Positions 1 to 64,000 of a DNA stretch of 64,000 nucleotides are shown one piece after another. The position numbers and the translations under genes are program-made. The notes under the pieces are model-generated. The model had not been told where the DNA came from, made no database searches, and saw only the letters and a list, made by a program, of their open reading frames with translations. Each line of letters begins with the position of its first letter. Positions within the stretch are counted from its first letter, which is position 1. Origin of the DNA: Aliiroseovarius zhejiangensis (GTDB lineage: Bacteria > Pseudomonadota > Alphaproteobacteria > Rhodobacterales > Rhodobacteraceae); the NCBI RefSeq assembly GCF_014656375.1, contig NZ_BNCH01000004.1:1-64000 (forward strand), given 5' to 3'.

Positions 1-62
1 GTTGCGCTCAGAGTGACATTTCTGCTTTGCGAACCAGGTGACATTTCTACTTGGTTGCAACA
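1..62. mobile_element. Possible tip of an IS21-like insertion sequence (rest lies left of the window)
   Basis: Two exact copies of GTGACATTTCT lie at 13-23 and 38-48, 25 bp apart. The block ends at 53-62 with GGTTGCAACA, whose reverse complement begins with TGTTG. Tandem internal copies of a short motif next to a TGT...ACA terminus are typical of IS21-family ends. No transposase gene is inside the window, so this is an inference from the end alone. If correct, the reading frame of the neighbouring recombinase runs into IS sequence after position 63. Confidence 0.4.
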
Positions 63-2115
63 CGTTTTCGTTAACCCTTCGTATTTCACAAACTTGACTA
101 TCTTCCGACAAGTCGACTATCAAATGCTCGCACAAGCTCTCATCGCCGCCGCAACTGAAGCAACTGAGCGTATGAGGGCAAGGCTCTACCGCCCAGTTCA
201 TGCGACAGATACCGTGCGGCATAGGATTATAAAATTGAACAGCCGAAGCCAGATATTCGGAAGCTTCCTCTGGTGTGTCTTTGGAAAGACGGCTAAAGGT
301 TTCCGCCACGTGTCCAACCAGTTTTCCCTTGGACATTGCTGTCTCCAGCCGATCGCGACGGGTCTCCACGCTTGTTTGACTGTAAATTGAATTCCCGGAA
401 ACAGACTTTCGATTGAACAATGTTGCGATCTGGGTCTGTGTCAGACCGCCATTTTCGTAGGCCGTGTTAAGCCAATGCCTGAAATCGTGATGAGTGAACT
501 CGGCAATCGAACCGGTGCGCGGATCGACTATTCCAAGACGCGCACAGAGGCTATCAGTCGGTTTCCCGGTGCCCCGATCTCGCTTATATCCGGAAAGCCA
601 ATGAGCAAAGCTTGATCCGGTGACCCGAGTGACCACTTCCATATTTGCTGCAATGTGGTGAGATAGCTGATCCTTGAATACAACCATGAGGGCCTCATGC
701 ATATGCAGAAACACCTTACCAGTATGACGGCACTGCAAAATCGCAGTGTCATATATGTATTTACTTTCTATTTCCGGATTCTCTATTGGGGGTGCAAATG
801 GCTTCTGATGAACCATCATCACACGAGCTTCTTTAACAAGCTCCGAGATCACGGAATACGCATGGCCGGTAATGCTCTTATAGCCTATGCAGGATGCGAG
901 CCCTGAAACAGACGGAAACCGAACATCAGTATCGAACGATCGTTGTGCCTGTAAGTTCTTCCCGCCAAGATATACTCGGCCTTGTCGGGAGGAAATAAGC
1001 TGCTCACAAAGCAACGCGACCGACCTTCGATCTATTCCCATTTCACGAGATATGGCCGATACATTCCCATTATGCCGCCTAAAAATCTCGCCCAGAGGAA
1101 GCCATTGGGAGGGGCCACCTCTTGGAGTGAAGAACACTTCCTCTGTGTCAATTAAACGATTGAATGGATGTGTGATCCAGTCGGCCAACCAGCGGCGAAC
1201 AAAATACTTAATGTCCTCCTCGTCACCACCGGAGATCACAGCCTCCCAGGAAATCTCCTTAGCTTTATAGAGTTCTCGTGCACGCTGCCGAGCGGGCTCT
1301 GTCACGGCCAAAAGATATGCGATCGCGTCCCTGGCAATTTTCTCCAACTCTGGGGGAACGATGCGTGGAACAATCTTCCCGCCTTTTGCTGCAAAACACC
1401 GAATAATGAGTGCATCACCTTCATCAACCAAGCAATCCCGTGGCAGGGTCAACATTTCCTCCACTCGAAATCCGGTGCAAACTGATACGGCTATCGCTGC
1501 AAGGAAAAACTGGTCTCTTTCCGACATTTCACTGGCATGACGAGCGGCGAGTAGTTGCTGAACAACCTCGTCAGGAAGAAGTTTTTGTCGTCGCCCTGCC
1601 TCAGTTCCACCACGACCGAAAATCGGGTTCGCTTTATGCTTTTGGAAATAAGATATCCTGAGGGAAGTATTCTTAGTCAGCCAGCGTCCGAACACAGCAA
1701 GCGTAGTGCAACGACGATGCGCAGTTCCAGTCGAAAATGTCTCAAAAGTTTTTTTCTCGACCCAATAAAAATCTTCCGAATTAAGACTCTCGACGGATCT
1801 GGCGGCTGGCATCTCCCCGAGCACAACCAACATCTCCCACGCCGCTCTAATACTTTGTGGCCCCACTCCCTTTTCTACCAATAAGTAGATACAGTATATT
1901 TTTGCTATGCCTCGAATACCCAGGTGGCTGATAGCGTCGAAGTTAATAGTATATTTCTTTACCGAGGCCAGCCTGTGAAGCGGAGCGATATTCCAATTAT
2001 TAGAATTGAAGTCTAACCAATTTGGCGCGGCATTGATGTAACCAGAAATCACCTCCGAAAACTGTGGTTGCTGTGCTTCTGGGATGAGCCGGTCCACAAT
2101 TTCTTTAGGCCTCAT
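1..2115 (-). CDS. Large tyrosine recombinase, third gene of a recombinase trio (3' end outside window or truncated)
   Basis: The frame is open without a stop from the ATG to the window edge (705 codons visible). Tyrosine-recombinase landmarks are present: a box I arginine in CTGFRVEEML (R217), the HxxRH motif HDFRH (H543, R546) and the nucleophile in NSIYSQTS (Y578). The distance from R217 to H543 is about 326 residues, against about 124 in the two sister genes, so the catalytic domain carries an insertion of roughly 200 residues. A Cys/His cluster follows (C637, C646, C652, C655, C662, H664) and resembles a zinc-binding tail. The start overlaps the end of the preceding recombinase by 11 bp, implying one transcript. 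Base composition is clearly lower in G+C than the core genes. The size order (412, 507, >700 residues) resembles the ginABC recombinases of GInt islands; RIT elements are the other candidate. The last 20 or so codons may belong to an inserted IS end. Confidence 0.8.
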   Translation of the reverse strand, partial: MRPKEIVDRLIPEAQQPQFSEVISGYINAAPNWLDFNSNNWNIAPLHRLASVKKYTINFDAISHLGIRGIAKIYCIYLLVEKGVGPQSIRAAWEMLVVLGEMPAARSVESLNSEDFYWVEKKTFETFSTGTAHRRCTTLAVFGRWLTKNTSLRISYFQKHKANPIFGRGGTEAGRRQKLLPDEVVQQLLAARHASEMSERDQFFLAAIAVSVCTGFRVEEMLTLPRDCLVDEGDALIIRCFAAKGGKIVPRIVPPELEKIARDAIAYLLAVTEPARQRARELYKAKEISWEAVISGGDEEDIKYFVRRWLADWITHPFNRLIDTEEVFFTPRGGPSQWLPLGEIFRRHNGNVSAISREMGIDRRSVALLCEQLISSRQGRVYLGGKNLQAQRSFDTDVRFPSVSGLASCIGYKSITGHAYSVISELVKEARVMMVHQKPFAPPIENPEIESKYIYDTAILQCRHTGKVFLHMHEALMVVFKDQLSHHIAANMEVVTRVTGSSFAHWLSGYKRDRGTGKPTDSLCARLGIVDPRTGSIAEFTHHDFRHWLNTAYENGGLTQTQIATLFNRKSVSGNSIYSQTSVETRRDRLETAMSKGKLVGHVAETFSRLSKDTPEEASEYLASAVQFYNPMPHGICRMNWAVEPCPHTLSCFSCGGDESLCEHLIVDLSEDSQVCEIRRVNENVLQPSRNVTWFAKQKCHSERN

Positions 2116-3628
2116 CAATTTTACCAACATTTTTAATTTGATCTATGACTTCGCGAACACCCACTGCGGCCCTATCAAAGTCTTTCATGACTTTAGAGCG
2201 CCCATTCGGGAATTCTGCTGTCCTCCAATGCTCATACTCCTCCTGCAAGTAATCCAAAACTGAGTGATGATCAGCACTTCGGAATGCCAGGAAGTGTTCA
2301 CAAGTGTAGCAACTGAACAGAGGATGTTTGCCACAGGCGTCTTTACTTCCGCATTCGCCGACAATAGCAGGAGCTTTACCCTTCGGGACAAAAATCGGCT
2401 GGCCCACAGAGAGTTGGCCATCAACAATCTTCCCTGAAAACCATGCATCTCGCAGCGCAGAGAAACGTCCTCCCAGATTCCGATCCATCTTCTCGAAGAC
2501 AGGAATGAACTCCACTCCAACAGCGTCGATATAATAACGCGCACTACTCTCGATATCGTGCTGCAAAACATCGGCGATCAGCTGCAAAGAATACCCCTGC
2601 ATAGCCATATGGGTGGCACCGGTATGTCTAATACGACGAAGACTCACACTAAGAAGATCACCGGTCCGGGGACTTTTCACCCCAATCGATGCAACCCAAT
2701 TCTGAACACATGCTTTCGCAAGAGCGCCGTAGGCCTTTCGGACTTCAATCCGATCACCCTCCTTCCTGCGGGTTACGTAGGGAAGAAGAACTTCCTGTCG
2801 TAGGCTTGACCCAAGTATCTCTGGGCGAGCTCTGTAGGCTTCAATATCGGCGACAAGCTCGGTGGAAATTGTCTCCCAACGCCCCCCCCGGGCGGCTTGG
2901 CCCTTGCCTAAGGGAATGCGAACCTCGGCGGTCTCGCCAAAGCGCGTCTTATGTCGGCGCAGACCATCTCCTGCAATTTCCAACAACTGCGATGGGCGTC
3001 TTAGAGTATTCAACGTCAGACGTGTGAATACTCTTGCAAAATGAGTCTCTATGTTTTCATTTTCAGCAGGGCTCAAATGCCGACGTAGAACTTCGATCTC
3101 CGCCGACGTCATGGCTCCCGCGTGAGGGTCCCACTCCAAAATAGACTTTCCACTTTCAAGCCGTCTGTTGGCGCCCCATGATTGTATTTCGGACGCCAGA
3201 ACCTGGCCTTGGCGCGGATCGATCTCTTCCAACACCATACAGATCAGCGTTCTGAAATGCGGTCGGTAACTTGGTCGAAGAGAGGTCCAAAGGGTCTTGA
3301 GAGCCCTGTAATTGAGGAGATTTGACTTTGTTAGGGGTGGCAAACTCGCCTCGAGGCAACAAAGATGACGGAGAAGCAGATCATATTGCCGCAGAATTGA
3401 AGGCGCCTTGCGCCGCATCAACACCCTAAGTGCACTTTCGAAATATGGTTTCACTTCACGAGGGAACCTCTTTGGCCAAACCAGACGGTGCTCACGATTC
3501 AAGTGTTCTGCCGACCACTGCCATTCGGTGACGCGAATATATGTGGGTTTGTCCGGTCTAAATTCGTTCTTTAGAAACCGCACGCCGGCTCGATCAAGCC
3601 AGAACCCCGATGTAGGGTCATACTTCAT
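2105..3628 (-). CDS. Tyrosine recombinase/integrase, second gene of the trio
   Basis: This is a 507-residue phage-integrase-family protein. Box I is in NTLRRPSQLLE (R210/R211). Box II is LRRIRHTGATHM, where the usual HxxRH histidine is replaced by R331 while R334 and H335 remain. Then come H357 in the LQHD motif and the candidate nucleophile Y365 or Y366 in SSARYYIDAV. The C-terminal 80 residues hold a CxxxxxC...C..C cluster (C426, C432, C440, C443 with H435), the same kind of putative zinc tail seen in the third recombinase. It starts inside the stop codon of the upstream recombinase (ATGA overlap), so translation is probably coupled. In multi-recombinase elements each subunit is thought to be needed in the synaptic complex. 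The loss of the box II histidine may make this subunit partly structural, which is inference. Confidence 0.85.
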   Translation of the reverse strand: MKYDPTSGFWLDRAGVRFLKNEFRPDKPTYIRVTEWQWSAEHLNREHRLVWPKRFPREVKPYFESALRVLMRRKAPSILRQYDLLLRHLCCLEASLPPLTKSNLLNYRALKTLWTSLRPSYRPHFRTLICMVLEEIDPRQGQVLASEIQSWGANRRLESGKSILEWDPHAGAMTSAEIEVLRRHLSPAENENIETHFARVFTRLTLNTLRRPSQLLEIAGDGLRRHKTRFGETAEVRIPLGKGQAARGGRWETISTELVADIEAYRARPEILGSSLRQEVLLPYVTRRKEGDRIEVRKAYGALAKACVQNWVASIGVKSPRTGDLLSVSLRRIRHTGATHMAMQGYSLQLIADVLQHDIESSARYYIDAVGVEFIPVFEKMDRNLGGRFSALRDAWFSGKIVDGQLSVGQPIFVPKGKAPAIVGECGSKDACGKHPLFSCYTCEHFLAFRSADHHSVLDYLQEEYEHWRTAEFPNGRSKVMKDFDRAAVGVREVIDQIKNVGKIDEA

Positions 3629-4863
3629 GGGAAGTCCGCCAAAGGCTCAATGTCTTGTCTCCAAGCCGCCAAACCACTTCTCGCGCGCTCTTGGCGTGTC
3701 CGTCGGGAATATATGGCCAAGCTTTTAGGGTCGCTCCAGCCTCCCCAATAAACCAGATCGTCCACCCTTACAGCTTTGACTGAAGGATCGTCGATCATAT
3801 CGGCCGCTGCATAAGCGCGGTTGAAAAAGGCGTGGCGACCGAGATGCCAAGTGAACTGGGCCCCGACTTCCTCCGATATGCTTCTTGCCAAACCGAAAGC
3901 TGAGGACCTCGGGAGAGGCGCTCCACTGCAACTAACCAGAAGATAATTGTGACCGAGAACCGGCCGCCGCGATTTTCGACCGTTTGCGCCTCGGACGTTC
4001 CGGACCCGATGATTGAACTGATAATCGGCTATCAGTCGAGGGACTGGGCTATTCGAGAGGATCGGCGCAAGTTCTCGAGACAAAGTCTTAGGTCGAGGTG
4101 CTAAGCGGCCCCGGGGGTCCGGCGGACCGTCGCGCTCTTCAATGCGAACGACGCGGATCGTGGGATCTGAGCGTGTCGGACAGTCTTGAAGGCGAAGGGC
4201 GAGGATCTCGCCGAGACGGAACCCGAATTCAATCGTGAGCCGCCATATCAAGTATGCTCTGACCCATCGCGGTTCAGGCTTTTCCCGTTCCGCCGCGTTC
4301 TTCAGAAAGGTATCAATTGCTTTGACAGTATCATCGTCCAAATCTGGAGCGATGTCGTCATGAACACGCCTTTTCTTAACATTTTGCCATTCCCTCTTAG
4401 AGGTCGTGAGTGCAGCGTCAACGATGGACGCACGCGGCAACTCATATCCTCTACCGTCGCAGAACGTCTCGATGAACCAACGGACCATAGCCTCTGCGGC
4501 CCGGATACGCCCATTGAAGGTGTCAACTTGCTTTCGGCGTAGCGCCATATCCCCGCGTTGCATGCACTCTTGGAGCCAGTTTGCGAAGTTTTCAATTTCC
4601 CGCCTGTCGAGCGGTTTGCCCTGGATCAAGCGCGCGTCCAAATTAAACCCTGTCTCCAGAGACCAGGAGACGAGCGCTTGCGCCCCCCGCATCACATTCT
4701 CAAATGTGTTGGGAGATTGGTATCGATAGCAGGCTGAGGCCTCGTAGAGGGCCCCCGAGATAGACGGCGCAAACGTTTCTCTGTCAACGATCATGGCTCG
4801 GATTTCGCCACTCTCCCCCTCAAAGAAGTTTAGCGAAGCACGATATGTTTGCGTTCTTGCCAC
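3625..4863 (-). CDS. Tyrosine recombinase/integrase, first gene of the trio
   Basis: This 412-residue protein has an intact tyrosine-recombinase active site: R216 in EFGFRLGEIL, H340 and R343 in WHLGRH, W376 in the GGWSD motif that replaces the usual histidine, and nucleophile Y385 in LAIYSRRT. An N-terminal SAM-like core-binding region occupies roughly residues 50-140. It is the promoter-proximal gene of three recombinases overlapping by 4 and 11 bp. Upstream lies a gene-free stretch of about 700 bp with repeated GGTGC motifs, the likely recombination and promoter region. The base composition is unlike that of the flanking nrdJ gene, consistent with horizontal acquisition. Candidate families are GInt (GinA), RIT (RitA) and Tn554-like TnpA; sequence comparison would be needed to choose among them. 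Confidence 0.88.
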   Translation of the reverse strand: MARTQTYRASLNFFEGESGEIRAMIVDRETFAPSISGALYEASACYRYQSPNTFENVMRGAQALVSWSLETGFNLDARLIQGKPLDRREIENFANWLQECMQRGDMALRRKQVDTFNGRIRAAEAMVRWFIETFCDGRGYELPRASIVDAALTTSKREWQNVKKRRVHDDIAPDLDDDTVKAIDTFLKNAAEREKPEPRWVRAYLIWRLTIEFGFRLGEILALRLQDCPTRSDPTIRVVRIEERDGPPDPRGRLAPRPKTLSRELAPILSNSPVPRLIADYQFNHRVRNVRGANGRKSRRPVLGHNYLLVSCSGAPLPRSSAFGLARSISEEVGAQFTWHLGRHAFFNRAYAAADMIDDPSVKAVRVDDLVYWGGWSDPKSLAIYSRRTRQERARSGLAAWRQDIEPLADFP

Positions 4864-4888
4864 TCTAACCTTACCCCATTGACCCTTC

Positions 4889-5084
4889 GCACCTCCCCGG
4901 AAAATGGGTGCGCATACTTCTCGTTTAGGGACGGTAAATCAGATATGCACCTTAATTTCCGATGGGGTGCAGATCCAAACGAATGGAAGCCTGTAAAAAA
5001 ACGTCTAAAATTAATAGGTTAGATAGAAGATTTGAGCGTTGCAGATGGGCCACAATACTCAAATTCCTTGATGGGGTGCAGATC
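4889..5084. repeat. Array of GGTGC-type sites, possible recombinase core sites
   Basis: GCACC at 4889-4893 faces GGTGC at 4907-4911 (13-bp spacer). GCACC at 4947-4951 faces GGTGC at 4966-4970 (14-bp spacer). The second GGTGC belongs to GATGGGGTGCAGATC (4961-4975), repeated exactly at 5070-5084. Paired inverted arm sites around a short spacer are how tyrosine-recombinase core sites are built. The array sits directly upstream of the first recombinase gene, where an attachment site and promoter would be expected. Function is inferred from position and symmetry only. Confidence 0.5.
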
Positions 5085-5309
5085 TAATCTGCGGCCTAAA
5101 CCGGATATTTTAGTTTAATATCAGTTTGTTATCTAAATACACTGCTGGAGTATTGAGCTTTTCTCCAATTCCTCCATGGATACAACTCAACTGTCCGTTC
5201 TCCGGAGGGAAATGAATAACCGCGCCAAGCGAGACGCAAACCCTCACGCGATCGCGTTGGTCATTTTTTCTTACATTACTAAGGATCGACATCTATCGCC
5301 TGAAAGGCC

Positions 5310-5360
5310 GCAGGCCCGATACGGTTGCGCTGTATGAAGGCTACACCGCATCGGGCCTGC
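5310..5360. repeat. 15-bp inverted repeat with 21-nt loop
   Basis: The left arm GCAGGCCCGATACGG (5310-5324) and the right arm CCGCATCGGGCCTGC (5346-5360) are complementary except for one position. There is no T-tract, so it is not an obvious terminator. It may be an island-end structure. A short frame without a start codon, ending with TGA at 5402-5404, also crosses it and could be a gene remnant. Confidence 0.45.
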
Positions 5361-5485
5361 TACCCGTGCGCTCAAAAGCGATAGTTTTGAGTGCCGAACG
5401 TTGAGAAATTAGTGTTTGGCCTTACGAGCCGCGAAAACATCGTCGAACAGATTCCTCCAAAACGCCAGAGGTCGATGATAGGCCC

Positions 5486-5523
5486 TTCACGAGGGTGCAA
5501 TCTGGCTGATTACCCCTCGTGAA
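5486..5523. repeat. Perfect 10-bp inverted repeat downstream of nrdJ
   Basis: TTCACGAGGG (5486-5495) pairs perfectly with CCCTCGTGAA (5514-5523) across an 18-nt loop. It begins about 45 bp beyond the nrdJ stop codon in the direction of nrdJ transcription, so it could end that transcript. It lacks the run of U expected for an intrinsic terminator. Its left arm also runs into GGTGC, the motif repeated near the recombinase genes. Confidence 0.4.
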
Positions 5524-5568
5524 TGCATTCATTGCTCTACAAACTGCACAGCAACTGGACTAAGCCAT

Positions 5569-7827
5569 CTAACCACTACACTTCGAATGCCCGCAAGACG
5601 CGCAGGTCATGCAGCCTTCGATCATGCGCATGTCGTATTGGCCGCAGCTTGGGCAGGCGGGACCGCGCGGGGCGTTGCCCAGGTTGATGACCTCGGCTTG
5701 TGGGTCGGTTTTCAGGCCCATACCTTCGCCTTCAAGGAAGCCCGTGGCAACCATGTGGCGTTCGATGACCCCGCCGATGGCCGCGAGGATTGAGGGGATG
5801 TATTTCCCTTCCATCCACGCCCCACCGCGCGGGTCAAAGACAGCTTTCAACTCCTCCACCACGAAGCTCACATCGCCACCGCGCCGGAATACGGCCGAGA
5901 TCATGCGGGTCAGCGCGACAGTCCACGCAAAATGCTCCATGTTCTTCGAGTTGATGAACACCTCGAACGGGCGGCGGTGGCCGTTCAGAACCAGATCGTT
6001 CACGGTGATATAGATCGCATGTTCGCTGTCGGGCCATTTGACCTTGTAGGTATGGCCTTCCAGCGATTGCGGGCGGTCCAGCGGCTCTGAGATATAGACG
6101 ACATCTGCACCGCTATCGGCCTCGGGCGCCTTTTCGCTGTCCTCGGACACGGACAGGACGGACCCTGTGACCTCGTTCGGGCGGTAGGTCGTGCAGCCTT
6201 TGCAGCCGCTGTCCCAGGCCTCCATGTAAACGTCCTTGAACGCCTCGAAACTGATATCGTCGGGGCAGTTGATGGTCTTGGAAATCGAACTGTCGATCCA
6301 TTTCTGGGCCGCCGCCTGCATCTTCACATGATCCAGTGGTGCCAGCGTCTGTGCGTTCACGAAGTAATCGGGCAACTCCTTGTCACCAAACTTGTCGCGC
6401 CACATCTGGACGGCGTAATCCACAACCTCTTCTTCCGTGCGCGAGCCGTCTTTTTGCAACACCTTGCGGGTATAGGCATAGGCGAACACCGGTTCGATGC
6501 CTGACGACACGTTGCCCGCATACAGGCTGATCGTGCCGGTGGGCGCGATCGAGGTCAGCAGCGCGTTGCGGATGCCATGTTCGCGGATCGCGTCGCGCAC
6601 ATCCTCGTCCATATGGGTGAGCGAGCCGGAGGCCAGATATTTCTCGGCATGAAACAGCGGGAACGGCCCCTTCTCTTTCGCAAGCTCCACTGACGCCAGA
6701 TAGGCCGCCCGCGCGATCTGCTTCATCCAAGCCTCGGTCTGGGCGGCGGCTTCGTCCGAGCCATAGCGCAAACCCATCATCAACAGCGCATCCGCCAGCC
6801 CGGTCACGCCGAGGCCGATGCGGCGTTTCGCTTGAGCTTCCTGCCGTTGCGCCTCCAGCGGGAAGCGGCTGGCGTCCACCACATTGTCCATCATGCGCAC
6901 CGCTGTCGCGACCAGCTCGGTCAGTGCCTCGCCATCCAGATGGGCAGCATCTTCGAACGGATCGGCAACCAGTCGTGCAAGGTTGATCGAGCCAAGAAGG
7001 CACGCGCCATAGGGTGGCAAGGGCTGTTCGCCGCAGGGGTTCGTCGCGGCGATCGTTTCGCAATAGGCCAGGTTGTTCATCTGGTTGATGCGGTCGATGA
7101 AGATCACGCCCGGCTCGGCGTAATCATAGGTCGCCTTCATGATCTTGTTCCAAAGATCGCGTGCCTCGACCGTGTGATAGATCGTATCGTCGAATTTCAG
7201 ATCCCAGCTTGCGTCGTCCTTCACGGCCTGCATGAAATCATCGGTGACCAGCACCGACATGTTGAACATGCGTAGACGGGCAGCATCGGATTTGGCGGTG
7301 ATGAAATCTTCGATGTCGGGGTGGTCACACCGCATGGTCGCCATCATCGCGCCCCGCCGTGAACCTGCCGACATAATCGTGCGGCACATCGCGTCCCACA
7401 CATCCATGAATGAAAGCGGACCAGAGGCATCCGCCGCCACGCCCTTCACATCCGCGCCGCGTGGCCGGATGGTCGAGAAATCATAGCCGATCCCGCCGCC
7501 CTGCTGCATGGTCAACGCGGCCTCTTTCAACATGTCGAAAATGCCGCCCATGCTGTCGGGGATCGTGCCCATGACGAAACAGTTGAACAGGGTCACGGAA
7601 CGACCCGTCCCGGCGCCTGCGGTGATGCGGCCTGCGGGAAGAAACTTGAAATCTTCCAGTGCGTCATAGAAAGCGTTTTCCTGCTCCGGCTCGGCCTCGG
7701 ACAGGGCGCGGGCGACGCGGCGCCAAGTATCCTCGACCGTCTTGTCCTCGGCCGTCCCATCGGCCTGTTTCAGCCGGTATTTCATATCCCAGATTTGTTC
7801 GGCGATGGGGGCAGCAAAACGGCTCAT
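5569..7827 (-). CDS. nrdJ: Adenosylcobalamin-dependent ribonucleoside-diphosphate reductase (class II)
   Basis: It reduces ribonucleotides to deoxyribonucleotides with a B12-generated radical and needs no oxygen and no separate radical subunit. The 752-residue protein shows C83 in FNCFVMG, the glycine-rich GGGIGYDFS segment near 110-118, and the active-site loop NPCGEQPL at 263-270 (N263, C265, E267). The C-terminus has CPSC...CASC...C cysteines for zinc binding and redox regeneration. Length and motifs match the long alphaproteobacterial NrdJ. It is monocistronic and divergent from the DUF1489 gene across a short gap. No cobalamin riboswitch was seen upstream. It is the first core gene next to the recombinase island. 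Confidence 0.96.
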   Translation of the reverse strand: MSRFAAPIAEQIWDMKYRLKQADGTAEDKTVEDTWRRVARALSEAEPEQENAFYDALEDFKFLPAGRITAGAGTGRSVTLFNCFVMGTIPDSMGGIFDMLKEAALTMQQGGGIGYDFSTIRPRGADVKGVAADASGPLSFMDVWDAMCRTIMSAGSRRGAMMATMRCDHPDIEDFITAKSDAARLRMFNMSVLVTDDFMQAVKDDASWDLKFDDTIYHTVEARDLWNKIMKATYDYAEPGVIFIDRINQMNNLAYCETIAATNPCGEQPLPPYGACLLGSINLARLVADPFEDAAHLDGEALTELVATAVRMMDNVVDASRFPLEAQRQEAQAKRRIGLGVTGLADALLMMGLRYGSDEAAAQTEAWMKQIARAAYLASVELAKEKGPFPLFHAEKYLASGSLTHMDEDVRDAIREHGIRNALLTSIAPTGTISLYAGNVSSGIEPVFAYAYTRKVLQKDGSRTEEEVVDYAVQMWRDKFGDKELPDYFVNAQTLAPLDHVKMQAAAQKWIDSSISKTINCPDDISFEAFKDVYMEAWDSGCKGCTTYRPNEVTGSVLSVSEDSEKAPEADSGADVVYISEPLDRPQSLEGHTYKVKWPDSEHAIYITVNDLVLNGHRRPFEVFINSKNMEHFAWTVALTRMISAVFRRGGDVSFVVEELKAVFDPRGGAWMEGKYIPSILAAIGGVIERHMVATGFLEGEGMGLKTDPQAEVINLGNAPRGPACPSCGQYDMRMIEGCMTCASCGHSKCSG

Positions 7828-7952
7828 GCAGACGATTCCTGTGCGGGTTGGAAGGCTTTTCAGACTAGGCGATCGGGCCGGGGAAGGTCAATTGCCAAAG
7901 CACAGGATTCGGCGTAAAGTGGCAGACTAACCACAATATCTGGGGTGAGATC

Positions 7953-8387
7953 GTGGCCAGCACCATAAATCTGGTAAAACTCTGTGTGGGAGCAGAGAAA
8001 GTGGAAGATCTGGAAACATGGCAGGCCGCGCGTATGGCCGAAAGCGGTCAGCCCAATCCGCGCCACGTCACACGCATGTGGCCCAAGCGTGAAAGCGAGC
8101 TTGTATCAGGCGGGTCGCTTTACTGGGTGTTCAAGGGATTCGTGCTGGCGCGCCAACGCGTGATCCGGCTGGACGAGGTGATTGGCGAGGATGGCATCCG
8201 CCGGTGCGGCATCGTGCTGGACCCGAGAGTGATCCGCACCGAAAGCCAACCACGCCGCGCCTTTCAGGGCTGGCGCTATCTGCCGCCAAAGGATGCGCCG
8301 CGCGATCTGTCCACAGGCGGTGACGCGGGTGACTCGTCCCTGCCCAGTGACCTCGCCGCCGCTTTGGCCGATATCGGCATCCGCTGA
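7953..8387 (+). CDS. DUF1489 family protein
   Basis: This 144-residue soluble protein begins MASTINLVKLCVGAEKVEDL and has the conserved motifs SGGSLYWVFKGFVLARQ and RRAFQGWRYL, typical of the DUF1489 family found almost only in alphaproteobacteria. The start is GTG, chosen because a purine-rich GGGGTGAGA lies just upstream and the N-terminal family motif begins there. It is divergent from nrdJ. The biochemical function is unknown; conservation suggests a housekeeping role. No signal peptide or membrane segment is visible. Confidence 0.85.
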   Translation: MASTINLVKLCVGAEKVEDLETWQAARMAESGQPNPRHVTRMWPKRESELVSGGSLYWVFKGFVLARQRVIRLDEVIGEDGIRRCGIVLDPRVIRTESQPRRAFQGWRYLPPKDAPRDLSTGGDAGDSSLPSDLAAALADIGIR

Positions 8388-8467
8388 CCCCCTGCCCCTG
8401 CCATGCACCGGGTCTGGACACCGGTCTTTTGCCTGATAATCTCGCCCCGAATTTGAAGGAGGCTTCG

Positions 8468-9331
8468 ATGGCGACCGGCACCAATATCCGCACCTATTTC
8501 AACGGCACATGGCATGATGGCGATGTGTACACAATGCGGGCAGCGGACCATGGGGCGTGGCTGGGCACGACCGTTTTTGATGGCGCGCGCTATTTCGAGG
8601 GCATCCACCCGGATCTGGAACCCCACTGCGCCCGCGTGAACCGATCCGCCGAAGCCCTGATGATCACACCGACCGTCACAACTGCCGATATGGTCGAGAT
8701 CGCCAAGGAAGGGCTGGCAACCTATCCCAAGGACGCCGCTGTCTATATCCGGCCAATGTATTGGGCGCTGGAAGGCGGCGATCTTGGCATTGTGCCGAAA
8801 GAGGGGGCCACGGGCTTTGCCATCTCGCTTGAAGAAATCCCGATGGCGCCGGAAACAGCCGCGACCACCCTGACCACCACGCGCTTTCGCCGCCCGGTTA
8901 TGGAGGACGCCGTGGTCAACGCCAAAGCCGGGTGTCTTTACCCGAACAACGCGCGGATGCTGGCCGAGGCCCGCGCGAAAGGCTACGGCAACGCCTTGGT
9001 GGCCGATGCGCTGGGGAATGTGGCCGAAACCTCCTCGGCCAACGTGTTCATGGTGCGCGATGGCGAGGTGTTCACCCCCATCGCCAATGGCTGCTTTCTG
9101 GCCGGAATCACCCGCGCCCGCCACATTGCGAACATGCGCGCGGACGGGATCACAGTGCATGAGACCGTGCTGAGCTTCGACGATTTCCGCAACGCGGGCG
9201 AGGTCTTTCTGTCCGGCAACATGATGAAGGTCACGCCGGTCAGTGAATTTGATGGCACCAAGTACGACTCCGGCCCGATGACGCGCCGCGTGCGCGAACT
9301 TTACTGGGACTGGGCGCATTCTAATGCGTGA
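8468..9331 (+). CDS. ilvE: Branched-chain amino acid aminotransferase (class IV PLP)
   Basis: It transfers amino groups between glutamate and the 2-oxo acids of leucine, isoleucine and valine. The 287-residue fold type IV protein has the PLP lysine in VNAKAGCLYPNN (K153), the downstream motif GNVAETSSANVFMV and the GITR segment. The start is the ATG preceded by GGAGG, which gives the family N-terminus; a longer frame upstream lacks a ribosome-binding site. Its end overlaps the start of the AbrB-type membrane protein gene by 8 bp, so the two are probably cotranslated. A role in D-amino-acid or aminodeoxychorismate metabolism is possible within class IV but less likely given the motifs. Confidence 0.88.
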   Translation: MATGTNIRTYFNGTWHDGDVYTMRAADHGAWLGTTVFDGARYFEGIHPDLEPHCARVNRSAEALMITPTVTTADMVEIAKEGLATYPKDAAVYIRPMYWALEGGDLGIVPKEGATGFAISLEEIPMAPETAATTLTTTRFRRPVMEDAVVNAKAGCLYPNNARMLAEARAKGYGNALVADALGNVAETSSANVFMVRDGEVFTPIANGCFLAGITRARHIANMRADGITVHETVLSFDDFRNAGEVFLSGNMMKVTPVSEFDGTKYDSGPMTRRVRELYWDWAHSNA

Positions 9332-10358
9332 GCCTTACAGGACGATCCTGACCCTTGGCGTCGGATCGGTCGGGGCTGCCATCGCCTGGGCGGTCAATCT
9401 GCCAATGGGGTTCCTGCTTGGCCCCGCCCTTGTGGTGGCCTTTGCCAGCCTGCGCGGATTGGACACGGACATCGCACCGCCCCTGCGCAACGTGATCTTC
9501 ATCCTGGTCGGGATCACCGTCGGGTCGATGGTCACTCCGACCAGCATCGAGGCCGTGATCCGCTGGCCCATAGCCTTTGCCATGCTGGCAGCGTTAACCA
9601 TTGCCACCCCCTATGTCGGGCGCTGGGTGTTGACCCGCAGCATGGGCTTTGATCGCGACGAAGCCTTCCTGTCCGCCGCGCCCGGTCATCTGAGCCTTGT
9701 GGTGTCCCTGTCCGACAGCCTTGGCATCCCGGTGGCGCGCCCGGCGATCCTAGCCTCGTTCCGGGTTCTGGCGCTCAGCCTGTTCGTTCCCGTCGCGGCG
9801 CGCCTGTCTGGGATCGAGCTTGGCCCCGGTCTGCCCGTGGGCCGGGCGACTGCGCCCTGGCTGATGATCGGGGCCGAACTTCTGCTGGCGCTGGCATTGA
9901 CCCCGCTTCTAATCCGGTTGCGCCTGCCCGCCCCCGTTCTGCTGGCAGCGATGATTGCGGCAGCGGCGTTTCACCTGACCGGCGTGGTCGATGGCAATCT
10001 GCCCCCCTGGGTCAGCCAGGTCGTGCTGGTGATGATGGGATGTCTGATCGGCACGCGTTTTTCAGGGGTGACCTGGCGCGAGTTGAAACGCAATTTTGCC
10101 GCAGGCGCGGTGGTCGTCGTGCTGACCGCCTCGCTGGCGGCGGTGGTTGCGATCCCTGCGGCCCATCTGTCTGGTCTGCCGGTCCTGGACATGCTGGTCG
10201 GATTTGCGCCGGGGGGTCTGGAAACGATGATCATCGTGGGCGTCGCCATGGGGGCTGACCCCAGTTTCGTGGCCGCCGCGCATGTCGGACGGCTTGTCGT
10301 GCTGGCGATCCTGATTACTGGATATGCGACCCGCATTGCCCGTGGTGCGACGCGCTGA
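9324..10358 (+). CDS. AbrB family membrane protein (AmoA/AbrB duplication)
   Basis: This is a 344-residue integral membrane protein of about ten hydrophobic segments in two related halves. Each half contains a glycine/proline motif: LSAAPGHLSLVVSLSD in the first and VGFAPGGLETMIIVGVAMGAD in the second. These mark the AbrB duplication family (named after a membrane protein affecting aidB expression in E. coli and sometimes mislabelled ammonia monooxygenase). The substrate, if it is a transporter, is unknown. Its start lies inside the aminotransferase gene, so it shares that transcript. Confidence 0.85.
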   Translation: MREPYRTILTLGVGSVGAAIAWAVNLPMGFLLGPALVVAFASLRGLDTDIAPPLRNVIFILVGITVGSMVTPTSIEAVIRWPIAFAMLAALTIATPYVGRWVLTRSMGFDRDEAFLSAAPGHLSLVVSLSDSLGIPVARPAILASFRVLALSLFVPVAARLSGIELGPGLPVGRATAPWLMIGAELLLALALTPLLIRLRLPAPVLLAAMIAAAAFHLTGVVDGNLPPWVSQVVLVMMGCLIGTRFSGVTWRELKRNFAAGAVVVVLTASLAAVVAIPAAHLSGLPVLDMLVGFAPGGLETMIIVGVAMGADPSFVAAAHVGRLVVLAILITGYATRIARGATR

Positions 10359-10416
10359 AAAACGTGGACAGCACCCGGCCCCATGTGCAGACTGACCCCG
10401 TTTCCGGAGGGCCAAC

Positions 10417-10872
10417 ATGCGCAAGTTCCTTGTGATTCTTGACGACAGTCGCGAATGCCTGAACGCCATGCGCTTCGCGGCCATGCGCGCCGCCAAGACC
10501 GGTGCCGGAGTTCAGGTTCTGTCCATCATCGCGCCAGATGAATTCAATCACTGGATCGGTGTGGGCAACATCATGCGCGAAGAGGCCCGCGAGCGGATCA
10601 CCGTGCATTTCGAAGTTTACGCCAAGTGGATGCGCGACCGGCAGGGGGTGGACCCCGAACTGGTCATCCGCGAAGGCGAAGCCGTCCCCGAGATCATTGC
10701 CCAGATCAACGAAAACCCCGATATCGGGGTGCTCGTCTTGGGGGCCGGGTCGGAAAAGAACGGACCGGGCCCGATCATCAGCCAGATGATGCGAGCCTCG
10801 GCCACGCTACCGGTGCCGATGACCATCGTGCCCGGTGAAATGTCCAAGGACCGGCTGGAAGAGATCACCTGA
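10417..10872 (+). CDS. Universal stress protein (UspA family)
   Basis: The 151-residue single USP domain starts with the strand MRKFLVILDDSREC, in which the acidic residues of the nucleotide pocket are recognisable. It carries LVLGAGSEKNGPGPIISQMM, a variant of the G-2X-G-9X-G(S/T) ATP-binding signature. GGAGG precedes the ATG. Its distance from the membrane gene upstream is about 60 bp, so it may still be on the same transcript. Usp proteins act in stress survival; no specific partner is suggested by the neighbours. Confidence 0.9.
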   Translation: MRKFLVILDDSRECLNAMRFAAMRAAKTGAGVQVLSIIAPDEFNHWIGVGNIMREEARERITVHFEVYAKWMRDRQGVDPELVIREGEAVPEIIAQINENPDIGVLVLGAGSEKNGPGPIISQMMRASATLPVPMTIVPGEMSKDRLEEIT

Positions 10873-10941
10873 ACGGGTCCATTGGCTTGACTCTGCCCAG
10901 CGCGAGGCCCATATCAAACCTGACAAAAAAGGTGCGCCAAC

Positions 10942-11505
10942 ATGTTCATCCAAACAGAATCCACTCCAAACCCCGCGACCCTGAAATTCCTGCCCGGACA
11001 GGCGGTTCTGGGCACGGGGACGGCTGACTTCCCCACTGCTGACACTGCGGGCAGCTCTCCCTTGGCGGAACGGGTTTTCAAGGTGCAGGGTGTGACCGGC
11101 GTGTTCTTCGGCGCCGACTTCGTCACAGTGACCAAGGCCGATGAGGTCGAGTGGGATCACATCAAACCCGCCATCCTTGGCGCAATCATGGAACACTACC
11201 AGTCCGGCCAACCCGTCATGGCCGGCGAGGCCAGCGCCCCCGCTGGCCATGCCGAACATGATGGCGAGGACAGCGAGATTGTCGAACAGATCAAGGAACT
11301 GCTGGACACCCGCGTGCGGCCCGCCGTGGCCCAGGACGGGGGCGACATCACATTCCACGGGTTCGATCGCGGCATTGTCTATTTGCACATGCAGGGGGCT
11401 TGCGCGGGTTGCCCGTCTTCGACACTGACGCTGAAGATGGGGATCGAAAACCTGCTGAAGCACTATATCCCCGAGGTGGTCGAGGTGCGCCCCGTTGCCG
11501 CATGA
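10942..11505 (+). CDS. NifU-type Fe-S scaffold/carrier protein (Nfu)
   Basis: This 187-residue protein has two domains. The N-terminal Nfu_N domain (about residues 1-88) begins MFIQTESTPNPATLKFLPG. The C-terminal NifU domain (about 113-185) contains the cluster-binding CAGC motif (C154, C157) inside QGACAGCPSSTLTL. This architecture is shared with mitochondrial NFU1, which delivers 4Fe-4S clusters to client proteins such as lipoyl synthase. The linker between the domains is acidic and variable. The stop codon overlaps the TTG start of tsaB by 11 bp, giving a nfu-tsaB-rimI unit. Confidence 0.93.
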   Translation: MFIQTESTPNPATLKFLPGQAVLGTGTADFPTADTAGSSPLAERVFKVQGVTGVFFGADFVTVTKADEVEWDHIKPAILGAIMEHYQSGQPVMAGEASAPAGHAEHDGEDSEIVEQIKELLDTRVRPAVAQDGGDITFHGFDRGIVYLHMQGACAGCPSSTLTLKMGIENLLKHYIPEVVEVRPVAA

Positions 11506-12112
11506 CCCGCTGATCCTGGCATTTGACACATCGGCCGCGCATTGCGCGGCCGCTTTGCTGTCAGGTGAGACGATCGTCGCATCGCGATACGAAGACATGG
11601 CACGCGGACAAGCGGAACGCCTGATGCCGCTTCTGGAAGTGCTGCTGGCCGAGGCGGCGTATTCGTGGACCGATCTTGATGCCATCGGGGTCGGGATCGG
11701 ACCCGGCAATTTCACAGGCATCCGTATTTCCGTTGCCGCCGCACGGGGTCTGGCGCTGTCGCTGGACGTGCCCGCGATCGGTGTCTCGTCGCTGGATGCG
11801 CAAGCCTTCGACGCCCCGCGCCCGGTCTGGTCCCTGATCGACGCGCGGCGCGATCATGTATACGCCCAGTATCTTCGCGATGGTGCCCCGGACGAAGCGC
11901 CAATGCTTCTTTCAAGCCGGGAAGCCGCTGCACTTGAAGGCGCGCGGATCGGTCCAAACGCCATGGCAGACTCTGCCCCAACCATTGCCAGGATCGCCGC
12001 AAAGCGCCTTGCCGCCGCCGGGCCGACCCCGATCCCGCGCCCTGCCCCGCTCTACATCCGCGCCGCCGATGCCGCCCCGCCGCGCGACCCGGCGCCGGTT
12101 ATCCTGCCCTGA
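11495..12112 (+). CDS. tsaB: tRNA threonylcarbamoyladenosine biosynthesis protein TsaB
   Basis: TsaB is the partner of TsaD in making the t6A base of ANN-decoding tRNAs. The 205-residue ASKHA-fold protein starts with PLILAFDTSAAHCAAALL and contains GIGPGNFTGIRIS, the best conserved TsaB motif. The start is taken as TTG inside the end of the Nfu gene, because the conserved LAFDTS strand begins only a few residues later and the next ATG would delete it. The following gene is a RimI-type acetyltransferase, the usual tsaB neighbour. Confidence 0.92.
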   Translation: MPHDPLILAFDTSAAHCAAALLSGETIVASRYEDMARGQAERLMPLLEVLLAEAAYSWTDLDAIGVGIGPGNFTGIRISVAAARGLALSLDVPAIGVSSLDAQAFDAPRPVWSLIDARRDHVYAQYLRDGAPDEAPMLLSSREAAALEGARIGPNAMADSAPTIARIAAKRLAAAGPTPIPRPAPLYIRAADAAPPRDPAPVILP

Positions 12113-12115
12113 TCC

Positions 12116-12559
12116 ATGTGCACACAGCCGACCCCGCTTGTGCTTGCGTCGCTTCATGCGGCGGCGTTCGCTGATCAACGCCCCTGGAGCGCGGCCGAGA
12201 TGCAATCCCTGCTGTCCACGCCGCATGTCTTCGTGGCAGGTTTTGATCAGGGGTTCGTCATGGGACGCACGATCCTTGACGAAGCCGAGCTTCTGACCAT
12301 CGCGGTTGATCCCGACCATCAAGGTCAGGGGATCGGCCGACAGTTGCTGTCTGCGTTCGAAGATCAGGCCAGAGCGCGCGGTGCCATCCGTGCGTTTCTT
12401 GAAGTGGCCGAAGACAATACCACGGCACGCGCATTGTATGGATCGGCGGGATGGGCCGAATCTGGTCGCCGGGTGGGCTATTATGCACGTCAAACGGGTG
12501 ACAGCGTCGATGCCATCCTGCTGGAAAAGCAGCTTCCCTTGCGTGAACCTTCTGAATAA
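12116..12559 (+). CDS. rimI: RimI-type GNAT N-acetyltransferase
   Basis: The 147-residue GNAT protein has acetyl-CoA-binding motif A, LTIAVDPDHQGQGIGRQLLSAF, with its Q/RxxGxG/A core (QGQGIG). It also has the C-terminal NTTARALYGSAGWAESGRRVGYY segment typical of RimI. E. coli RimI acetylates the N-terminal alanine of ribosomal protein S18 and some other proteins. It starts 3 bp after tsaB, and tsaB-rimI pairing is common in bacteria. Confidence 0.9.
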   Translation: MCTQPTPLVLASLHAAAFADQRPWSAAEMQSLLSTPHVFVAGFDQGFVMGRTILDEAELLTIAVDPDHQGQGIGRQLLSAFEDQARARGAIRAFLEVAEDNTTARALYGSAGWAESGRRVGYYARQTGDSVDAILLEKQLPLREPSE

Positions 12560-12718
12560 TAGACGTTTTCAGGGCAGGCGGCGAAACTTAATGTTGACCC
12601 CACCCTTGCCCTTTGCCCAAAATCCCGGATGATCCTATTCAGCGATCTGCTCGCAGACCTTGGGAATCGGCTGACATTCCGTCCGCGACCCCCAACACCA
12701 ACAACCGGGAGTATCAAC

Positions 12719-13714
12719 ATGACCCTGATGAAGACATTTCTTGGCGCAGCGGCGTCGATGGCCCTGACCGCCGGGGCGGCATTGGCCGACCCCGCGATCA
12801 TCTTCGACCTTGGCGGCAAGTTTGACAAATCGTTCAACGAAGCCGGCTATAACGGCGCCGAGAAATGGGCGAAGGAAACAGGCGGAAACTATCTTGAGAT
12901 CGAGCTTCAGTCCGAAGCCCAGCGCGAGCAAGCCCTGCGCCGCTTTGCCGAAACCGGTGCAAACCCGGTGATCACCCTTGGCTTTGCCATGTCCGCCGCC
13001 CTGTCCGAAGTTGCCCCCGATTTCCCCGAAACCACGTTTGTGACCAATGATGGCTGGTCGGACGCTCCCAACGTGTTGAACGTGGCCTTTGCCGAACACG
13101 AAGGCTCGTATCTGGCCGGGATCATGGCGGCCATGGCCTCGAAATCGGGCACTGTCGGCTTTGTGGGCGGGATGGACATTCCGCTGATCCGAAAATTCGG
13201 CTGTGGCTATGCGCAGGGTGTTCTGGCAACCAACCCGGACGCCAAAATCATCTCGAACATGACCGGCACCACGCCGACCGCTTGGAATGACCCGGTGAAG
13301 GGTGGCGAACTGACGAAAGCGCAGATCAGCCAGGGTGCGGACGTGATCTATGCGGCAGCGGGCGGCACCGGTCTGGGCGTGTTGCAGACCGCCGCCGACG
13401 AAGGCGTGTTGTCGATCGGTGTGGACAGCAATCAGAACTATCTGCATCCCGGAAAGGTGCTGACCTCGATGGTCAAACGGGTCGATGTATCGGTCTATGA
13501 AGCGATGGTGGAAGGCGAAAACCTGAAGCCAGGCGTGCGCGTGATGGATCTGGCGCATGAGGGTGTCGGCCTTGCCATGGACGAGCACAATGCCGAACTG
13601 GTCACCGACGAAATGAAGGCGGCCGTTGAAGAGGCGAAGGCCAAGATCATCGCAGGCGAGATCACCGTCCACGACTATCAGTCGGATGACACCTGCCCCG
13701 TGATGAAGTTCTGA
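12719..13714 (+). CDS. BMP-family ABC transporter substrate-binding protein (nucleoside uptake)
   Basis: This 331-residue periplasmic protein has a signal peptide over the first 21 or so residues (basic start, hydrophobic core, AALA-D cleavage region). The mature part begins with DPAIIFDLGGKFDKSFNEAGYNGAEKW, the characteristic BMP/PnrA opening that contacts the nucleoside base, and continues with GFVGGMDIPLIRKFGCGY. The start is the ATG with GGGAG upstream; an in-frame upstream extension would precede the signal peptide and is unlikely. The next genes encode a double ATPase, two permeases and a purine nucleoside phosphorylase, so purine nucleosides are the probable ligand. Confidence 0.93.
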   Translation: MTLMKTFLGAAASMALTAGAALADPAIIFDLGGKFDKSFNEAGYNGAEKWAKETGGNYLEIELQSEAQREQALRRFAETGANPVITLGFAMSAALSEVAPDFPETTFVTNDGWSDAPNVLNVAFAEHEGSYLAGIMAAMASKSGTVGFVGGMDIPLIRKFGCGYAQGVLATNPDAKIISNMTGTTPTAWNDPVKGGELTKAQISQGADVIYAAAGGTGLGVLQTAADEGVLSIGVDSNQNYLHPGKVLTSMVKRVDVSVYEAMVEGENLKPGVRVMDLAHEGVGLAMDEHNAELVTDEMKAAVEEAKAKIIAGEITVHDYQSDDTCPVMKF

Positions 13715-13721
13715 TCCGGCA

Positions 13722-15293
13722 ATGGCTGAGGTGACAAAAGGGGGGCAACAGGCGACTGTTGCCCCCGCCATCGAACTTCGCGGCATCTCGAAGGCCTTCG
13801 GGCCGGTGCAGGCGAACAAGGACATCTCGATTTCCGTGCAGCCGGGCACGATCCACGGGATCATCGGCGAAAACGGCGCGGGAAAATCGACGCTGATGTC
13901 CATTCTCTATGGGTTTTACAAGGCCGATGAAGGGCAAATCTTCATTCACGGCAAGGAAACCCAGATCCCCGACAGCCAGGCGGCGATTGCCGCCGGGATC
14001 GGGATGGTGTTCCAGCACTTCAAACTGGTTGAAAATTTCTCGGTGCTTGAGAATGTGATCCTTGGGGTCGAAGACGGCGCGATGTTGAAACCATCCCTCG
14101 CCAAGGCGCGCAAGTCACTGAAATCACTTGCGGAAGAATACGAACTCCACGTTGATCCGGACATGCTGATCGAAGATCTTGGCGTCGGTGTGCAGCAACG
14201 TGTCGAGATTCTGAAAGCCCTTTATCGCGAAGCCGACATTCTTATTCTGGACGAACCGACGGGCGTGTTGACCCCCGCCGAGGCCGACCACCTGTTCCGT
14301 ATCCTCAACGGTCTGCGTGATCAGGGCAAGACGATCATCCTGATCACACATAAACTGCGCGAGATCATGGAAATCACCGACACCGTGTCCGTCATGCGTC
14401 GCGGTGAAATGACCGCGACGGTCAAGACCAAAGACACCAACCCCGAGCATCTGGCCGAGCTGATGGTGGGCCGCAAGGTGCTGCTGCGTGTCGATAAAGT
14501 GCCCGCAAAGCCCGGCAAAAAGGTGCTAGAGGTCGAAAACCTGCGCATGGTCGACGACCACGGCGTCGAACGTCTGAAGGGCATCTCGCTGAATGTTCGA
14601 GCCGGCGAGATTCTGGGCATTGCCGGTGTGTCCGGCAACGGCCAGTCACAATTGCTGGAGGTTCTGGGCGGATATGCCAAAGCCACGGGCGAAATCCGCG
14701 TCAACGATGAGCCGATCGACCTGACCGGGAAGTATTCGGACGGGCGGTCGCGGCGCAGGCGCGGCATTGCGCATGTGCCCGAGGATCGGCAGGAACATGG
14801 TCTGATCATGGACTTCCCGGCCTGGCAAAACGTTGTGTTCGGCTATCATCATGCGCCGGAATATCAGAAGAACAAGTTGCTGATGGATAACGCAAAAATC
14901 CTTGAGGTCGCGCAGGACAAGATGGATCGCTTCGATGTGCGCCCGCCCAATCCGCTTCTGGAGGCCAAAAGCTTTTCGGGTGGCAATCAGCAAAAGATCG
15001 TCGTCGCCCGCGAGATCGAGCGCAACCCCGACCTTCTTCTTGTCGGTCAGCCGACCCGTGGCGTGGACATCGGCGCGATCGAGTTTATCCACAAGCAGAT
15101 CATTGCCTTGCGCGATGAAGGAAAGGCCGTGCTTCTTGTCTCGGTCGAGTTGGAGGAGATCCTGTCGCTCAGTGACCGGATCGCGGTGATGTTCGATGGG
15201 CACATCATGGGTGAACGCCTGCCTGATCAGACCGACGAACGCGAGCTTGGCCTGATGATGGCCGGGGTCACGCAGGAAGGGGACGCAGCCTGA
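13722..15293 (+). CDS. Nucleoside ABC transporter, fused double ATP-binding protein
   Basis: The 523-residue protein contains two ABC domains in tandem, as in sugar and nucleoside (CUT2-type) importers. The first domain has Walker A GENGAGKST (49-57), a signature LGVGVQQR (153-160) and Walker B ILILDEPT with DE at 177-178. The second has a degenerate P-loop, GVSGNGQSQ, but a canonical signature FSGGNQQK. This asymmetry is normal in the family. It starts 7 bp after the binding-protein gene and overlaps the first permease by one base. Confidence 0.95.
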   Translation: MAEVTKGGQQATVAPAIELRGISKAFGPVQANKDISISVQPGTIHGIIGENGAGKSTLMSILYGFYKADEGQIFIHGKETQIPDSQAAIAAGIGMVFQHFKLVENFSVLENVILGVEDGAMLKPSLAKARKSLKSLAEEYELHVDPDMLIEDLGVGVQQRVEILKALYREADILILDEPTGVLTPAEADHLFRILNGLRDQGKTIILITHKLREIMEITDTVSVMRRGEMTATVKTKDTNPEHLAELMVGRKVLLRVDKVPAKPGKKVLEVENLRMVDDHGVERLKGISLNVRAGEILGIAGVSGNGQSQLLEVLGGYAKATGEIRVNDEPIDLTGKYSDGRSRRRRGIAHVPEDRQEHGLIMDFPAWQNVVFGYHHAPEYQKNKLLMDNAKILEVAQDKMDRFDVRPPNPLLEAKSFSGGNQQKIVVAREIERNPDLLLVGQPTRGVDIGAIEFIHKQIIALRDEGKAVLLVSVELEEILSLSDRIAVMFDGHIMGERLPDQTDERELGLMMAGVTQEGDAA

Positions 15294-16390
15294 TGCAGAA
15301 AATGCCCAAATGGGCCGATGTGGCCCTGATCCCGCTTTTGAACCTGTTGATCGCCTTTGTGCTGTCCGGCCTGGTCATTCTGGCCATCGGCGAGAACCCG
15401 ATCAAGGCGCTGCAAACCATGATCACCGGCGCGCTGGGGTCGACTTACGGCTGGGGCTATACGCTGTATTATGCCACCAACTTCATCTTTACGGGCCTGG
15501 CGGTGTCGATTGCCTTCAAGGCCGCAATGTTCAACATTGGCGGTGAAGGTCAGGCGATGATCGGCGGGCTGGGCGTGGCGCTCGTCTGCCTTTACATCCC
15601 GTTTCCCCACTGGTCCGTCGCCTTGCTGTTTGCGATGGCAGGCGGGGCCATTTTCGGGGCGGCGTGGGCGTTCATTCCGGCGTATCTGCAAGCCCGCCGC
15701 GGCAGCCATGTGGTGATCACCACGATCATGTTCAACTTCATCGCCGCATCGCTTCTGAACTATGTGCTGGTCAATGTGCTGCGCCCACAAGGCGAAATGA
15801 ACCCACAGACCGCCGCATTTCCCGAGGCAACCCACCTGCCCACGTTGCACGAGGTTCTGGCCCCCATCGGGATCAGCTTCTCGAAATCGGCACCGGTGAA
15901 TGTCTCGTTATTCGTGGCGCTGGCAGCTTGCGTGATCGTGTATCTTCTGATGTGGCGGTCGCGATTGGGATATGAGATCCGGGCTTTCGGCCTGTCACAG
16001 GATGCTTCCGTCTATGCCGGCATTTCGCCTTTCAAGATCATCATGGTGGCGATGCTGCTGTCCGGCGGGCTGTCGGGCATGATGTCGATCAACAACACCA
16101 TGGGCGAGGCTGAACGGCTTGTCCTGAACTCGGTCGAGGGGGCGGGCTTCATCGGCATCGCCGTGGCGCTGATGGGTCGCAACCACCCGTTCGGCGTTTT
16201 GCTGGCGGCGCTGCTGTTCGGGTTTCTGTATCAGGGCGGCAGCGAATTGTCGCTGTGGACGAAAATCCCGCGCGAACTGGTCACCGTCATTCAGGCGCTG
16301 GTGATCCTGTTCACCGGGGCGCTAGACAACATGGTCCGGGGGCCGGTGGAACGCATCTTCATCCGGGCCGCGAAACGGGGGGCGAACTGA
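15293..16390 (+). CDS. Nucleoside ABC transporter permease, first subunit
   Basis: This is a 365-residue inner-membrane permease of the BPD_transp_2 family. It has about nine to ten transmembrane segments and the EAA-like region NIGGEGQAMIGGLGVAL, and it ends with a basic cytoplasmic tail. Its ATG shares a base with the stop of the ATPase gene, and its own TGA overlaps the ATG of the second permease, so the transporter genes are tightly coupled. It pairs with the second permease to form the membrane channel. Confidence 0.94.
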   Translation: MQKMPKWADVALIPLLNLLIAFVLSGLVILAIGENPIKALQTMITGALGSTYGWGYTLYYATNFIFTGLAVSIAFKAAMFNIGGEGQAMIGGLGVALVCLYIPFPHWSVALLFAMAGGAIFGAAWAFIPAYLQARRGSHVVITTIMFNFIAASLLNYVLVNVLRPQGEMNPQTAAFPEATHLPTLHEVLAPIGISFSKSAPVNVSLFVALAACVIVYLLMWRSRLGYEIRAFGLSQDASVYAGISPFKIIMVAMLLSGGLSGMMSINNTMGEAERLVLNSVEGAGFIGIAVALMGRNHPFGVLLAALLFGFLYQGGSELSLWTKIPRELVTVIQALVILFTGALDNMVRGPVERIFIRAAKRGAN

Positions 16391-17355
16391 TGGATTTCCT
16401 GACGATCATCCAAATCGCCGACAGCGCCCTGCGCCTGGCCACGCCCCTTTTGCTGGCCTGTCTTGCCGGGTTGTTTTCCGAACGGGCGGGTATTTTCGAC
16501 ATCGGGCTTGAAGGCAAGATCCTCGCCTCGGCCTTTTTCTCGGCGGCGGTGGCAGCTGCGACCGGATCGGTCTGGCTGGGGCTGTTGGCAGGTGTCGCAT
16601 CGTCCATCGCGTTCTCGGGCGTGCACGGTCTTGCCTCGATCACCTTTCAGGGCAACCAGTTGATTTCAGGCGTTGCGCTGAATTTCTTTGCATCGGGCAT
16701 CACGATCCTGATCGGCACCGCCTGGTTCGGCTTGGGGGGGCGCACGCCCAGCCTGTCCGGCGGGCAACGCTTTTCTCCGGTCGAGCTTCCCTTTGCCAAT
16801 GCGGTGGCCGATGTGCCGATCCTTGGGCCGATCTACTCTGACCTTCTGTCGGGTCACACGATCCTTGTCTATGTGGCGCTTCTGATGGTGCCTCTGTCGT
16901 GGTTTGTTCTGTATCGCACCCGCTTCGGCCTGCGCCTGCGTGCCGTCGGGGAAAACCCGGCTGCGGTCGATACGGCGGGTGTGTCGGTGATCCGGCTGCG
17001 CTATGCGGCGATGCTGATCGCGGGAACTCTTTGTGGTCTTGCCGGTGTTTATCTTGCAACCGGGCTGGCCGCCGGTTTCGTCAAGGAAATGAGCGCGGGG
17101 CGCGGCTATATCGCGCTGGCGGCGCTGATCTTTGCCCGCTGGCGGCCCTGGCATGCGCTCTATGCCACGCTTCTGTTCGGGCTGCTCGAAGCTATCGCCA
17201 ACCGGTATCAGAACATCGACCTTGGCACTTTCGTCATCCCCGTTCAGTTCATGCAGGCCCTGCCCTATATCCTGACCGTTATCATTCTGGCAGGCTTCGG
17301 CGGCACCGCTGTGGCACCGAAAGCAGGGGGGCAACCATATGTCAAAGAACGCTGA
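16390..17355 (+). CDS. Nucleoside ABC transporter permease, second subunit
   Basis: The 321-residue permease has the conserved motif SERAGIFDIGLEGKILASAF near the N-terminus and multiple membrane segments. The start is the ATG overlapping the previous stop (TGATG arrangement); a longer in-frame extension upstream lies inside the first permease and is rejected. Together with the first permease it forms a heterodimer. The last 17 bp overlap the nucleoside phosphorylase gene, tying import to phosphorolysis. Confidence 0.94.
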   Translation: MDFLTIIQIADSALRLATPLLLACLAGLFSERAGIFDIGLEGKILASAFFSAAVAAATGSVWLGLLAGVASSIAFSGVHGLASITFQGNQLISGVALNFFASGITILIGTAWFGLGGRTPSLSGGQRFSPVELPFANAVADVPILGPIYSDLLSGHTILVYVALLMVPLSWFVLYRTRFGLRLRAVGENPAAVDTAGVSVIRLRYAAMLIAGTLCGLAGVYLATGLAAGFVKEMSAGRGYIALAALIFARWRPWHALYATLLFGLLEAIANRYQNIDLGTFVIPVQFMQALPYILTVIILAGFGGTAVAPKAGGQPYVKER

Positions 17356-18142
17356 GGCGCTGGCCCGCCAGGTGCGCGACCTTGCCGGGGCAGAACCGGT
17401 CGAGGTCGGGCTGGTGCTCGGCTCGGGCCTGGGGCATCTGGCCGAAACGGTCGATGGCGTGTCGATCCCTTATGATCAGCTGGACGGCTTTCCGCAGGCC
17501 CATGTGTCCGGTCACAACCCCAAGCTGGTGATCGGACAGTTGGAGGGAACCCGCGTCGCCGTGTTCGGGGGCCGGTCGCATTACTATGAAAATGGCAAGG
17601 CGGATGCGATGCGCCTGCCGCTGGAGCTTCTGAAAGAACTCGGGGCGGATCGCCTGATCCTGACCAATGCGGCCGGGTCCATGCGGCTCGACATTCCGCC
17701 GGGCGAACTGATGCTGATTTCGGACCACATCAACTTCTCAGGGCTGAACCCATTGATCGGAGAAGCATCGGACGAGCGGTTTGTTCCCATGGGCGGCGCT
17801 TATGACGCTGACATGCAAAGTGCATTTTCCGCGATCGCCAAGGACGAGGGTATCACACTGACCCCCGGCATCTATGCCTGGTATTCCGGCCCCTCGTTTG
17901 AAACACCCGCAGAAATCCGCGCCATTCGCACCCTGGGCGCGGATGCGGTTGGCATGTCCACCGTGCCCGAGGTGATTCTGGCGCGCTTCCTCGGGCTTCG
18001 CGTCGCCGCCTTTTCGACCATCACCAACATGGCACAAGGCCTGTCGGACGAGGCGATCAGCCACGAACACACCAAGGCGATGGCGCCACTTGGCGCTGAA
18101 AAGCTGGAAAAACTGGTTCGGCGCTACTTAACACGTGACTAA
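17339..18142 (+). CDS. punA: Purine nucleoside phosphorylase (trimeric, PunA/PNP-I type)
   Basis: It splits inosine, guanosine or xanthosine with phosphate to base and ribose-1-phosphate. The 267-residue protein has VLGSGLGHLAE (phosphate loop), the GRSHYYENG segment, LTNAAGSM and the purine-site stretch ETPAEIRAIRTLGADAVGMSTVPEV. These match the mammalian-like trimeric class rather than hexameric DeoD. As the last gene of the BMP transporter operon it processes the imported nucleosides. A DeoD-type enzyme is also encoded about 11 kb away, so the organism has both classes. Confidence 0.93.
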   Translation: MSKNAEALARQVRDLAGAEPVEVGLVLGSGLGHLAETVDGVSIPYDQLDGFPQAHVSGHNPKLVIGQLEGTRVAVFGGRSHYYENGKADAMRLPLELLKELGADRLILTNAAGSMRLDIPPGELMLISDHINFSGLNPLIGEASDERFVPMGGAYDADMQSAFSAIAKDEGITLTPGIYAWYSGPSFETPAEIRAIRTLGADAVGMSTVPEVILARFLGLRVAAFSTITNMAQGLSDEAISHEHTKAMAPLGAEKLEKLVRRYLTRD

Positions 18143-18205
18143 CCCCCGCGTCTTGGGCCAATAAGGATACACGTCGCCAACACACCGCCAGCCCAGAGTT
18201 TTTCA

Positions 18206-19123
18206 ATGCAGATTTACCTGCCAATCGCCGAGGTTTCCGTAAACGCGTTTCTGTTGCTGGGGCTTGGGGGGATCGTGGGTGTTCTGTCGGGCATGTTCGG
18301 CGTGGGCGGCGGATTTCTGATGACGCCTTTGCTGTTCTTCATCGGCATCCCCCCTGCCGTGGCGGTGGCCACTGAAGCCAACCAGATCGTCGCCAGTTCG
18401 TTTTCGGGCGTATTGGCGCATCTGAAGCGCAAGACGGTGGATCTGCGGATGGGGGTGGTGCTGCTGATCGGCGGCCTGATCGGGGCTGCCTTGGGCGTGC
18501 AACTCTTCAATGCCCTGAAGGCCATCGGGCAGGTCGATCTGCTGGTCAAGCTGTCCTATGTCGTCTTTCTTGGCATCATCGGGTCGCTGATGTTCGTCGA
18601 AAGCCTGCGGGCGCTGATGAAGACACGCGGTGGCACCGTGGTGCCGACACGGCGCAAGCATACCTGGGTCCACAACCTGCCCTTCAAGATGAAGTTCCGC
18701 ACATCGGGGCTCTATATCTCGGTCATTCCGCCCATTTTGGTGGGGGTGTTGGTGGGTATTCTGGCCGCCATCATGGGTGTGGGTGGCGGGTTTATCATGG
18801 TGCCCGCGATGATCTATCTGCTGGGGATGCCCACCAAGGTGGTCGTCGGGACCTCGCTGTTCCAAATCATCTTCGTAACCGCCTTCACCACTCTTCTGCA
18901 TGCCACGACCAACTTCACCGTCGATATGGGCCTGGCGGTTCTTTTGCTGATCGGTGGGGTCGTGGGGGCGCAGATCGGTGCGCGTATCGGCGTGAAACTG
19001 AAGGCCGAGCAATTGCGCGTTCTTTTGGCGCTGATGGTGCTGGTGGTCTGCGGCAAGCTGGCGCTGGACCTGTTGATCCAGCCCGCAGAGCTTTATGAAA
19101 TCGGCGCGAAGGGGGGGCACTGA
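18206..19123 (+). CDS. TauE/SafE family sulfite/anion exporter-like permease
   Basis: This 305-residue membrane protein has eight or so transmembrane helices and the family's repeated glycine motif, GMFGVGGGFLMTPLLFF in the first half and AIMGVGGGFIMVPAMIYL in the second. Members move sulfite, sulfoacetate or other organosulfur anions, but the substrate here cannot be read from sequence. The stop codon overlaps the start of the TIGR02186 gene by one base, a pairing recurrent in Rhodobacterales that suggests joint function in the membrane. Confidence 0.9.
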   Translation: MQIYLPIAEVSVNAFLLLGLGGIVGVLSGMFGVGGGFLMTPLLFFIGIPPAVAVATEANQIVASSFSGVLAHLKRKTVDLRMGVVLLIGGLIGAALGVQLFNALKAIGQVDLLVKLSYVVFLGIIGSLMFVESLRALMKTRGGTVVPTRRKHTWVHNLPFKMKFRTSGLYISVIPPILVGVLVGILAAIMGVGGGFIMVPAMIYLLGMPTKVVVGTSLFQIIFVTAFTTLLHATTNFTVDMGLAVLLLIGGVVGAQIGARIGVKLKAEQLRVLLALMVLVVCGKLALDLLIQPAELYEIGAKGGH

Positions 19124-19890
19124 TGCTGCGATTGCTCGCCCTTCTGACGCTGGCCCTGTGTGCCGCCCTGCCCGCGCGGGCCGAAAAGGTGGTCGCCGGG
19201 CTGAGCCAGAACCGTGTTTCGATCACCGCAACGTTTGTGGGATCAGAGATCCTGATCTTTGGCGCGGTCAAACGCGACGCACCCCCGCCCAGCGACAGCC
19301 CGCTTCAGGTGATTGTCGTGGTGGAAGGTCCGGCGCATCCTGTGACGGTGCGCAAGAAGGATCGGCGTTTCGGCATCTGGATCAATACCGACGCGATCGA
19401 ACTGGCAGCCGCGCCCAGCTTCTATGCGGTTGCGACCTCGGCCCCATTGACGGAAACCCTGTCGATTCTGGACGACCTGAAGCACGTCATCTCGGTCGAG
19501 CGGTCAATCCGTATCAGCGACAACCCCTTCACCAACGAAGATCCGCGTGATTTCACCCGTGCCCTGATCCGCATCCGAGAGAAATCGGGACTGTACAAGT
19601 TGATGGAAAACAGCGTGACCTTGCAGGAAGAGACGCTGTTTGACACACGCATCGCGCTGCCGTCCAACCTGACCGAAGGCGATTATCGCACGCGGATCTA
19701 TCTGACCCGCGAAGGCAGCGTGGCATCCCAGTATGAAACGGTCATCAACGTGCAGAAGGTCGGGCTGGAACGCTGGATCTTCAACCTCGCCCATGAACAG
19801 CCGCTGGTCTATGGCATCCTGTCCCTGGTGATCGCGATTGCCGCCGGATGGGGGGCGTCGGCCCTGTTCCGCGTGATCCTGCGCACCTGA
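19123..19890 (+). CDS. TIGR02186 family membrane-anchored protein
   Basis: The 255-residue protein has an N-terminal signal peptide (cleavage near PARA-E at residue 21), a beta-rich periplasmic domain and one C-terminal transmembrane helix (about 228-250) followed by a short basic tail. The opening EKVVAGLSQNRVSITATFVGSEILIFGA is the family hallmark. The function is unknown. The one-base overlap with the TauE/SafE gene implies they are made together, perhaps as a periplasmic accessory to the permease. Confidence 0.88.
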   Translation: MLRLLALLTLALCAALPARAEKVVAGLSQNRVSITATFVGSEILIFGAVKRDAPPPSDSPLQVIVVVEGPAHPVTVRKKDRRFGIWINTDAIELAAAPSFYAVATSAPLTETLSILDDLKHVISVERSIRISDNPFTNEDPRDFTRALIRIREKSGLYKLMENSVTLQEETLFDTRIALPSNLTEGDYRTRIYLTREGSVASQYETVINVQKVGLERWIFNLAHEQPLVYGILSLVIAIAAGWGASALFRVILRT

Positions 19891-19900
19891 ACCGACCGGG

Positions 19901-21439
19901 TCAGGCCGCGCCTTCTTCTGGCGCATCCAGGGTCAATTCGACAGGTTTTGCGGCCAGGTCACGGGTCGACAACGCCGCCTCGGGCCAGGCCATGGCATAG
20001 CGTTTGACCCAATGCAGACGAGTCTCGGCCCGTGTGATCGCGACATAAGCCAGACGTTTCCAAAGGGGCAACCCGGCTTCGGTGCGCCCGGCGCGCGACG
20101 CGGCCCAGATATCAGGTGCGAACACCTGCACTTCAGGCCATTGCGACCCCTGCGCCTTGTGTATGGTCACCGCCGCGCCGTGCAGGAAAGCCGCGCCCAT
20201 ATGGGCGGCATAGGGGATGAACGGCTCTTCCTCGTCCGGCCTTTCAATCTTGATGATCGAGGCGGCGGACAGTTGCGGATCCTCTGCCCCCAAAACGTGC
20301 AGCCGCGAAAACCCGGGGCGTTTGCCGGGGCCCAGATAGATACACTGCGCGCCCTTGATCAGGCCACGGGCCTCAAGATCAATGCGTTTCTTGCGATGCT
20401 TCAACGGCAGCTCGATCCCGTCACAGATCAACGGCTCGCCCGGCATCAACTCGTGTTCGGGCGCACCAAACGCCCCCCGGAACGCCGTGATCAGACGCAC
20501 CCGCGTCACATTGCGCCAGACCAGAACCGGGGACCGCGCCATCAGGTCTGCATTCACCCGAGGCGCGACCACCACGCGATCGTCCCTCTGCGCGGCCTCG
20601 TCGATCATGCGTTCGAAGGATGCGAAATCGAGCGTGTCGTCCGCCAGCGCATGGGCGAGGTCCAGAATGGGGTTATCCTGTTCCTGCCGGTGAATTCGAT
20701 GCAACACCATCTTGCGATTATCGCCCAAACGGTCGAACACCATCTCGCCCGATTGCCCCACGGGGGCCAGCTGCGCGGGGTCGCCAAACAGGACCAGCGT
20801 CGGAAAGATCTCGCGCAAGTCATTGAATTGCTTTTCATCCAGCATCGAGCTTTCGTCGACGAACCCGATGTCCAAAGGATCGTCGCGCCGCTTCCAGCCG
20901 GTGATGAAATCCGACCCTCGCAACCCCGCCGCTGCCAAGGCACCGGGAATGGATTTCTGCGCCTGATAGAAGGCGTGCGCCCGGTCCAGCGCGGCATCGG
21001 TCAGCCCTTCGATGGCCGGGCGCTCTCCGTTGCCGGCGAGCCATTCGGCGATCTTTTCGTATTCCGGGTCATAGACAGGGGTGTACAGGATGCGGTGGAT
21101 CGTGGTCGCGGGGACGCCACGGTTGCGCAACACGCTGGCGGCCTTGTTGGTCGGGGCCAGAATGGCCAGGGTCCGGCGATCCTTGCGCCGCTTGCCTTCC
21201 CAGTCGCCGGACACGACCTCGACCCCGGCGTCTTCCAACGCGCGATAGAGTTCGGCCAGCAGCATGGTCTTGCCGGATCCCGCCTTGCCGACGACCGCCA
21301 TCACCTGTGACGTGCCGTCGGACAATGGCGTCAGCAGCGCATCATCCAAATCGACGCCCGCTCCGCGCAACATCTCGGCCACGCGGTCATGGGCATCGGC
21401 CTGGTCATCAGAAAAGGTCAGGTGCGCGCCAGCTGTCAT
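19901..21439 (-). CDS. RecD-like ATP-dependent DNA helicase (superfamily 1)
   Basis: The 512-residue protein has Walker A VGKAGSGKTMLLAEL (about residues 50-64), the motif APTNKAASVLRNRG, the DE-box FVDESSMLDEKQ, the motif GDPAQLAPVG and a C-terminal UvrD_C_2 segment, AVTIHKAQGSQWPEV...YVAITRAE. This is the compact exonuclease V alpha-like helicase common in alphaproteobacteria, not the RecBCD subunit. It converges on the TIGR02186 gene with 10 bp between them. The substrate is probably DNA with 5' tails, by family. Confidence 0.92.
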   Translation of the reverse strand: MTAGAHLTFSDDQADAHDRVAEMLRGAGVDLDDALLTPLSDGTSQVMAVVGKAGSGKTMLLAELYRALEDAGVEVVSGDWEGKRRKDRRTLAILAPTNKAASVLRNRGVPATTIHRILYTPVYDPEYEKIAEWLAGNGERPAIEGLTDAALDRAHAFYQAQKSIPGALAAAGLRGSDFITGWKRRDDPLDIGFVDESSMLDEKQFNDLREIFPTLVLFGDPAQLAPVGQSGEMVFDRLGDNRKMVLHRIHRQEQDNPILDLAHALADDTLDFASFERMIDEAAQRDDRVVVAPRVNADLMARSPVLVWRNVTRVRLITAFRGAFGAPEHELMPGEPLICDGIELPLKHRKKRIDLEARGLIKGAQCIYLGPGKRPGFSRLHVLGAEDPQLSAASIIKIERPDEEEPFIPYAAHMGAAFLHGAAVTIHKAQGSQWPEVQVFAPDIWAASRAGRTEAGLPLWKRLAYVAITRAETRLHWVKRYAMAWPEAALSTRDLAAKPVELTLDAPEEGAA

Positions 21440-21506
21440 GGCGCGACCCTACCCTGCGCTCTGATGCGGCGCCAGCACCTATGGCGCCGATCAGTCTGAT
21501 AATCAC

Positions 21507-22157
21507 TTATGCACTTGCCGAGATCGCGTCGGGTGTTGCAACCCGCTGGCCAAGACCCAGCGAATAACGCAGCCAGTTCTTGCTGGTTTCGCGATCCACG
21601 CCGACACGTTCAAGAGTGGGTGCAAAAGCGGCCTCGTTCATCGACCAAAGGCCGACACCGATACGGTCCTTGCCTTCACCCGCGGTTCCGATGACCTCGG
21701 GCTCCAGCCCCATCAGGCGATAGATACGTTCCATCCGCGGATCGAACACTCCGACATAGTGGCGCAGTTTGAAGGCGGCCATCAATTCACCTGCTCCGAG
21801 CGCCAGTGCGGCCGAGGCCCGACGGTCTGCACCAGGGGCGAGACAAAAGCGGGTGCATTCCCAGATCAGCGGGCTTTCGATATGCACCCCATCCGTCAGA
21901 TGGTCGAAATGGTCGTTGACCATGGTCTGTCCCACCGTAGGTAGAAAACGCATCGAGCCGCCATGGCGACCATCGGCCTGTTCCCAGATCACGTAAAGAG
22001 GGTTCATGTCGTCATATTCGTCCCGCTCGTGGCCTGCATCGTCCACATGAACGTCCCAGCCCAACCGACGGGAAAACTGTTCCGCACGATCGCGAAACAT
22101 GGTGTCTGCAAGCAGAGGGAAGTTGTTCAAATCATTACCATAGAGATAGCGCAGCAT
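21507..22157 (-). CDS. luxI: Acyl-homoserine-lactone synthase (LuxI family)
   Basis: It makes an N-acyl-homoserine lactone from S-adenosylmethionine and acyl-ACP. The 216-residue protein shows the invariant LuxI residues: R24 and F28 in FRDRAEQF, W34 in RLGWDV, D46 and D49, R70 in GGSMRFLPT, and E100 and R103 in WECTRF. The start is the ATG preceded by AGGAGCC; an upstream in-frame start would add 11 residues without a ribosome-binding site. It lies 90 bp downstream of luxR on the same strand. The acyl chain cannot be predicted reliably. The segment is lower in G+C than the flanking core genes. Confidence 0.95.
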   Translation of the reverse strand: MLRYLYGNDLNNFPLLADTMFRDRAEQFSRRLGWDVHVDDAGHERDEYDDMNPLYVIWEQADGRHGGSMRFLPTVGQTMVNDHFDHLTDGVHIESPLIWECTRFCLAPGADRRASAALALGAGELMAAFKLRHYVGVFDPRMERIYRLMGLEPEVIGTAGEGKDRIGVGLWSMNEAAFAPTLERVGVDRETSKNWLRYSLGLGQRVATPDAISASA

Positions 22158-22247
22158 CGGTTTGGCTCCTTTGTCCGATAAGTTAGCCAAATGATGGTCG
22201 CCTCATGGTTAAAATAAGGCAAATATCTTAAGCGTTTTAGGTGTATT

Positions 22248-22961
22248 TTATACGATGATGATTCCCGTCGACAACGCCCGCGCTACCGCATGGGTTGTAT
22301 TCATGGCGCCGAGCTTATGACGCGCCGATTCGATATACACCCTTAAAGTGTGCTCGGAAATGTTCATTTCCGCCGCTGATTGCGCGCGATTCATCCCCTT
22401 TGCCAAACAGGTCATCGCGGTCAGTTCACGCGGCGACAATGTCGGGGATTGCACATCCTGCCCCCATTTCTCAAACTCCAGCGCCTTTTTGTTCAGCTCG
22501 TGCGAAATGATCATCAGGTCACGGGTGTTATCATCAACGAAGGTTTCCCATGCGTCATCTTCGGCGGTCGCATTCATGGTAAAAAGCGCGAATTGGCCAT
22601 TTGGGCCACGGATCGGAATCGTGAAGCCCTGGTTGCCCAGACCATGGTCCATCGCATCCTGAAACATCTCACGCGCCGCCTTTGACGACCAGTCCAGAGA
22701 CTTCCAGATTACCGGCGTAAACCTTTGAAAACAGCCGAAAATTACCGGATCAATTCGCAGGTAATCTTTTTCCAGATACCGGTCTACCCATTCGGCGCTA
22801 TAGGTGCCCGCCCCAAAGCGTTCACCGACGGAATTCACCCAGTGATACACCGTGTGCAAAACGTCATAATGATCCCGCAGAGCCTCGGTTACGGCTTGCA
22901 GGTCTTCAAGCGAGTTCGCCGCCTGCAACGTAGAGACAAGGTCTTCCAACCGGTTTTTCAT
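22248..22961 (-). CDS. luxR: LuxR-family autoinducer-binding transcriptional regulator
   Basis: This 237-residue protein has an N-terminal autoinducer-binding domain with the conserved W58, Y62, D71, W86 and G112 (TraR numbering one lower for most). The C-terminal LuxR helix-turn-helix covers about residues 174-230 (LSPRELTAMTCLAKGM with E179 and G189). It is cotranscribed with luxI and is presumably its receptor. The start overlaps the preceding small gene by 56 bp in another frame. A perfect palindrome upstream of that small gene is a candidate binding site for this regulator. Confidence 0.94.
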   Translation of the reverse strand: MKNRLEDLVSTLQAANSLEDLQAVTEALRDHYDVLHTVYHWVNSVGERFGAGTYSAEWVDRYLEKDYLRIDPVIFGCFQRFTPVIWKSLDWSSKAAREMFQDAMDHGLGNQGFTIPIRGPNGQFALFTMNATAEDDAWETFVDDNTRDLMIISHELNKKALEFEKWGQDVQSPTLSPRELTAMTCLAKGMNRAQSAAEMNISEHTLRVYIESARHKLGAMNTTHAVARALSTGIIIV

Positions 22962-23121
22962 AGTCGCGCGCGTTCTCCGTCTCTTGACGTGAGGCGGAGG
23001 CGATTTCTGTCATGGCGATCAGTCGCGCGTCATCCAGCTGGTCAGCCGTGACGTTCAAACCATTTTTCACCGCGTAAGCCTTCAGGTCAGTAAGAACATC
23101 AATGATCCATTCATCAGACAT
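22906..23121 (-). CDS. Small protein overlapping the luxR start
   Basis: This 71-residue soluble, helix-rich protein begins MSDEWIIDVLTDLKAYAVKN and continues NVTADQLDDARLIAMTEI. I chose the ATG with GATCGAGG upstream; a longer in-frame version starting 45 codons earlier would cross the palindromic promoter region. The first 52 codons precede luxR and the rest overlaps it in a different frame, which suggests translational coupling. No domain is recognised with certainty. The charged, amphipathic character and position fit a modulator of the LuxR protein, but that is inference. Confidence 0.6.
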   Translation of the reverse strand: MSDEWIIDVLTDLKAYAVKNGLNVTADQLDDARLIAMTEIASASRQETENARDYEKPVGRPCLYVAGGELA

Positions 23122-23192
23122 GTAAAGCCTCGATCTCGCCAGTTGGGTAAACAACCTTCGCATGTGTTTTCGCGCCCCGGTATTCCCCCATT

Positions 23193-23218
23193 TGACCTCC
23201 CCATAAATGGGGAGGTCA
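23193..23218. promoter_or_regulatory. 26-bp perfect palindrome upstream of the luxR transcription unit (candidate lux-type box)
   Basis: The left arm TGACCTCCCCAT (23193-23204) and its exact reverse complement (23207-23218) flank the spacer AA. The inner 22 bp start with ACCT and end with AGGT, as classical lux boxes do. It lies 72-97 bp upstream of the small gene that leads into luxR and luxI. It could be the binding site of LuxR or, if transcribed, a very stable hairpin. Confidence 0.6.
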
Positions 23219-23247
23219 TTTCGCGTAAGATATTGATCTTTTGATTC

Positions 23248-23265
23248 ACCGACCAAGCGGTCGGT
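23248..23265. promoter_or_regulatory. Palindrome ACCGACC-N4-GGTCGGT (TetR-type operator or small terminator)
   Basis: Seven-base arms are perfectly complementary around AAGC, followed on the plus strand by TTTTT. The arm sequence matches the ACCGACC/GGTCGGT half-sites used by many TetR-family repressors. It sits at the far side of the luxR promoter region, about 50 bp beyond the longer palindrome. As a plus-strand terminator it would have no obvious upstream gene, so an operator is the more likely reading. Confidence 0.4.
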
Positions 23266-23315
23266 TTTTCACCAAAGTGATTCGCGCACGTTTCAGGTGA
23301 AGTGTCTCAAATCGC

Positions 23316-23352
23316 GACAAAAAAAGCCCCCCACCCCAAAGGGGCAGAGGGC
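23316..23352 (-). terminator. Intrinsic terminator of ccr
   Basis: Read on the minus strand, a G+C-rich hairpin (GCCCTCTGCCCC, loop TTT, GGGGTGGGGGGC) is followed by seven T residues. It lies just beyond the ccr stop codon and separates ccr from the luxR unit transcribed in the same direction. Confidence 0.7.
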
Positions 23353-23374
23353 CGGTTTTTAGCGAGCGTCCAGC

Positions 23375-24664
23375 TTATTTCGGGCCAGCCTCAAGCGCGT
23401 CTTCGAACGTGCGCAGACCGGTCTTTGGCGCCTGAACCAGCACGGCCATGTTGCCGGGCTTGTGTTCATTTCGCAACATCTTCAAATGCGCGTCCGGGAT
23501 CTCGGCCCAGGGGAACACTTCGGACATGCAGGGATCGATTCGACGTTCAACCATCATCCGGTTGGCCGATGCCGCCTGCTTCAGATGCGCAAAGTGGCTG
23601 CCCTGGATCCGTTTCTGATGCATCCAAAGGTAACGCACATCAAAGGTGCAGTTGAACCCGGTGGTGCCGGCACAGATCACGACCATTCCGCCTTTTTTGC
23701 AGACGAAGGTCGACACCGGGAACGTGGCTTCGCCGGGATGCTCGAACACCATGTCCACGTTGTTGCCCTTACCGGTGATGTCCCAAATGGCCTTGCCAAA
23801 CTTGCGCACCTCTTTGAACCACGCGGCATATTCGGGCGAGTTCACTTTCGGCAGTTGACCCCAGCAATCAAAGTCCTTGCGGTTGATCACGCCTTTCGCG
23901 CCAAGAGACATGACAAACTCGCGCTTGTCTTCTTCCGAGATCACGCCGATGGCATTCGCCCCGGCGGCATTGATCAGCTGGATCGCAAAGGACCCCAGAC
24001 CGCCCGATGCCCCCCAGACCAGCACGTTCTGGCCCGGCTTCAGCTCGTGCGGGGCGTGGCCGAACAGCATCCGGTAGGCCGTGGCCAATGTCAGCGTGTA
24101 ACACGCGCTTTCTTCCCAGGTCAGGTGGCGCGGGCGCGGCAGAAGCTGCTGGGCCTGTACCTTGGTAAATTGCGCAAACGACCCATCGGGGGTTTCATAG
24201 CCCCAGATCCGCTGGCTGGGCGAGAACATCGGATCGCCGCCATTGCATTCCTCGTCGTCGCCGTCATCCTGGTTGCAGTGGATGACCACTTCGTCGCCCA
24301 CTTTCCAGTTTTTCACCTTGTCGCCCACCGCCCAGACGATGCCCGACGCATCGGAACCTGCGATGTGATAATCCTCGCCGTGCACGTCGAACATGCTGAT
24401 CGGAACGCCGAGGCCTGCCCAGATGCCGTTGTAGTTCACACCTGCGGCCATCACCAGAACCAGCACCTCGTGGCTGTCCAGCTTGGGGGTGTCTACGACC
24501 TCGACCTGCATGGCCTTGTCCGGTTCACCCTGGCGTTCGCGCCGGATGGCCCAGGCGTACATCTGTTTCGGCACGTGGCCCATCGGGGGCATTTCACCGA
24601 TTTCGTACAGGTCCTTCTTCGGGGCATCGTAATCAGCGATGCTGGGTTGTGTATCCAAAGCCAT
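23375..24664 (-). CDS. ccr: Crotonyl-CoA carboxylase/reductase
   Basis: It reductively carboxylates crotonyl-CoA to (2S)-ethylmalonyl-CoA with NADPH and CO2, the key step of the ethylmalonyl-CoA pathway for acetyl-CoA assimilation. The 429-residue medium-chain dehydrogenase/reductase has the opening segment YDAPKKDLYEIGEMPPMG, the nucleotide-binding LVWGASGGLGSFAIQL (about 210-225), and the carboxylase-specific insertion NQDDGDDEECNGGDPMFSPSQ. GGAGG precedes the ATG. The gene for ethylmalonyl-CoA mutase is close by, with an acyltransferase gene between. Confidence 0.96.
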   Translation of the reverse strand: MALDTQPSIADYDAPKKDLYEIGEMPPMGHVPKQMYAWAIRRERQGEPDKAMQVEVVDTPKLDSHEVLVLVMAAGVNYNGIWAGLGVPISMFDVHGEDYHIAGSDASGIVWAVGDKVKNWKVGDEVVIHCNQDDGDDEECNGGDPMFSPSQRIWGYETPDGSFAQFTKVQAQQLLPRPRHLTWEESACYTLTLATAYRMLFGHAPHELKPGQNVLVWGASGGLGSFAIQLINAAGANAIGVISEEDKREFVMSLGAKGVINRKDFDCWGQLPKVNSPEYAAWFKEVRKFGKAIWDITGKGNNVDMVFEHPGEATFPVSTFVCKKGGMVVICAGTTGFNCTFDVRYLWMHQKRIQGSHFAHLKQAASANRMMVERRIDPCMSEVFPWAEIPDAHLKMLRNEHKPGNMAVLVQAPKTGLRTFEDALEAGPK

Positions 24665-24699
24665 CGGGGCCTCCTTCTGTTGCGCGTAGTCTGATTCTG

Positions 24700-24762
24700 T
24701 TGCCGCAATGCAGAAATGCGGCTGCTAGTGCAGCATTACGTGCCGCCCCGCAAGATTGCAAC
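24700..24762. promoter_or_regulatory. Symmetric TTGC/GCAA elements in the ccr promoter region
   Basis: TTGCCGCAA (24700-24708), GCCGCA facing TGCGGC (24702-24707 and 24717-24722), GCTGC-TAGT-GCAGC (24721-24734) and TTGCAA (24757-24762) cluster upstream of ccr. Short-chain acyl-CoA-responsive regulators of the RamB/PccR (ScfR) family bind TTTGCAAA-like sequences near such genes in related bacteria. The match is partial, so this is only a candidate operator region. Confidence 0.3.
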
Positions 24763-24818
24763 AACAATCGGTCACTTTTTGTAATTTTATGTCGCGTCAG
24801 AATTTCGAAGCGCCCGCA

Positions 24819-26267
24819 TCAATCAGGCAATACAGCCGCATCCGCAACCTCGGCCGGGCTGAGGTCCGAGATCTGGACCGTCGTGATCTGATCCGACAGA
24901 TGGGCGATGGAGTTGGCATAGAAGGCCAGGATCAGGCGGTCAGGCTTGTTCACGTAATATGTGGCCTGTGCACCCTCGCCCGCTTCGGTGACCAGCTTGC
25001 GCAGGGTCAGAAGGCGTATCCCGACCTCGGCGGCATAGCACATGTCGCTGCGTGGCAAATGCACATGTGCTCCATTCGCTTCCATATCCGACACCAGCGA
25101 GGCAAAGCGGGCTTCAACGTCGGCGCGGGTAATGCCGTCCTGTGCCAGCAGGATCGCCGCCACAACGGGCACGGGCAGAACCGGAACCACATCGCGAATA
25201 CGCGACATCAGTTCCTGCCCAAGATCTTCCAACAAATCGTCGGCCACATGGCCTTCAAGATAGTCGTTCAACGACAAGGGCGTGCCAAAGGACACGCTGG
25301 CATACCCGAAGCGGTGAAATTTCCCCGTCAGCCGCTGCCAAAGGTGGCGCCCGATGTGACGGGCGACATATTTGAAGCGCAACCCGAAACGCCGGTTGCC
25401 CATGATGTCGGCCTTGACCAGCACCCGGTCTTCCAGCACCCGGTCATAGTTCATGGCGACCGGCACAAAGACCACGTTGCGGTTCACCGCCGGGTCGAAA
25501 TCCTGAACCAGATAGCTGAGCAACCCCAGTTTCGGCTCGCCCACCGTTCCGTTCAGGCTCAACCCGCCTTCGGGGAACATCGCCTGTGTCACGCCACCAT
25601 CCGTTGCCAGACGCACATAGCGCGACAGAACTTTTCGATAAAGCGCGTTGCGGCTTTTGCGGCGGATGAAATAAGCCCCCATGGACCGGATCAACATGCG
25701 CAAGGGCCAGACGCGCGCCCATTCTCCGACCGCATAGGACAGATGTGATCGTTCCGCCGCCAGCCACGTGACCAGCACGTAATCCATGTTCGACCGGTGG
25801 TTCATCACAAAGACAATGGTCGAGTCCGGGTCGATCTCTTTCAAGCGGGCTTCATCAAATGCGCCAAGGCGAACGCGATAGAACGACCGGCTGAGGAGCT
25901 TGGCCACCCCGATCCCGAACCCGAAATATGCAGTCGCTGAAAACCGCGGCACAATCTCGCGCGCGTAGCGTTGCGCGGTTTCAAAGGCCACCTGTTCCGG
26001 CACGCCGGATTTGCGCGCGTGTTCGGAAATCGCCTTTGCCACTTCGGGGTCATAAGACAGTCGCTGCACCATGTCATAGCGACGCGCCAGCTTGAACGGC
26101 TCGATGGGGCGCTCCAACTTTTGGTTCAGCCGCTCAACCGCACGTTCCAGACGCTTGCGAAAAAACCAGCGGACCGACGGAAACAGGAAATGGGACGCGA
26201 AAGTCACGGTGGCAAAAGCCAGGATCAGGACAAGAAGCCAAAGGGGCAATTCAATGGAGCGCGTCAT
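24819..26267 (-). CDS. Membrane-bound 1-acyl/glycerol-3-phosphate acyltransferase family protein
   Basis: The 482-residue protein has an N-terminal transmembrane helix (about 8-30) and then a PlsB/PlsC-type acyltransferase domain. The catalytic HX4D motif is in NHRSNMDYVL and the substrate motif is FPEGGLSLNG. The HRSxMDY form resembles PlsB (glycerol-3-phosphate acyltransferase) more than PlsC, although the protein is much shorter than E. coli PlsB. It sits between ccr and ecm on the ccr strand but has its own upstream region. A role in phospholipid or storage-lipid synthesis is likely; the exact acceptor is unknown. Confidence 0.82.
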   Translation of the reverse strand: MTRSIELPLWLLVLILAFATVTFASHFLFPSVRWFFRKRLERAVERLNQKLERPIEPFKLARRYDMVQRLSYDPEVAKAISEHARKSGVPEQVAFETAQRYAREIVPRFSATAYFGFGIGVAKLLSRSFYRVRLGAFDEARLKEIDPDSTIVFVMNHRSNMDYVLVTWLAAERSHLSYAVGEWARVWPLRMLIRSMGAYFIRRKSRNALYRKVLSRYVRLATDGGVTQAMFPEGGLSLNGTVGEPKLGLLSYLVQDFDPAVNRNVVFVPVAMNYDRVLEDRVLVKADIMGNRRFGLRFKYVARHIGRHLWQRLTGKFHRFGYASVSFGTPLSLNDYLEGHVADDLLEDLGQELMSRIRDVVPVLPVPVVAAILLAQDGITRADVEARFASLVSDMEANGAHVHLPRSDMCYAAEVGIRLLTLRKLVTEAGEGAQATYYVNKPDRLILAFYANSIAHLSDQITTVQISDLSPAEVADAAVLPD

Positions 26268-26403
26268 GGCGATACGTTTTCAGGAAAAGACAACAAGGTA
26301 AAGACGCCGTGTGATGGTCGAAATGCCTCCATTCGACGGACAATTTGACCCGCTCAGCGCCGGAAAAGCCGCGAAACCGTCCCGGTCGACAGCGCCCCGC
26401 ACG

Positions 26404-26443
26404 TTGCGTAATTTTCTTCCCGTGAATTTCGCCCTTGCGTAAT
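26404..26443. promoter_or_regulatory. Direct repeat TTGCGTAAT in the ecm promoter region
   Basis: TTGCGTAAT occurs at 26404-26412 and again at 26435-26443, 31 bp apart, which places both copies on one face of the helix. The spacing and position (upstream of ecm and of the divergent acyltransferase) suggest an operator pair. The TTGC core is shared with the ccr promoter region. Confidence 0.35.
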
Positions 26444-26496
26444 AATCTTTCGTCTGCGAAAAATGCTGCAGCGCAACAAAACGGTGAGTCTCTGTC

Positions 26497-28464
26497 ATGT
26501 CCAGCCCCAACTCGATCCGCCCCTGGCTCTTTCGCACCTATGCTGGTCACTCGACCGCGAAAGCTTCGAACGCGCTGTATCGCACCAACCTTGCCAAAGG
26601 TCAGACCGGCCTTTCGGTGGCCTTCGATCTGCCAACCCAGACAGGCTATGACAGCGATCACAAGCTGGCGCGCGGCGAAGTGGGCAAAGTCGGCGTGCCG
26701 CTAAGCCATCTGGGTGACATGCGCACGCTGTTTGCAGAGATTCCGCTTGAGCAGATGAATACCTCGATGACCATCAACGCCACTGCGCCGTGGTTGCTTG
26801 CGCTATATATCGCGGCCGCCGAGGAACAGGGTGCCGACATTTCCAAGCTGCAAGGCACGGTGCAGAACGACATCATCAAGGAGTACCTGTCGCGTGGCAC
26901 CTATGTCTGCCCGCCAGAGCCATCCCTGCGCATGATCACTGACGTCGCCGCCTATACCCGCGAGCATCTGCCCAAGTGGAACCCGATGAACGTGTGTTCC
27001 TATCATTTGCAAGAGGCCGGCGCGACGCCCGAGGAAGAACTGGCCTTCGCGCTGGCCACCGCCATTGCCGTGCTGGACGACTTGAAAGACAAAGTCCCGG
27101 CAGAAGCGTTCCCCGCCATGGTCGGCCGCATCAGCTTCTTCGTGAACGCCGGCATCCGCTTCGTGACCGAGATGTGCAAGATGCGCGCCTTTGTCGAGCT
27201 GTGGGATGAAATCACCCGCGAGCGTTACGGCGTCGAAGACCCAAAATTCCGCCGCTTCCGCTATGGCGTGCAGGTGAACTCGCTTGGTCTGACCGAGCAG
27301 CAACCCGAGAACAACGTCTATCGCATCCTGATCGAGATGCTGGCGGTCACCCTGTCCAAGAACGCCCGCGCCCGTGCAGTGCAATTGCCGGCTTGGAACG
27401 AGGCGCTTGGCCTGCCGCGACCCTGGGATCAGCAATGGTCGCTGAGGATGCAGCAGATTCTGGCTTATGAAACCGATCTTCTGGAATATGACGATCTGTT
27501 TGACGAAAACCCCGCCGTAGAGCGCAAAGTGGCCGAGCTGAAAGACGGCGCGCGTGCCGAACTGGCCCAGATCGACGGGATGGGCGGTGCCGTGGCGGCC
27601 ATTGAATACATGAAATCGCGGCTGGTGGAATCGAACGCCCGGCGGATCAACAAGATTGAAGCGGGCGAGACAACAGTTGTCGGCGTGAACCGCTGGACCG
27701 AAGCCGCCGAAAGCCCGCTGACCGCCGGGGACGGTGCCATCATGGTCGCCGACAAACAGGCCGAAGCCGACCAGATCGCACGCCTTGAACAGTGGCGGGC
27801 AGATCGTGATGACAATGCGGTAAGGCAGGCACTGGAAAACCTGCGCGCCGCCGCGAAGTCCGGTGACAACATCATGCCGCCGTCAATCGCGGCGGCGAAG
27901 GCGGGCGTGACAACGGGCGAATGGGGCGAAGTCATGCGCCAGACCTTTGGCCAGTATCGCGCGCCCACGGGCGTGTCGAAAAACCCGTCCAACCGCACCG
28001 AAGGACTGGACGAGATTCGCGCCCGTGTCGATGCCGTGTCCGACGCGCTTGGCCGCCGCCTTACCTTTCTGGTGGGCAAGCCGGGTCTCGACGGCCATTC
28101 CAACGGGGCCGAACAAATCGCCGCCCGTGCACGCGATTGCGGTATGGACATCACCTATGAAGGCATCCGCCTGACGCCGGAAGAACTGGTGGCGTCCGCA
28201 CTGGACACGAAGGCGCATGTGGTCGGCTTGTCGATCCTGTCGGGCAGCCACATCCCGCTGCTTGAGGAACTGATCGAGCGGATGCGCGACGCTGGACTGG
28301 GCCATATCCCAGTGGTCGCGGGTGGGATCATTCCGGACGAGGACGCCGAACGCCTGCGCGCGATGGGGGTTGCCAAGGTCTATACGCCGAAGGATTTCGA
28401 ACTGAACACGATCATGGAAGACATCGTGACGCTGGTTGCGCCAAACTCCGTGGCGGCCGAGTAG
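26497..28464 (+). CDS. ecm: (2R)-Ethylmalonyl-CoA mutase, cobalamin-dependent
   Basis: It converts ethylmalonyl-CoA to methylsuccinyl-CoA in the ethylmalonyl-CoA pathway. The 655-residue single-chain mutase has the N-terminal TIM-barrel signature GLSVAFDLPTQTGYDSDH (about 38-55), the QNDIIKEYLSRGTY segment, and a C-terminal B12 domain from about residue 520 with the DxHxxG motif in GKPGLDGHSNGAEQ (D532, H534, G537). The size and the association with ccr distinguish it from methylmalonyl-CoA mutase, which is larger and usually elsewhere. It converges on the DUF4329 gene with a 3-bp gap. Confidence 0.93.
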   Translation: MSSPNSIRPWLFRTYAGHSTAKASNALYRTNLAKGQTGLSVAFDLPTQTGYDSDHKLARGEVGKVGVPLSHLGDMRTLFAEIPLEQMNTSMTINATAPWLLALYIAAAEEQGADISKLQGTVQNDIIKEYLSRGTYVCPPEPSLRMITDVAAYTREHLPKWNPMNVCSYHLQEAGATPEEELAFALATAIAVLDDLKDKVPAEAFPAMVGRISFFVNAGIRFVTEMCKMRAFVELWDEITRERYGVEDPKFRRFRYGVQVNSLGLTEQQPENNVYRILIEMLAVTLSKNARARAVQLPAWNEALGLPRPWDQQWSLRMQQILAYETDLLEYDDLFDENPAVERKVAELKDGARAELAQIDGMGGAVAAIEYMKSRLVESNARRINKIEAGETTVVGVNRWTEAAESPLTAGDGAIMVADKQAEADQIARLEQWRADRDDNAVRQALENLRAAAKSGDNIMPPSIAAAKAGVTTGEWGEVMRQTFGQYRAPTGVSKNPSNRTEGLDEIRARVDAVSDALGRRLTFLVGKPGLDGHSNGAEQIAARARDCGMDITYEGIRLTPEELVASALDTKAHVVGLSILSGSHIPLLEELIERMRDAGLGHIPVVAGGIIPDEDAERLRAMGVAKVYTPKDFELNTIMEDIVTLVAPNSVAAE

Positions 28465-28467
28465 CGG

Positions 28468-29010
28468 TCAGTCGTCCAGCCCGGTCAGCTTCTCGATCAA
28501 TTGACCGTAAGTATAGCTTTGCGCGATCCGGCCCATGTCGCCTTCGCGAAACCGGGCGTCCATCGGCAAACAACCGATGCCACAGATCTGGCTTGCCACC
28601 ATATCGGTCGTGTCGATGTACCATAGCCGCCCACCGGGCGTGGCCACCCACCCGTCAACACCTTCCATCTCGTCGGTTTCCATGTCGTCACCTGACGGCA
28701 CCTCGTTGGCGTAACGGGTCGAAAATGCACCATGGGTGTGATAAGACGCAATCACTGTGACCAACTCGGTCGGATCGCGGGACATACAGTTGCCCTTCCC
28801 CCCGCGCATGGCCTTGGACGCGACCAGCTTGCCAGACTTGTCATAGCCGATATAGCCGCAATACTCGCGATCTGCCCGGATCGAGATCGGCTGGAGCTTT
28901 GCAAACACCTTCTTCACCAAGGCAAGTTCGCCCGGCTCTTGCGCCCAGGCAGGAAGTGGGAGGATAAAGAGAGCCAAGAACAGCGCGCGCATCTGAGATT
29001 CCGGTTTCAT
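28468..29010 (-). CDS. DUF4329 domain secreted protein
   Basis: This roughly 180-residue protein has a signal peptide (hydrophobic MRALFLALFILPLPAWA, then Q), so it is periplasmic or exported. The core contains SYHTHGAF...PSGDDMETD, reminiscent of the HxH...SxxD zinc motif of JAMM/JAB peptidases, and a cysteine-bearing segment CGIGCLPM. Start choice is uncertain: three in-frame starts lie within 36 bp and none has a strong ribosome-binding site. It is divergent from deoD with about 30 bp between the starts. DUF4329 domains also occur at the ends of toxin-like proteins, but here the protein stands alone. Confidence 0.7.
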   Translation of the reverse strand: MKPESQMRALFLALFILPLPAWAQEPGELALVKKVFAKLQPISIRADREYCGYIGYDKSGKLVASKAMRGGKGNCMSRDPTELVTVIASYHTHGAFSTRYANEVPSGDDMETDEMEGVDGWVATPGGRLWYIDTTDMVASQICGIGCLPMDARFREGDMGRIAQSYTYGQLIEKLTGLDD

Positions 29011-29039
29011 ATGCGTGACTTTATCCACAGGAGACAGCT

Positions 29040-29744
<705 letters not shown>

Positions 29745-29751
29745 GCCTTGA

Positions 29752-30615
29752 TCAAACCCCATGCGACCGGTCATAGCCGTTCATCGGCGGCTGTGACCAA
29801 TCCTTCAACATGCGCTTGGCCGGAGCGAACACCTCAACCAACAGCGGGTAACAGGCGGCGGTGTCCGAGCTGTGCTCGGACGAGCAATCGCCCCCGGGGC
29901 AGGTGCTGAGCGCGCCCAGGAGGTCGATCTCGGCAAAGAACTCCAGATAATCGCCGGATCGCACCGGGCTGGCCTTCATGAAATATTGCCCCGTGTCACG
30001 GGTGAAGCCGGTGCACATGAAGACATTCAGAACGTCATGGATATGCGGTTCTGCATCACCTGTGGGGCAGTCCAGATAATCCGCCAATGCACGCGTCAGG
30101 TTGGAATGGCAGCAATGGTGATACTGCCCACCTGCCAGCAGATTGTGGGTGTAGGGGTCACAGCGTGTGCCGATCACATCATGCACAGAGCCGCCGAATT
30201 CATCGAATCCATACCAATCCAACGTGTCGTCAGTGATCGTTGCGATGGGGCGCAAGAACGGATGGCTTGACCAAATCCGATCTGAAACAGACAAATGCGT
30301 GCCGTGTAACGCCCTTGTCTTGCCTGAATAGAACCTTTCGTCCAGATCATGCAGATTCCACAGGTTCAAATCCCCGACCTGCGGCCCCTCGACCGAGGTG
30401 ATGCGAAAAAAATGTCCTGCCGGCACCTGAAACACCTTGGCATCGCGCGGTGGTACCATGATCTCGGCCGTTTTTTCGGCGCTGCCACGTGCCGCTTGAT
30501 AAAGCGCCATATCCGGCACCGGCAGGCCGTCGATCGGATAGCAGATGACCGGGGCCACAGCGCGCCGATCAGCAGCGTCCGGTGGCGGCGTGTGGGTGGG
30601 AGCTTTCGGCTTCAT
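29752..30615 (-). CDS. DUF1989 family protein (urea carboxylase-associated type)
   Basis: The 287-residue soluble protein contains GPQVGDLNLWNLHDLDERF, the GTRCDPYT segment, CCHSNLTRAL and HDVLNVFMCTGF. These place it in DUF1989, whose members often accompany urea carboxylase, allophanate hydrolase or aminomethyltransferase-like functions. None of those partners is nearby here. Conserved Cys and His residues suggest metal or cofactor binding. The family assignment is good and the function is unknown. Confidence 0.82.
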   Translation of the reverse strand: MKPKAPTHTPPPDAADRRAVAPVICYPIDGLPVPDMALYQAARGSAEKTAEIMVPPRDAKVFQVPAGHFFRITSVEGPQVGDLNLWNLHDLDERFYSGKTRALHGTHLSVSDRIWSSHPFLRPIATITDDTLDWYGFDEFGGSVHDVIGTRCDPYTHNLLAGGQYHHCCHSNLTRALADYLDCPTGDAEPHIHDVLNVFMCTGFTRDTGQYFMKASPVRSGDYLEFFAEIDLLGALSTCPGGDCSSEHSSDTAACYPLLVEVFAPAKRMLKDWSQPPMNGYDRSHGV

Positions 30616-30744
30616 CGCGGATCACCTCGCATTTCATTCATTTGGCCACGGTCCGATTGCGCGCCCAAGACCGCAACCGGCCAAGCCCTGATTGACAACC
30701 CCCGGTCAGATTGCCATCTGATACGCGGGCCAAAGGGGGGCTGC

Positions 30745-31245
30745 ATGAAACTAGCCTATGTCATTGCACCCGGTCGGGGCAAAACGAACTTGTTGCTTGC
30801 CGGTGTCGCGGACGCACTGGCACGGCGCGGCGTGTCACTCTGCGGGACAGTGCAACTGGACACCGAACGCGCCGAGGATCACCACTGCGACATGGACGTG
30901 CTGGTTCTGCCAGACGGCCCAAAGATCCGCATCAGCCAGTTTCTGGGTGCCAATGCCCGCGGCTGCAAACTGAACCCCGAGGCGCTGGAAACGGCCGTGG
31001 CCCAGACCGAGCAACGCCTGCAAGCGGGCGCCGACCTTCTGATCGTCAACAAATTCGGCAAGCAGGAGGCCGAAGGGCGCGGTTTTCGCGAAGCTGTGGG
31101 CGAAGCCCTGACGCGCGACATTCCCGCGATCATCGGCGTCTCGGAAGGGTCGCGCGAGGCGTTCATGGACTTCGTTGGTCAGGCCGAGCAACTGCCGCCC
31201 GAACACGACGCTGTCATGGCCTGGGCGCTGGAGGCGATGCGATGA
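30745..31245 (+). CDS. DUF2478 protein, THEP1-like P-loop
   Basis: This 166-residue protein has a degenerate P-loop at the N-terminus (AYVIAPGRGKTNLLLAGV) and a C-terminal INKFGKQEAEGRGFREAVGEAL segment characteristic of DUF2478. The start is the ATG preceded by AAGGGGGG; a much longer in-frame extension runs back through non-coding sequence and is rejected. Relatives are nucleotide-binding proteins often near molybdate transport genes. No such genes are visible here. It is followed closely by an FAD oxidoreductase. Confidence 0.8.
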   Translation: MKLAYVIAPGRGKTNLLLAGVADALARRGVSLCGTVQLDTERAEDHHCDMDVLVLPDGPKIRISQFLGANARGCKLNPEALETAVAQTEQRLQAGADLLIVNKFGKQEAEGRGFREAVGEALTRDIPAIIGVSEGSREAFMDFVGQAEQLPPEHDAVMAWALEAMR

Positions 31246-31290
31246 ACCGGCGCACGGCCCGCCCTTCCCAGACCAGCAAGGCCTGACCCC

Positions 31291-32502
31291 ATGGTCCAGA
31301 TGCCATCCGACCCGCAGCATCACAGTTATGACGTCATCATCATCGGCGGGGCGATGATGGGATCATCCGTGGCGTGGTGGCTCAGCCAATCCGCCGAGTT
31401 TCAGGGGCGAATTCTGGTTGTCGAACGCGACCCCAGCTTCGCGCAAAGCTCGACCGCGCACACCAACTCCTGCATCCGCCAGCAGTTCAGCGAGGCGCTG
31501 AACGTCCGCATCTCGCAGTTTACCGCAGAGTTCATAACAAACCTGCGCGTGAACATGGGGAACGACCCGCGGGTCGAAAATCTGCACATTCAGGATTTCG
31601 GCTATCTATATCTGGCCGATAGCGAACGGAACGCCGACGCCTTGCGCGGCGCATTTGCCTTGCAGCGAAGTCTTGGGGCTGGAACGCGCCTTTTGACACG
31701 GGACGAGATCGCCGCGGCGTTTCCATTCTATCAGTTGGACGACATCCTGCTTGGCAGTCACGGCACCCGTGACGAGGGGTATTGGGATGGGGGGGCGCTG
31801 TTCGACTGGTTCCGGCGCAAAGCCATTGCGGCGGGTGTTGAATATGTGCATGCCGAAATCACAGGAATCGAGCGCACACCGTCACAGGTGACCTCGGTCA
31901 CGCTTGGTTCCGGTCAACGACTGTCCTGCGGTCATCTGGTTAACGCGGCGGGCCCACGCGCGGGTCACGTCGCGCAACTGGCGGGTCTTTCGATCCCCGT
32001 CGAACCCAGAAAACGCTTCACCTGGATTGTGAAGGCGGCACATCCACTTGACCGGGAACTGCCCCTGACCATCGACCCGTCGGGTGTGCATATGCGGCAG
32101 GACGGGCCGGAAACCTATATGATCGGGGCGCGACCCGACCCGGACCTGGCCGTGGACCCAACCGATTTCCATATGGACCATAGCCTGTGGGAAAGCCATG
32201 TCTGGCCCATCGTCGCGACCCGCATCCCGCAGTTTGAACAGTTGAAGATCGTCACTGAATGGGCGGGGCATTATGCCTTCAACACGCTGGATCAGAACGC
32301 CGTTCTCGGACCGCACACCGATTTGCGGAACTTCCATTTCATCAACGGCTTTTCCGGTCACGGGTTGCAACAAGCGCCTGCGATGGGACGCGGGCTGGTC
32401 GAGTTGATCACGACCGGCCGCTTTCAGACCTTGGATCTGACCGCATTTGGATATGACCGGATCCCGGCGGGGCGTCCATTCGGAGAGCGCGCGGTGATCT
32501 GA
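31291..32502 (+). CDS. FAD-dependent oxidoreductase (DAO/glycine oxidase-like)
   Basis: The 403-residue protein has the dinucleotide-binding fold YDVIIIGGAMMGSSVAWWLS at its N-terminus, with the acidic end VVERD, and the D-amino-acid-oxidase family C-terminal motif FINGFSGHGLQQAPAMGRGLVELI. It resembles sarcosine/dimethylglycine-type dehydrogenases. The substrate is not evident. It follows the DUF2478 gene by 45 bp and converges on trpA with a 3-bp gap. Confidence 0.85.
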   Translation: MVQMPSDPQHHSYDVIIIGGAMMGSSVAWWLSQSAEFQGRILVVERDPSFAQSSTAHTNSCIRQQFSEALNVRISQFTAEFITNLRVNMGNDPRVENLHIQDFGYLYLADSERNADALRGAFALQRSLGAGTRLLTRDEIAAAFPFYQLDDILLGSHGTRDEGYWDGGALFDWFRRKAIAAGVEYVHAEITGIERTPSQVTSVTLGSGQRLSCGHLVNAAGPRAGHVAQLAGLSIPVEPRKRFTWIVKAAHPLDRELPLTIDPSGVHMRQDGPETYMIGARPDPDLAVDPTDFHMDHSLWESHVWPIVATRIPQFEQLKIVTEWAGHYAFNTLDQNAVLGPHTDLRNFHFINGFSGHGLQQAPAMGRGLVELITTGRFQTLDLTAFGYDRIPAGRPFGERAVI

Positions 32503-32505
32503 ACC

Positions 32506-33297
32506 TCAGCCGCGATGCGCACCATCAGCCAGCGTTTTCACGAAGGCCAGCACGTCTTCGACGGATTCTCCGGCCGCGATTTTCGACACGATGGCGCTGC
32601 CCACCACGGTGCCATCTGCCACGCTGGCAATCGCCTGCGCCTTCTCGGGCGTGTTGACGCCGAAGCCGACGATCACCGGAATGTCGGTTGCCGCCTTGAT
32701 CCGCGCGACCTCTGGCCCGACATTCGCCGCCTGCGCCTCGGTCGCGCCGGTGACGCCGGTGACAGACACGTAATACACAAAGCCCGAGGTGTTCTGCAGC
32801 ACCTTCGGCAGCCGCTTGTCATCGGTGGTCGGGGTGGCCAGTCGGATGAAGTTCAGGCCCGCCCTCTGCGCCGGGATGCACAGCTCGTCATCCTCTTCGG
32901 GGGGCAGATCGACGACGATCAACCCGTCAACGCCCGCCGCCTTCGCGTCGGCAAGAAACCTGTCCACGCCCCGGCTGTAGATCGGGTTGTAATATCCCAT
33001 CAGCACAATCGGGGTCGTGTCGTCGCCTTTGCGAAACTCGGCGGCCATATCCAGCGTCTTTTGCAGGGTCATGCCACCTTCCAGCGCACGTTGACCTGCC
33101 AACTGGATGGTCGGGCCGTCCGCCATCGGGTCGGTGAACGGCACCCCCAGTTCGATGATGTCGACCCCCGCCGCGGGCAGACCCTTCATCACTTCAAGCG
33201 AGGTCGCCATGTCGGGATCGCCGCCCATGATGTAGCTGACAAACGCCTTCTGGCCCTTCTCGGCCAGGGCTGCAAACTTCGCATCAATCCGGGTCAT
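32506..33297 (-). CDS. trpA: Tryptophan synthase alpha subunit
   Basis: It cleaves indole-3-glycerol phosphate to indole and glyceraldehyde-3-phosphate and passes indole to TrpB. The TIM-barrel protein of about 263 residues has the signature [20 protein letters not shown] with the catalytic glutamate, the second catalytic aspartate in [13 protein letters not shown], and the phosphate-binding segment [12 protein letters not shown]. Two ATGs occur in tandem after AAAGGACCG; I took the second for spacing. trpB is not adjacent in the window. Confidence 0.95.
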
Positions 33298-33357
33298 CAT
33301 CGGTCCTTTATCAAGTTCAGGACCGATGTGCCGAATACAGGCGGGAAAATCAATGGG

Positions 33358-33774
33358 TCATGCGTAATCGCTATCCGCCATGATCATCCAGCGCACACCG
33401 AACTTGTCAGTCAGCGTGCCAAAAAGCGGTGTCCAAAACATCTCGCTCAACGGCATCCGAACGTCACCCCCATCTGCCAGAGCGTCAAAGACGCGTTTGG
33501 TCTCGGCCTCGTCCGGTAGGGAGATACAGACATTGCAACCCTCCATTGCTGGTGTCTCGCCGCTGGGGTCATCACTGGCAAACAGCATCCCGTCCCCGAT
33601 GGCGACGCTGGCATGCATCACGGCATCGTCCGGCACGCCGGGCATCTGGTTTCGATCCTCCTCTGGCATGTCCTTGAACGACATAATCTCGGGCCCGCTG
33701 CCGAAAATCTCGCCGTAACGGGTCACGGCCTCGCGGCAATTGTCTTTGAAAAACACGTAAGGAATGGGTTGCAT
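33358..33774 (-). CDS. VOC/glyoxalase-like protein (PhnB type)
   Basis: The 138-residue protein has the PhnB-type 3-demethylubiquinone/glyoxalase fold. It opens with PIPYVFFKDNCREAVTRYGEIFG, has a central DDAVMHASVAIGDGMLFASD, and ends with FWTPLFGTLTDKFGVRWMI. The start is the ATG with AGGAGAAG upstream. Substrates of this VOC subfamily are unknown. It is divergent from ychF and may be a lone gene. Confidence 0.85.
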   Translation of the reverse strand: MQPIPYVFFKDNCREAVTRYGEIFGSGPEIMSFKDMPEEDRNQMPGVPDDAVMHASVAIGDGMLFASDDPSGETPAMEGCNVCISLPDEAETKRVFDALADGGDVRMPLSEMFWTPLFGTLTDKFGVRWMIMADSDYA

Positions 33775-33873
33775 TGCACTTCTCCTGTGTTGCGCGCCTT
33801 CCCAGTTCACCACGCTTGCGCCCAACCTGTCAAAGCCCTAGAAGGCCCCGAACACCGCAGGAAAGGGTCTGAC

Positions 33874-34971
33874 ATGGGTTTCAAAATGGGCATCGTGGGT
33901 CTGCCGAATGTCGGCAAATCGACCCTTTTCAACGCATTGACCAAGACTGCTGCGGCACAGGCGGCGAACTTTCCGTTCTGCACCATTGAACCCAATGTGG
34001 GCGAGGTGAACGTGCCGGATGCACGGCTGGACAAACTGGCCGCGATTGCCGGGTCGAAACAGATCATTCCGACACGCATGACATTCGTTGATATCGCCGG
34101 TCTGGTGAAAGGCGCGTCCAAGGGTGAAGGGCTGGGCAACCAGTTTCTGGCCAATATTCGCGAGGTCGACGCCATTGCACACGTGCTGCGCTGCTTTGAC
34201 GATGGCGACGTGACCCATGTCGAAGGCCGCGTGAACCCGGTCGAGGACGCCGAGGTGATCGAGACCGAGTTGATGCTGGCCGATCTGGAAAGCATCGAGA
34301 AACGGCTTCAGAACATCGTGCGCAAGGTGCGCGGCGGCGACAAGGAAGCGGTGCAGCAGGAACGTCTGATGCGCGCGGCCCAAGAAGCGCTTGAGGCTGG
34401 CCGCCCCGCCCGCACCGTCGAGGTTGACGAAGAAGACCGCAAAGCATGGAGTATGCTTCAACTTTTGACCACCAAGAAGATCCTTTATGTCTGCAACGTC
34501 GATGAAAGCGACGCGGCCAGCGGCAACGCCTATTCCGAGGCCGTCGAAAAGATGGCTGCCGAACAAGGTGCTGCGTCGGTCGTGATTTCCGCCAAGATCG
34601 AGGAAGAAATCAGCCAGCTTGATGCCGATGACATGGAGATGTTTCTTGGGGAACTGGGGCTGAAAGAAGCCGGGCTGGATCGTCTGATCCGCGCCGGTTA
34701 CGAGTTGTTGCACCTGGAGACCTATTTCACCGTCGGCCCGAAGGAAGCCCGCGCCTGGACCATTCGCGAAGGCACCCGCGCACCGCAGGCGGCAGGCGTC
34801 ATCCACGGGGATTTCGAACGTGGGTTTATCCGGGCCGAAACCATTGCCTATGACGATTACGTGGCCTTGGGCGGCGAGGCCGGGGCCAAGGAGGCAGGCA
34901 AGATGCGCGCCGAAGGCAAAAGCTATCAGGTGAAGGACGGCGACGTGCTTCATTTCCTGTTCAACGCCTGA
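33874..34971 (+). CDS. ychF: Ribosome-binding ATPase YchF
   Basis: This 365-residue Obg-family P-loop protein has G1 GLPNVGKST near the N-terminus, G3 [16 protein letters not shown], and NVDES in place of the usual NKxD. This is the change that makes YchF bind ATP rather than GTP. A coiled-coil helical domain and a C-terminal TGS domain follow, ending [12 protein letters not shown]. The start is the ATG after GGAAAGGG. A strong bidirectional terminator follows. Confidence 0.96.
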
Positions 34972-34990
34972 CGAATGCCATTCGGATTGC

Positions 34991-35022
34991 GAAAAGCCGG
35001 GCCACCCCAAGCCCGGCTTTTC
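34991..35022. terminator. Bidirectional intrinsic terminator between ychF and the small membrane protein gene
   Basis: GAAAAGCCGGGC (34991-35002) and GCCCGGCTTTTC (35011-35022) form a perfect 12-bp stem with an 8-nt loop. It has A-tract and T-tract flanks, so it can end transcripts from both convergent genes. Confidence 0.85.
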
Positions 35023-35067
35023 TGTGAGCGCGTGGGACAACGCGCTCTGGGAGAGACCATTACCCGG

Positions 35068-35358
35068 TCAGATGGCTGATTGATCCGCGTCCGTTGATGC
35101 AGAACGTCTTTTTATGTGGTTTGCGAAGCCAAAAACAGAAACCACGATGAAGAACACCTGAACCGTCAACGCCGCGACATTGAAATGTTGCGTCAGGCTC
35201 AGCGCGACGAAACTGGCCGCCGAAAACTGCAGGGCATAATAACAGGTCGCCTTGCTTGTCAGGACATCGAAGGCGATCAGCATATAGGTGGTGCAGTAAA
35301 TTGCCGCCCCCAGCAATCCGACCATTTCCCAACCGTCCAGCAAGCTGACATGTGTCAT
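35068..35358 (-). CDS. Small integral membrane protein (CBU_0592-like)
   Basis: The 96-residue protein has three hydrophobic helices: WEMVGLLGAAIYCTTYMLIAF, ALQFSAASFVALSLTQ and AALTVQVFFIVVSVFGFA. A short charged C-terminal tail follows. The layout resembles the CBU_0592 family of small membrane proteins. The function is unknown. It is transcribed away from the tRNA gene and towards the ychF terminator. Confidence 0.72.
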   Translation of the reverse strand: MTHVSLLDGWEMVGLLGAAIYCTTYMLIAFDVLTSKATCYYALQFSAASFVALSLTQHFNVAALTVQVFFIVVSVFGFANHIKRRSASTDADQSAI

Positions 35359-35612
35359 TGTCCAACCATCCGATGCAAAGTCTTGAAAAAATAATTAGGT
35401 TATTGAAAAGGCCTAAAGAAAACTGGCATTTACTTGCAGCGAAATGTGCCGCGGTGCCTGACCTGAATTCATGTTTCGCCAAATCGGAGCGTTAATCAAT
35501 GCTGCGGCCCGCGAATTGACGCATAATTCACGCCCTTCGAACCGGGGGTTCACGCAGCGCGGAACATTGCCGGAACACTGGCTGTCTCGAATGACCATGA
35601 AATGTGGAAAGG

Positions 35613-35699
35613 TGGTGCGGTCGGTGGGACTCGAACCCACACGAGTGTTACCTCACAGCGACCTCAACGCTGCGCGTCTACCAATTCCGCCACGACCGC
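35613..35699 (-). tRNA. tRNA-Leu (anticodon GAG)
   Basis: The acceptor stem GCGGTCG pairs with CGACCGC, followed by discriminator A and an encoded CCA. The D arm contains GGTAGACGCG. The anticodon stem CAGCG/CGCTG encloses the loop TTGAGGT, giving anticodon GAG. A long class II variable arm and the T-loop GGTTCGAGTCC are present. Confidence 0.95.
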
Positions 35700-35828
35700 A
35701 AGCCCGGGCTAGGTGAGGCGCTTCATAGCGAAGGGCATTGGGGTTGTGAAGTCCAAAAAAGCGCAGGCTGACCGGAAAGCCGCGCCCGGATCGGGATGCG
35801 TTTTGACAATGGGGCGACAGGGTGCCAA

Positions 35829-36524
35829 ATGATACCCATGAAAGCCCCGCCCGATATGCCCCCCGTCATCTGGGAAACCGCCGACAGCCCTGTCGAATAC
35901 GAAACCGCCGTTGCACGCATGGAAGCCCATGCCGATGCCATGGCACGCGGCGAGGCGGGCGAGCTGATCTGGCTGCTGGAGCATCCCCCGCTTTACACCG
36001 CGGGCACCTCGGCCGACCCAAAAGATCTTGTCGCGCCGGATCGGTTTCCCGTCTATCCGTCCAAGCGGGGCGGGCAGTATACCTATCACGGGCCGGGACA
36101 GAGGGTGGCCTATGTCATGCTGGACGTCGGCAGGCGCGGACGGGATGTGCGCGCCTTCGTCAACGCGCTGGAAGAATGGGTGATCGACACACTTGCCGAG
36201 TTTAACGTGACCGGCGAACGCCGCGAGGGGCGCGTCGGTGTCTGGGTGGTGCGCACCGACAAGCCGCTGACCGCCACCGGCCGACCGCCCGAGGACAAGA
36301 TCGCCGCGATCGGCGTGCGCCTGCGCAAGTGGATCAGCTTTCACGGCATCTCGATCAATGTTGAACCGGATCTTGAGCATTTTTCGGGCATCGTGCCCTG
36401 TGGAATTTCCGAGCATGGCGTCACCAGCCTTGTCGATCTGGGGTTGCCGGTCACGTTAGAGGATGTGGACATTGCCTTGCGCCGGTGTTTTGATAGAAAC
36501 TTCGGCCCGGCCGGCGAAAAATAG
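35829..36524 (+). CDS. lipB: Octanoyltransferase (lipoate biosynthesis)
   Basis: It moves octanoyl groups from ACP to lipoyl domains of 2-oxoacid dehydrogenases and the glycine cleavage system. The 231-residue protein has the [20 protein letters not shown] block, the catalytic lysine in [13 protein letters not shown], and the catalytic cysteine in [14 protein letters not shown]. Two ATGs three codons apart (MIPMKAP) are equally plausible starts. It lies just beyond the tRNA-Leu gene on the other strand. Confidence 0.94.
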
Positions 36525-36645
36525 CCGGTCTGGTCCCAATTTGCCCTGCGACAGCGCGCCCCCTTTCATTCGGGCTGTTAAAAATGCAGGGTCCGCGTGA
36601 CATTGACGCATAACGCGTGAAACAGACCTAAAAAAGAGGACCAAT

Positions 36646-37137
36646 ATGAAGACGATTCTCTCTTCCGCCGCCATGATCATTGCCCTGTCGGGCACCGCTT
36701 TTGCCGAAGGCGACGTTGCCGCCGGCGAAAAGGACTTCAAGAAATGCAAATCCTGCCACGCGATTGTCGACGACAGCGGCGAAGCCCTGTTCAAAGGCGG
36801 CAAGACCGGCCCGAACCTTTACGGTATCGTCGGTCGTCAGGCTGGCACCGTTGAAGATTTCAAATACGGCGATTCGATTGTGGCCGCAGGCGAAGCCGGT
36901 CTGGTGTGGACCGAAGAAACCCTGATCGAATACATCAAGGATCCCAAGGCATTCCTGAAGGAACAGACCGGCGATTCCGCCGCCAAGTCGAAAATGACCT
37001 TCAAATGGGGCAAGCCCGAGGACATCGTGGCCTTCCTTGCGACCTTCTCGTCGGACGCCTCGGGTGAAGGTGAAGCAGCCGAAGGTGAAGCCGCTGAAGG
37101 TGAAGCAACGGAAAGCGATTCGACCACCACCAACTAA
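36646..37137 (+). CDS. Periplasmic cytochrome c (c2/c550 type) with acidic repeat tail
   Basis: The 163-residue precursor has a signal peptide cut after AFA at about residue 20. The haem site CKSCH (C34, C37, H38) is near the N-terminus and the likely methionine ligand is in KSKMTFKW. The last 30 residues are an unusual acidic extension built of GEAAEGEAAEGEATES-type units. Paracoccus cytochrome c550 (cycA) also has a long C-terminal extension and lies next to a ctaD gene, as here, so this protein probably carries electrons from the bc1 complex to the aa3 oxidase. It has its own terminator before ctaD. Confidence 0.9.
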   Translation: MKTILSSAAMIIALSGTAFAEGDVAAGEKDFKKCKSCHAIVDDSGEALFKGGKTGPNLYGIVGRQAGTVEDFKYGDSIVAAGEAGLVWTEETLIEYIKDPKAFLKEQTGDSAAKSKMTFKWGKPEDIVAFLATFSSDASGEGEAAEGEAAEGEATESDSTTTN

Positions 37138-37175
37138 GGCGCGTCGACACGACCGCCAAATTGTGCTGAAACGCT

Positions 37176-37217
37176 GCGCCCCGCCCGGTAAACACCGGCG
37201 CGGGGCGTTTTTTTTGC
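37176..37217 (+). terminator. Intrinsic terminator after cytochrome c gene
   Basis: A G+C-rich hairpin (GCGCCCCGCCCGG, loop TAAACA, CCGGCGCGGGGCG) is followed by eight T residues. It separates the cytochrome c gene from ctaD. Confidence 0.85.
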
Positions 37218-37328
37218 CATTTGCACCATTGCGACGTTGCCCGCGCTTCCACCTCATATTACACACGTTAAAAAGCCGGGTGAGGTGACGCCTCGCCCCG
37301 GTCACGTTAACCCTAAAGGGAGGGAAGC

Positions 37329-39002
37329 ATGGCGGACGCAGCCATCCACGACCATGACCACCACGATGATCGCGGGTTCTTTACCCGGTGGTTCATGTCG
37401 ACCAACCACAAAGACATCGGGATCCTGTATCTGTTCCTGGCCGGTCTGACCGGCTTCATCTCGGTCTGTTTCACCGTCTATATGCGGCTGGAGCTGATGG
37501 ACCCCGGCGTTCAGTATATGTGCCTGGAAGGTGCGCGTTTCATTGCTGACGCATCAGCCGAATGTACGCCGAACGGTCACCTTTGGAACGTGATGATCAC
37601 CTATCACGGTGTCCTCATGATGTTCTTTGTCGTCATCCCGGCCCTGTTTGGCGGGTTTGGCAACTATTTCATGCCGTTGCAGATCGGTGCGCCGGACATG
37701 TCCTTCCCCCGGATGAACAACCTGTCGTTCTGGTTGTATGCCACGGGTGTCGCGCTTGGCGTGGCCTCGCTTCTGGCACCGGGCGGCAATGACCAGCTTG
37801 GCTCTGGCGTTGGTTGGGTTCTGTATCCGCCCCTGTCCACGACCGAGGGCGGCTATTCCATGGACCTTGCGATCTTCGCAGTGCACGTTTCGGGCGCGTC
37901 GTCGATCCTGGGCGCAATCAACATCATCACCACCTTCCTGAACATGCGTGCCCCCGGCATGACGCTGTTCAAGGTGCCGCTGTTTGCCTGGTCGATCTTC
38001 GTGACCGCTTGGCTGATCCTTCTGTCGCTGCCGGTTCTGGCGGGCGCGATCACCATGCTGCTGATCGACCGCAACTTCGGCGGGACGTTCTTTGACCCGT
38101 CCGGTGGCGGCGACCCGGTTCTGTATCAGCACATCCTGTGGTTCTTCGGCCACCCCGAGGTGTATATCGTTATCCTGCCGGGCTTTGGCCTGATCAGCCA
38201 CGTGATCGGCACCTTCGCCCGCAAACCGATCTTCGGCTACATGCCGATGGTCTGGGCGCTGATCGCCATTGGCTTCATCGGCTTCGTCGTCTGGGCACAC
38301 CACATGTACACCGTGGGCATGTCGCTGACCCAGCAGTCGTACTTCATGCTGGCCACGATGGTCATTGCGGTGCCGACGGGCGTCAAGATCTTCTCGTGGA
38401 TCGCGACGCTGTGGGGCGGCTCGATCGAATTCAAGACACCGATGCTGTTCGCCTTCGGCTTCCTGTTCCTGTTCACCGTGGGCGGTGTGACGGGCGTTGT
38501 GCTGTCGCAAGCGGGCGTCGACCGCGTCTATCACGACACTTACTATGTTGTGGCGCACTTCCACTATGTGATGTCGATCGGTGCCGTGATGTGTATCTTT
38601 GCCGGGATCTATTACTGGATCGGCAAGATGTCCGGTCGCCAGTACCCTGAATGGGCCGGCAAGATCCACTTCTGGACCTTCTTCATCGGTGTGAACCTGA
38701 CCTTCTTCCCACAACACTTCCTGGGCCGCCAAGGCATGCCGCGTCGTTACATCGACTATCCGGAAGCGTTCGCCTACTGGAACAAGATCAGCTCCTACGG
38801 TGCGTTCCTGTCCTTCGCGTCCTTCGTGTTCTTCATCGGCATCGTGTTCTACACGCTGATGAAAGGCAAACGTGTGACCGAGAACAACTATTGGAACGAA
38901 TATGCGGATACGCTGGAATGGACCCTGCCCAGCCCGCCGCCCGAGCATACGTTCGAAACCCTGCCCAAGCAGGAAGAGTGGGACAAAGGTCATTCGCACT
39001 AA
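37329..39002 (+). CDS. ctaD: Cytochrome c oxidase subunit I (aa3 type)
   Basis: This is the catalytic subunit of terminal oxidase, holding haem a, haem a3 and CuB. The 557-residue protein has twelve membrane segments. The low-spin haem histidine is in [12 protein letters not shown]. The CuB histidine and cross-linked tyrosine are in [15 protein letters not shown], the second CuB pair in [10 protein letters not shown], and the haem a3/a ligands in [18 protein letters not shown] lies 6 bp upstream of the ATG. The other oxidase subunits are not adjacent, as often found for ctaD in this order. A terminator follows. Confidence 0.97.
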
Positions 39003-39020
39003 GCGGACCACAGAAACACC

Positions 39021-39050
39021 AAAGGCCCGGACAAGTGTTCGGGCCTTTTC
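39021..39050. terminator. Bidirectional intrinsic terminator after ctaD
   Basis: AAAGGCCCGGAC (39021-39032), loop AAGT, GTTCGGGCCTTT (39037-39048), with one G-T wobble pair and T-rich 3' flank. It sits between the convergent ctaD and the small periplasmic protein gene. Confidence 0.8.
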
Positions 39051-39076
39051 TTATGCGCAGGCGAAGCAGGGGTGCG

Positions 39077-39436
39077 CTACTTGACGGGGGGCAGGGTCAG
39101 TTCAAATCGCTCATGCCCCCACCCATCAACGCTGGTCCGTGCCCGGATCCAGATCGTTTCCGCCGCCTTCGGCAGGGACACGCCGGACAGGCTTCGGGTG
39201 AACGGCTGCTCGTTCACATGCGGGTGGTGCAGCACGCGGGTGCCCAACGTATCCCCGGCGGCATTTTCGATCCGCCAGCCATCGGCATAATCGTCCCATC
39301 CGGTTTCGTCATGGGCAATCGTGACCGAAATATGCCAACCGGCATCGGAACGTGTTGCCGTTGCACCGATGATCTCGGCGTCATGGGCGACCGCCGGGGT
39401 CGCGGCACAGATAAGGCCGATCCACAAATGCCGCAT
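39077..39436 (-). CDS. Small periplasmic protein of unknown function
   Basis: The 119-residue protein has a signal peptide (MRHLWIGLICAATPAVAH, cleaved near residue 17-18) and a compact beta-rich mature part with HVNEQPFTRSLSGVSLP and VDGWGHERFEL. The start is the ATG with AGGAG upstream; the longer frame upstream is antisense to other DNA and rejected. No domain is recognised. The position opposite ctaD is not informative. Confidence 0.7.
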   Translation of the reverse strand: MRHLWIGLICAATPAVAHDAEIIGATATRSDAGWHISVTIAHDETGWDDYADGWRIENAAGDTLGTRVLHHPHVNEQPFTRSLSGVSLPKAAETIWIRARTSVDGWGHERFELTLPPVK

Positions 39437-39610
39437 GGCACACTCCTTTGCCTGACAGGACAGCAGTGTGCCCTGCCGTCGCGTCGTGGGCCAATCACGT
39501 CTCGGAGAGGAACCGGGCCATCGTTGCTGGTTCCGGCTTTTTGGCTTGCGTCCCTTCGGTCCTGTGGTTTTCATAGGTATCCCGAAACGACGGAAAAAAA
39601 ACCCGCGCCA

Positions 39611-40114
39611 ATGCCGTATGAATGGATGCCAACCGATGCCCCCGGTGCCCCGAAAGCCGAACTGCATCTGTGGCCCTTCCGTTCGCTGCCCCGCCGTGGT
39701 TTCGTCTGGATCATGGGGCTGGGATTTTCGCTGATGCTGATCCCGCTGCTGGCGCTGCTGGGCACTGTCACGCTGTGGTGGCTGCTGCCGTTTGCCCTGG
39801 GCGCCATGGGCGCGTTGTGGTTCTTCATCGAAAAAAGCTACAAGGATGGCGAAATCCTGGAAGAGCTGCTGATCTGGCCGGATCACATGACCCTGACCCG
39901 CCACGGCCCGGGCGGGAAGGTTCAGGAATGGCAGGCAAACACCTATTGGGTGACGGTCGAGATGCACAAGACCGGCGGCCCGGTGCCCAACTATGTCACC
40001 CTGAAAGGCAACAACCGCGAGGTCGAAATCGGCGCCTTCCTGTCCGAAAAAGAGCGGCCCAGATTGTACGAGGAATTGCGCGAGGCGTTGCTGCGGGCCA
40101 AATCAATCGGCTAA
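39611..40114 (+). CDS. DUF2244 family membrane protein
   Basis: This 167-residue protein has two transmembrane helices (about 31-50 and 52-72, LGFSLMLIPLLALLGTVTLW and FALGAMGALWFF). A cytoplasmic C-terminal domain follows, with DGEILEELLIWPDHMTLTRHGP and GNNREVEIGAFLSEKERPRLYEEL, the DUF2244 signature. Members often sit near cytochrome oxidase genes in alphaproteobacteria, as here. The function is unknown. The upstream in-frame extension covers ctaD in another frame and is not coding. Confidence 0.83.
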   Translation: MPYEWMPTDAPGAPKAELHLWPFRSLPRRGFVWIMGLGFSLMLIPLLALLGTVTLWWLLPFALGAMGALWFFIEKSYKDGEILEELLIWPDHMTLTRHGPGGKVQEWQANTYWVTVEMHKTGGPVPNYVTLKGNNREVEIGAFLSEKERPRLYEELREALLRAKSIG

Positions 40115-40141
40115 GCGTCACGACCTCAACGGCAACACGGT

Positions 40142-40648
40142 TCAAAGCGGGCGTTCGTAATACCGGATCAGGTGATCCAGATAGGGGGTTTCCTGATGAT
40201 AGGGTGCACATTCCCGAAACCCCAGCTTTTCATAGAGACTTGATGCTTCGACCAGCGCCCGCCCAGTATCAAGGCGGGCCGTCTTATGACCGTCCTTCCG
40301 CGCCTGATCCATTAAAGCCAGGGTCAGCGCCTTTCCCGCACCCAGCCCCCGCGCCTCTTCGGTGACAAATACCCGCTGGATTTCGGCGACACCCTCCCCC
40401 AGCGCGCGCATCATTCCGCAGCCAACAGGTTTTCCATCCCGATAGGCCAGAAGCAAATCGCCATGCGGGCGGGCGTGGATCTGTTCGAACTTCGCCACCA
40501 GCTCGTCGATCTTGTCCGGGTCATATTTTTTCTGGATGTTGTCCCGTTCCTCGGGCGATCGTTCCAGCAGGAATGAAATATACCCAAGGACAAGCGACCC
40601 GACGGTCGGGGCATCCTGTGGAAATCTGGCGCGTTCGATGGTCAGCAT
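40142..40648 (-). CDS. GNAT family N-acetyltransferase
   Basis: The 168-residue protein has acetyl-CoA-binding motif A in VAEIQRVFVTEEARGLGAGKALTLALMDQA (the RxxGxG/A loop is ARGLGAG) and the C-terminal LYEKLGFRECAPYHQETP. The start is the ATG after GAAAGGCAG. The substrate is unknown; family members modify small molecules or protein N-termini. It converges on the DUF2244 gene. Confidence 0.87.
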   Translation of the reverse strand: MLTIERARFPQDAPTVGSLVLGYISFLLERSPEERDNIQKKYDPDKIDELVAKFEQIHARPHGDLLLAYRDGKPVGCGMMRALGEGVAEIQRVFVTEEARGLGAGKALTLALMDQARKDGHKTARLDTGRALVEASSLYEKLGFRECAPYHQETPYLDHLIRYYERPL

Positions 40649-40729
40649 GATCTGCCTTTCCGTCCGATGAGTGACCCCCATAAGACACGAAACGGCAACG
40701 AAAGTCCCACCCCTTGGGGAATGGCGGGG

Positions 40730-41188
40730 TCAGCCCAGCTTTTCCTTTACCATCGGTCCGACCTTGCCGAAATCCATCTGGCCCGTGAACTTTGCCTTCA
40801 AAGCCCCCATTACCTTGCCCATGTCGCGGATGCTGTCAGCCCCCACTTCGGCAATCGCATCGGCGACGGCGGCGTCGGTTTCCTCGTCCGACAGCTGTTT
40901 GGGCAGGAAATCCTCGATCACCTTGATCTCCGATCTTTCCTTTTCAGCAAGCTCAAGCCGCCCGCCTTCTTCATAGGCGCGGGCGCTTTCCTGGCGCTGT
41001 TTCACCATTTTGCCCAGAATCGCCAGGACATCTGCATCCGTCACCTCGGCCTCTTCACCCGTGCCGCGCATCGCGATGTCGCGATCCTTGATGGCTGCGC
41101 TGATCAGCCGAAGCGTCGACAAACGCTCTGCGTCCTTGTTTTTCATGGCTGTTTTCAGGGCGTCATTCACCTGGCTACGCATGTCCAT
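40730..41188 (-). CDS. GatB/YqeY domain protein
   Basis: This 152-residue protein shows the YqeY fold: an N-terminal helical bundle beginning MRSQVNDALKTAMKNKDAERLSTLRLI, a middle EERSEIKVIEDFLPKQLSDEE segment and the C-terminal DMGKVMGALKAKFTGQMDFGKV, related to the tail domain of GatB. It may assist tRNA-dependent amidotransfer or tRNA binding, though its role is not settled. It is divergent from carA, a common arrangement in alphaproteobacteria. Confidence 0.9.
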   Translation of the reverse strand: MDMRSQVNDALKTAMKNKDAERLSTLRLISAAIKDRDIAMRGTGEEAEVTDADVLAILGKMVKQRQESARAYEEGGRLELAEKERSEIKVIEDFLPKQLSDEETDAAVADAIAEVGADSIRDMGKVMGALKAKFTGQMDFGKVGPMVKEKLG

Positions 41189-41235
41189 GTGTACATCCAT
41201 TTGCTGTGACAGTTACGAAGCTCGCAACTTAGCGA

Positions 41236-41266
41236 AAAGCCCGATGGCATTCAACCGGGCGGCTTT
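41236..41266. other. Hairpin between yqeY and carA
   Basis: AAAGCCCG (41236-41243) can pair with CGGGCGGCTTT (41256-41266) with a two-base bulge, loop of about 12 nt. Read on the minus strand it is followed by TTTT, a terminator-like form, but it lies upstream of yqeY rather than after a gene. A 5' leader attenuator is possible. Confidence 0.3.
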
Positions 41267-41383
41267 CAGGGTAAGTCATTGTAAAGGTTGGATATGTAAA
41301 ATTAGCCACCCGGCACCCAGCCCCTTGACCCGGCTGGCCAGCACAACTAGTTTCGCGCCAATTTGTCGATCGGGAGTCGCCCC

Positions 41384-42556
41384 ATGTCCGCTGCCACCGC
41401 CCAAGACCCACAAGCCGAAAAACCCACCGCCTGTCTGGCCCTTGCCGATGGCACCATATTTTATGGTCACGGTTTCGGGGCAACCGGCACCACCACCGCC
41501 GAGCTGTGTTTCAACACGGCCATGACGGGGTATCAGGAAATCATGACCGACCCGTCCTATGCGGGGCAAGTCGTCACGTTCACCTTCCCGCATATCGGCA
41601 ATGTCGGCGTGAACCCCGAGGATGACGAAACCGGCGATCCGGTTGCAGCGGGCATGGTGGTCAAATGGGATCCGACCGAGCCGTCGAACTGGCGCGCCAG
41701 CGAGCGGCTGGTCGACTGGCTGCAAAAAAGGGGCAGGATCGGCATCGGGGGTGTGGACACCCGCCGTCTGACCCGCGCGATCCGCCATCAGGGGGCGCCC
41801 CACGGCGCCATCGCCCACGATCCCGACGGAAATTTCGACATCGAGGCATTGATCGCGGAAGCCCGCAGCTTCGCCGGGCTTGAGGGGCTGGATCTGGCCA
41901 AAGAGGTCACCTGCGCGCAAAGCTACAAATGGGACGAGATGCGGTGGGCTTGGCCTGATGGTTATCCCAAGCAGGACAACCCGCGTCACAAGGTGGTCGC
42001 GCTGGATTACGGGGCGAAACGCAACATCCTGCGCTGTCTGGCCTCGGCCGGTTGTGATGTGACCGTTCTGCCTGCGACCGCCACAGCGGACGAGGTTCTG
42101 GCGCTGAACCCGGATGGCGTGTTCCTGTCCAACGGGCCGGGTGACCCTGCAGCGACGGGGGAATATGCTGTTCCGATGATCAAGACGATCCTCGACACCA
42201 CCGACCTGCCCGTCTTTGGCATTTGCCTTGGGCACCAGATGCTGGCGCTGGCGCTTGGGGCGCGGACCATCAAGATGAACCACGGCCACCATGGCGCAAA
42301 CCACCCGGTGAAGGACAAGGAAACCGGCAAGGTCGAAATCACCTCGATGAACCACGGGTTCGCCGTGGACACCGCCAGCCTGCCCGAAGGGGTGGTCGAA
42401 ACGCATGTGTCACTGTTTGACGGATCGAACTGCGGGTTGCGCATGAAAGACCGGCCGGTGTTCTCGGTGCAATACCACCCCGAGGCCAGCCCGGGTCCGA
42501 TGGACAGCTATTACCTGTTTGAACGGTTTTCGCAGGCGATGGCCGAACGCGGCTGA
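41384..42556 (+). CDS. carA: Carbamoyl-phosphate synthase small (glutaminase) subunit
   Basis: It hydrolyses glutamine and passes ammonia to CarB for arginine and pyrimidine synthesis. The 390-residue protein has the CarA N-terminal domain (ELCFNTAMTGYQEIMTDPSYAGQ) and a class I amidotransferase domain with the nucleophile in FGICLGHQMLALALGA and the His/Glu of the triad in VQYHPEASPGP. The start is the ATG with GGGAG upstream. carB is not adjacent. Confidence 0.96.
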   Translation: MSAATAQDPQAEKPTACLALADGTIFYGHGFGATGTTTAELCFNTAMTGYQEIMTDPSYAGQVVTFTFPHIGNVGVNPEDDETGDPVAAGMVVKWDPTEPSNWRASERLVDWLQKRGRIGIGGVDTRRLTRAIRHQGAPHGAIAHDPDGNFDIEALIAEARSFAGLEGLDLAKEVTCAQSYKWDEMRWAWPDGYPKQDNPRHKVVALDYGAKRNILRCLASAGCDVTVLPATATADEVLALNPDGVFLSNGPGDPAATGEYAVPMIKTILDTTDLPVFGICLGHQMLALALGARTIKMNHGHHGANHPVKDKETGKVEITSMNHGFAVDTASLPEGVVETHVSLFDGSNCGLRMKDRPVFSVQYHPEASPGPMDSYYLFERFSQAMAERG

Positions 42557-42587
42557 ACCGTCAAGCACACCTGACAATACATGCAGC

Positions 42588-42627
42588 GCCCTCCTTTGGT
42601 TAACCCGCCGTTAACCAGAAGGAGGGC
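42588..42627 (+). promoter_or_regulatory. Long hairpin containing a perfect CtrA-type full site, upstream of the glycosyltransferase
   Basis: The 17-base left arm (42588-42604) and the right arm (42610-42627) are complementary apart from a one-base bulge, with loop CCGCC. The centre reads TTAA-CCCGCCG-TTAAC (42600-42615), an exact match to the TTAA-N7-TTAAC consensus of the cell-cycle regulator CtrA. The right arm contains AAGGAGGG, a Shine-Dalgarno sequence that would be sequestered if the hairpin formed in RNA. Confidence 0.6.
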
Positions 42628-42663
42628 ATGGTCCTTTGGTCTGACAGTCCAAAGAGCACATAG
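42628..42663 (+). CDS. Possible 11-residue leader peptide MVLWSDSPKST
   Basis: An ATG follows AAGGAGGGC, though the spacing is a little short. The frame ends with TAG immediately before the ATG of the glycosyltransferase, in the same frame. CTTTGG (42634-42639) and CCAAAG (42649-42654) within it can form a second hairpin. TCCTTTGGT occurs both here (42632-42640) and in the first hairpin (42592-42600), so alternative pairings are possible. Coding status is speculative. Confidence 0.3.
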   Translation: MVLWSDSPKST

Positions 42664-44610
42664 ATGCCGACCGCCAAGCTGCGCCTTGTTGAACCCGATC
42701 CGATTTCCCCGACGCGGGCCGTGGCCCCTGCGACCCGGCCTGCACAACCGCGCGCACGCAAGCCGCTGGGCCAAGTGCTTGTCGAAATGGGGGCCCTCAA
42801 CCCGGACAACCTGGCCATGGCGCTGTCGCTTCAGGCGCGAGAGGATGCGCGGTTCGGCGATATTCTTCTGACCCAGGGTTGGGTGCGCGAGGTTGATCTT
42901 TATGCCGGGCTGGCGCGGCAATACGGGTGTCAGATTGCAGATCTGCATCGCGAACCGCCGGATGTGCGCCTGATCGACCAGTTGGGCCCAGCCTTCTGCA
43001 TCCGAAACGGGATCGTGCCGTGGAAATCGGTGGGCGGGGCGACAATTGTCATCTGCTCGCGCCCGGATGACTTTGCCCGCCTGTCACGCGACTTTCCCGC
43101 AAGCTGGGGGCGTTGCTTCCTGGCGATCGCCCCGGAAGGCGACATACAGAACGCGCTGGTGTCGATGCGTCACAGATCGCTGGCGATACAGGCAGAAACG
43201 CGCGTTTCCGACGCAGAAAGCTGTCGCGGCTGGCGTGCGGGTTCGGTTGCGCGCTTTGCAGCGGCGCTTGTGATCGGCCTTGGCGCCGTGTTCGTCGTGT
43301 CAACCTTCGCGGGCTTCCTGACACTGGTGATCTGGGCGGTGCTGACCCTGCTTCTGAACTCGACGCTCAAGGGCATTGCGGCGTTTCAATACTGGCGTGC
43401 AGATCCGCCGCCGGCATCTGCCGCGCTTGAAAGCTCTGCCAGGCACGGGTTCCTGAAACTGCCCACCGTGTCCATCCTCGTGCCGCTTTACAAAGAGCGC
43501 GAGATCGCCGGGCGTCTTGTGAAACGGCTGGCGCGGCTTGATTATCCGAAAGAGCTTCTGGATGTCTGTCTGGTGGTGGAAGAGGATGACGAACTCACGC
43601 AACATACCCTGGCGCAGGCAGACCTGCCCCGCTGGATGCGGCAGATCGTTGTGCCGCGTGGCGTGGTGAAAACGAAACCGAGGGCAATGAACTTCGCGCT
43701 GGATTTCTGTCGCGGATCGGTGATCGGAGTCTACGACGCCGAAGACGCCCCGGACCCCGATCAGATCCACAAAGTGGTGCGACGGTTTGCCGAACGCGGG
43801 GCCGAGGTGGCGTGTTTGCAAGGACGGCTAGGATTTTACAACGCCCGCACCAATTGGCTAAGCCGGTGCTTCACTGTCGAATATGCGACTTGGTGGGGGA
43901 TTGTCCTGCCCGGCGTGGAACGGGCAGGTTTCGCCATCCCTTTGGGTGGCACCACCCTGTTTTTTCGGCGCGAGGCATTGGAGGATCTGGACCGGTGGGA
44001 CGCGCATAACGTCACCGAGGATGCCGATCTGGGTATCCGACTGGCCCGGCACGGCTATCGGACCGAGTTGATCGACACGCTGACTGAAGAAGAAGCAAAT
44101 TGCCGCGTCTGGCCGTGGATCAAGCAACGCTCACGCTGGATCAAGGGTTACGCCATGACCTATGGCGTCCACATGCGCCACCCCCGCAGGCTGTGGCGCG
44201 ATCTGGGCGGGTGGAAATTCCTGGGCTTCCAGATCCTGTTTCTGGGCAGCCTGTCGCAGTTCCTGCTGGCGCCGATCCTGTGGACCTTCTGGGCCTTTCC
44301 CCTTGGTCTGCCCCATCCGCTGCGCGGCGTGATGCCGGGTGAGCTTCTGATCACGCTTGGCGCGGTCTTCATGGCGACCGAGCTACTGACGATCACCGTG
44401 GGCATTCAGGCGGTCAGCAACGCCAAGCTGCGCTGGCTCAGGTTCTGGGTGCCGACCCTGCATTTCTATTACCCGCTGGCATCCCTTGCCGCGATGAAAG
44501 GGTTCATCGAAATCGTGACCAAGCCGTTTTACTGGGACAAGACCCAGCATGGAAAGTTCGATGAGGTCGGGGTTGACGGGGTCACTCCCCCGCCAGTGAA
44601 TCCAGCTTGA
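42664..44610 (+). CDS. Glycosyltransferase family 2 (cellulose-synthase-like) with N-terminal MshEN-like domain
   Basis: The 648-residue protein has three parts. Residues about 30-175 resemble the MshEN/GspE N-terminal domain (KPLGQVLVEMGALNPDNLAMAL, DILLTQGWVREVDLYAGLARQYG). Two helices (about 196-240) lead to a GT2 domain with DAEDAPDP (358-365), TED (451-453) and QRSRWIKG (488-495), the processive D,D,D,QxxRW pattern. At least three more membrane helices follow. MshEN domains in other proteins bind cyclic di-GMP, so allosteric control is plausible but inferred. It probably builds an extracellular polysaccharide. A CtrA-type site lies in its leader. Its end overlaps the convergent GntR gene by 29 bp. 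Confidence 0.88.
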   Translation: MPTAKLRLVEPDPISPTRAVAPATRPAQPRARKPLGQVLVEMGALNPDNLAMALSLQAREDARFGDILLTQGWVREVDLYAGLARQYGCQIADLHREPPDVRLIDQLGPAFCIRNGIVPWKSVGGATIVICSRPDDFARLSRDFPASWGRCFLAIAPEGDIQNALVSMRHRSLAIQAETRVSDAESCRGWRAGSVARFAAALVIGLGAVFVVSTFAGFLTLVIWAVLTLLLNSTLKGIAAFQYWRADPPPASAALESSARHGFLKLPTVSILVPLYKEREIAGRLVKRLARLDYPKELLDVCLVVEEDDELTQHTLAQADLPRWMRQIVVPRGVVKTKPRAMNFALDFCRGSVIGVYDAEDAPDPDQIHKVVRRFAERGAEVACLQGRLGFYNARTNWLSRCFTVEYATWWGIVLPGVERAGFAIPLGGTTLFFRREALEDLDRWDAHNVTEDADLGIRLARHGYRTELIDTLTEEEANCRVWPWIKQRSRWIKGYAMTYGVHMRHPRRLWRDLGGWKFLGFQILFLGSLSQFLLAPILWTFWAFPLGLPHPLRGVMPGELLITLGAVFMATELLTITVGIQAVSNAKLRWLRFWVPTLHFYYPLASLAAMKGFIEIVTKPFYWDKTQHGKFDEVGVDGVTPPPVNPA

Positions 44611-45241
44611 TCCGCGTTTCAAACGCCTTTGAGATGTGGGTTTTCAGGGCGGACTGTGCCGCAGCCTGATCGCGCGCCTCGATCGCGGTGACAATCGCAT
44701 CATGTTCTGCAATCGCTTTTTCGCTGCGCCCCTCCGCGGCCAGCGATGTGGTGGCCAGAAGCGCCATCGTGCGGTGGACAAGGTCCAGTTGCTGCACAAG
44801 GTATCTGTTGTGCGACGCCAGATGCAGCTGTTTGTGAAACCGGCGATTTGATCGCGACAATGCCGCCGGATCAGACAGGCGTTTGCGGTCGTCTTCAACC
44901 ATTTCACGCAATACGCTGATTTCCTCGGGCGTGGCGTGTTGGGCGGCCAGCGATGCTGCCAGACCTTCCAGCGCCGATCGCACCACATAGAGTTCGGCCA
45001 GTTGATTATGGCTCAGCGAGGCAACGATCAGGCTGCGCCCGTCCCGCGTCAGCAGCGACTGGGTTTCAAGCCGTTGCAAAGCCTCGCGGATGGGGGTGCG
45101 CGACACGCCGAACCGCTCGGCCAGTTCGCTTTCCACCAATCTGTCGCCCGGTTTGTATGTGCCCGTATCAATCGCTTCGAGGATCAGTTCGTAAGCGTCC
45201 TTTTGTCCCTGTTTAACGTCTGCCACCTTGTCCTCGTTCAT
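44582..45241 (-). CDS. GntR family regulator (FadR subfamily, FCD domain)
   Basis: This 219-residue protein has a winged helix over about residues 10-75 (PGDRLVESELAERFGVSRTPIREALQRLETQSLL) and a C-terminal all-helical FCD ligand domain with the conserved H residues in RFHKQLHLASHNRY and AIAEHDAIVTAIEARD. FCD regulators usually sense small carboxylic acids, often with a metal ion. The target is not obvious; the divergent neighbour is a HAD phosphatase. Its 3' end overlaps the glycosyltransferase gene on the opposite strand. Confidence 0.9.
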   Translation of the reverse strand: MNEDKVADVKQGQKDAYELILEAIDTGTYKPGDRLVESELAERFGVSRTPIREALQRLETQSLLTRDGRSLIVASLSHNQLAELYVVRSALEGLAASLAAQHATPEEISVLREMVEDDRKRLSDPAALSRSNRRFHKQLHLASHNRYLVQQLDLVHRTMALLATTSLAAEGRSEKAIAEHDAIVTAIEARDQAAAQSALKTHISKAFETRIKLDSLAGE

Positions 45242-45380
45242 GGTTCGGGCATTTTGTTGCGTTACCTAACCACGCGCGTCGGGTCAAAGCAAACACGAAC
45301 CGGCAAACATACTGTCGCAGCCTGCCCGATAATGCGCGTATCCCCTTCCCTTGCGCCGTCAGGAAAGATAGCGTCGCGCC

Positions 45381-46055
45381 ATGGTGAAAGATCAGTTTTC
45401 TCATGTCAGCGCCTGGGTCTTCGACCTGGACAACACGCTGTATCCGCCGCATGCGCGCCTGTTCGACCAGATCGAGATCCGCATGACCAACTGGGTGATG
45501 CAGGAACTGGGCGTCGACCGCCATGAGGCGGACCGGCTGCGCCAGCATTATTGGAAAACCTATGGCACGACTTTGGCGGGTCTGATGCGCGAACATGGCG
45601 TCGATCCGGCGCCTTATCTGCATGATGTGCACGACATCTCGATGGAGCATCTTGAGGTCGACACGGCGCTGGCCGATCACATCCGCTCGCTGCCGGGGCG
45701 CAAGATCGTCTATACCAACGGATCGGCCCCTTACGCCGAACGGGTGCTGGCGGCACGGGGGCTGGCGGGGCTGTTTGACGCGGTCTATGGGGTCGAGCAT
45801 GCAGATTTTCACCCCAAACCCGACCGCGCGGCCTTTGACGCGGTGTTCGCCCGTGACGGGCTGACGCCCGAGGTCGCCGCCATGTTCGAAGACGACCCAC
45901 GCAATCTGGCAGTGCCGCATGATCTGGGTATGCGCACGGTGCATGTGGCCCCGGCCGCCGCCCCTGCCGTGCACATACACCATCACACCGACAACCTGAC
46001 CACCTTCCTGCGCCAGCTTGTCGATGCCGCCTGCCCCGACGATACCAAGGACTGA
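45381..46055 (+). CDS. Pyrimidine 5'-nucleotidase (HAD superfamily)
   Basis: The 224-residue protein has HAD motif I VFDLDNTLYPP, motif II VYTNGSAPYAERVL, motif III lysine in DFHPKPDRAAFD and motif IV MFEDDPRNL. The DLDNTLYP form and overall length match the SDT1/YjjG-like pyrimidine nucleotidase group, which dephosphorylates UMP, CMP or toxic analogues. It precedes the UbiH-like gene by 3 bp, so both share a transcript. Confidence 0.88.
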   Translation: MVKDQFSHVSAWVFDLDNTLYPPHARLFDQIEIRMTNWVMQELGVDRHEADRLRQHYWKTYGTTLAGLMREHGVDPAPYLHDVHDISMEHLEVDTALADHIRSLPGRKIVYTNGSAPYAERVLAARGLAGLFDAVYGVEHADFHPKPDRAAFDAVFARDGLTPEVAAMFEDDPRNLAVPHDLGMRTVHVAPAAAPAVHIHHHTDNLTTFLRQLVDAACPDDTKD

Positions 46056-46058
46056 TCC

Positions 46059-47264
46059 ATGACCATGACAGAGCATCGTGCGGACATCTTCATCTCGGGC
46101 GGCGGTATCGCCGGGCAGGTGGCCGCTGCGGCCTTTGCCGAGGCCGGTTTCACCGTTGTTATGGCGGATCCCTTCACCCCTGTCGTGACCGCCGATGACG
46201 ACAGGTCCGATCTGCGCTCGACCGCGTTCCTGCAACCCGCAAGACGCCTGTTCGACCGGATTGGGATTTGGTCGCTTCTGGCCGATCACGCGAAGCCGCT
46301 GAACCAACTGGCGGTGATCGACACGATCGGCTGGCCGCCCGAAATCCGCGACCGCCGGGTGTTTCAGTCGGATGACATGGGGGACGAGCCGTTTGGCTGG
46401 AACCTGATGAACTGGGTGGTGCGGCGCGAGATCTGGGGCTATCTGCAAGACCAACCACGGATAACACCCTTGTACGGCACCGGATTTCGGGCGCTTGTGC
46501 AGCGCACCGGCGAGATCATCGTAACACTGACCAATGGTGACATCGTGCGGGCGCGGATGGGGATTGCGGCGGATGGCAAGTTTTCCCCATTGCGCGAAGC
46601 TGCGGGCATTTCGGTTTCGACCACGCGGTACGGGCAGAAATCCCTGGCCTTCACCGTCACGCATGAGTTGCCGCACAACAACATCTCGACCGAGATCTAT
46701 AACGAAGGTGGCCCGTTCACCATCGTTCCGCTGCCGGATATTGACGGACAGAATGCCTCGGCGATTGTGTGGATGAACAAGGGGCCGCGCGCGGTGGAGC
46801 TGATGAACATGCCGGTGCCCGAGTTCGAAGAGGTGATGCTGGCCCGATCGACAGGTCTGCTGGGCCGGATGCATCTGCAAGGCAACCGTTCGATCTGGCC
46901 GATCATCACCCAGACCGCAGATCAGTTGACCGCAGGTCGCGTGGCCGTGGTTGCTGAAGCCGCGCACGCCCTGCCGCCCATTGGGGCGCAGGGGTTGAAC
47001 ACATCGTTGAACGATGTGATCGCGCTGTTGGACCTGGCCGAAGGCGCGCCGCACACGCTGGGTGATCCGCAAATGATGCGGGCTTTCGAAAAATCACGCG
47101 CCGGGGACATTGCACGGCGGGCACGCGTGATTGACCTGTTCAACCGCGTGACCCGATCAGGCGACGGAATCATGCAGGCGGTGCGTCTGATCGGGCTGAA
47201 GGCCGTCCATGACGTGGCGCCCATGCGCAAGCGGGTGATGCGGGCGGGGCTTGGTCCGAAATAG
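46059..47264 (+). CDS. UbiH/UbiF-type FAD monooxygenase (ubiquinone biosynthesis)
   Basis: The 401-residue class A flavoprotein has the N-terminal FAD-binding ADIFISGGGIAGQVAAAAFAEAGFTVVM, the middle VRARMGIAADGKFSPLREAAGI with its DG motif, and the C-terminal GRVAVVAEAAHALPPIGAQGLNTSLNDV. This last motif has A-E-A in place of the more usual G-D-A, though the HxxPPxGAQGLN core is intact. It likely hydroxylates the ubiquinone ring; which position is unclear. It follows the HAD gene directly. Confidence 0.88.
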   Translation: MTMTEHRADIFISGGGIAGQVAAAAFAEAGFTVVMADPFTPVVTADDDRSDLRSTAFLQPARRLFDRIGIWSLLADHAKPLNQLAVIDTIGWPPEIRDRRVFQSDDMGDEPFGWNLMNWVVRREIWGYLQDQPRITPLYGTGFRALVQRTGEIIVTLTNGDIVRARMGIAADGKFSPLREAAGISVSTTRYGQKSLAFTVTHELPHNNISTEIYNEGGPFTIVPLPDIDGQNASAIVWMNKGPRAVELMNMPVPEFEEVMLARSTGLLGRMHLQGNRSIWPIITQTADQLTAGRVAVVAEAAHALPPIGAQGLNTSLNDVIALLDLAEGAPHTLGDPQMMRAFEKSRAGDIARRARVIDLFNRVTRSGDGIMQAVRLIGLKAVHDVAPMRKRVMRAGLGPK

Positions 47265-47363
47265 CTGCACTGCGGCATGCCGCCGCACTGCCGGAATGTC
47301 GCATTCCGTTCGGTTCACCGGTGAAGGATACCCCATATCACGCAGCGAACAGGAGTGATCGAA

Positions 47364-47564
47364 ATGACAAGCGAACAAACCCCCGAACAGAAAGCCGCCG
47401 AGGCGCGCGCCGAAAAGATCACGTTCGGCATTTTCGGCGCGATTGTGCTGGCACTGGTGCTGGGCTTCGTGACCATGGGCCTGACCGGGGTCGGTCTGGT
47501 GGCGGTTGCCACGGTTCCGGTGATCTATGTGCTTCTGGTCCTGATGGCGGGCGGCAAGGGCTGA
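47364..47564 (+). CDS. Small two-helix membrane protein
   Basis: This 66-residue protein starts MTSEQTPEQKAAEARAEKI, a charged cytoplasmic stretch, then has two hydrophobic helices: FGIFGAIVLALVLGFVTMGL and GVGLVAVATVPVIYVLLVLM. AGGAG precedes the ATG. The function is unknown. The 100 bp before it contain short palindromes (GCGGCATGCCGC and GGAATG-TCG-CATTCC) with no T-tract. Confidence 0.75.
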   Translation: MTSEQTPEQKAAEARAEKITFGIFGAIVLALVLGFVTMGLTGVGLVAVATVPVIYVLLVLMAGGKG

Positions 47565-47581
47565 CGCCCGCGCATCTGGTG

Positions 47582-48709
47582 TCACAGGACTTTTGACAGC
47601 ACCTCGTCCAGGCGGGCGACGCTGGCATCCACATCATACAGCTTGTCGAGCCCGAACAGACCCAGCCGGAAGCTGGAGTAATCGTCACCCTCGTCGCACA
47701 TCAGGGGCACGCCGGCGGCGATCTGCACACCTTCTGCGGCGAAGGGTTTGCCCGCCTTGATGTCTGGGTCGGATGTGTAGGACACGACGACCCCCGGCGC
47801 GGTGAACCCCTCGGCTGCCACCGATTTCACACCTTTTGACGCCAGCAATGCGCGCACCCGGCGGCCTTGTTCCCATTGTGCCTGTTCCAGTTTGTCGAAA
47901 CCGTAGGCCTTGGTTTCCAGCATGGTATCACGGAAGGCGCGCAGGGCGTCGGTGGGCATGGTGGCGTGATAGGCGTGACCGCCGCCCTCATAGGCTTCCA
48001 TGATCGCCAGCCACTTGCCCAGATCGACCGCGAACGAGGTCGACGTGGACGCCTTCGCCAGATCGCGGGCGGTCTCGTTCATCATCACCAGCCCGGCAGA
48101 GGGCTGCGCCGACCACCCCTTTTGCGGGGCCGAGATCAGAACATCGACCCCGGTCGCCTTCATATCGACCCACGCACAGCCCGACGCGATGCAGTCCAGC
48201 ACAAAGATGCCGCCAACCGAATGCACGGCGTCTGCCACGGCTTTCAGGTAGTCATCCGGCAGGATCATGCCGCTGGCGGTTTCCACATGCGGTGCGAAAA
48301 CCACATCGGGGCGCTCATCCTTTATGCGGGCGACAACTTCTTCAATTGGGGCAGGTGCGAAGGGGGCGTCAGGGGTGTTGCCGACGCGACGGGCCTTCAT
48401 CACGGTTTCGTCGGACGGGATCGACCCCATCTCGAAAATCTGGGACCAGCGGAAGGAGAAAAAGCCGTTGCGTATGACCATCACCCGCTTGCCGGTGGCA
48501 AACTGGCGGGCGACCGCTTCCATCGCATAGGTGCCGCCACCGGGCACGACCGCGACGGCGTCGGCGTTGTACACCTCTTTCAACGTGGCCGAGATGTCAT
48601 TCATGACGCCTTGGAACGCTTTGGACATGTGGTTGAGCGACCGGTCGGTGAACACGACCGAAAACTCAAGCATTCCGTCCGGGTCAATGTCAGGCAAAAG
48701 GGCTTTCAT
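47582..48709 (-). CDS. Class V aminotransferase (alanine/serine-glyoxylate type)
   Basis: The 375-residue fold type I PLP enzyme has the cofactor lysine in LISAPQKGWSAQPSAGLV, the preceding aspartate in GIFVLDCIASGCAWVDM, and the N-terminal VPGGGTYAMEAVARQFA. It resembles alanine-glyoxylate and serine-glyoxylate aminotransferases. The specific amino donor cannot be settled. Two Lrp-type regulators lie immediately upstream on the same strand and may control it. Confidence 0.85.
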   Translation of the reverse strand: MKALLPDIDPDGMLEFSVVFTDRSLNHMSKAFQGVMNDISATLKEVYNADAVAVVPGGGTYAMEAVARQFATGKRVMVIRNGFFSFRWSQIFEMGSIPSDETVMKARRVGNTPDAPFAPAPIEEVVARIKDERPDVVFAPHVETASGMILPDDYLKAVADAVHSVGGIFVLDCIASGCAWVDMKATGVDVLISAPQKGWSAQPSAGLVMMNETARDLAKASTSTSFAVDLGKWLAIMEAYEGGGHAYHATMPTDALRAFRDTMLETKAYGFDKLEQAQWEQGRRVRALLASKGVKSVAAEGFTAPGVVVSYTSDPDIKAGKPFAAEGVQIAAGVPLMCDEGDDYSSFRLGLFGLDKLYDVDASVARLDEVLSKVL

Positions 48710-48776
48710 GGCAGGCTCCGCTTCAAGGATCTAGTTCGCAGTCACCGTGACTCAAATCAGATCGGTTTGGAAGGCG

Positions 48777-49232
48777 TCAAATCGGGCCGGGACGTCGTTC
48801 CTCGGACAAAAGGACGTTCGCTTCCACATCCCCCACGCCCGGCAATGTCATGATCCGGCGCCTGAGCACACGTTCGAAATCGGCAATGTCGCGGGCCACC
48901 ACGCGCAGGCGATAATCATACATGCCCAGCACATGTTCCACGGTCTGCACCTCGGGAATGGCGGACACGGCGCGTTCGAAATCCTCAAGGCTGACCCGTC
49001 CCTTGGTGGCCAGCTTGACGCCTAGAAAGACGGCTACACCAAAGCCCAGCGCCTCGCGATCCAAATCCAGCCGCCGCCCGGCAATGACGCCGTTGTCGGT
49101 CAACCGCTTGATCCGCCGCCATGTGGCGGGTTGGCTTAGTCCAACCTCCCGCCCCAAAGCCCCTGCCGATTGCGTGGCGTCCTGAGACAAGGCCCGCAGA
49201 AGGGCGCGGTCGATGTCGTCAAGCTCGATCAC
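48777..49232 (-). CDS. Lrp/AsnC family regulator, second of a pair
   Basis: This 151-residue protein has an N-terminal helix-turn-helix (IDRALLRALSQDATQSAGALGREVGLSQPATWRRIKRL) and a C-terminal RAM ligand domain (AVSAIPEVQTVEHVLGMYDYRLRVVARDIADFE). It overlaps the first Lrp gene by 4 bp. The two proteins are the same length and clearly paralogous but divergent, so they may form heteromers or respond to different amino acids. The neighbours are an aminotransferase gene and ilvC. Confidence 0.93.
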   Translation of the reverse strand: MIELDDIDRALLRALSQDATQSAGALGREVGLSQPATWRRIKRLTDNGVIAGRRLDLDREALGFGVAVFLGVKLATKGRVSLEDFERAVSAIPEVQTVEHVLGMYDYRLRVVARDIADFERVLRRRIMTLPGVGDVEANVLLSEERRPGPI

Positions 49233-49684
49233 AGCGGCAAAGCCTCGTCCGATTTGATCCGGGCCACATGCATCAGGGCTTCGATATCCGCGATATGAGG
49301 CAATGACAGGAGTTGGTCGCGATAGATCGCCTGATAATGCGCCATGTCGCGGGCGATGACGGACAGGCGCAGGTCAACGCGGCCAAGGAAAGTCTGAATC
49401 TCGATCACCTCGCGTATCTCTCGCGCCGCCGCGATGAAATCATCGAAGGCCCGGGGCTGGGTCTTGTCCAATGTGATGCGCAGGCTGACCTCGACCGTGT
49501 AGCCCAGCGCCCGCCAGTTGATGACGGCGCGCGGGCCGCGCAGGATGTTCTGGTCACGCAGGCGTTCAATGCGGCGCGACAGGCGTGCGGAGGAGATGCC
49601 CGTCAGGTCCGCCAGGTCCGGCAAGGCCAAAGACGGGTCCGCCTGCATTTGTCTCAGGATGCGTCTGTCCGTGTCATCAAGCAT
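49229..49684 (-). CDS. Lrp/AsnC family regulator, first of a pair
   Basis: The 151-residue protein has the winged helix LDDTDRRILRQMQADPSLALPDLADLTGISSARLSRRIERL and a RAM domain with VIEIQTFLGRVDLRLSVIARDMAHYQ. It is divergent from ilvC across a 136-bp gap containing the palindrome AATTC-GT-GAATT, so control of ilvC and of its own operon is plausible. The stop overlaps the start of the second Lrp gene. Confidence 0.93.
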   Translation of the reverse strand: MLDDTDRRILRQMQADPSLALPDLADLTGISSARLSRRIERLRDQNILRGPRAVINWRALGYTVEVSLRITLDKTQPRAFDDFIAAAREIREVIEIQTFLGRVDLRLSVIARDMAHYQAIYRDQLLSLPHIADIEALMHVARIKSDEALPL

Positions 49685-49704
49685 GATTTTGTCATTATCA
49701 CCGC

Positions 49705-50843
<1,139 letters not shown>

Positions 50844-50860
50844 GACTGGCGACAGTCACC

Positions 50861-50890
50861 GAAGGGCGGTCCAGGCGGCCGCCCTTTTTC
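50861..50890. terminator. Bidirectional intrinsic terminator after ilvC
   Basis: AAGGGCGG pairs with CCGCCCTT across a 9-nt loop and is followed by TTTTTC. It lies between the convergent ilvC and the SRPBCC gene. Confidence 0.8.
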
Positions 50891-50895
50891 GTCGC

Positions 50896-51351
50896 TCACT
50901 CTGCGAAAGCTCCTGCGTAGCAGGTGCCGAGCACTCTGTCCCAGCCACCATCATAGCTGCCGCGACGGGTGTCGGCATCGTCCCCCCAAATCTCCCACCC
51001 GGAATGGGTCAGTGTCACGCGGGTTGTGCCGTCATCCAGCCCTTCAAATTCCACATCGACCCGCGTCGGCGCGTCCGCGGTGTTGCCGGGATGCCATGTC
51101 ATGGCGAACTTGCGTCCAGCCTCGAACTCCAACACTTTTCCCCAATCGCTGCGGCTGCCATCAAACATCGTTTCATAGACCGCACCACCGACATGCGGTT
51201 CGATGGTGACGGCCAGCGCCGCCTTGCCCTGCCCCGCCGACACCGCGTGCAACCCCAGAGGCCACCATGATGTTGTGCGGTTCACGAATACATCGAATGC
51301 GTGATCAGGGTCGCAGGCCACCGTCACTGTTTTCACAATAGGGTCAGTCAT
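50896..51351 (-). CDS. SRPBCC (AHSA1-type) domain protein
   Basis: The 151-residue protein has the START-like fold. It opens with IVKTVTVACDPDHAFDVFVN, has the central GGAVYETMFDGSRSDWGKVLEFEAGRKFAMTWHPG, and ends with RVTLTHSGWE. Such proteins bind hydrophobic ligands. It overlaps the ArsR-type regulator by 8 bp; the ArsR-SRPBCC pair is a very common bacterial module whose ligand is generally unknown. Confidence 0.9.
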   Translation of the reverse strand: MTDPIVKTVTVACDPDHAFDVFVNRTTSWWPLGLHAVSAGQGKAALAVTIEPHVGGAVYETMFDGSRSDWGKVLEFEAGRKFAMTWHPGNTADAPTRVDVEFEGLDDGTTRVTLTHSGWEIWGDDADTRRGSYDGGWDRVLGTCYAGAFAE

Positions 51352-51658
51352 CTAAACCGCCACCTCCGTTGATTTCCTCAGCAAATCCATCCATGACTTT
51401 GTCCCAATAGCGATCCAGCCACGCCCGCAACTGCGCAAGCCCGTCCGGGCGCGCTGCATAGATATGGCGCGTGCCTTCCACCCGGCACAGGACAAGCCCG
51501 GCATCGGACAGAACCTTCAGATGTTGCGAGACCGCAGGACGGCTGATCGGCAGTGTCTTCGCCAAGGCACCGACCGGCTGTGGTGATTGGGCAATCGCCT
51601 CGAAAATCCTGCGCCGGGTCGGATCAGCCAGTGCTGAGAGTGATTCTTGGTAAGTCAT
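51344..51658 (-). CDS. ArsR family repressor
   Basis: The 104-residue winged-helix protein (LADPTRRRIFEAIAQSPQPVGALAKTLPISRPAVSQHLKVLSDAGLV) lacks an obvious metal-binding cysteine pair, fitting the non-metal ArsR group that accompanies SRPBCC proteins. Its start codon lies within an inverted repeat GGTAAGT/ACTTACC, so it probably represses itself. Confidence 0.92.
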   Translation of the reverse strand: MTYQESLSALADPTRRRIFEAIAQSPQPVGALAKTLPISRPAVSQHLKVLSDAGLVLCRVEGTRHIYAARPDGLAQLRAWLDRYWDKVMDGFAEEINGGGGLDD

Positions 51659-51683
51659 TACTTACCGTAATCCATAACTTACC
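51649..51683. promoter_or_regulatory. Probable ArsR operator (three GGTAAGT half-sites)
   Basis: GGTAAGT (51649-51655) and ACTTACC (51660-51666) form a perfect inverted repeat with a 4-bp spacer overlapping the arsR start codon. A further ACTTACC (51677-51683) lies 17 bp along. The symmetry, the repetition and the position at the regulator's own start suggest autoregulation. Confidence 0.6.
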
Positions 51684-51736
51684 AAAAAGCAATAATCGCG
51701 GATGACACGTGCTGCCTGTCGGGATATTCCGGCAGG

Positions 51737-52654
51737 ATGACTGACACTCCGACATCCCGCGACTGGGGCGGTGTCATATCGTTGGGCCTGATCTGGGGCG
51801 CGACCTTCATGGTCGTGTCTATCGCACTGGAAGGCTATGGCCCGGTGACCGTCGCCACCGCACGCACCACGCTGGGGGCCGTGGCGCTTTTATGCGTTAT
51901 GGCCGCGACCGGGCGCAGCCTGCCTCGCCGCGAGGGCAGGCTTTGGGCCTATATCGCGCTGATCGGGCTTCTGTCGACGGCATTGCCCTTTGTCCTGCTG
52001 AGCTGGGGCCAGCAATATGTGTCCTCGGCCTTTGCCGGGCTGTCGATGGCGGCCATTCCCCTGATGGTGCTACCGCTGGCGCATTTCTTTTCGGACGAGC
52101 CGTTGAACCTGCGCAAGTTCATTGGTGTGTCGCTGGGTTTCAGCGGCGCCTTGGTGCTGATCGGGCCGGGGCAGGCGCAGCTAGGCCAGGGGGCCGAGCC
52201 GCTGGCGCAACTGGCCTGTATTGCCGCGGCCCTGTGCTATTCGGTCGCTTCGGTTTTCACGCGGCGCTGCCCGCCGGTCGATCCGGTCACGCTTGCGGCG
52301 CTGACGCTGGTCGTGGGGTCTGTCACGCTGCTGCCGATCATGCTGATCACGGAAGGTGTTCCGGGCTGGGCCGGGCCCAGATCCGGCTGGGCGATCATCG
52401 CTTTGGGTTTGGTCCCGACCGCACTTGCCACCTTGCTGCGGGTGTCGATCATCCGAAGCGCCGGATCGGTGTTCATGACACTGGTCAACTACCAGGTGCC
52501 CATCTGGTCGATGATGTTCGGCGCCTGGATCTTGTCCGAAGCCCTGCCGCTGCGGTTCTTTATTGCCCTGGCGATGATCCTGACGGGGCTGGCCATCAGC
52601 CAATGGCTCAGCCTGAGCAAGATGCTGCGCGGCGGCCGAGCCTCAGCCCGCTGA
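51737..52654 (+). CDS. EamA/DMT family transporter
   Basis: This 305-residue membrane protein has ten predicted helices in two EamA repeats: the first opens [27 protein letters not shown], the second around [19 protein letters not shown]. The family exports metabolites or amino acids; the substrate is unknown. Its 3' end overlaps the convergent glmM gene by 12 bp. The ATG follows GGCAGG. Confidence 0.9.
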
Positions 52655-53995
52655 TGCGACCGTTTCAACCTCGGCCACGATGTCGTCCACAACCTGCAAC
52701 AGCAGCGCATCATCCTCGCATTCGGCCATGACCCGGATCAAGGGTTCGGTGCCCGATTTGCGGATCAGCAAACGTCCCTGCCCGTTCAGCTTGGTTTCGG
52801 CCTCGGAAATGACGGCTTTCACGCTGTCGGATTCAAGCGGCGTTTGCCCGGCCGAATAGCGCACGTTTTTCAGAAGCTGTGGCACGGTGTCGAACACCTT
52901 GCACAGCTCGGACGCAGGTTTCCCGGTTTCGATCATGCAGGCCAGGAACTGGATCCCCGCCAGCAGCCCGTCGCCGGTCGTGGCAAAGTCGGTCATCACG
53001 ATATGGCCCGACTGCTCACCCCCAAGGTTATAGCCGCCCGCGCGCATCGCCTCGACCACGTGGCGGTCGCCGACCTTGGTGCGCAAAAGCTCCAAGCCCT
53101 GTGCCGCCATGAACCGCTCCAGTCCAAGATTCGACATCACCGTCGCCACCAGTTTGCCGCCCTTCAGGCGACCCTCGTTCGCCCAGTGACTGGCGAACAG
53201 ACCCATGATCTGATCACCGTCTGCCACCTGACCCTTTTCGTCGATGATCATGATCCGGTCGGCGTCCCCATCCAGACAGATGCCCAGATCCGCGCCGGTT
53301 TCGACAACGGTGCGCGCGGCCAGCGCGGTGTCGGTCGACCCGCAGCCCTTGTTGATATTGGTCCCGTCAGGCGAAACGCCGACCGGCACGATCTCGGCGC
53401 CCAACTCCCACAGGGTTTCCGGCGCGGTGCGATAGGCTGCCCCGTTGGCGCAGTCGATCACGACCTTGATGCCGGTCAGGCGCTTGTTCTCGGGGAATGT
53501 TGTTTTCAGGTACTCGGTATAGCGCATCCGCCCTTCGTCGATCCGCTTGGCGCGGCCAATGTTCTGCGGTTTCACCGGGTCCACACCCACATGGACCAGA
53601 CGCTCGATCTCGGCTTCGTCCTCATCGGACAGTTTGAACCCGTCGGGGCCGAAAAACTTGATCCCGTTGTCATGGAACGGGTTGTGCGAGGCCGAGATCA
53701 TGATCCCCAGATCAGCGCGCATCGAATGGGTCAGCCGCCCGACTGCGGGGGTCGGCACCGGGCCAAGCAGCAGCACATTCATACCGGTCGAGGTCAGCCC
53801 CGCCGTCAGCGCGTTTTCCAGCATGTAACCTGACAAGCGGGTGTCCTTGCCGATCACCACGCGGTGGCCGTTCGATCCGTCACGACGAAAATGCCGACCC
53901 GCCGCCGCGCCCAGTTTCAACGCCATATCTGCGGTCATTGGCCAGGTATTGGCCAATCCGCGCACCCCGTCGGTTCCGAATAGCTTCTCAACCAC
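52643..53995 (-). CDS. glmM: Phosphoglucosamine mutase
   Basis: It interconverts glucosamine-6-phosphate and glucosamine-1-phosphate for UDP-GlcNAc and cell-wall synthesis. The 450-residue protein begins with [11 protein letters not shown], has the phosphoserine loop [18 protein letters not shown], the Mg2+ loop [10 protein letters not shown], the sugar loop GGEQSGHI and the phosphate-binding [12 protein letters not shown]. It overlaps folP by 8 bp and is the last gene of folB-folP-glmM, a conserved cluster in this group. Confidence 0.97.
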
Positions 53996-55004
53996 TGCTC
54001 TGCTCTCTTTCCATCATTGCCTGTTGCAGGCGAATGGCCTGCCGGGTCTCGTAGGTGTCGTGCACCCGCAGGATCTGTGCCCCGTGTTGAATGCCGTGCA
54101 AGGCGACCGCCAGCGATCCGGCCATTCGATCTTTTGCATCTGCGGCCTGCCCGATGGAACCGATGAAACGCTTGCGCGACACGCCCAACAGGATCGGCAG
54201 ACCCAGATCATGTAACAGCGACAGGTTTCTGAGCAAAGTCACATTGTGTTCCAGAGTTTTACCAAACCCGATGCCCGGATCGGTCACAATCCGCTCACGC
54301 GCGATGCCCCGGCTTTGGGCAAAGGCGATGCGATCTTCAAGAAAATCCATCACCTCAAACAGCACATCGTCATAACGTGGGTCGTCCTGCATTGTCTCAG
54401 GTTGACCTTGCGCATGCATCAGGCAAACCGGCACGTCACGTTCGGCAACCAAATCAGCCAGTTCCGGATCAAAGGTAAAGGCCGCCACATCATTGACCAT
54501 ATCCGCACCGGCATCCAGCGCGGCCTCGGCCACACGGGCTTTGCGCGTGTCGATCGAGATTGGCGTGGTGATCCCGGCCTCACGGATTGCGGCGATCACG
54601 CGGGCGGTGCGGCGGATTTCTTCATCTATTGGCACCTCGGATGCGCCGGGGCGCGTGCTTTCCCCACCGATATCGATAATATCAGCCTCGTCTGCCATCT
54701 GTCGGGCACGAGTGACGGCCGTTTTTAACGTGGCATGGTCGCCCCCGTCCGAGAAGCTGTCCGGCGTAACGTTCAGAACGCCCATGATGCGGGGCCGGTC
54801 CAGCGATACGCCACAGAGGGACGGTCGAGGCGCAGTCAGCCGCGCGCGGTCCGGTTCGGCGCAATCGGCAAGGGCAACCTGCACGACCGGTTCGTCCCGG
54901 CGACGTGACAATACCATATCGCACCACACATCCGCCGACCCGGCCAGCGACGGCCCAGAATAAGGCGCCCCGACGCGCGCGATGGGTTGCAGGCGCGTGG
55001 TCAC
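53988..55004 (-). CDS. folP: Dihydropteroate synthase
   Basis: It condenses p-aminobenzoate with dihydropterin pyrophosphate in folate synthesis and is the sulfonamide target. The 338-residue protein has the TIM-barrel motifs [39 protein letters not shown] and the C-terminal [11 protein letters not shown]. The first 70 residues are an N-terminal extension not found in E. coli FolP but common in Rhodobacterales. The start overlaps the stop of folB (ATGA). Confidence 0.96.
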
Positions 55005-55885
55005 GGCAGATCCTTCAGAACATACGCGCCCTGCCCCACGACAGCAAATCCCTGCGCCCCCAAATCCTCGGCCAACCAGCGGGCCAGTACCTGCGGGTCA
55101 CTGCCACCCGGTCCGCCCACCGCATCCAGCACCAGCTTCGATGGTGCCCAGACGCTGATCTGGTTGTTTTTCATTCCCCAATCCAGCTCGGTTCGCGTGC
55201 CCACAACGACACAACGCGGGTCGATGGCCGACAGCCGCCAGGCGTTTTGTTCGATTTCCAACAGGTCGATATGACGCTGCGCCATCGCATCGGTCGCTTG
55301 CGGGCAACGAATGTGTGCCGGCCCGACACACAGCACGAAGGCGCGAGGATCGTTGTCGAGCCGGTCCAGAAATCGGGGAAGTTCGGGATCCGTGAAGACG
55401 TCGTTTTCAAGCAAGAAAACCTGCAAGTCTGGGGCCGTTCCAGTGTCGCGCTGGACGGGCAGGCCGTCACGAACGCGCATGATCTCGACCCCCAGCTTGC
55501 CGGGGCCGCGATCCAGTTTTTCGATCCGAACGAAAACGCGAAGTGGTTGTGGTTCTGCCAATATCCGTTCGGCAATTCGTTCTGCCAAAGTTTCAAGCAG
55601 GTTCAGACGTTCCGCCGCAAGCTCGGCCGTGATTGCTTCGGTGATCGCGTCATAGGACAGGATGTCATCGACATCGTCAGTCTGCGCTCCATCGCTCGGG
55701 GCGACCTCGGCCACCACACTGAAGCTGAGCCGCTGGGTTGTGTCACGTTCGGATTGAAACGCCCCGATTTCGACCTCGACCACATGATCGCGCACGGAAA
55801 TACGGTCAGGCGCAGTGGGTGGGTCCGGTTGCGACTCAGCGCGGCGATCCAATGGTCCAAAGGCGGCAGCGGTTTCGTCTGTCAT
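55001..55885 (-). CDS. folB: Dihydroneopterin aldolase with an extra C-terminal domain
   Basis: The first 125 residues or so form a FolB domain (ISVRDHVVEVEIGAFQSERDTTQRLSFSVVAEV, LLETLAERIAERILAE, VRIEKLDRGPGKLGVEIMR). About 150 further residues follow (from QVFLLENDVFTDPELPRFLDRL to the end) with no family I recognise. The start is the ATG after GAGGG; a longer frame upstream overlaps no ribosome-binding site. The position in a folB-folP-glmM operon supports the aldolase role. The C-terminal part may be a fused partner acting in pterin metabolism or substrate handoff. Confidence 0.85.
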   Translation of the reverse strand: MTDETAAAFGPLDRRAESQPDPPTAPDRISVRDHVVEVEIGAFQSERDTTQRLSFSVVAEVAPSDGAQTDDVDDILSYDAITEAITAELAAERLNLLETLAERIAERILAEPQPLRVFVRIEKLDRGPGKLGVEIMRVRDGLPVQRDTGTAPDLQVFLLENDVFTDPELPRFLDRLDNDPRAFVLCVGPAHIRCPQATDAMAQRHIDLLEIEQNAWRLSAIDPRCVVVGTRTELDWGMKNNQISVWAPSKLVLDAVGGPGGSDPQVLARWLAEDLGAQGFAVVGQGAYVLKDLP

Positions 55886-55977
55886 CGTGACCCTCATCAA
55901 AGATGCGGTCACATTGCCCTTTTTACGGACCCGATTGCCAGCGCAAAACGACGCAATCCCCGGACTGCACGGCCAAG

Positions 55978-56628
55978 CTAGCGATAGAACCGATGCACCC
56001 CGATGCTGGCGGTTCGGGTCAGACGCCCAGCCCAACGCGGCTTGACCGCCGTGGTGTGGTAATGTGTGGCGCCTGCAGTCAGGGTCCGGTCGATGCCGTC
56101 CAGGATCGCATGGGCCACCTTGCCCAGCCGGGCGAACGCGGCGGGTTCATTGATCACCTCGGGCCGCCCGTCGCAGGTGAAGGTGAACTGACAGCCATAT
56201 TTGCGGCCCGTGCCCTGATGGATCACACCGCATACGGTATTGGGGTAGCGTGGATGTTCGACCCGGTTCATGATGACTTCGGCCACCGCGAACTGACCCT
56301 TGATCGTTTCACCACGCGCCTCGAAATACAAGGCTTCGGTCAGGCATTGCCATTCGGCATCCCGACGGGGCTTGGGCAACGTCGCCAACCATTTCGACGA
56401 GTATTTCGTCGCCAGAACCTCGTTCGCGGCGTTTGCCTTTCGTGGTGTCGGCAAGGCACTGAGCGCCGCAATACGGTCGTCGTTCATTGCCCCAAGGGCC
56501 GTGCGGTCATGCAGCAATAGCGCGCCGAACGGATTTGAGGTGCCCTCGGCAACAGCAACGGTCGACAGGGTCATTGGCGCCACAGCAAGGCAAAAGCCCA
56601 GCGCCACCTTCTGAAGAAGCTGGAACAT
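55978..56628 (-). CDS. Cell wall hydrolase, SleB-type
   Basis: The 216-residue exported protein has a signal peptide ([19 protein letters not shown]..., cleavage near residue 28) and a C-terminal Hydrolase_2 domain from about residue 95: [29 protein letters not shown], with the probable catalytic glutamate, then CGVIHQGTG...CQFTFTCDG. Spore-cortex-lytic SleB gives the family its name; in proteobacteria these are periplasmic muramidase-like enzymes. It is probably monocistronic. Confidence 0.9.
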
Positions 56629-56780
56629 TCGTCATCCCCCACACCGGATACGTCTGATTTCTGGGTGTGTGGGTAGCGAAAAAAGCGGCTCTGGTCCAGT
56701 CAGACAGGATGTCACAGAGCGCGAATGGTTCGGGCAAGCGGCGCGCGATGCGCCAGACCATCACCAAAAGTCTTTCTTTA

Positions 56781-59330
56781 TCAGTCCTCTAGGCCATGAT
56801 CGCGCACTCGCCCCTCAAGCGCAAGATGGGCAGCCGCCAATCGGGCAATCGGCACCCGGAAGGGCGAACAGGACACATAGTCAAAGCCCGCATCACGACA
56901 GAATCGGATTGATTCCGGGTTGCCGCCATGCTCGCCACAGATCGACAGGGTCAGATCGTGATTGGCATCGCGTCCCCGTGTCGCGCCCATTTTCAGAAGC
57001 TCGCCCACCCCGTCGGCATCCAGCATGTGAAAGGGATCTTCCTCGTAAACGCCCTGCGCCACATATTCGCCCATGAAGCGCCCGGCATCGTCGCGCGACA
57101 GGCCATAGGTCATCTGGGTCAGGTCATTGGTGCCGAACGACATGAAGGCGGCGTGCTGGGCGATCTCACCCGCACGCAACGCCGCACGGGGCGTTTCGAC
57201 CATCACGCCCAACCGATAGGTGAAATCCGACCCGGTTTCGATGCGCACCTCGGCGGCCACCGCATCAACCCGCGCTTTCACCATCTCGACCTCGCGCTTG
57301 GCGGAAACCAGCGGGATCATGATCTCGGGCACGACAGGATCGCCGGATTTCGACGCCTCGACCGTGGCTTCGAAAATGGCGCGGGCCTGCATGTCATAGA
57401 TTTCAGGCACCGTGATGCCCAAACGCACCCCGCGCATCCCCAGCATCGGGTTGAACTCCCGCAACCCGTCCACCCGGCGTTCGACATCACGCAGGTGCAG
57501 ATCAAGTGCCTCGGCCAGTTCGCGCAAACCTTCGCGCCCGTGTGGCAGAAACTCGTGCAGCGGCGGGTCGAACAGACGAATGCACACCGGCAAGCCCTGC
57601 ATGATCTCGAACAATTCGGTGAAATCGGCGCGCTGCATCGGCAACAGGCGATCCAGCGCCGCGCGGCGATCTTCGGCGTGATCGGCAAAGATCATCTCGC
57701 GCATGGCCAGAAGGCGATCGTCGTCGATAAACATATGCTCGGTGCGGCACAATCCGATCCCTTCGGCAGCGAACATCCTTGCGTTGTGCGCATCGGGCGG
57801 TGTGTCGGCATTGGCGCGCACCCCGATGTCACGAAATTCGTCCACCCAGGCCATCAGCGTCTGGAATCCCTCGCCCAGCTCGGGAGGCAGCATGTTGACC
57901 GCACCGGCATAGGCAACGCCCAGCGCGCCATCAATGCTGATGACATCCCCTTCGGCAAACTCGCGCCCGTCCCCGGCGATCAGTTTGCGCTGCTTGCGAT
58001 CCAGCGACAGGTCTTGCGCCCCCACCACACAGGGCAGACCCAAACCGCGCGCGATCACCGCTGCGTGGCTGGTGATGCCCCCCCGAACGGTCAGGATACC
58101 CTTGGCCGCATGCATCCCGCGAATGTCCTCGGGGCTGGTTTCGCTGCGCACCAGAACACAGTTTTCCCCCTGCGCCGCCATCGCCTGTGCGGCGCGCGCG
58201 TTGAACACGATCTTGCCCGTTGCAGCCCCCGGACTGGCGGCAATGCCCTTGGCAAAACGATCCCGCTTGTCTTTCGGGTCGAACTGGCTGTGCAACAATT
58301 CGCTGAGCGCACGCGGTGGGATGCGCAGCACGGCCTCTTCCCGGCTGATGATCCCGTCATTGGCCAATGACACGGCGATGCGCACATTGGCGCGCTCGCT
58401 GCGCTGCACCCGCACGGCATCGAGGATGAACAGCTCTTCGTTGTCGATGGTGAACTCGATCTCCATCTCTTCACGCAGGCGCGTCCGGCACAGATCGCCA
58501 TATTTCAGAAGGTTCGAGAAATTTTCGGGCAACACCTCTTCGATCGACCGTCCACGCGGGTCTTTCGTCAGATACATGACGTCGCGATCCTCGGCATCGC
58601 TCAGCGCATCCCGCCCCTGGCTTTTGCACAGATAGCGACCGCGGATTTCCCGATACCCGGTCTGCCCGTTGACGAACTGGATGACCCCAGATCCACAGGT
58701 GCTCTGCCCGACGCCAAGCGCCATCTTTTGAACCACCAGCCCAAGCCCCGCATCCGCAGGCGCCCCTTTCGCCTGCCGCAGCAGGCGCGCGGTCGTTCCT
58801 TCCCAAGCACGTGCCATCGAGCGAAGGATTTCGGCCAGTTGCTCTTTCGGGTCTTGCGGAAAATAGCTTTCGGTTTCTTCCTCATAAAGCGCAAGCGCGG
58901 CGTGCAACGCGTCCGGCGATGACGTCGAGAAGGCTTCGAACTCGTCCGGGTCCAGACGGCCGACATGCACGGCATAGGATTGGATAAACCGCAGATACAG
59001 CGCGTTGGCCGCTTTTTCGCCATGCGTCTTCGTCAGTTTGGAATGCACCGCGTCGTTCATGCCGATATTCAGGATGGCGCCGGGACCGCCCCAATCCGGG
59101 TCCTCCGATGACGGGCGCACCGAAACCAGCGGGTCGGGCCCGAACAACGCCAGCATTGCCCCCAAATCGGGCATGTCGCCAGCCGAGATGCCATGGACGG
59201 CATCAAAGCTCAGCGCGACCGTGCGCGGCACCGGCATGTCCAGCCGGATCAGGCGTTGCAGGCACTTCGCCCGTCCGCCGTGGCGCGCATTTTCTATCGC
59301 CGCTGTTGGCGTGATCTCAGTAAAGCTCAT
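56781..59330 (-). CDS. Pyruvate phosphate dikinase-like PEP-utilising enzyme
   Basis: This 849-residue three-domain protein has an N-terminal nucleotide-binding domain, a phosphohistidine domain with GGITSHAAVIARGLGLPCVVG (H422), and a C-terminal PEP/pyruvate barrel with LSICGEHGGNPESIRFC (C798) as acid/base. It starts about 40 residues later than typical PPDK and lacks the usual opening. The canonical RSGA..MPGMMDTVLNLG segment reads VRPSSEDPDWGGPGAILNIG here. It may be true PPDK with a relaxed nucleotide site or a related dikinase. It is monocistronic, upstream of sleB and downstream of glyS. Confidence 0.82.
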   Translation of the reverse strand: MSFTEITPTAAIENARHGGRAKCLQRLIRLDMPVPRTVALSFDAVHGISAGDMPDLGAMLALFGPDPLVSVRPSSEDPDWGGPGAILNIGMNDAVHSKLTKTHGEKAANALYLRFIQSYAVHVGRLDPDEFEAFSTSSPDALHAALALYEEETESYFPQDPKEQLAEILRSMARAWEGTTARLLRQAKGAPADAGLGLVVQKMALGVGQSTCGSGVIQFVNGQTGYREIRGRYLCKSQGRDALSDAEDRDVMYLTKDPRGRSIEEVLPENFSNLLKYGDLCRTRLREEMEIEFTIDNEELFILDAVRVQRSERANVRIAVSLANDGIISREEAVLRIPPRALSELLHSQFDPKDKRDRFAKGIAASPGAATGKIVFNARAAQAMAAQGENCVLVRSETSPEDIRGMHAAKGILTVRGGITSHAAVIARGLGLPCVVGAQDLSLDRKQRKLIAGDGREFAEGDVISIDGALGVAYAGAVNMLPPELGEGFQTLMAWVDEFRDIGVRANADTPPDAHNARMFAAEGIGLCRTEHMFIDDDRLLAMREMIFADHAEDRRAALDRLLPMQRADFTELFEIMQGLPVCIRLFDPPLHEFLPHGREGLRELAEALDLHLRDVERRVDGLREFNPMLGMRGVRLGITVPEIYDMQARAIFEATVEASKSGDPVVPEIMIPLVSAKREVEMVKARVDAVAAEVRIETGSDFTYRLGVMVETPRAALRAGEIAQHAAFMSFGTNDLTQMTYGLSRDDAGRFMGEYVAQGVYEEDPFHMLDADGVGELLKMGATRGRDANHDLTLSICGEHGGNPESIRFCRDAGFDYVSCSPFRVPIARLAAAHLALEGRVRDHGLED

Positions 59331-59471
59331 GGCCCCGCCTTTTTCTGCACCGCAGCACCGCAGTTACACGTCACCATAGCGCGCGCGACGCATGGCACAA
59401 GGGCTACGTTGGATGCGATGTTCTGGCAAGAACCATGGCTTGAACAAGCCCTATGCCCGGATGGCCCCGTA

Positions 59472-61697
59472 TCAACCCTCGATCCGGGACAGGTCTGCAA
59501 CACCCGCGCAGATCATGCGGATACGGGACAGAAGGTTCAGCCGATTGCGGCGCACGACCTGATTGTCGGTGTTGATCTGAACGGCTTCAAAAAACGCATC
59601 AATCGGCGCACGCAGATCCGCCATCGCGTGCATGGCAGCGGCAAAATCCTCGTCCTCCATCGCCGGTTTGATCGCGGCTTCGGCCTTGTCCAGCGCGGCA
59701 AACAGCGCCGTTTCCTCGTCCGCTTCGGCGAATTTCACATCGGCGCCATAGGAGTATTCCACGCCGTCCTTTTCTTCGGCCTGTGCCAGAATGTTGCTGG
59801 CGCGTTTGACCCCTTGCAGCAGGTTCTCACCGTCATCAGTGGTCAGGAAAGTGCTCAGCGCCTCGGCGCGCTTCACCAACAAGGACAGGTCGTCATTGTT
59901 CGGCATCGCAAGACAGGCGTCGATCACATCGTGACGGATGCCCTTGTCGCGGAGGTAGACCTTCAGGCGGTCATGGAAAAAGCCCAACAGATCGCGCGAT
60001 GTATCGGGCAGGTTGTCCTTGACCTGTTCCAGATGCTTGGACAGATCACCGTCGAAATGATCCAGCACCGTTCGGATCGCCGCACCAATAACGCCGTGGT
60101 CGGCAATCTCGCTGTCCAGGTCATGCAAAAGCGCATCACGCACCGACCCGTTTTCGTTCAGGGCGATCTGATGGCGCAGCAGTTGCGCATCGAAAAGCTG
60201 ATCAAGCGCAAGGCGCAGGTCGTTGTCCAACACCAGCCGGATCACCCCAAGCGCCGCGCGACGCAGGGCAAACGGGTCCTTTGACCCGGTGGGTTTTTCA
60301 TCAATCGCCCAGAACCCGGTCAGCGTGTCCAGCTTGTCGGCCAGCGCCACGGCGACGGACACAGGCGCAGACGGCACGTCATCTGATGGGCCCAGTGGCG
60401 AATAGTGTTCGACCGCCGCACTCGCGACCTCAACCGGATACCCTGCGGGTGCGGCATAATATTTGCCCATCAGGCCCTGAAGCTCGGGGAATTCATAAAC
60501 CATCTCGGACGACAGATCGGCCTTGGCCCAGCGGGCGGCTTTCTCGGCCAGATCGGGATCGGCGCCCACGGATGGCGCGATGGCACGGGCCAGTTGGGCG
60601 ATCCGCTCGATCCGTTCGCCCTGCGTGCCCAGCTTGTTGTGGAATGTGACGTTTGACAGGCTGTCCAACCACGCCTGCCCGCCGGTTTCCGCCACGCGCA
60701 GGTCATTTTCCCAAAAGAATTTGGCGTCGGCCAAACGGGCCGACAGCACCTTCTGGTTGCCGGCCAGAATGGTCGCGCCGTGGTCGGTCGTTTCGCGGTT
60801 CGCGACGGTCACGAATTTCTCGATCAACCCTGTTTTTGGGTTCTTCACCGAGAAGAACTTCTGGTGTTCGCGCATCGAGGTTTGCAGAACCTCGGGCGGC
60901 AGCGGGATGAATTCGTCGGCGATGTCGCCCATCAGGACCACGGGCCATTCAACCAGCCCGGCCACCTCGGCCAGCAGTCCCTGATCCTCAACGATTTCCA
61001 ACCCCTGAGCGAAGGCGGCATTCTGCGCTTCGGCCCAGATATGATCGGCGCGTTCGTCCGGCGACAGAATTACCTTGGCGGCTTTCAGCTTGGCCTCGTA
61101 ATCCGCAAAGCCTGTCACGGCGAAACGGTCCGGCGCCATGAACCGATGCCCTTCGGTGGTGTCACCTGCGGTGATGCCGTCGACCTCAAACGGCACGACA
61201 CTGGCCCCGGTCTCATCCGACAGGATGCACAGGATCGAATGTAACGGGCGCACCCAGCGCAAGCTGCCCGCCCCCCAGCGCATCGACTTGGGCCAGGGGA
61301 AGTTGCGGATCGTGGTGTCCAGCACTTCGGCGATGATCTCGGCGGCGGGGCGGCCTTTCTTTTCAATCAGGGCAAAATAAACCGGCCCCTTCGGTGTGTC
61401 GCGTTCTTCCAACTGGTCACGGGTCAGGCCCGCGCCGCGCAAGAACCCTTCGATCGCCTTCTCGGGCGCACCGACTTTCGGCCCCTTGCGGTCTTCACGC
61501 GTGTCGGGCGATTTGTCCAACAGCCCCTCGACCGCCAGCGTCAGGCGGCGCGGCGTGGACCGCGCGGCGGCACCGGCATAGGTCAACCCAGCCTCGACCA
61601 GACCATCGGTCACGAGTTTTTTCAGATCTTCCGCCGCGCGTTTTTGCATCCGCGCGGGAATCTCTTCGGAAAACAGTTCAATCAGCAGGTCGGGCAT
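59472..61697 (-). CDS. glyS: Glycyl-tRNA synthetase beta subunit
   Basis: The protein of about 741 residues has the family N-terminus MPDLLIELFSEEIPARMQ, the RSTPRRLTL block, the HD-like central region and a C-terminal anticodon-binding helical domain. The start is the ATG giving the conserved N-terminus; a GTG three codons earlier overlaps the stop of the upstream gene and is the alternative. It forms an alpha2beta2 enzyme with GlyQ encoded just upstream, with a small membrane-protein gene in between. Confidence 0.96.
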   Translation of the reverse strand: MPDLLIELFSEEIPARMQKRAAEDLKKLVTDGLVEAGLTYAGAAARSTPRRLTLAVEGLLDKSPDTREDRKGPKVGAPEKAIEGFLRGAGLTRDQLEERDTPKGPVYFALIEKKGRPAAEIIAEVLDTTIRNFPWPKSMRWGAGSLRWVRPLHSILCILSDETGASVVPFEVDGITAGDTTEGHRFMAPDRFAVTGFADYEAKLKAAKVILSPDERADHIWAEAQNAAFAQGLEIVEDQGLLAEVAGLVEWPVVLMGDIADEFIPLPPEVLQTSMREHQKFFSVKNPKTGLIEKFVTVANRETTDHGATILAGNQKVLSARLADAKFFWENDLRVAETGGQAWLDSLSNVTFHNKLGTQGERIERIAQLARAIAPSVGADPDLAEKAARWAKADLSSEMVYEFPELQGLMGKYYAAPAGYPVEVASAAVEHYSPLGPSDDVPSAPVSVAVALADKLDTLTGFWAIDEKPTGSKDPFALRRAALGVIRLVLDNDLRLALDQLFDAQLLRHQIALNENGSVRDALLHDLDSEIADHGVIGAAIRTVLDHFDGDLSKHLEQVKDNLPDTSRDLLGFFHDRLKVYLRDKGIRHDVIDACLAMPNNDDLSLLVKRAEALSTFLTTDDGENLLQGVKRASNILAQAEEKDGVEYSYGADVKFAEADEETALFAALDKAEAAIKPAMEDEDFAAAMHAMADLRAPIDAFFEAVQINTDNQVVRRNRLNLLSRIRMICAGVADLSRIEG

Positions 61698-61702
61698 ATC
61701 GT

Positions 61703-62170
61703 TCACTCGCTGTATTTTTCGTTCAGCTGGTGCCAGGTGTAACCCCGGCCATCAGGGAAGATCGCGACGACACGGTCCACCCCGTCCTGAATATCGCGCT
61801 CGCCCAGAAAGGCGATGGCGTCCCCGGTTTCCAGCGCCGCGCCGATCTGGCTGGCGTCAAAACAGTCAAACCAGCCGGGCGCGGTCAGGGGCGTGGCGTT
61901 TTCGTAGGTCTCGAACGTTTCGGTCAGCATCGCAAGGCTCATCGTGGTGGTGAAGCAGCCCCGGAACCGAAGCGGAGAGCTGTCCGCATCAATCCCCTGA
62001 AAGCTGTCATAAAGCACGACTTCCGGTTCGCCCGTCACAACATTCGTCATGCGCAGCTCGGTGTTCAGCGACACGTCGTCGTAGAACGCGTAAAGCTGCA
62101 ACCAATAGATCGCTATACCTGCGACAAGTGCTGTTACCACGATGAATATCCCGATGATCCTGCCGCTCAC
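61703..62170 (-). CDS. DUF6446 family single-pass membrane protein
   Basis: The 155-residue protein starts with GTG overlapping the glyQ stop (GTGA) and ends almost at the glyS start. It has one N-terminal helix ([21 protein letters not shown]) and a soluble domain with [15 protein letters not shown] and [19 protein letters not shown]. The family is known only in Rhodobacterales, where the gene lies between glyQ and glyS. The function is unknown; tight coupling suggests matched expression with the synthetase. Confidence 0.8.
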
Positions 62171-63102
62171 GCCGCGTCCTCGTCCGTCCAGCCGCCCGCG
62201 CGGGTCTGCACGAAGGCATCCGCACACAGCTTGGCCAGCGCGCGCACCCGCCCGATATAGGCTTGACGTTCCGTGACCGAAATCACGCCGCGTGCATCCA
62301 GCAGGTTGAACAGGTGGCTGGCCTTGATGCACTGGTCGTAAGCGGGGTGCGCCATGACGATGCGTTTGCCGGTTTTCGGGTCCACATGCGCCTGATCAAG
62401 GATCGCTTTGCATTCCGCTTCAGCCTCTTCAAACTGCTTCAACAGAACATCCGTATTGGCGATATCGAAGTTCCAGCGGGCATATTCTTCCTCGGTCTGT
62501 TTGAACACGTCGCCATAGCTCAGCGGGATCGGCGCGGAAGGGTCGTTGAACGGCATGTCCATCACGTGATCGACCCCAAGGATATACATCGCCAGACGCT
62601 CAAGCCCATAGGTCAACTCGCCCGAAACCGGGTGGCAGTCATAGCCGCCGACCTGCTGGAAATAGGTGAACTGGCTGACTTCCATACCGTCGCACCAAAC
62701 CTCCCATCCCAGACCCCAGGCGCCAAGCGTGGGGCTTTCCCAATCGTCTTCGACGAAGCGGATGTCGTGCAGGTCCATGTCGATGCCGATGGCCTGAAGC
62801 GACCCAAGATACAGCTCTTGCAGGTTGGGTGGGCTGGGTTTGATCAGCACCTGATACTGATAATAATGCTGCAACCGGTTCGGGTTTTCACCGTAGCGTC
62901 CGTCCGTCGGGCGGCGCGACGGCTGGACATAAGCCGCGGCCCAGGGTTGCGAGCCAAGTGACCGCAGCGTGGTCGCCGGGTGGAAGGTGCCTGCGCCGAC
63001 CTCCATGTCATAGGGTTGCAGCATCGCGCAGCCCTGCCCGGCCCAATAGCTCTGAAGCCGCAGGATGATCTCTTGAAAGCTCTTTGGACGCGTGTCGCTC
63101 AT
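62167..63102 (-). CDS. glyQ: Glycyl-tRNA synthetase alpha subunit
   Basis: This subunit carries the class II active site for glycine activation. The protein of about 311 residues contains [40 protein letters not shown], the [30 protein letters not shown] block (motif 2) and [22 protein letters not shown] (motif 3). The start MSDTRPKSF is preferred over an ATG six codons upstream. It begins the glyQ-DUF6446-glyS operon. Confidence 0.97.
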
Positions 63103-63373
63103 TGCCCTGGCCTTGCCCATCTGGTCGTTCTCTGATTATCAGCCTTCAATACGGCCTGCCCCCCACAGGGTCAACGCGTGAAAACCGTTGTTTCCGTGGG
63201 AGATTGCGGGCCAAGCATCCATGATCGTCAGGATTCGCGCGAAAATTGAGGAAGCCGCTGGACCCGCTGCACGAAACTGTCATAGTGCGACCCTGTTATT
63301 GACCATGTCCGGGGCAAACGTGTTATCTGCCCAGGACATTTTCCAGCCACGCCGCAAAGGCCACGAGGATTCA

Positions 63374-64000
63374 TGACAAAACGCATTGCTGTTGCCCTTT
63401 ACACCACGGTTGCGATCAGCCTGACCGGCCTGCCTGCTGCAGCTCAAACATCCGCGACGACTGCCACCGGTGTGCAGGCCGAAAACCTCTACTGGATCCA
63501 GATCGAGGCGCAGCCAACCTTGTCCGAGGCCGAGGCCCGCGCGCGGTTCTATGCCGCGCGGCTCGACGGCGTGAACGGGTTTCGCATCGGGGGCAACTGG
63601 TACGGGATCATCCTTGGCCCCTATACCGAGGCCGCGGCGAATATCCAGCTTCGGTCGCTTAAAAACGCCCGACTGATCCCGCGTGACAGCTTCATCACAT
63701 TCTCGAACAAACTGCGACAGCAGTTCTGGCCCGTCGGGGCCAATACGCTCAACACCCGCCCGCTTGAGGCATCGGACACCCCCGATCCGGCAACGGAACA
63801 GACGCCCGCACCCGCCGAAGGCGACCAGCTTGCATCCGTAGCGCAACCGGACGCCACCGCGCCGGTCCTGGCTGCTCCGGAACCGACACGGGACGAAACC
63901 CGGCGCGAGGCGCTGGACAGTGAACGGCTGCTGGACCGTGACGCGCGCAAGGCATTGCAGGTCGCGCTGCAATGGGAAGGGTACTACACCTCGGCGATTG
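63374..64000 (+). CDS. SPOR/peptidoglycan-binding domain protein (3' end outside window)
   Basis: The visible 209 residues begin with a signal peptide (MTKRIAVALYTTVAISLTGLPAAAQ). A SPOR-like domain follows (about 40-115: YWIQIEAQPTLSEAEARARFYAARL...GNWYGIILGPYTEAAA), then a Pro/Ala-rich linker. Last comes DARKALQVALQWEGYYTSAI, the opening of a peptidoglycan-binding PG_binding_1 repeat. It is periplasmic and probably septal or wall-associated by family. The ORF continues past the edge, so the catalytic part, if any, is not seen. Confidence 0.78.

Follow-up and report, generated by a model that had tools for sequence, protein, structure and literature searches.

A probable GInt island, interrupted in ginC, at the 3' end of nrdJ in an alphaproteobacterium

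The window analysed here is the first 64 kb of contig C4, from a genome of 3.42 Mb in 19 contigs, and its left edge carries three tyrosine recombinase genes, all on the minus strand, designated here ginA, ginB and ginC (Table 1). The open reading frames described for this stretch in an earlier note were confirmed, that is, genes for proteins of 412 and 507 residues followed by a third frame (1-2130) that is open at the contig edge and counts 710 codons from the ATG at 2130 or 705 from the ATG at 2115. The overlaps given there are also right, with 4 bp shared by ginA and ginB and, if ginC starts at 2115, 11 bp shared by ginB and ginC; its figure of at least 684 residues for the third protein corresponds to the frame from 2115 minus the IS end at window bases 1-62. 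Recombinase motifs had been recognised in all three proteins, and all three do keep the box I Arg, the box II Arg and the Tyr, with the box II His replaced by Arg in the second protein as had been read before. The Cys-rich tails ascribed to two of them belong to the second and third proteins, where they show invariant Cys columns in six-row alignments. All three match the Pfam Phage_integrase family, below its curated cut-off (E 6.6e-4, 6.8e-5 and 5.7e-5). GC content is 49-54% over the recombinase genes versus about 60% in most of the window, and this foreign composition was counted as support for reading the locus as a GInt.

Table 1. Features of the left part of the window and of the linked contig C13.
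Feature	Position	Strand	Description
IS end	1..62	-	four copies in the genome, judged by ends; contig boundary
IS target duplication, left copy	63..68		AAAACG, 6 bp; right copy on C13
ginC, main part	63..2130	-	start 2130 or 2115; catalytic residues complete; IS-interrupted
ginB	2105..3628	-	507 aa tyrosine recombinase; box II His replaced by Arg; Cys-rich tail
ginA	3625..4863	-	412 aa tyrosine recombinase; GTG start
18-bp direct repeats	4961..5087	+	two copies (GATGGGGTGCAGATCYAA), 109 bp apart, upstream of ginA
IS remnant	5307..5397	-	resembles an IS21-family end
Inverted repeat	5486..5523		perfect, 10 bp (TTCACGAGGG); terminator-like; between attL and ginA
attL	5569..5589	-	host CATTCGAAGTG, then island TAGTGGTTAG
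nrdJ	5569..7827	-	B12-dependent ribonucleotide reductase; integration target; directly upstream of ginA, same direction
attR	contig C13		ATACACTAC AAGTG, then host CGGGTGATC

Beyond what the earlier note could see, an IS at the contig edge interrupts ginC. Window bases 1-62 recur at three other contig ends of the same genome, with one further weak partial match inside C9. In total, four contig ends bear this terminus and four bear the opposite one, and when these were paired by their flanking bases identical 6-bp duplications were found in three of the four pairs: AAAACG (C4/C13), CGCCCT (C1/C2) and TATACA (C6/C8). The leftover pair, C9/C7, gave no duplication match (TTGATG versus GGACTG). The AAAACG match indicates that the window edge continues into one end of contig C13 (21,586 bp), where a single frame runs on after the IS for 40 codons, its stop overlapping with the beginning of a 165-codon gene. 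Since bases 1-62 are an IS end, roughly the final 20 codons of the open third frame are IS sequence and not recombinase. A merely long third gene was rejected as an explanation: a scan with its protein (P0003) returned only the last 19-25 residues, in four Rhodobacterales contigs, and these matches are related IS ends. A related terminus in L012 lies beside a protein with HTH domains only.

In the direction of the operon, C13 holds the ginC tail, ginD (185-682), cargo genes and attR. Leftward extension had been advised in search of cargo, a fourth small gene and the far end, and all three are on this contig, so that both borders of a mobile element were found, attL on C4 and attR on C13. The ginD gene (165 codons) directly follows the ginC tail; its product matched no family, and other GinD proteins weakly (E 1.3e-4 with that of a P. 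putida operon, L018). The left island break falls between CATTCGAAGTG and TAGTGGTTAG, the right one between ATACACTACAAGTG and CGGGTGATC, and the att core AAGTG is found within CATTCGAAGTG / CACTACAAGTG, which form short imperfect direct repeats. A circle closed at these breaks is predicted to have the junction TATACACTAC-AAGTG-TAGTGGTTAG, in which the inverted arms CACTA and TAGTG would flank a 6-nt spacer, CAAGTG; this agrees with the 6-nt staggered cuts reported for GInts (PMC5385486).

The far end of C13 holds the sequence that directly follows nrdJ in some genomes of the genus. Joined in a script, the outer flanks (nrdJ side plus C13 side) align through the junction in four of the 20 same-genus nrdJ loci (L029, L028, L025 and L040; 80-87% over 444-468 bp), which represent the uninterrupted site; in the other 16 the match stops at about the nrdJ end. 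No assembled sequence joins C4 to C13; the linkage is proposed from the IS ends, the matching 6 bp, the reading frame and the empty site. The nrdJ homologues of the genus are 88-97% identical, bar one second copy at 80%. The gene ends in HSKCSG* here and in HSKCG* in most same-genus relatives, and its last codons come, by sequence comparison, from the island. The last 500 bp of the island are 45% AT, little above the approximately 40% of the host part of the window, and the short AT-rich 3' end published for GInts does not stand out clearly.

Ten C13 proteins were scanned for family and defence matches. The cargo, about 20 kb following ginD, encodes an MmeI-type IIG restriction enzyme-methyltransferase (PADLOC E 7e-265), a DEAD-box helicase, a T5orf172/MUG113 protein, MkoB (2e-72) and MkoA (8e-185), parts of Mokosh, together with a PIN_12 protein, a PDC-S06 ATPase (8e-170) and an HTH protein. 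Among the ten, GinD and a 208-codon protein gave no match. Defence genes on E. coli GInts have been published (PMC10121019), and the island would be a further case of a GInt with several anti-phage genes.

When whole genomes were searched with the GinC alignment, 7 of 394 in the family and 20 of 398 in the phylum matched, both figures including this genome; among 101 close relatives, the match (query P0003) was confined to this genome. Apart from this genome, 25 genomes gave GinC matches; loci were fetched from 20 of them (all except G627, G821, G1013, G1053 and G1109), and 19 of the 20 have ginA, ginB and ginC in that order, which excludes chance. The P. putida operon L018 has counterparts to all three proteins over most of their length, at 29-35% identity, and counterparts are also present in E. 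coli and P. aeruginosa operons behind ssb. With the E. coli operon (L020), blastp gave 3e-10 for GinA, 1e-20 for GinB and 2e-12 for GinC; matches to this operon were obtained in 20 of 5426 E. coli genomes, and in the three chromosomes that were opened it sits behind ssb.

In two other genera of the family ginABC is found right behind nrdJ, which there ends in HSKCSG* (L117) or FSKCQ* (L119), and the position of the break is identical to the base. In the other fetched operons, ginA is preceded by ssb in seven loci (L118, L121, L123, L124, L128, L129 and L131), by a ribonucleotide reductase gene in L125, and by genes for a permease (L132), GMP synthase (L134) and endonuclease III (L135); these names are our reading of the translations, and the remaining operons are without a clear gene end. 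Ribonucleotide reductase and ssb gene ends are published GInt targets (PMC5385486). Among the literature listings searched, we met no nrdJ target. Trees of the three proteins had been recommended; in those built for GinA (25 rows), GinB (25 rows) and GinC (23 of 26 rows) the element groups with L117, and with L119 where it is present, followed by L018 and L122. The resulting five-row group (four rows for GinC) has support of 100/99 to 100/100, and many deeper forks are weak. As far as these trees go, the element lies in a supported group of nrdJ-end GInts.

GinA matched 4 of 72,556 plasmid records: the P. putida trio, a Paraburkholderia record (unopened), an orphan ginA in Pseudorhodobacter, where no B or C was found (L155), and a Burkholderia operon behind ssb with its second and third genes annotated in pieces (L156). 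A single-integrase origin was rejected on these matches, and a phage origin was likewise rejected, with no GinA match in 50,697 phage records.

We put at about 0.9 the probability that the locus is the left end of a GInt, integrated at the nrdJ 3' end and about 26.7 kb long without the unassembled IS body, by arithmetic from the coordinates. The earlier note had left the choice between a GInt-type island and an undescribed branch, and the GInt reading holds on gene order, sizes, overlaps, ginD, cargo, kind of target and att sites. Three recombinases of about 400, 500 and 650-720 codons occur in order, ginD and then cargo follow, and the insertion is site-specific with an empty site in relatives. 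The rule given in PMC10121019 asks for three integrases plus a short gene and for homology of the three proteins to GInt integrases; homology was found here with the E. coli ssb-end operon. The ginABCD operons described for GInt / Tn6571-family islands (Bardaji et al. 2017, PMC5385486; Hochhauser et al. 2023, PMC10121019) have the same four-gene order, the same sizes and overlapping genes, and the same articles describe gene-end targets, short imperfect att repeats and large cargo with defence genes. The present island differs in its nrdJ target, in the IS within ginC, in a GinC insertion about 100 residues longer than in most of our rows, and in a GinC with the full catalytic set that the literature denies it. 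What began as a finding at a contig edge has become an entire island whose two borders, target and cargo are in view and whose immobility has a likely cause, and it adds a group of nrdJ-end GInts in alphaproteobacteria, a class in which GInts are absent from one published survey and present in another.

Other systems with several recombinases were also considered. RIT elements (Recombinases In Trio) are short elements of three overlapping tyrosine recombinase genes with no cargo, and are common in alpha- and betaproteobacteria (PMC3414803), so the gene arrangement and the host would both suit them. However, the proteins published there are of 315-410 aa in elements of about 3.5 kb with terminal inverted repeats, whereas the genes here have 412, 507 and at least 684 codons and belong to an island with a fourth gene, 20 kb of cargo and a target at a gene end. 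By this comparison, which is with descriptions and not with RIT sequences, membership is refuted on size and structure, and we regard its probability as close to negligible. Tn554-type elements (PMC10214605, PMC3414803) are similar in pairing a recombinase of ordinary size with a large one and in having a small helper, and 6-bp events are reported for them; they were rejected, again by description, on their two recombinases (TnpA and the large TnpB) plus TnpC versus three here. The poor fit to RIT and Tn554 suspected before is therefore borne out by the published descriptions.

A closer parallel is offered by the strand-biased circularizing elements (SEs; intA-tfp-intB-srap), whose four-gene operon is collinear with ginABCD and has a large recombinase third (PMC10214605). 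We compared profiles with SE-type proteins from five plasmids, pSEA1 (SE-6945) among them, so that each gene had five rows, leaving out L143, in which the second gene is in two pieces. GinA matched IntA at 99.1%. GinC matched IntB at 85.4% (83 columns, box I region only), IntA at 35.9% and Tfp at 5.3%, and GinB matched IntA at 95.6%, Tfp at 74.8% and IntB at 13.8%. For GinD the best match was Srap, at a weak 20.2%. These scores suggest that the third positions, GinC and IntB, correspond better than GinC and Tfp, which have been likened in print, and the counterpart of GinB is ambiguous because IntA scores higher than Tfp. An SE in an alphaproteobacterium would account for the collinearity and for the GinA-IntA, GinC-IntB and GinB-Tfp matches. 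However, GinB here keeps the Lys, box II Arg and Tyr of a catalytic set that Tfp does not have, and IntB is extended ahead of box I but has no large insertion behind it, where that of GinC sits. SE membership was rejected on these two features; moreover, the closest operons found are of the ginABCD type, and SEs are known in print only from Gammaproteobacteria. That the island is itself an SE is very improbable, and we retain the GInt reading.

GinC has been described in print as a recombinase-fold protein without catalytic residues and, by Idola et al. (2023, PMC10214605), as lacking the RHRY motif and the catalytic tyrosine. Wherever our rows have letters at these positions, none of the residues is missing: box I Arg with the Lys that follows it (24 of 24 rows), box II His and Arg (24 of 24) and Tyr (25 of 25). 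The partial rows L119 (at a contig end), L132 and L136 were counted only where they have letters. Two short rows, L124 and L130 (the latter with an internal stop), enter these counts and were left out of the alignment of 21 of the 26 rows, in which R222, K249, H548, R551, H552, R574 and Y583 (numbered from the 2130 start) are invariant. His and Tyr are 35 residues apart in 22 of the 23 rows measured and 34 apart in the other. No catalytic residue is missing from the ssb-linked GinC proteins of E. coli (L020) and P. aeruginosa (L022); the rows are those of our own set, to which the type GinC of P. stutzeri DSM 4166 does not belong. In GinB, the box II His is absent from all 25 rows and the box I Arg from 5, and in GinA the box II His is absent from 3 of 25.

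The large insertion noticed earlier inside the catalytic domain of the third protein is real, with 326 residues between the box I Arg and the box II His, but it is not peculiar to this protein, as the other 22 rows measured have 161-325. The nrdJ-end group, with 316-326, has about 100 more than most rows. Against the archaeal Xer recombinase 4a8e, the GinC profile matched in two pieces in the right order (whole-sequence E 6.3e-7; pieces singly only 0.05 and 0.04), with 176 profile positions between the pieces versus 41 Xer residues. In this match the residues that are catalytic in Xer proteins (Arg, Lys, HxxR and Tyr) each face an identical residue. In a fold model of GinC (mean pLDDT 72.8, pTM 0.57) two strands flank K249 and a helix starts at H548/R551, and Foldseek with this model gave XerH and an integron integrase (E 9e-5 to 8e-4, poor rmsd), which lends the recombinase reading mild support. 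From the conserved residues we infer that GinC functions as a recombinase despite the large insertion that splits its catalytic domain, and that it is GinB whose box II is degenerate. We lean, with some reserve, towards a wider proposal, in which GinC would be a complete recombinase, with its insertion between the hairpin Lys and box II, and the counterpart of IntB, GinB would be a degenerate partner in the Tfp position, and GInts and SEs would form one collinear superfamily with the same division of labour. The proposed correction bears on how the three recombinases share the strand cuts, given that GinC is treated in print as non-catalytic.

By analogy with the studied GInt, GinA, GinB, GinC and GinD would act together on the short core-type inverted arms, short-stagger cuts would release the island as a circle, and the circle would integrate into the matching sequence at an nrdJ end, where the island would supply replacement last codons and leave the enzyme nearly unchanged. 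The present copy is probably immobile, because GinC loses some 40 residues at its C-terminus to the IS, which also parts ginD from the other gin genes; the operon of G757, by comparison, reads through. The island might still move if a tail-less GinC works or if the IS leaves at times; indeed, all conserved catalytic positions of GinC precede the IS, and ginA, ginB and ginD are open. We consider this unlikely: the lost tail matches a stretch present in five other aligned GinC proteins, this genome has no other GinC match, and in the studied GInt (PMC5385486) excision as a circle needs all four gin genes and loss of any of them abolished detectable circles.

The distance from attL to ginA is 706 bp here versus 191 and 228 bp in the comparison with L117 and L119, and the IS21-like remnant, which matched 13 plasmid records (one opened), may help to explain the difference. 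A stem comparable to the terminator-like repeat was seen by eye at the same place in L117 and L119. The 18-bp repeats upstream of ginA are possibly a site for a regulator or a recombinase.

The cargo of the island on contig C13, judged by its predicted products, is an anti-phage gene cluster: an MmeI-type IIG restriction enzyme, MkoA/MkoB and a PDC-S06 ATPase are encoded there, with helicase, T5orf172 and PIN proteins interspersed among them.

At the window end of the island, the interval from attL to ginA contains a stretch of 90 bp with matches in 13 Rhodobacterales plasmid records. In the one of these 13 that was examined, the counterpart adjoins istB, just past it, in an IS21-family element, and because of this position the stretch looks like a remnant of an IS21 end. 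The region upstream of ginA also holds a direct repeat.

Coordinates of the features described
Feature	Location	Remark
IS21-like stretch	window 5307-5397	
Direct repeat GATGGGGTGCAGATCYAA	window 4961-4978 and 5070-5087	two copies, 109 bp apart
Orphan ginA-like gene	L155 6941-8146	Pseudorhodobacter turbinis replicon

The insertion sequence interrupting ginC leaves an unmatched left and right end on contigs C7 and C9 of the same genome, and their unlike flanking 6-mers (GGACTG and TTGATG) suggest rearrangement between copies of the element.

Neither ginB nor ginC was found near the ginA-like gene of P. turbinis, which is apparently a relic. Two ginABC operons follow an apparent guaA (L134) and an apparent endonuclease III gene (L135), and this suggests the ends of these genes as further candidate targets of ginABC elements.
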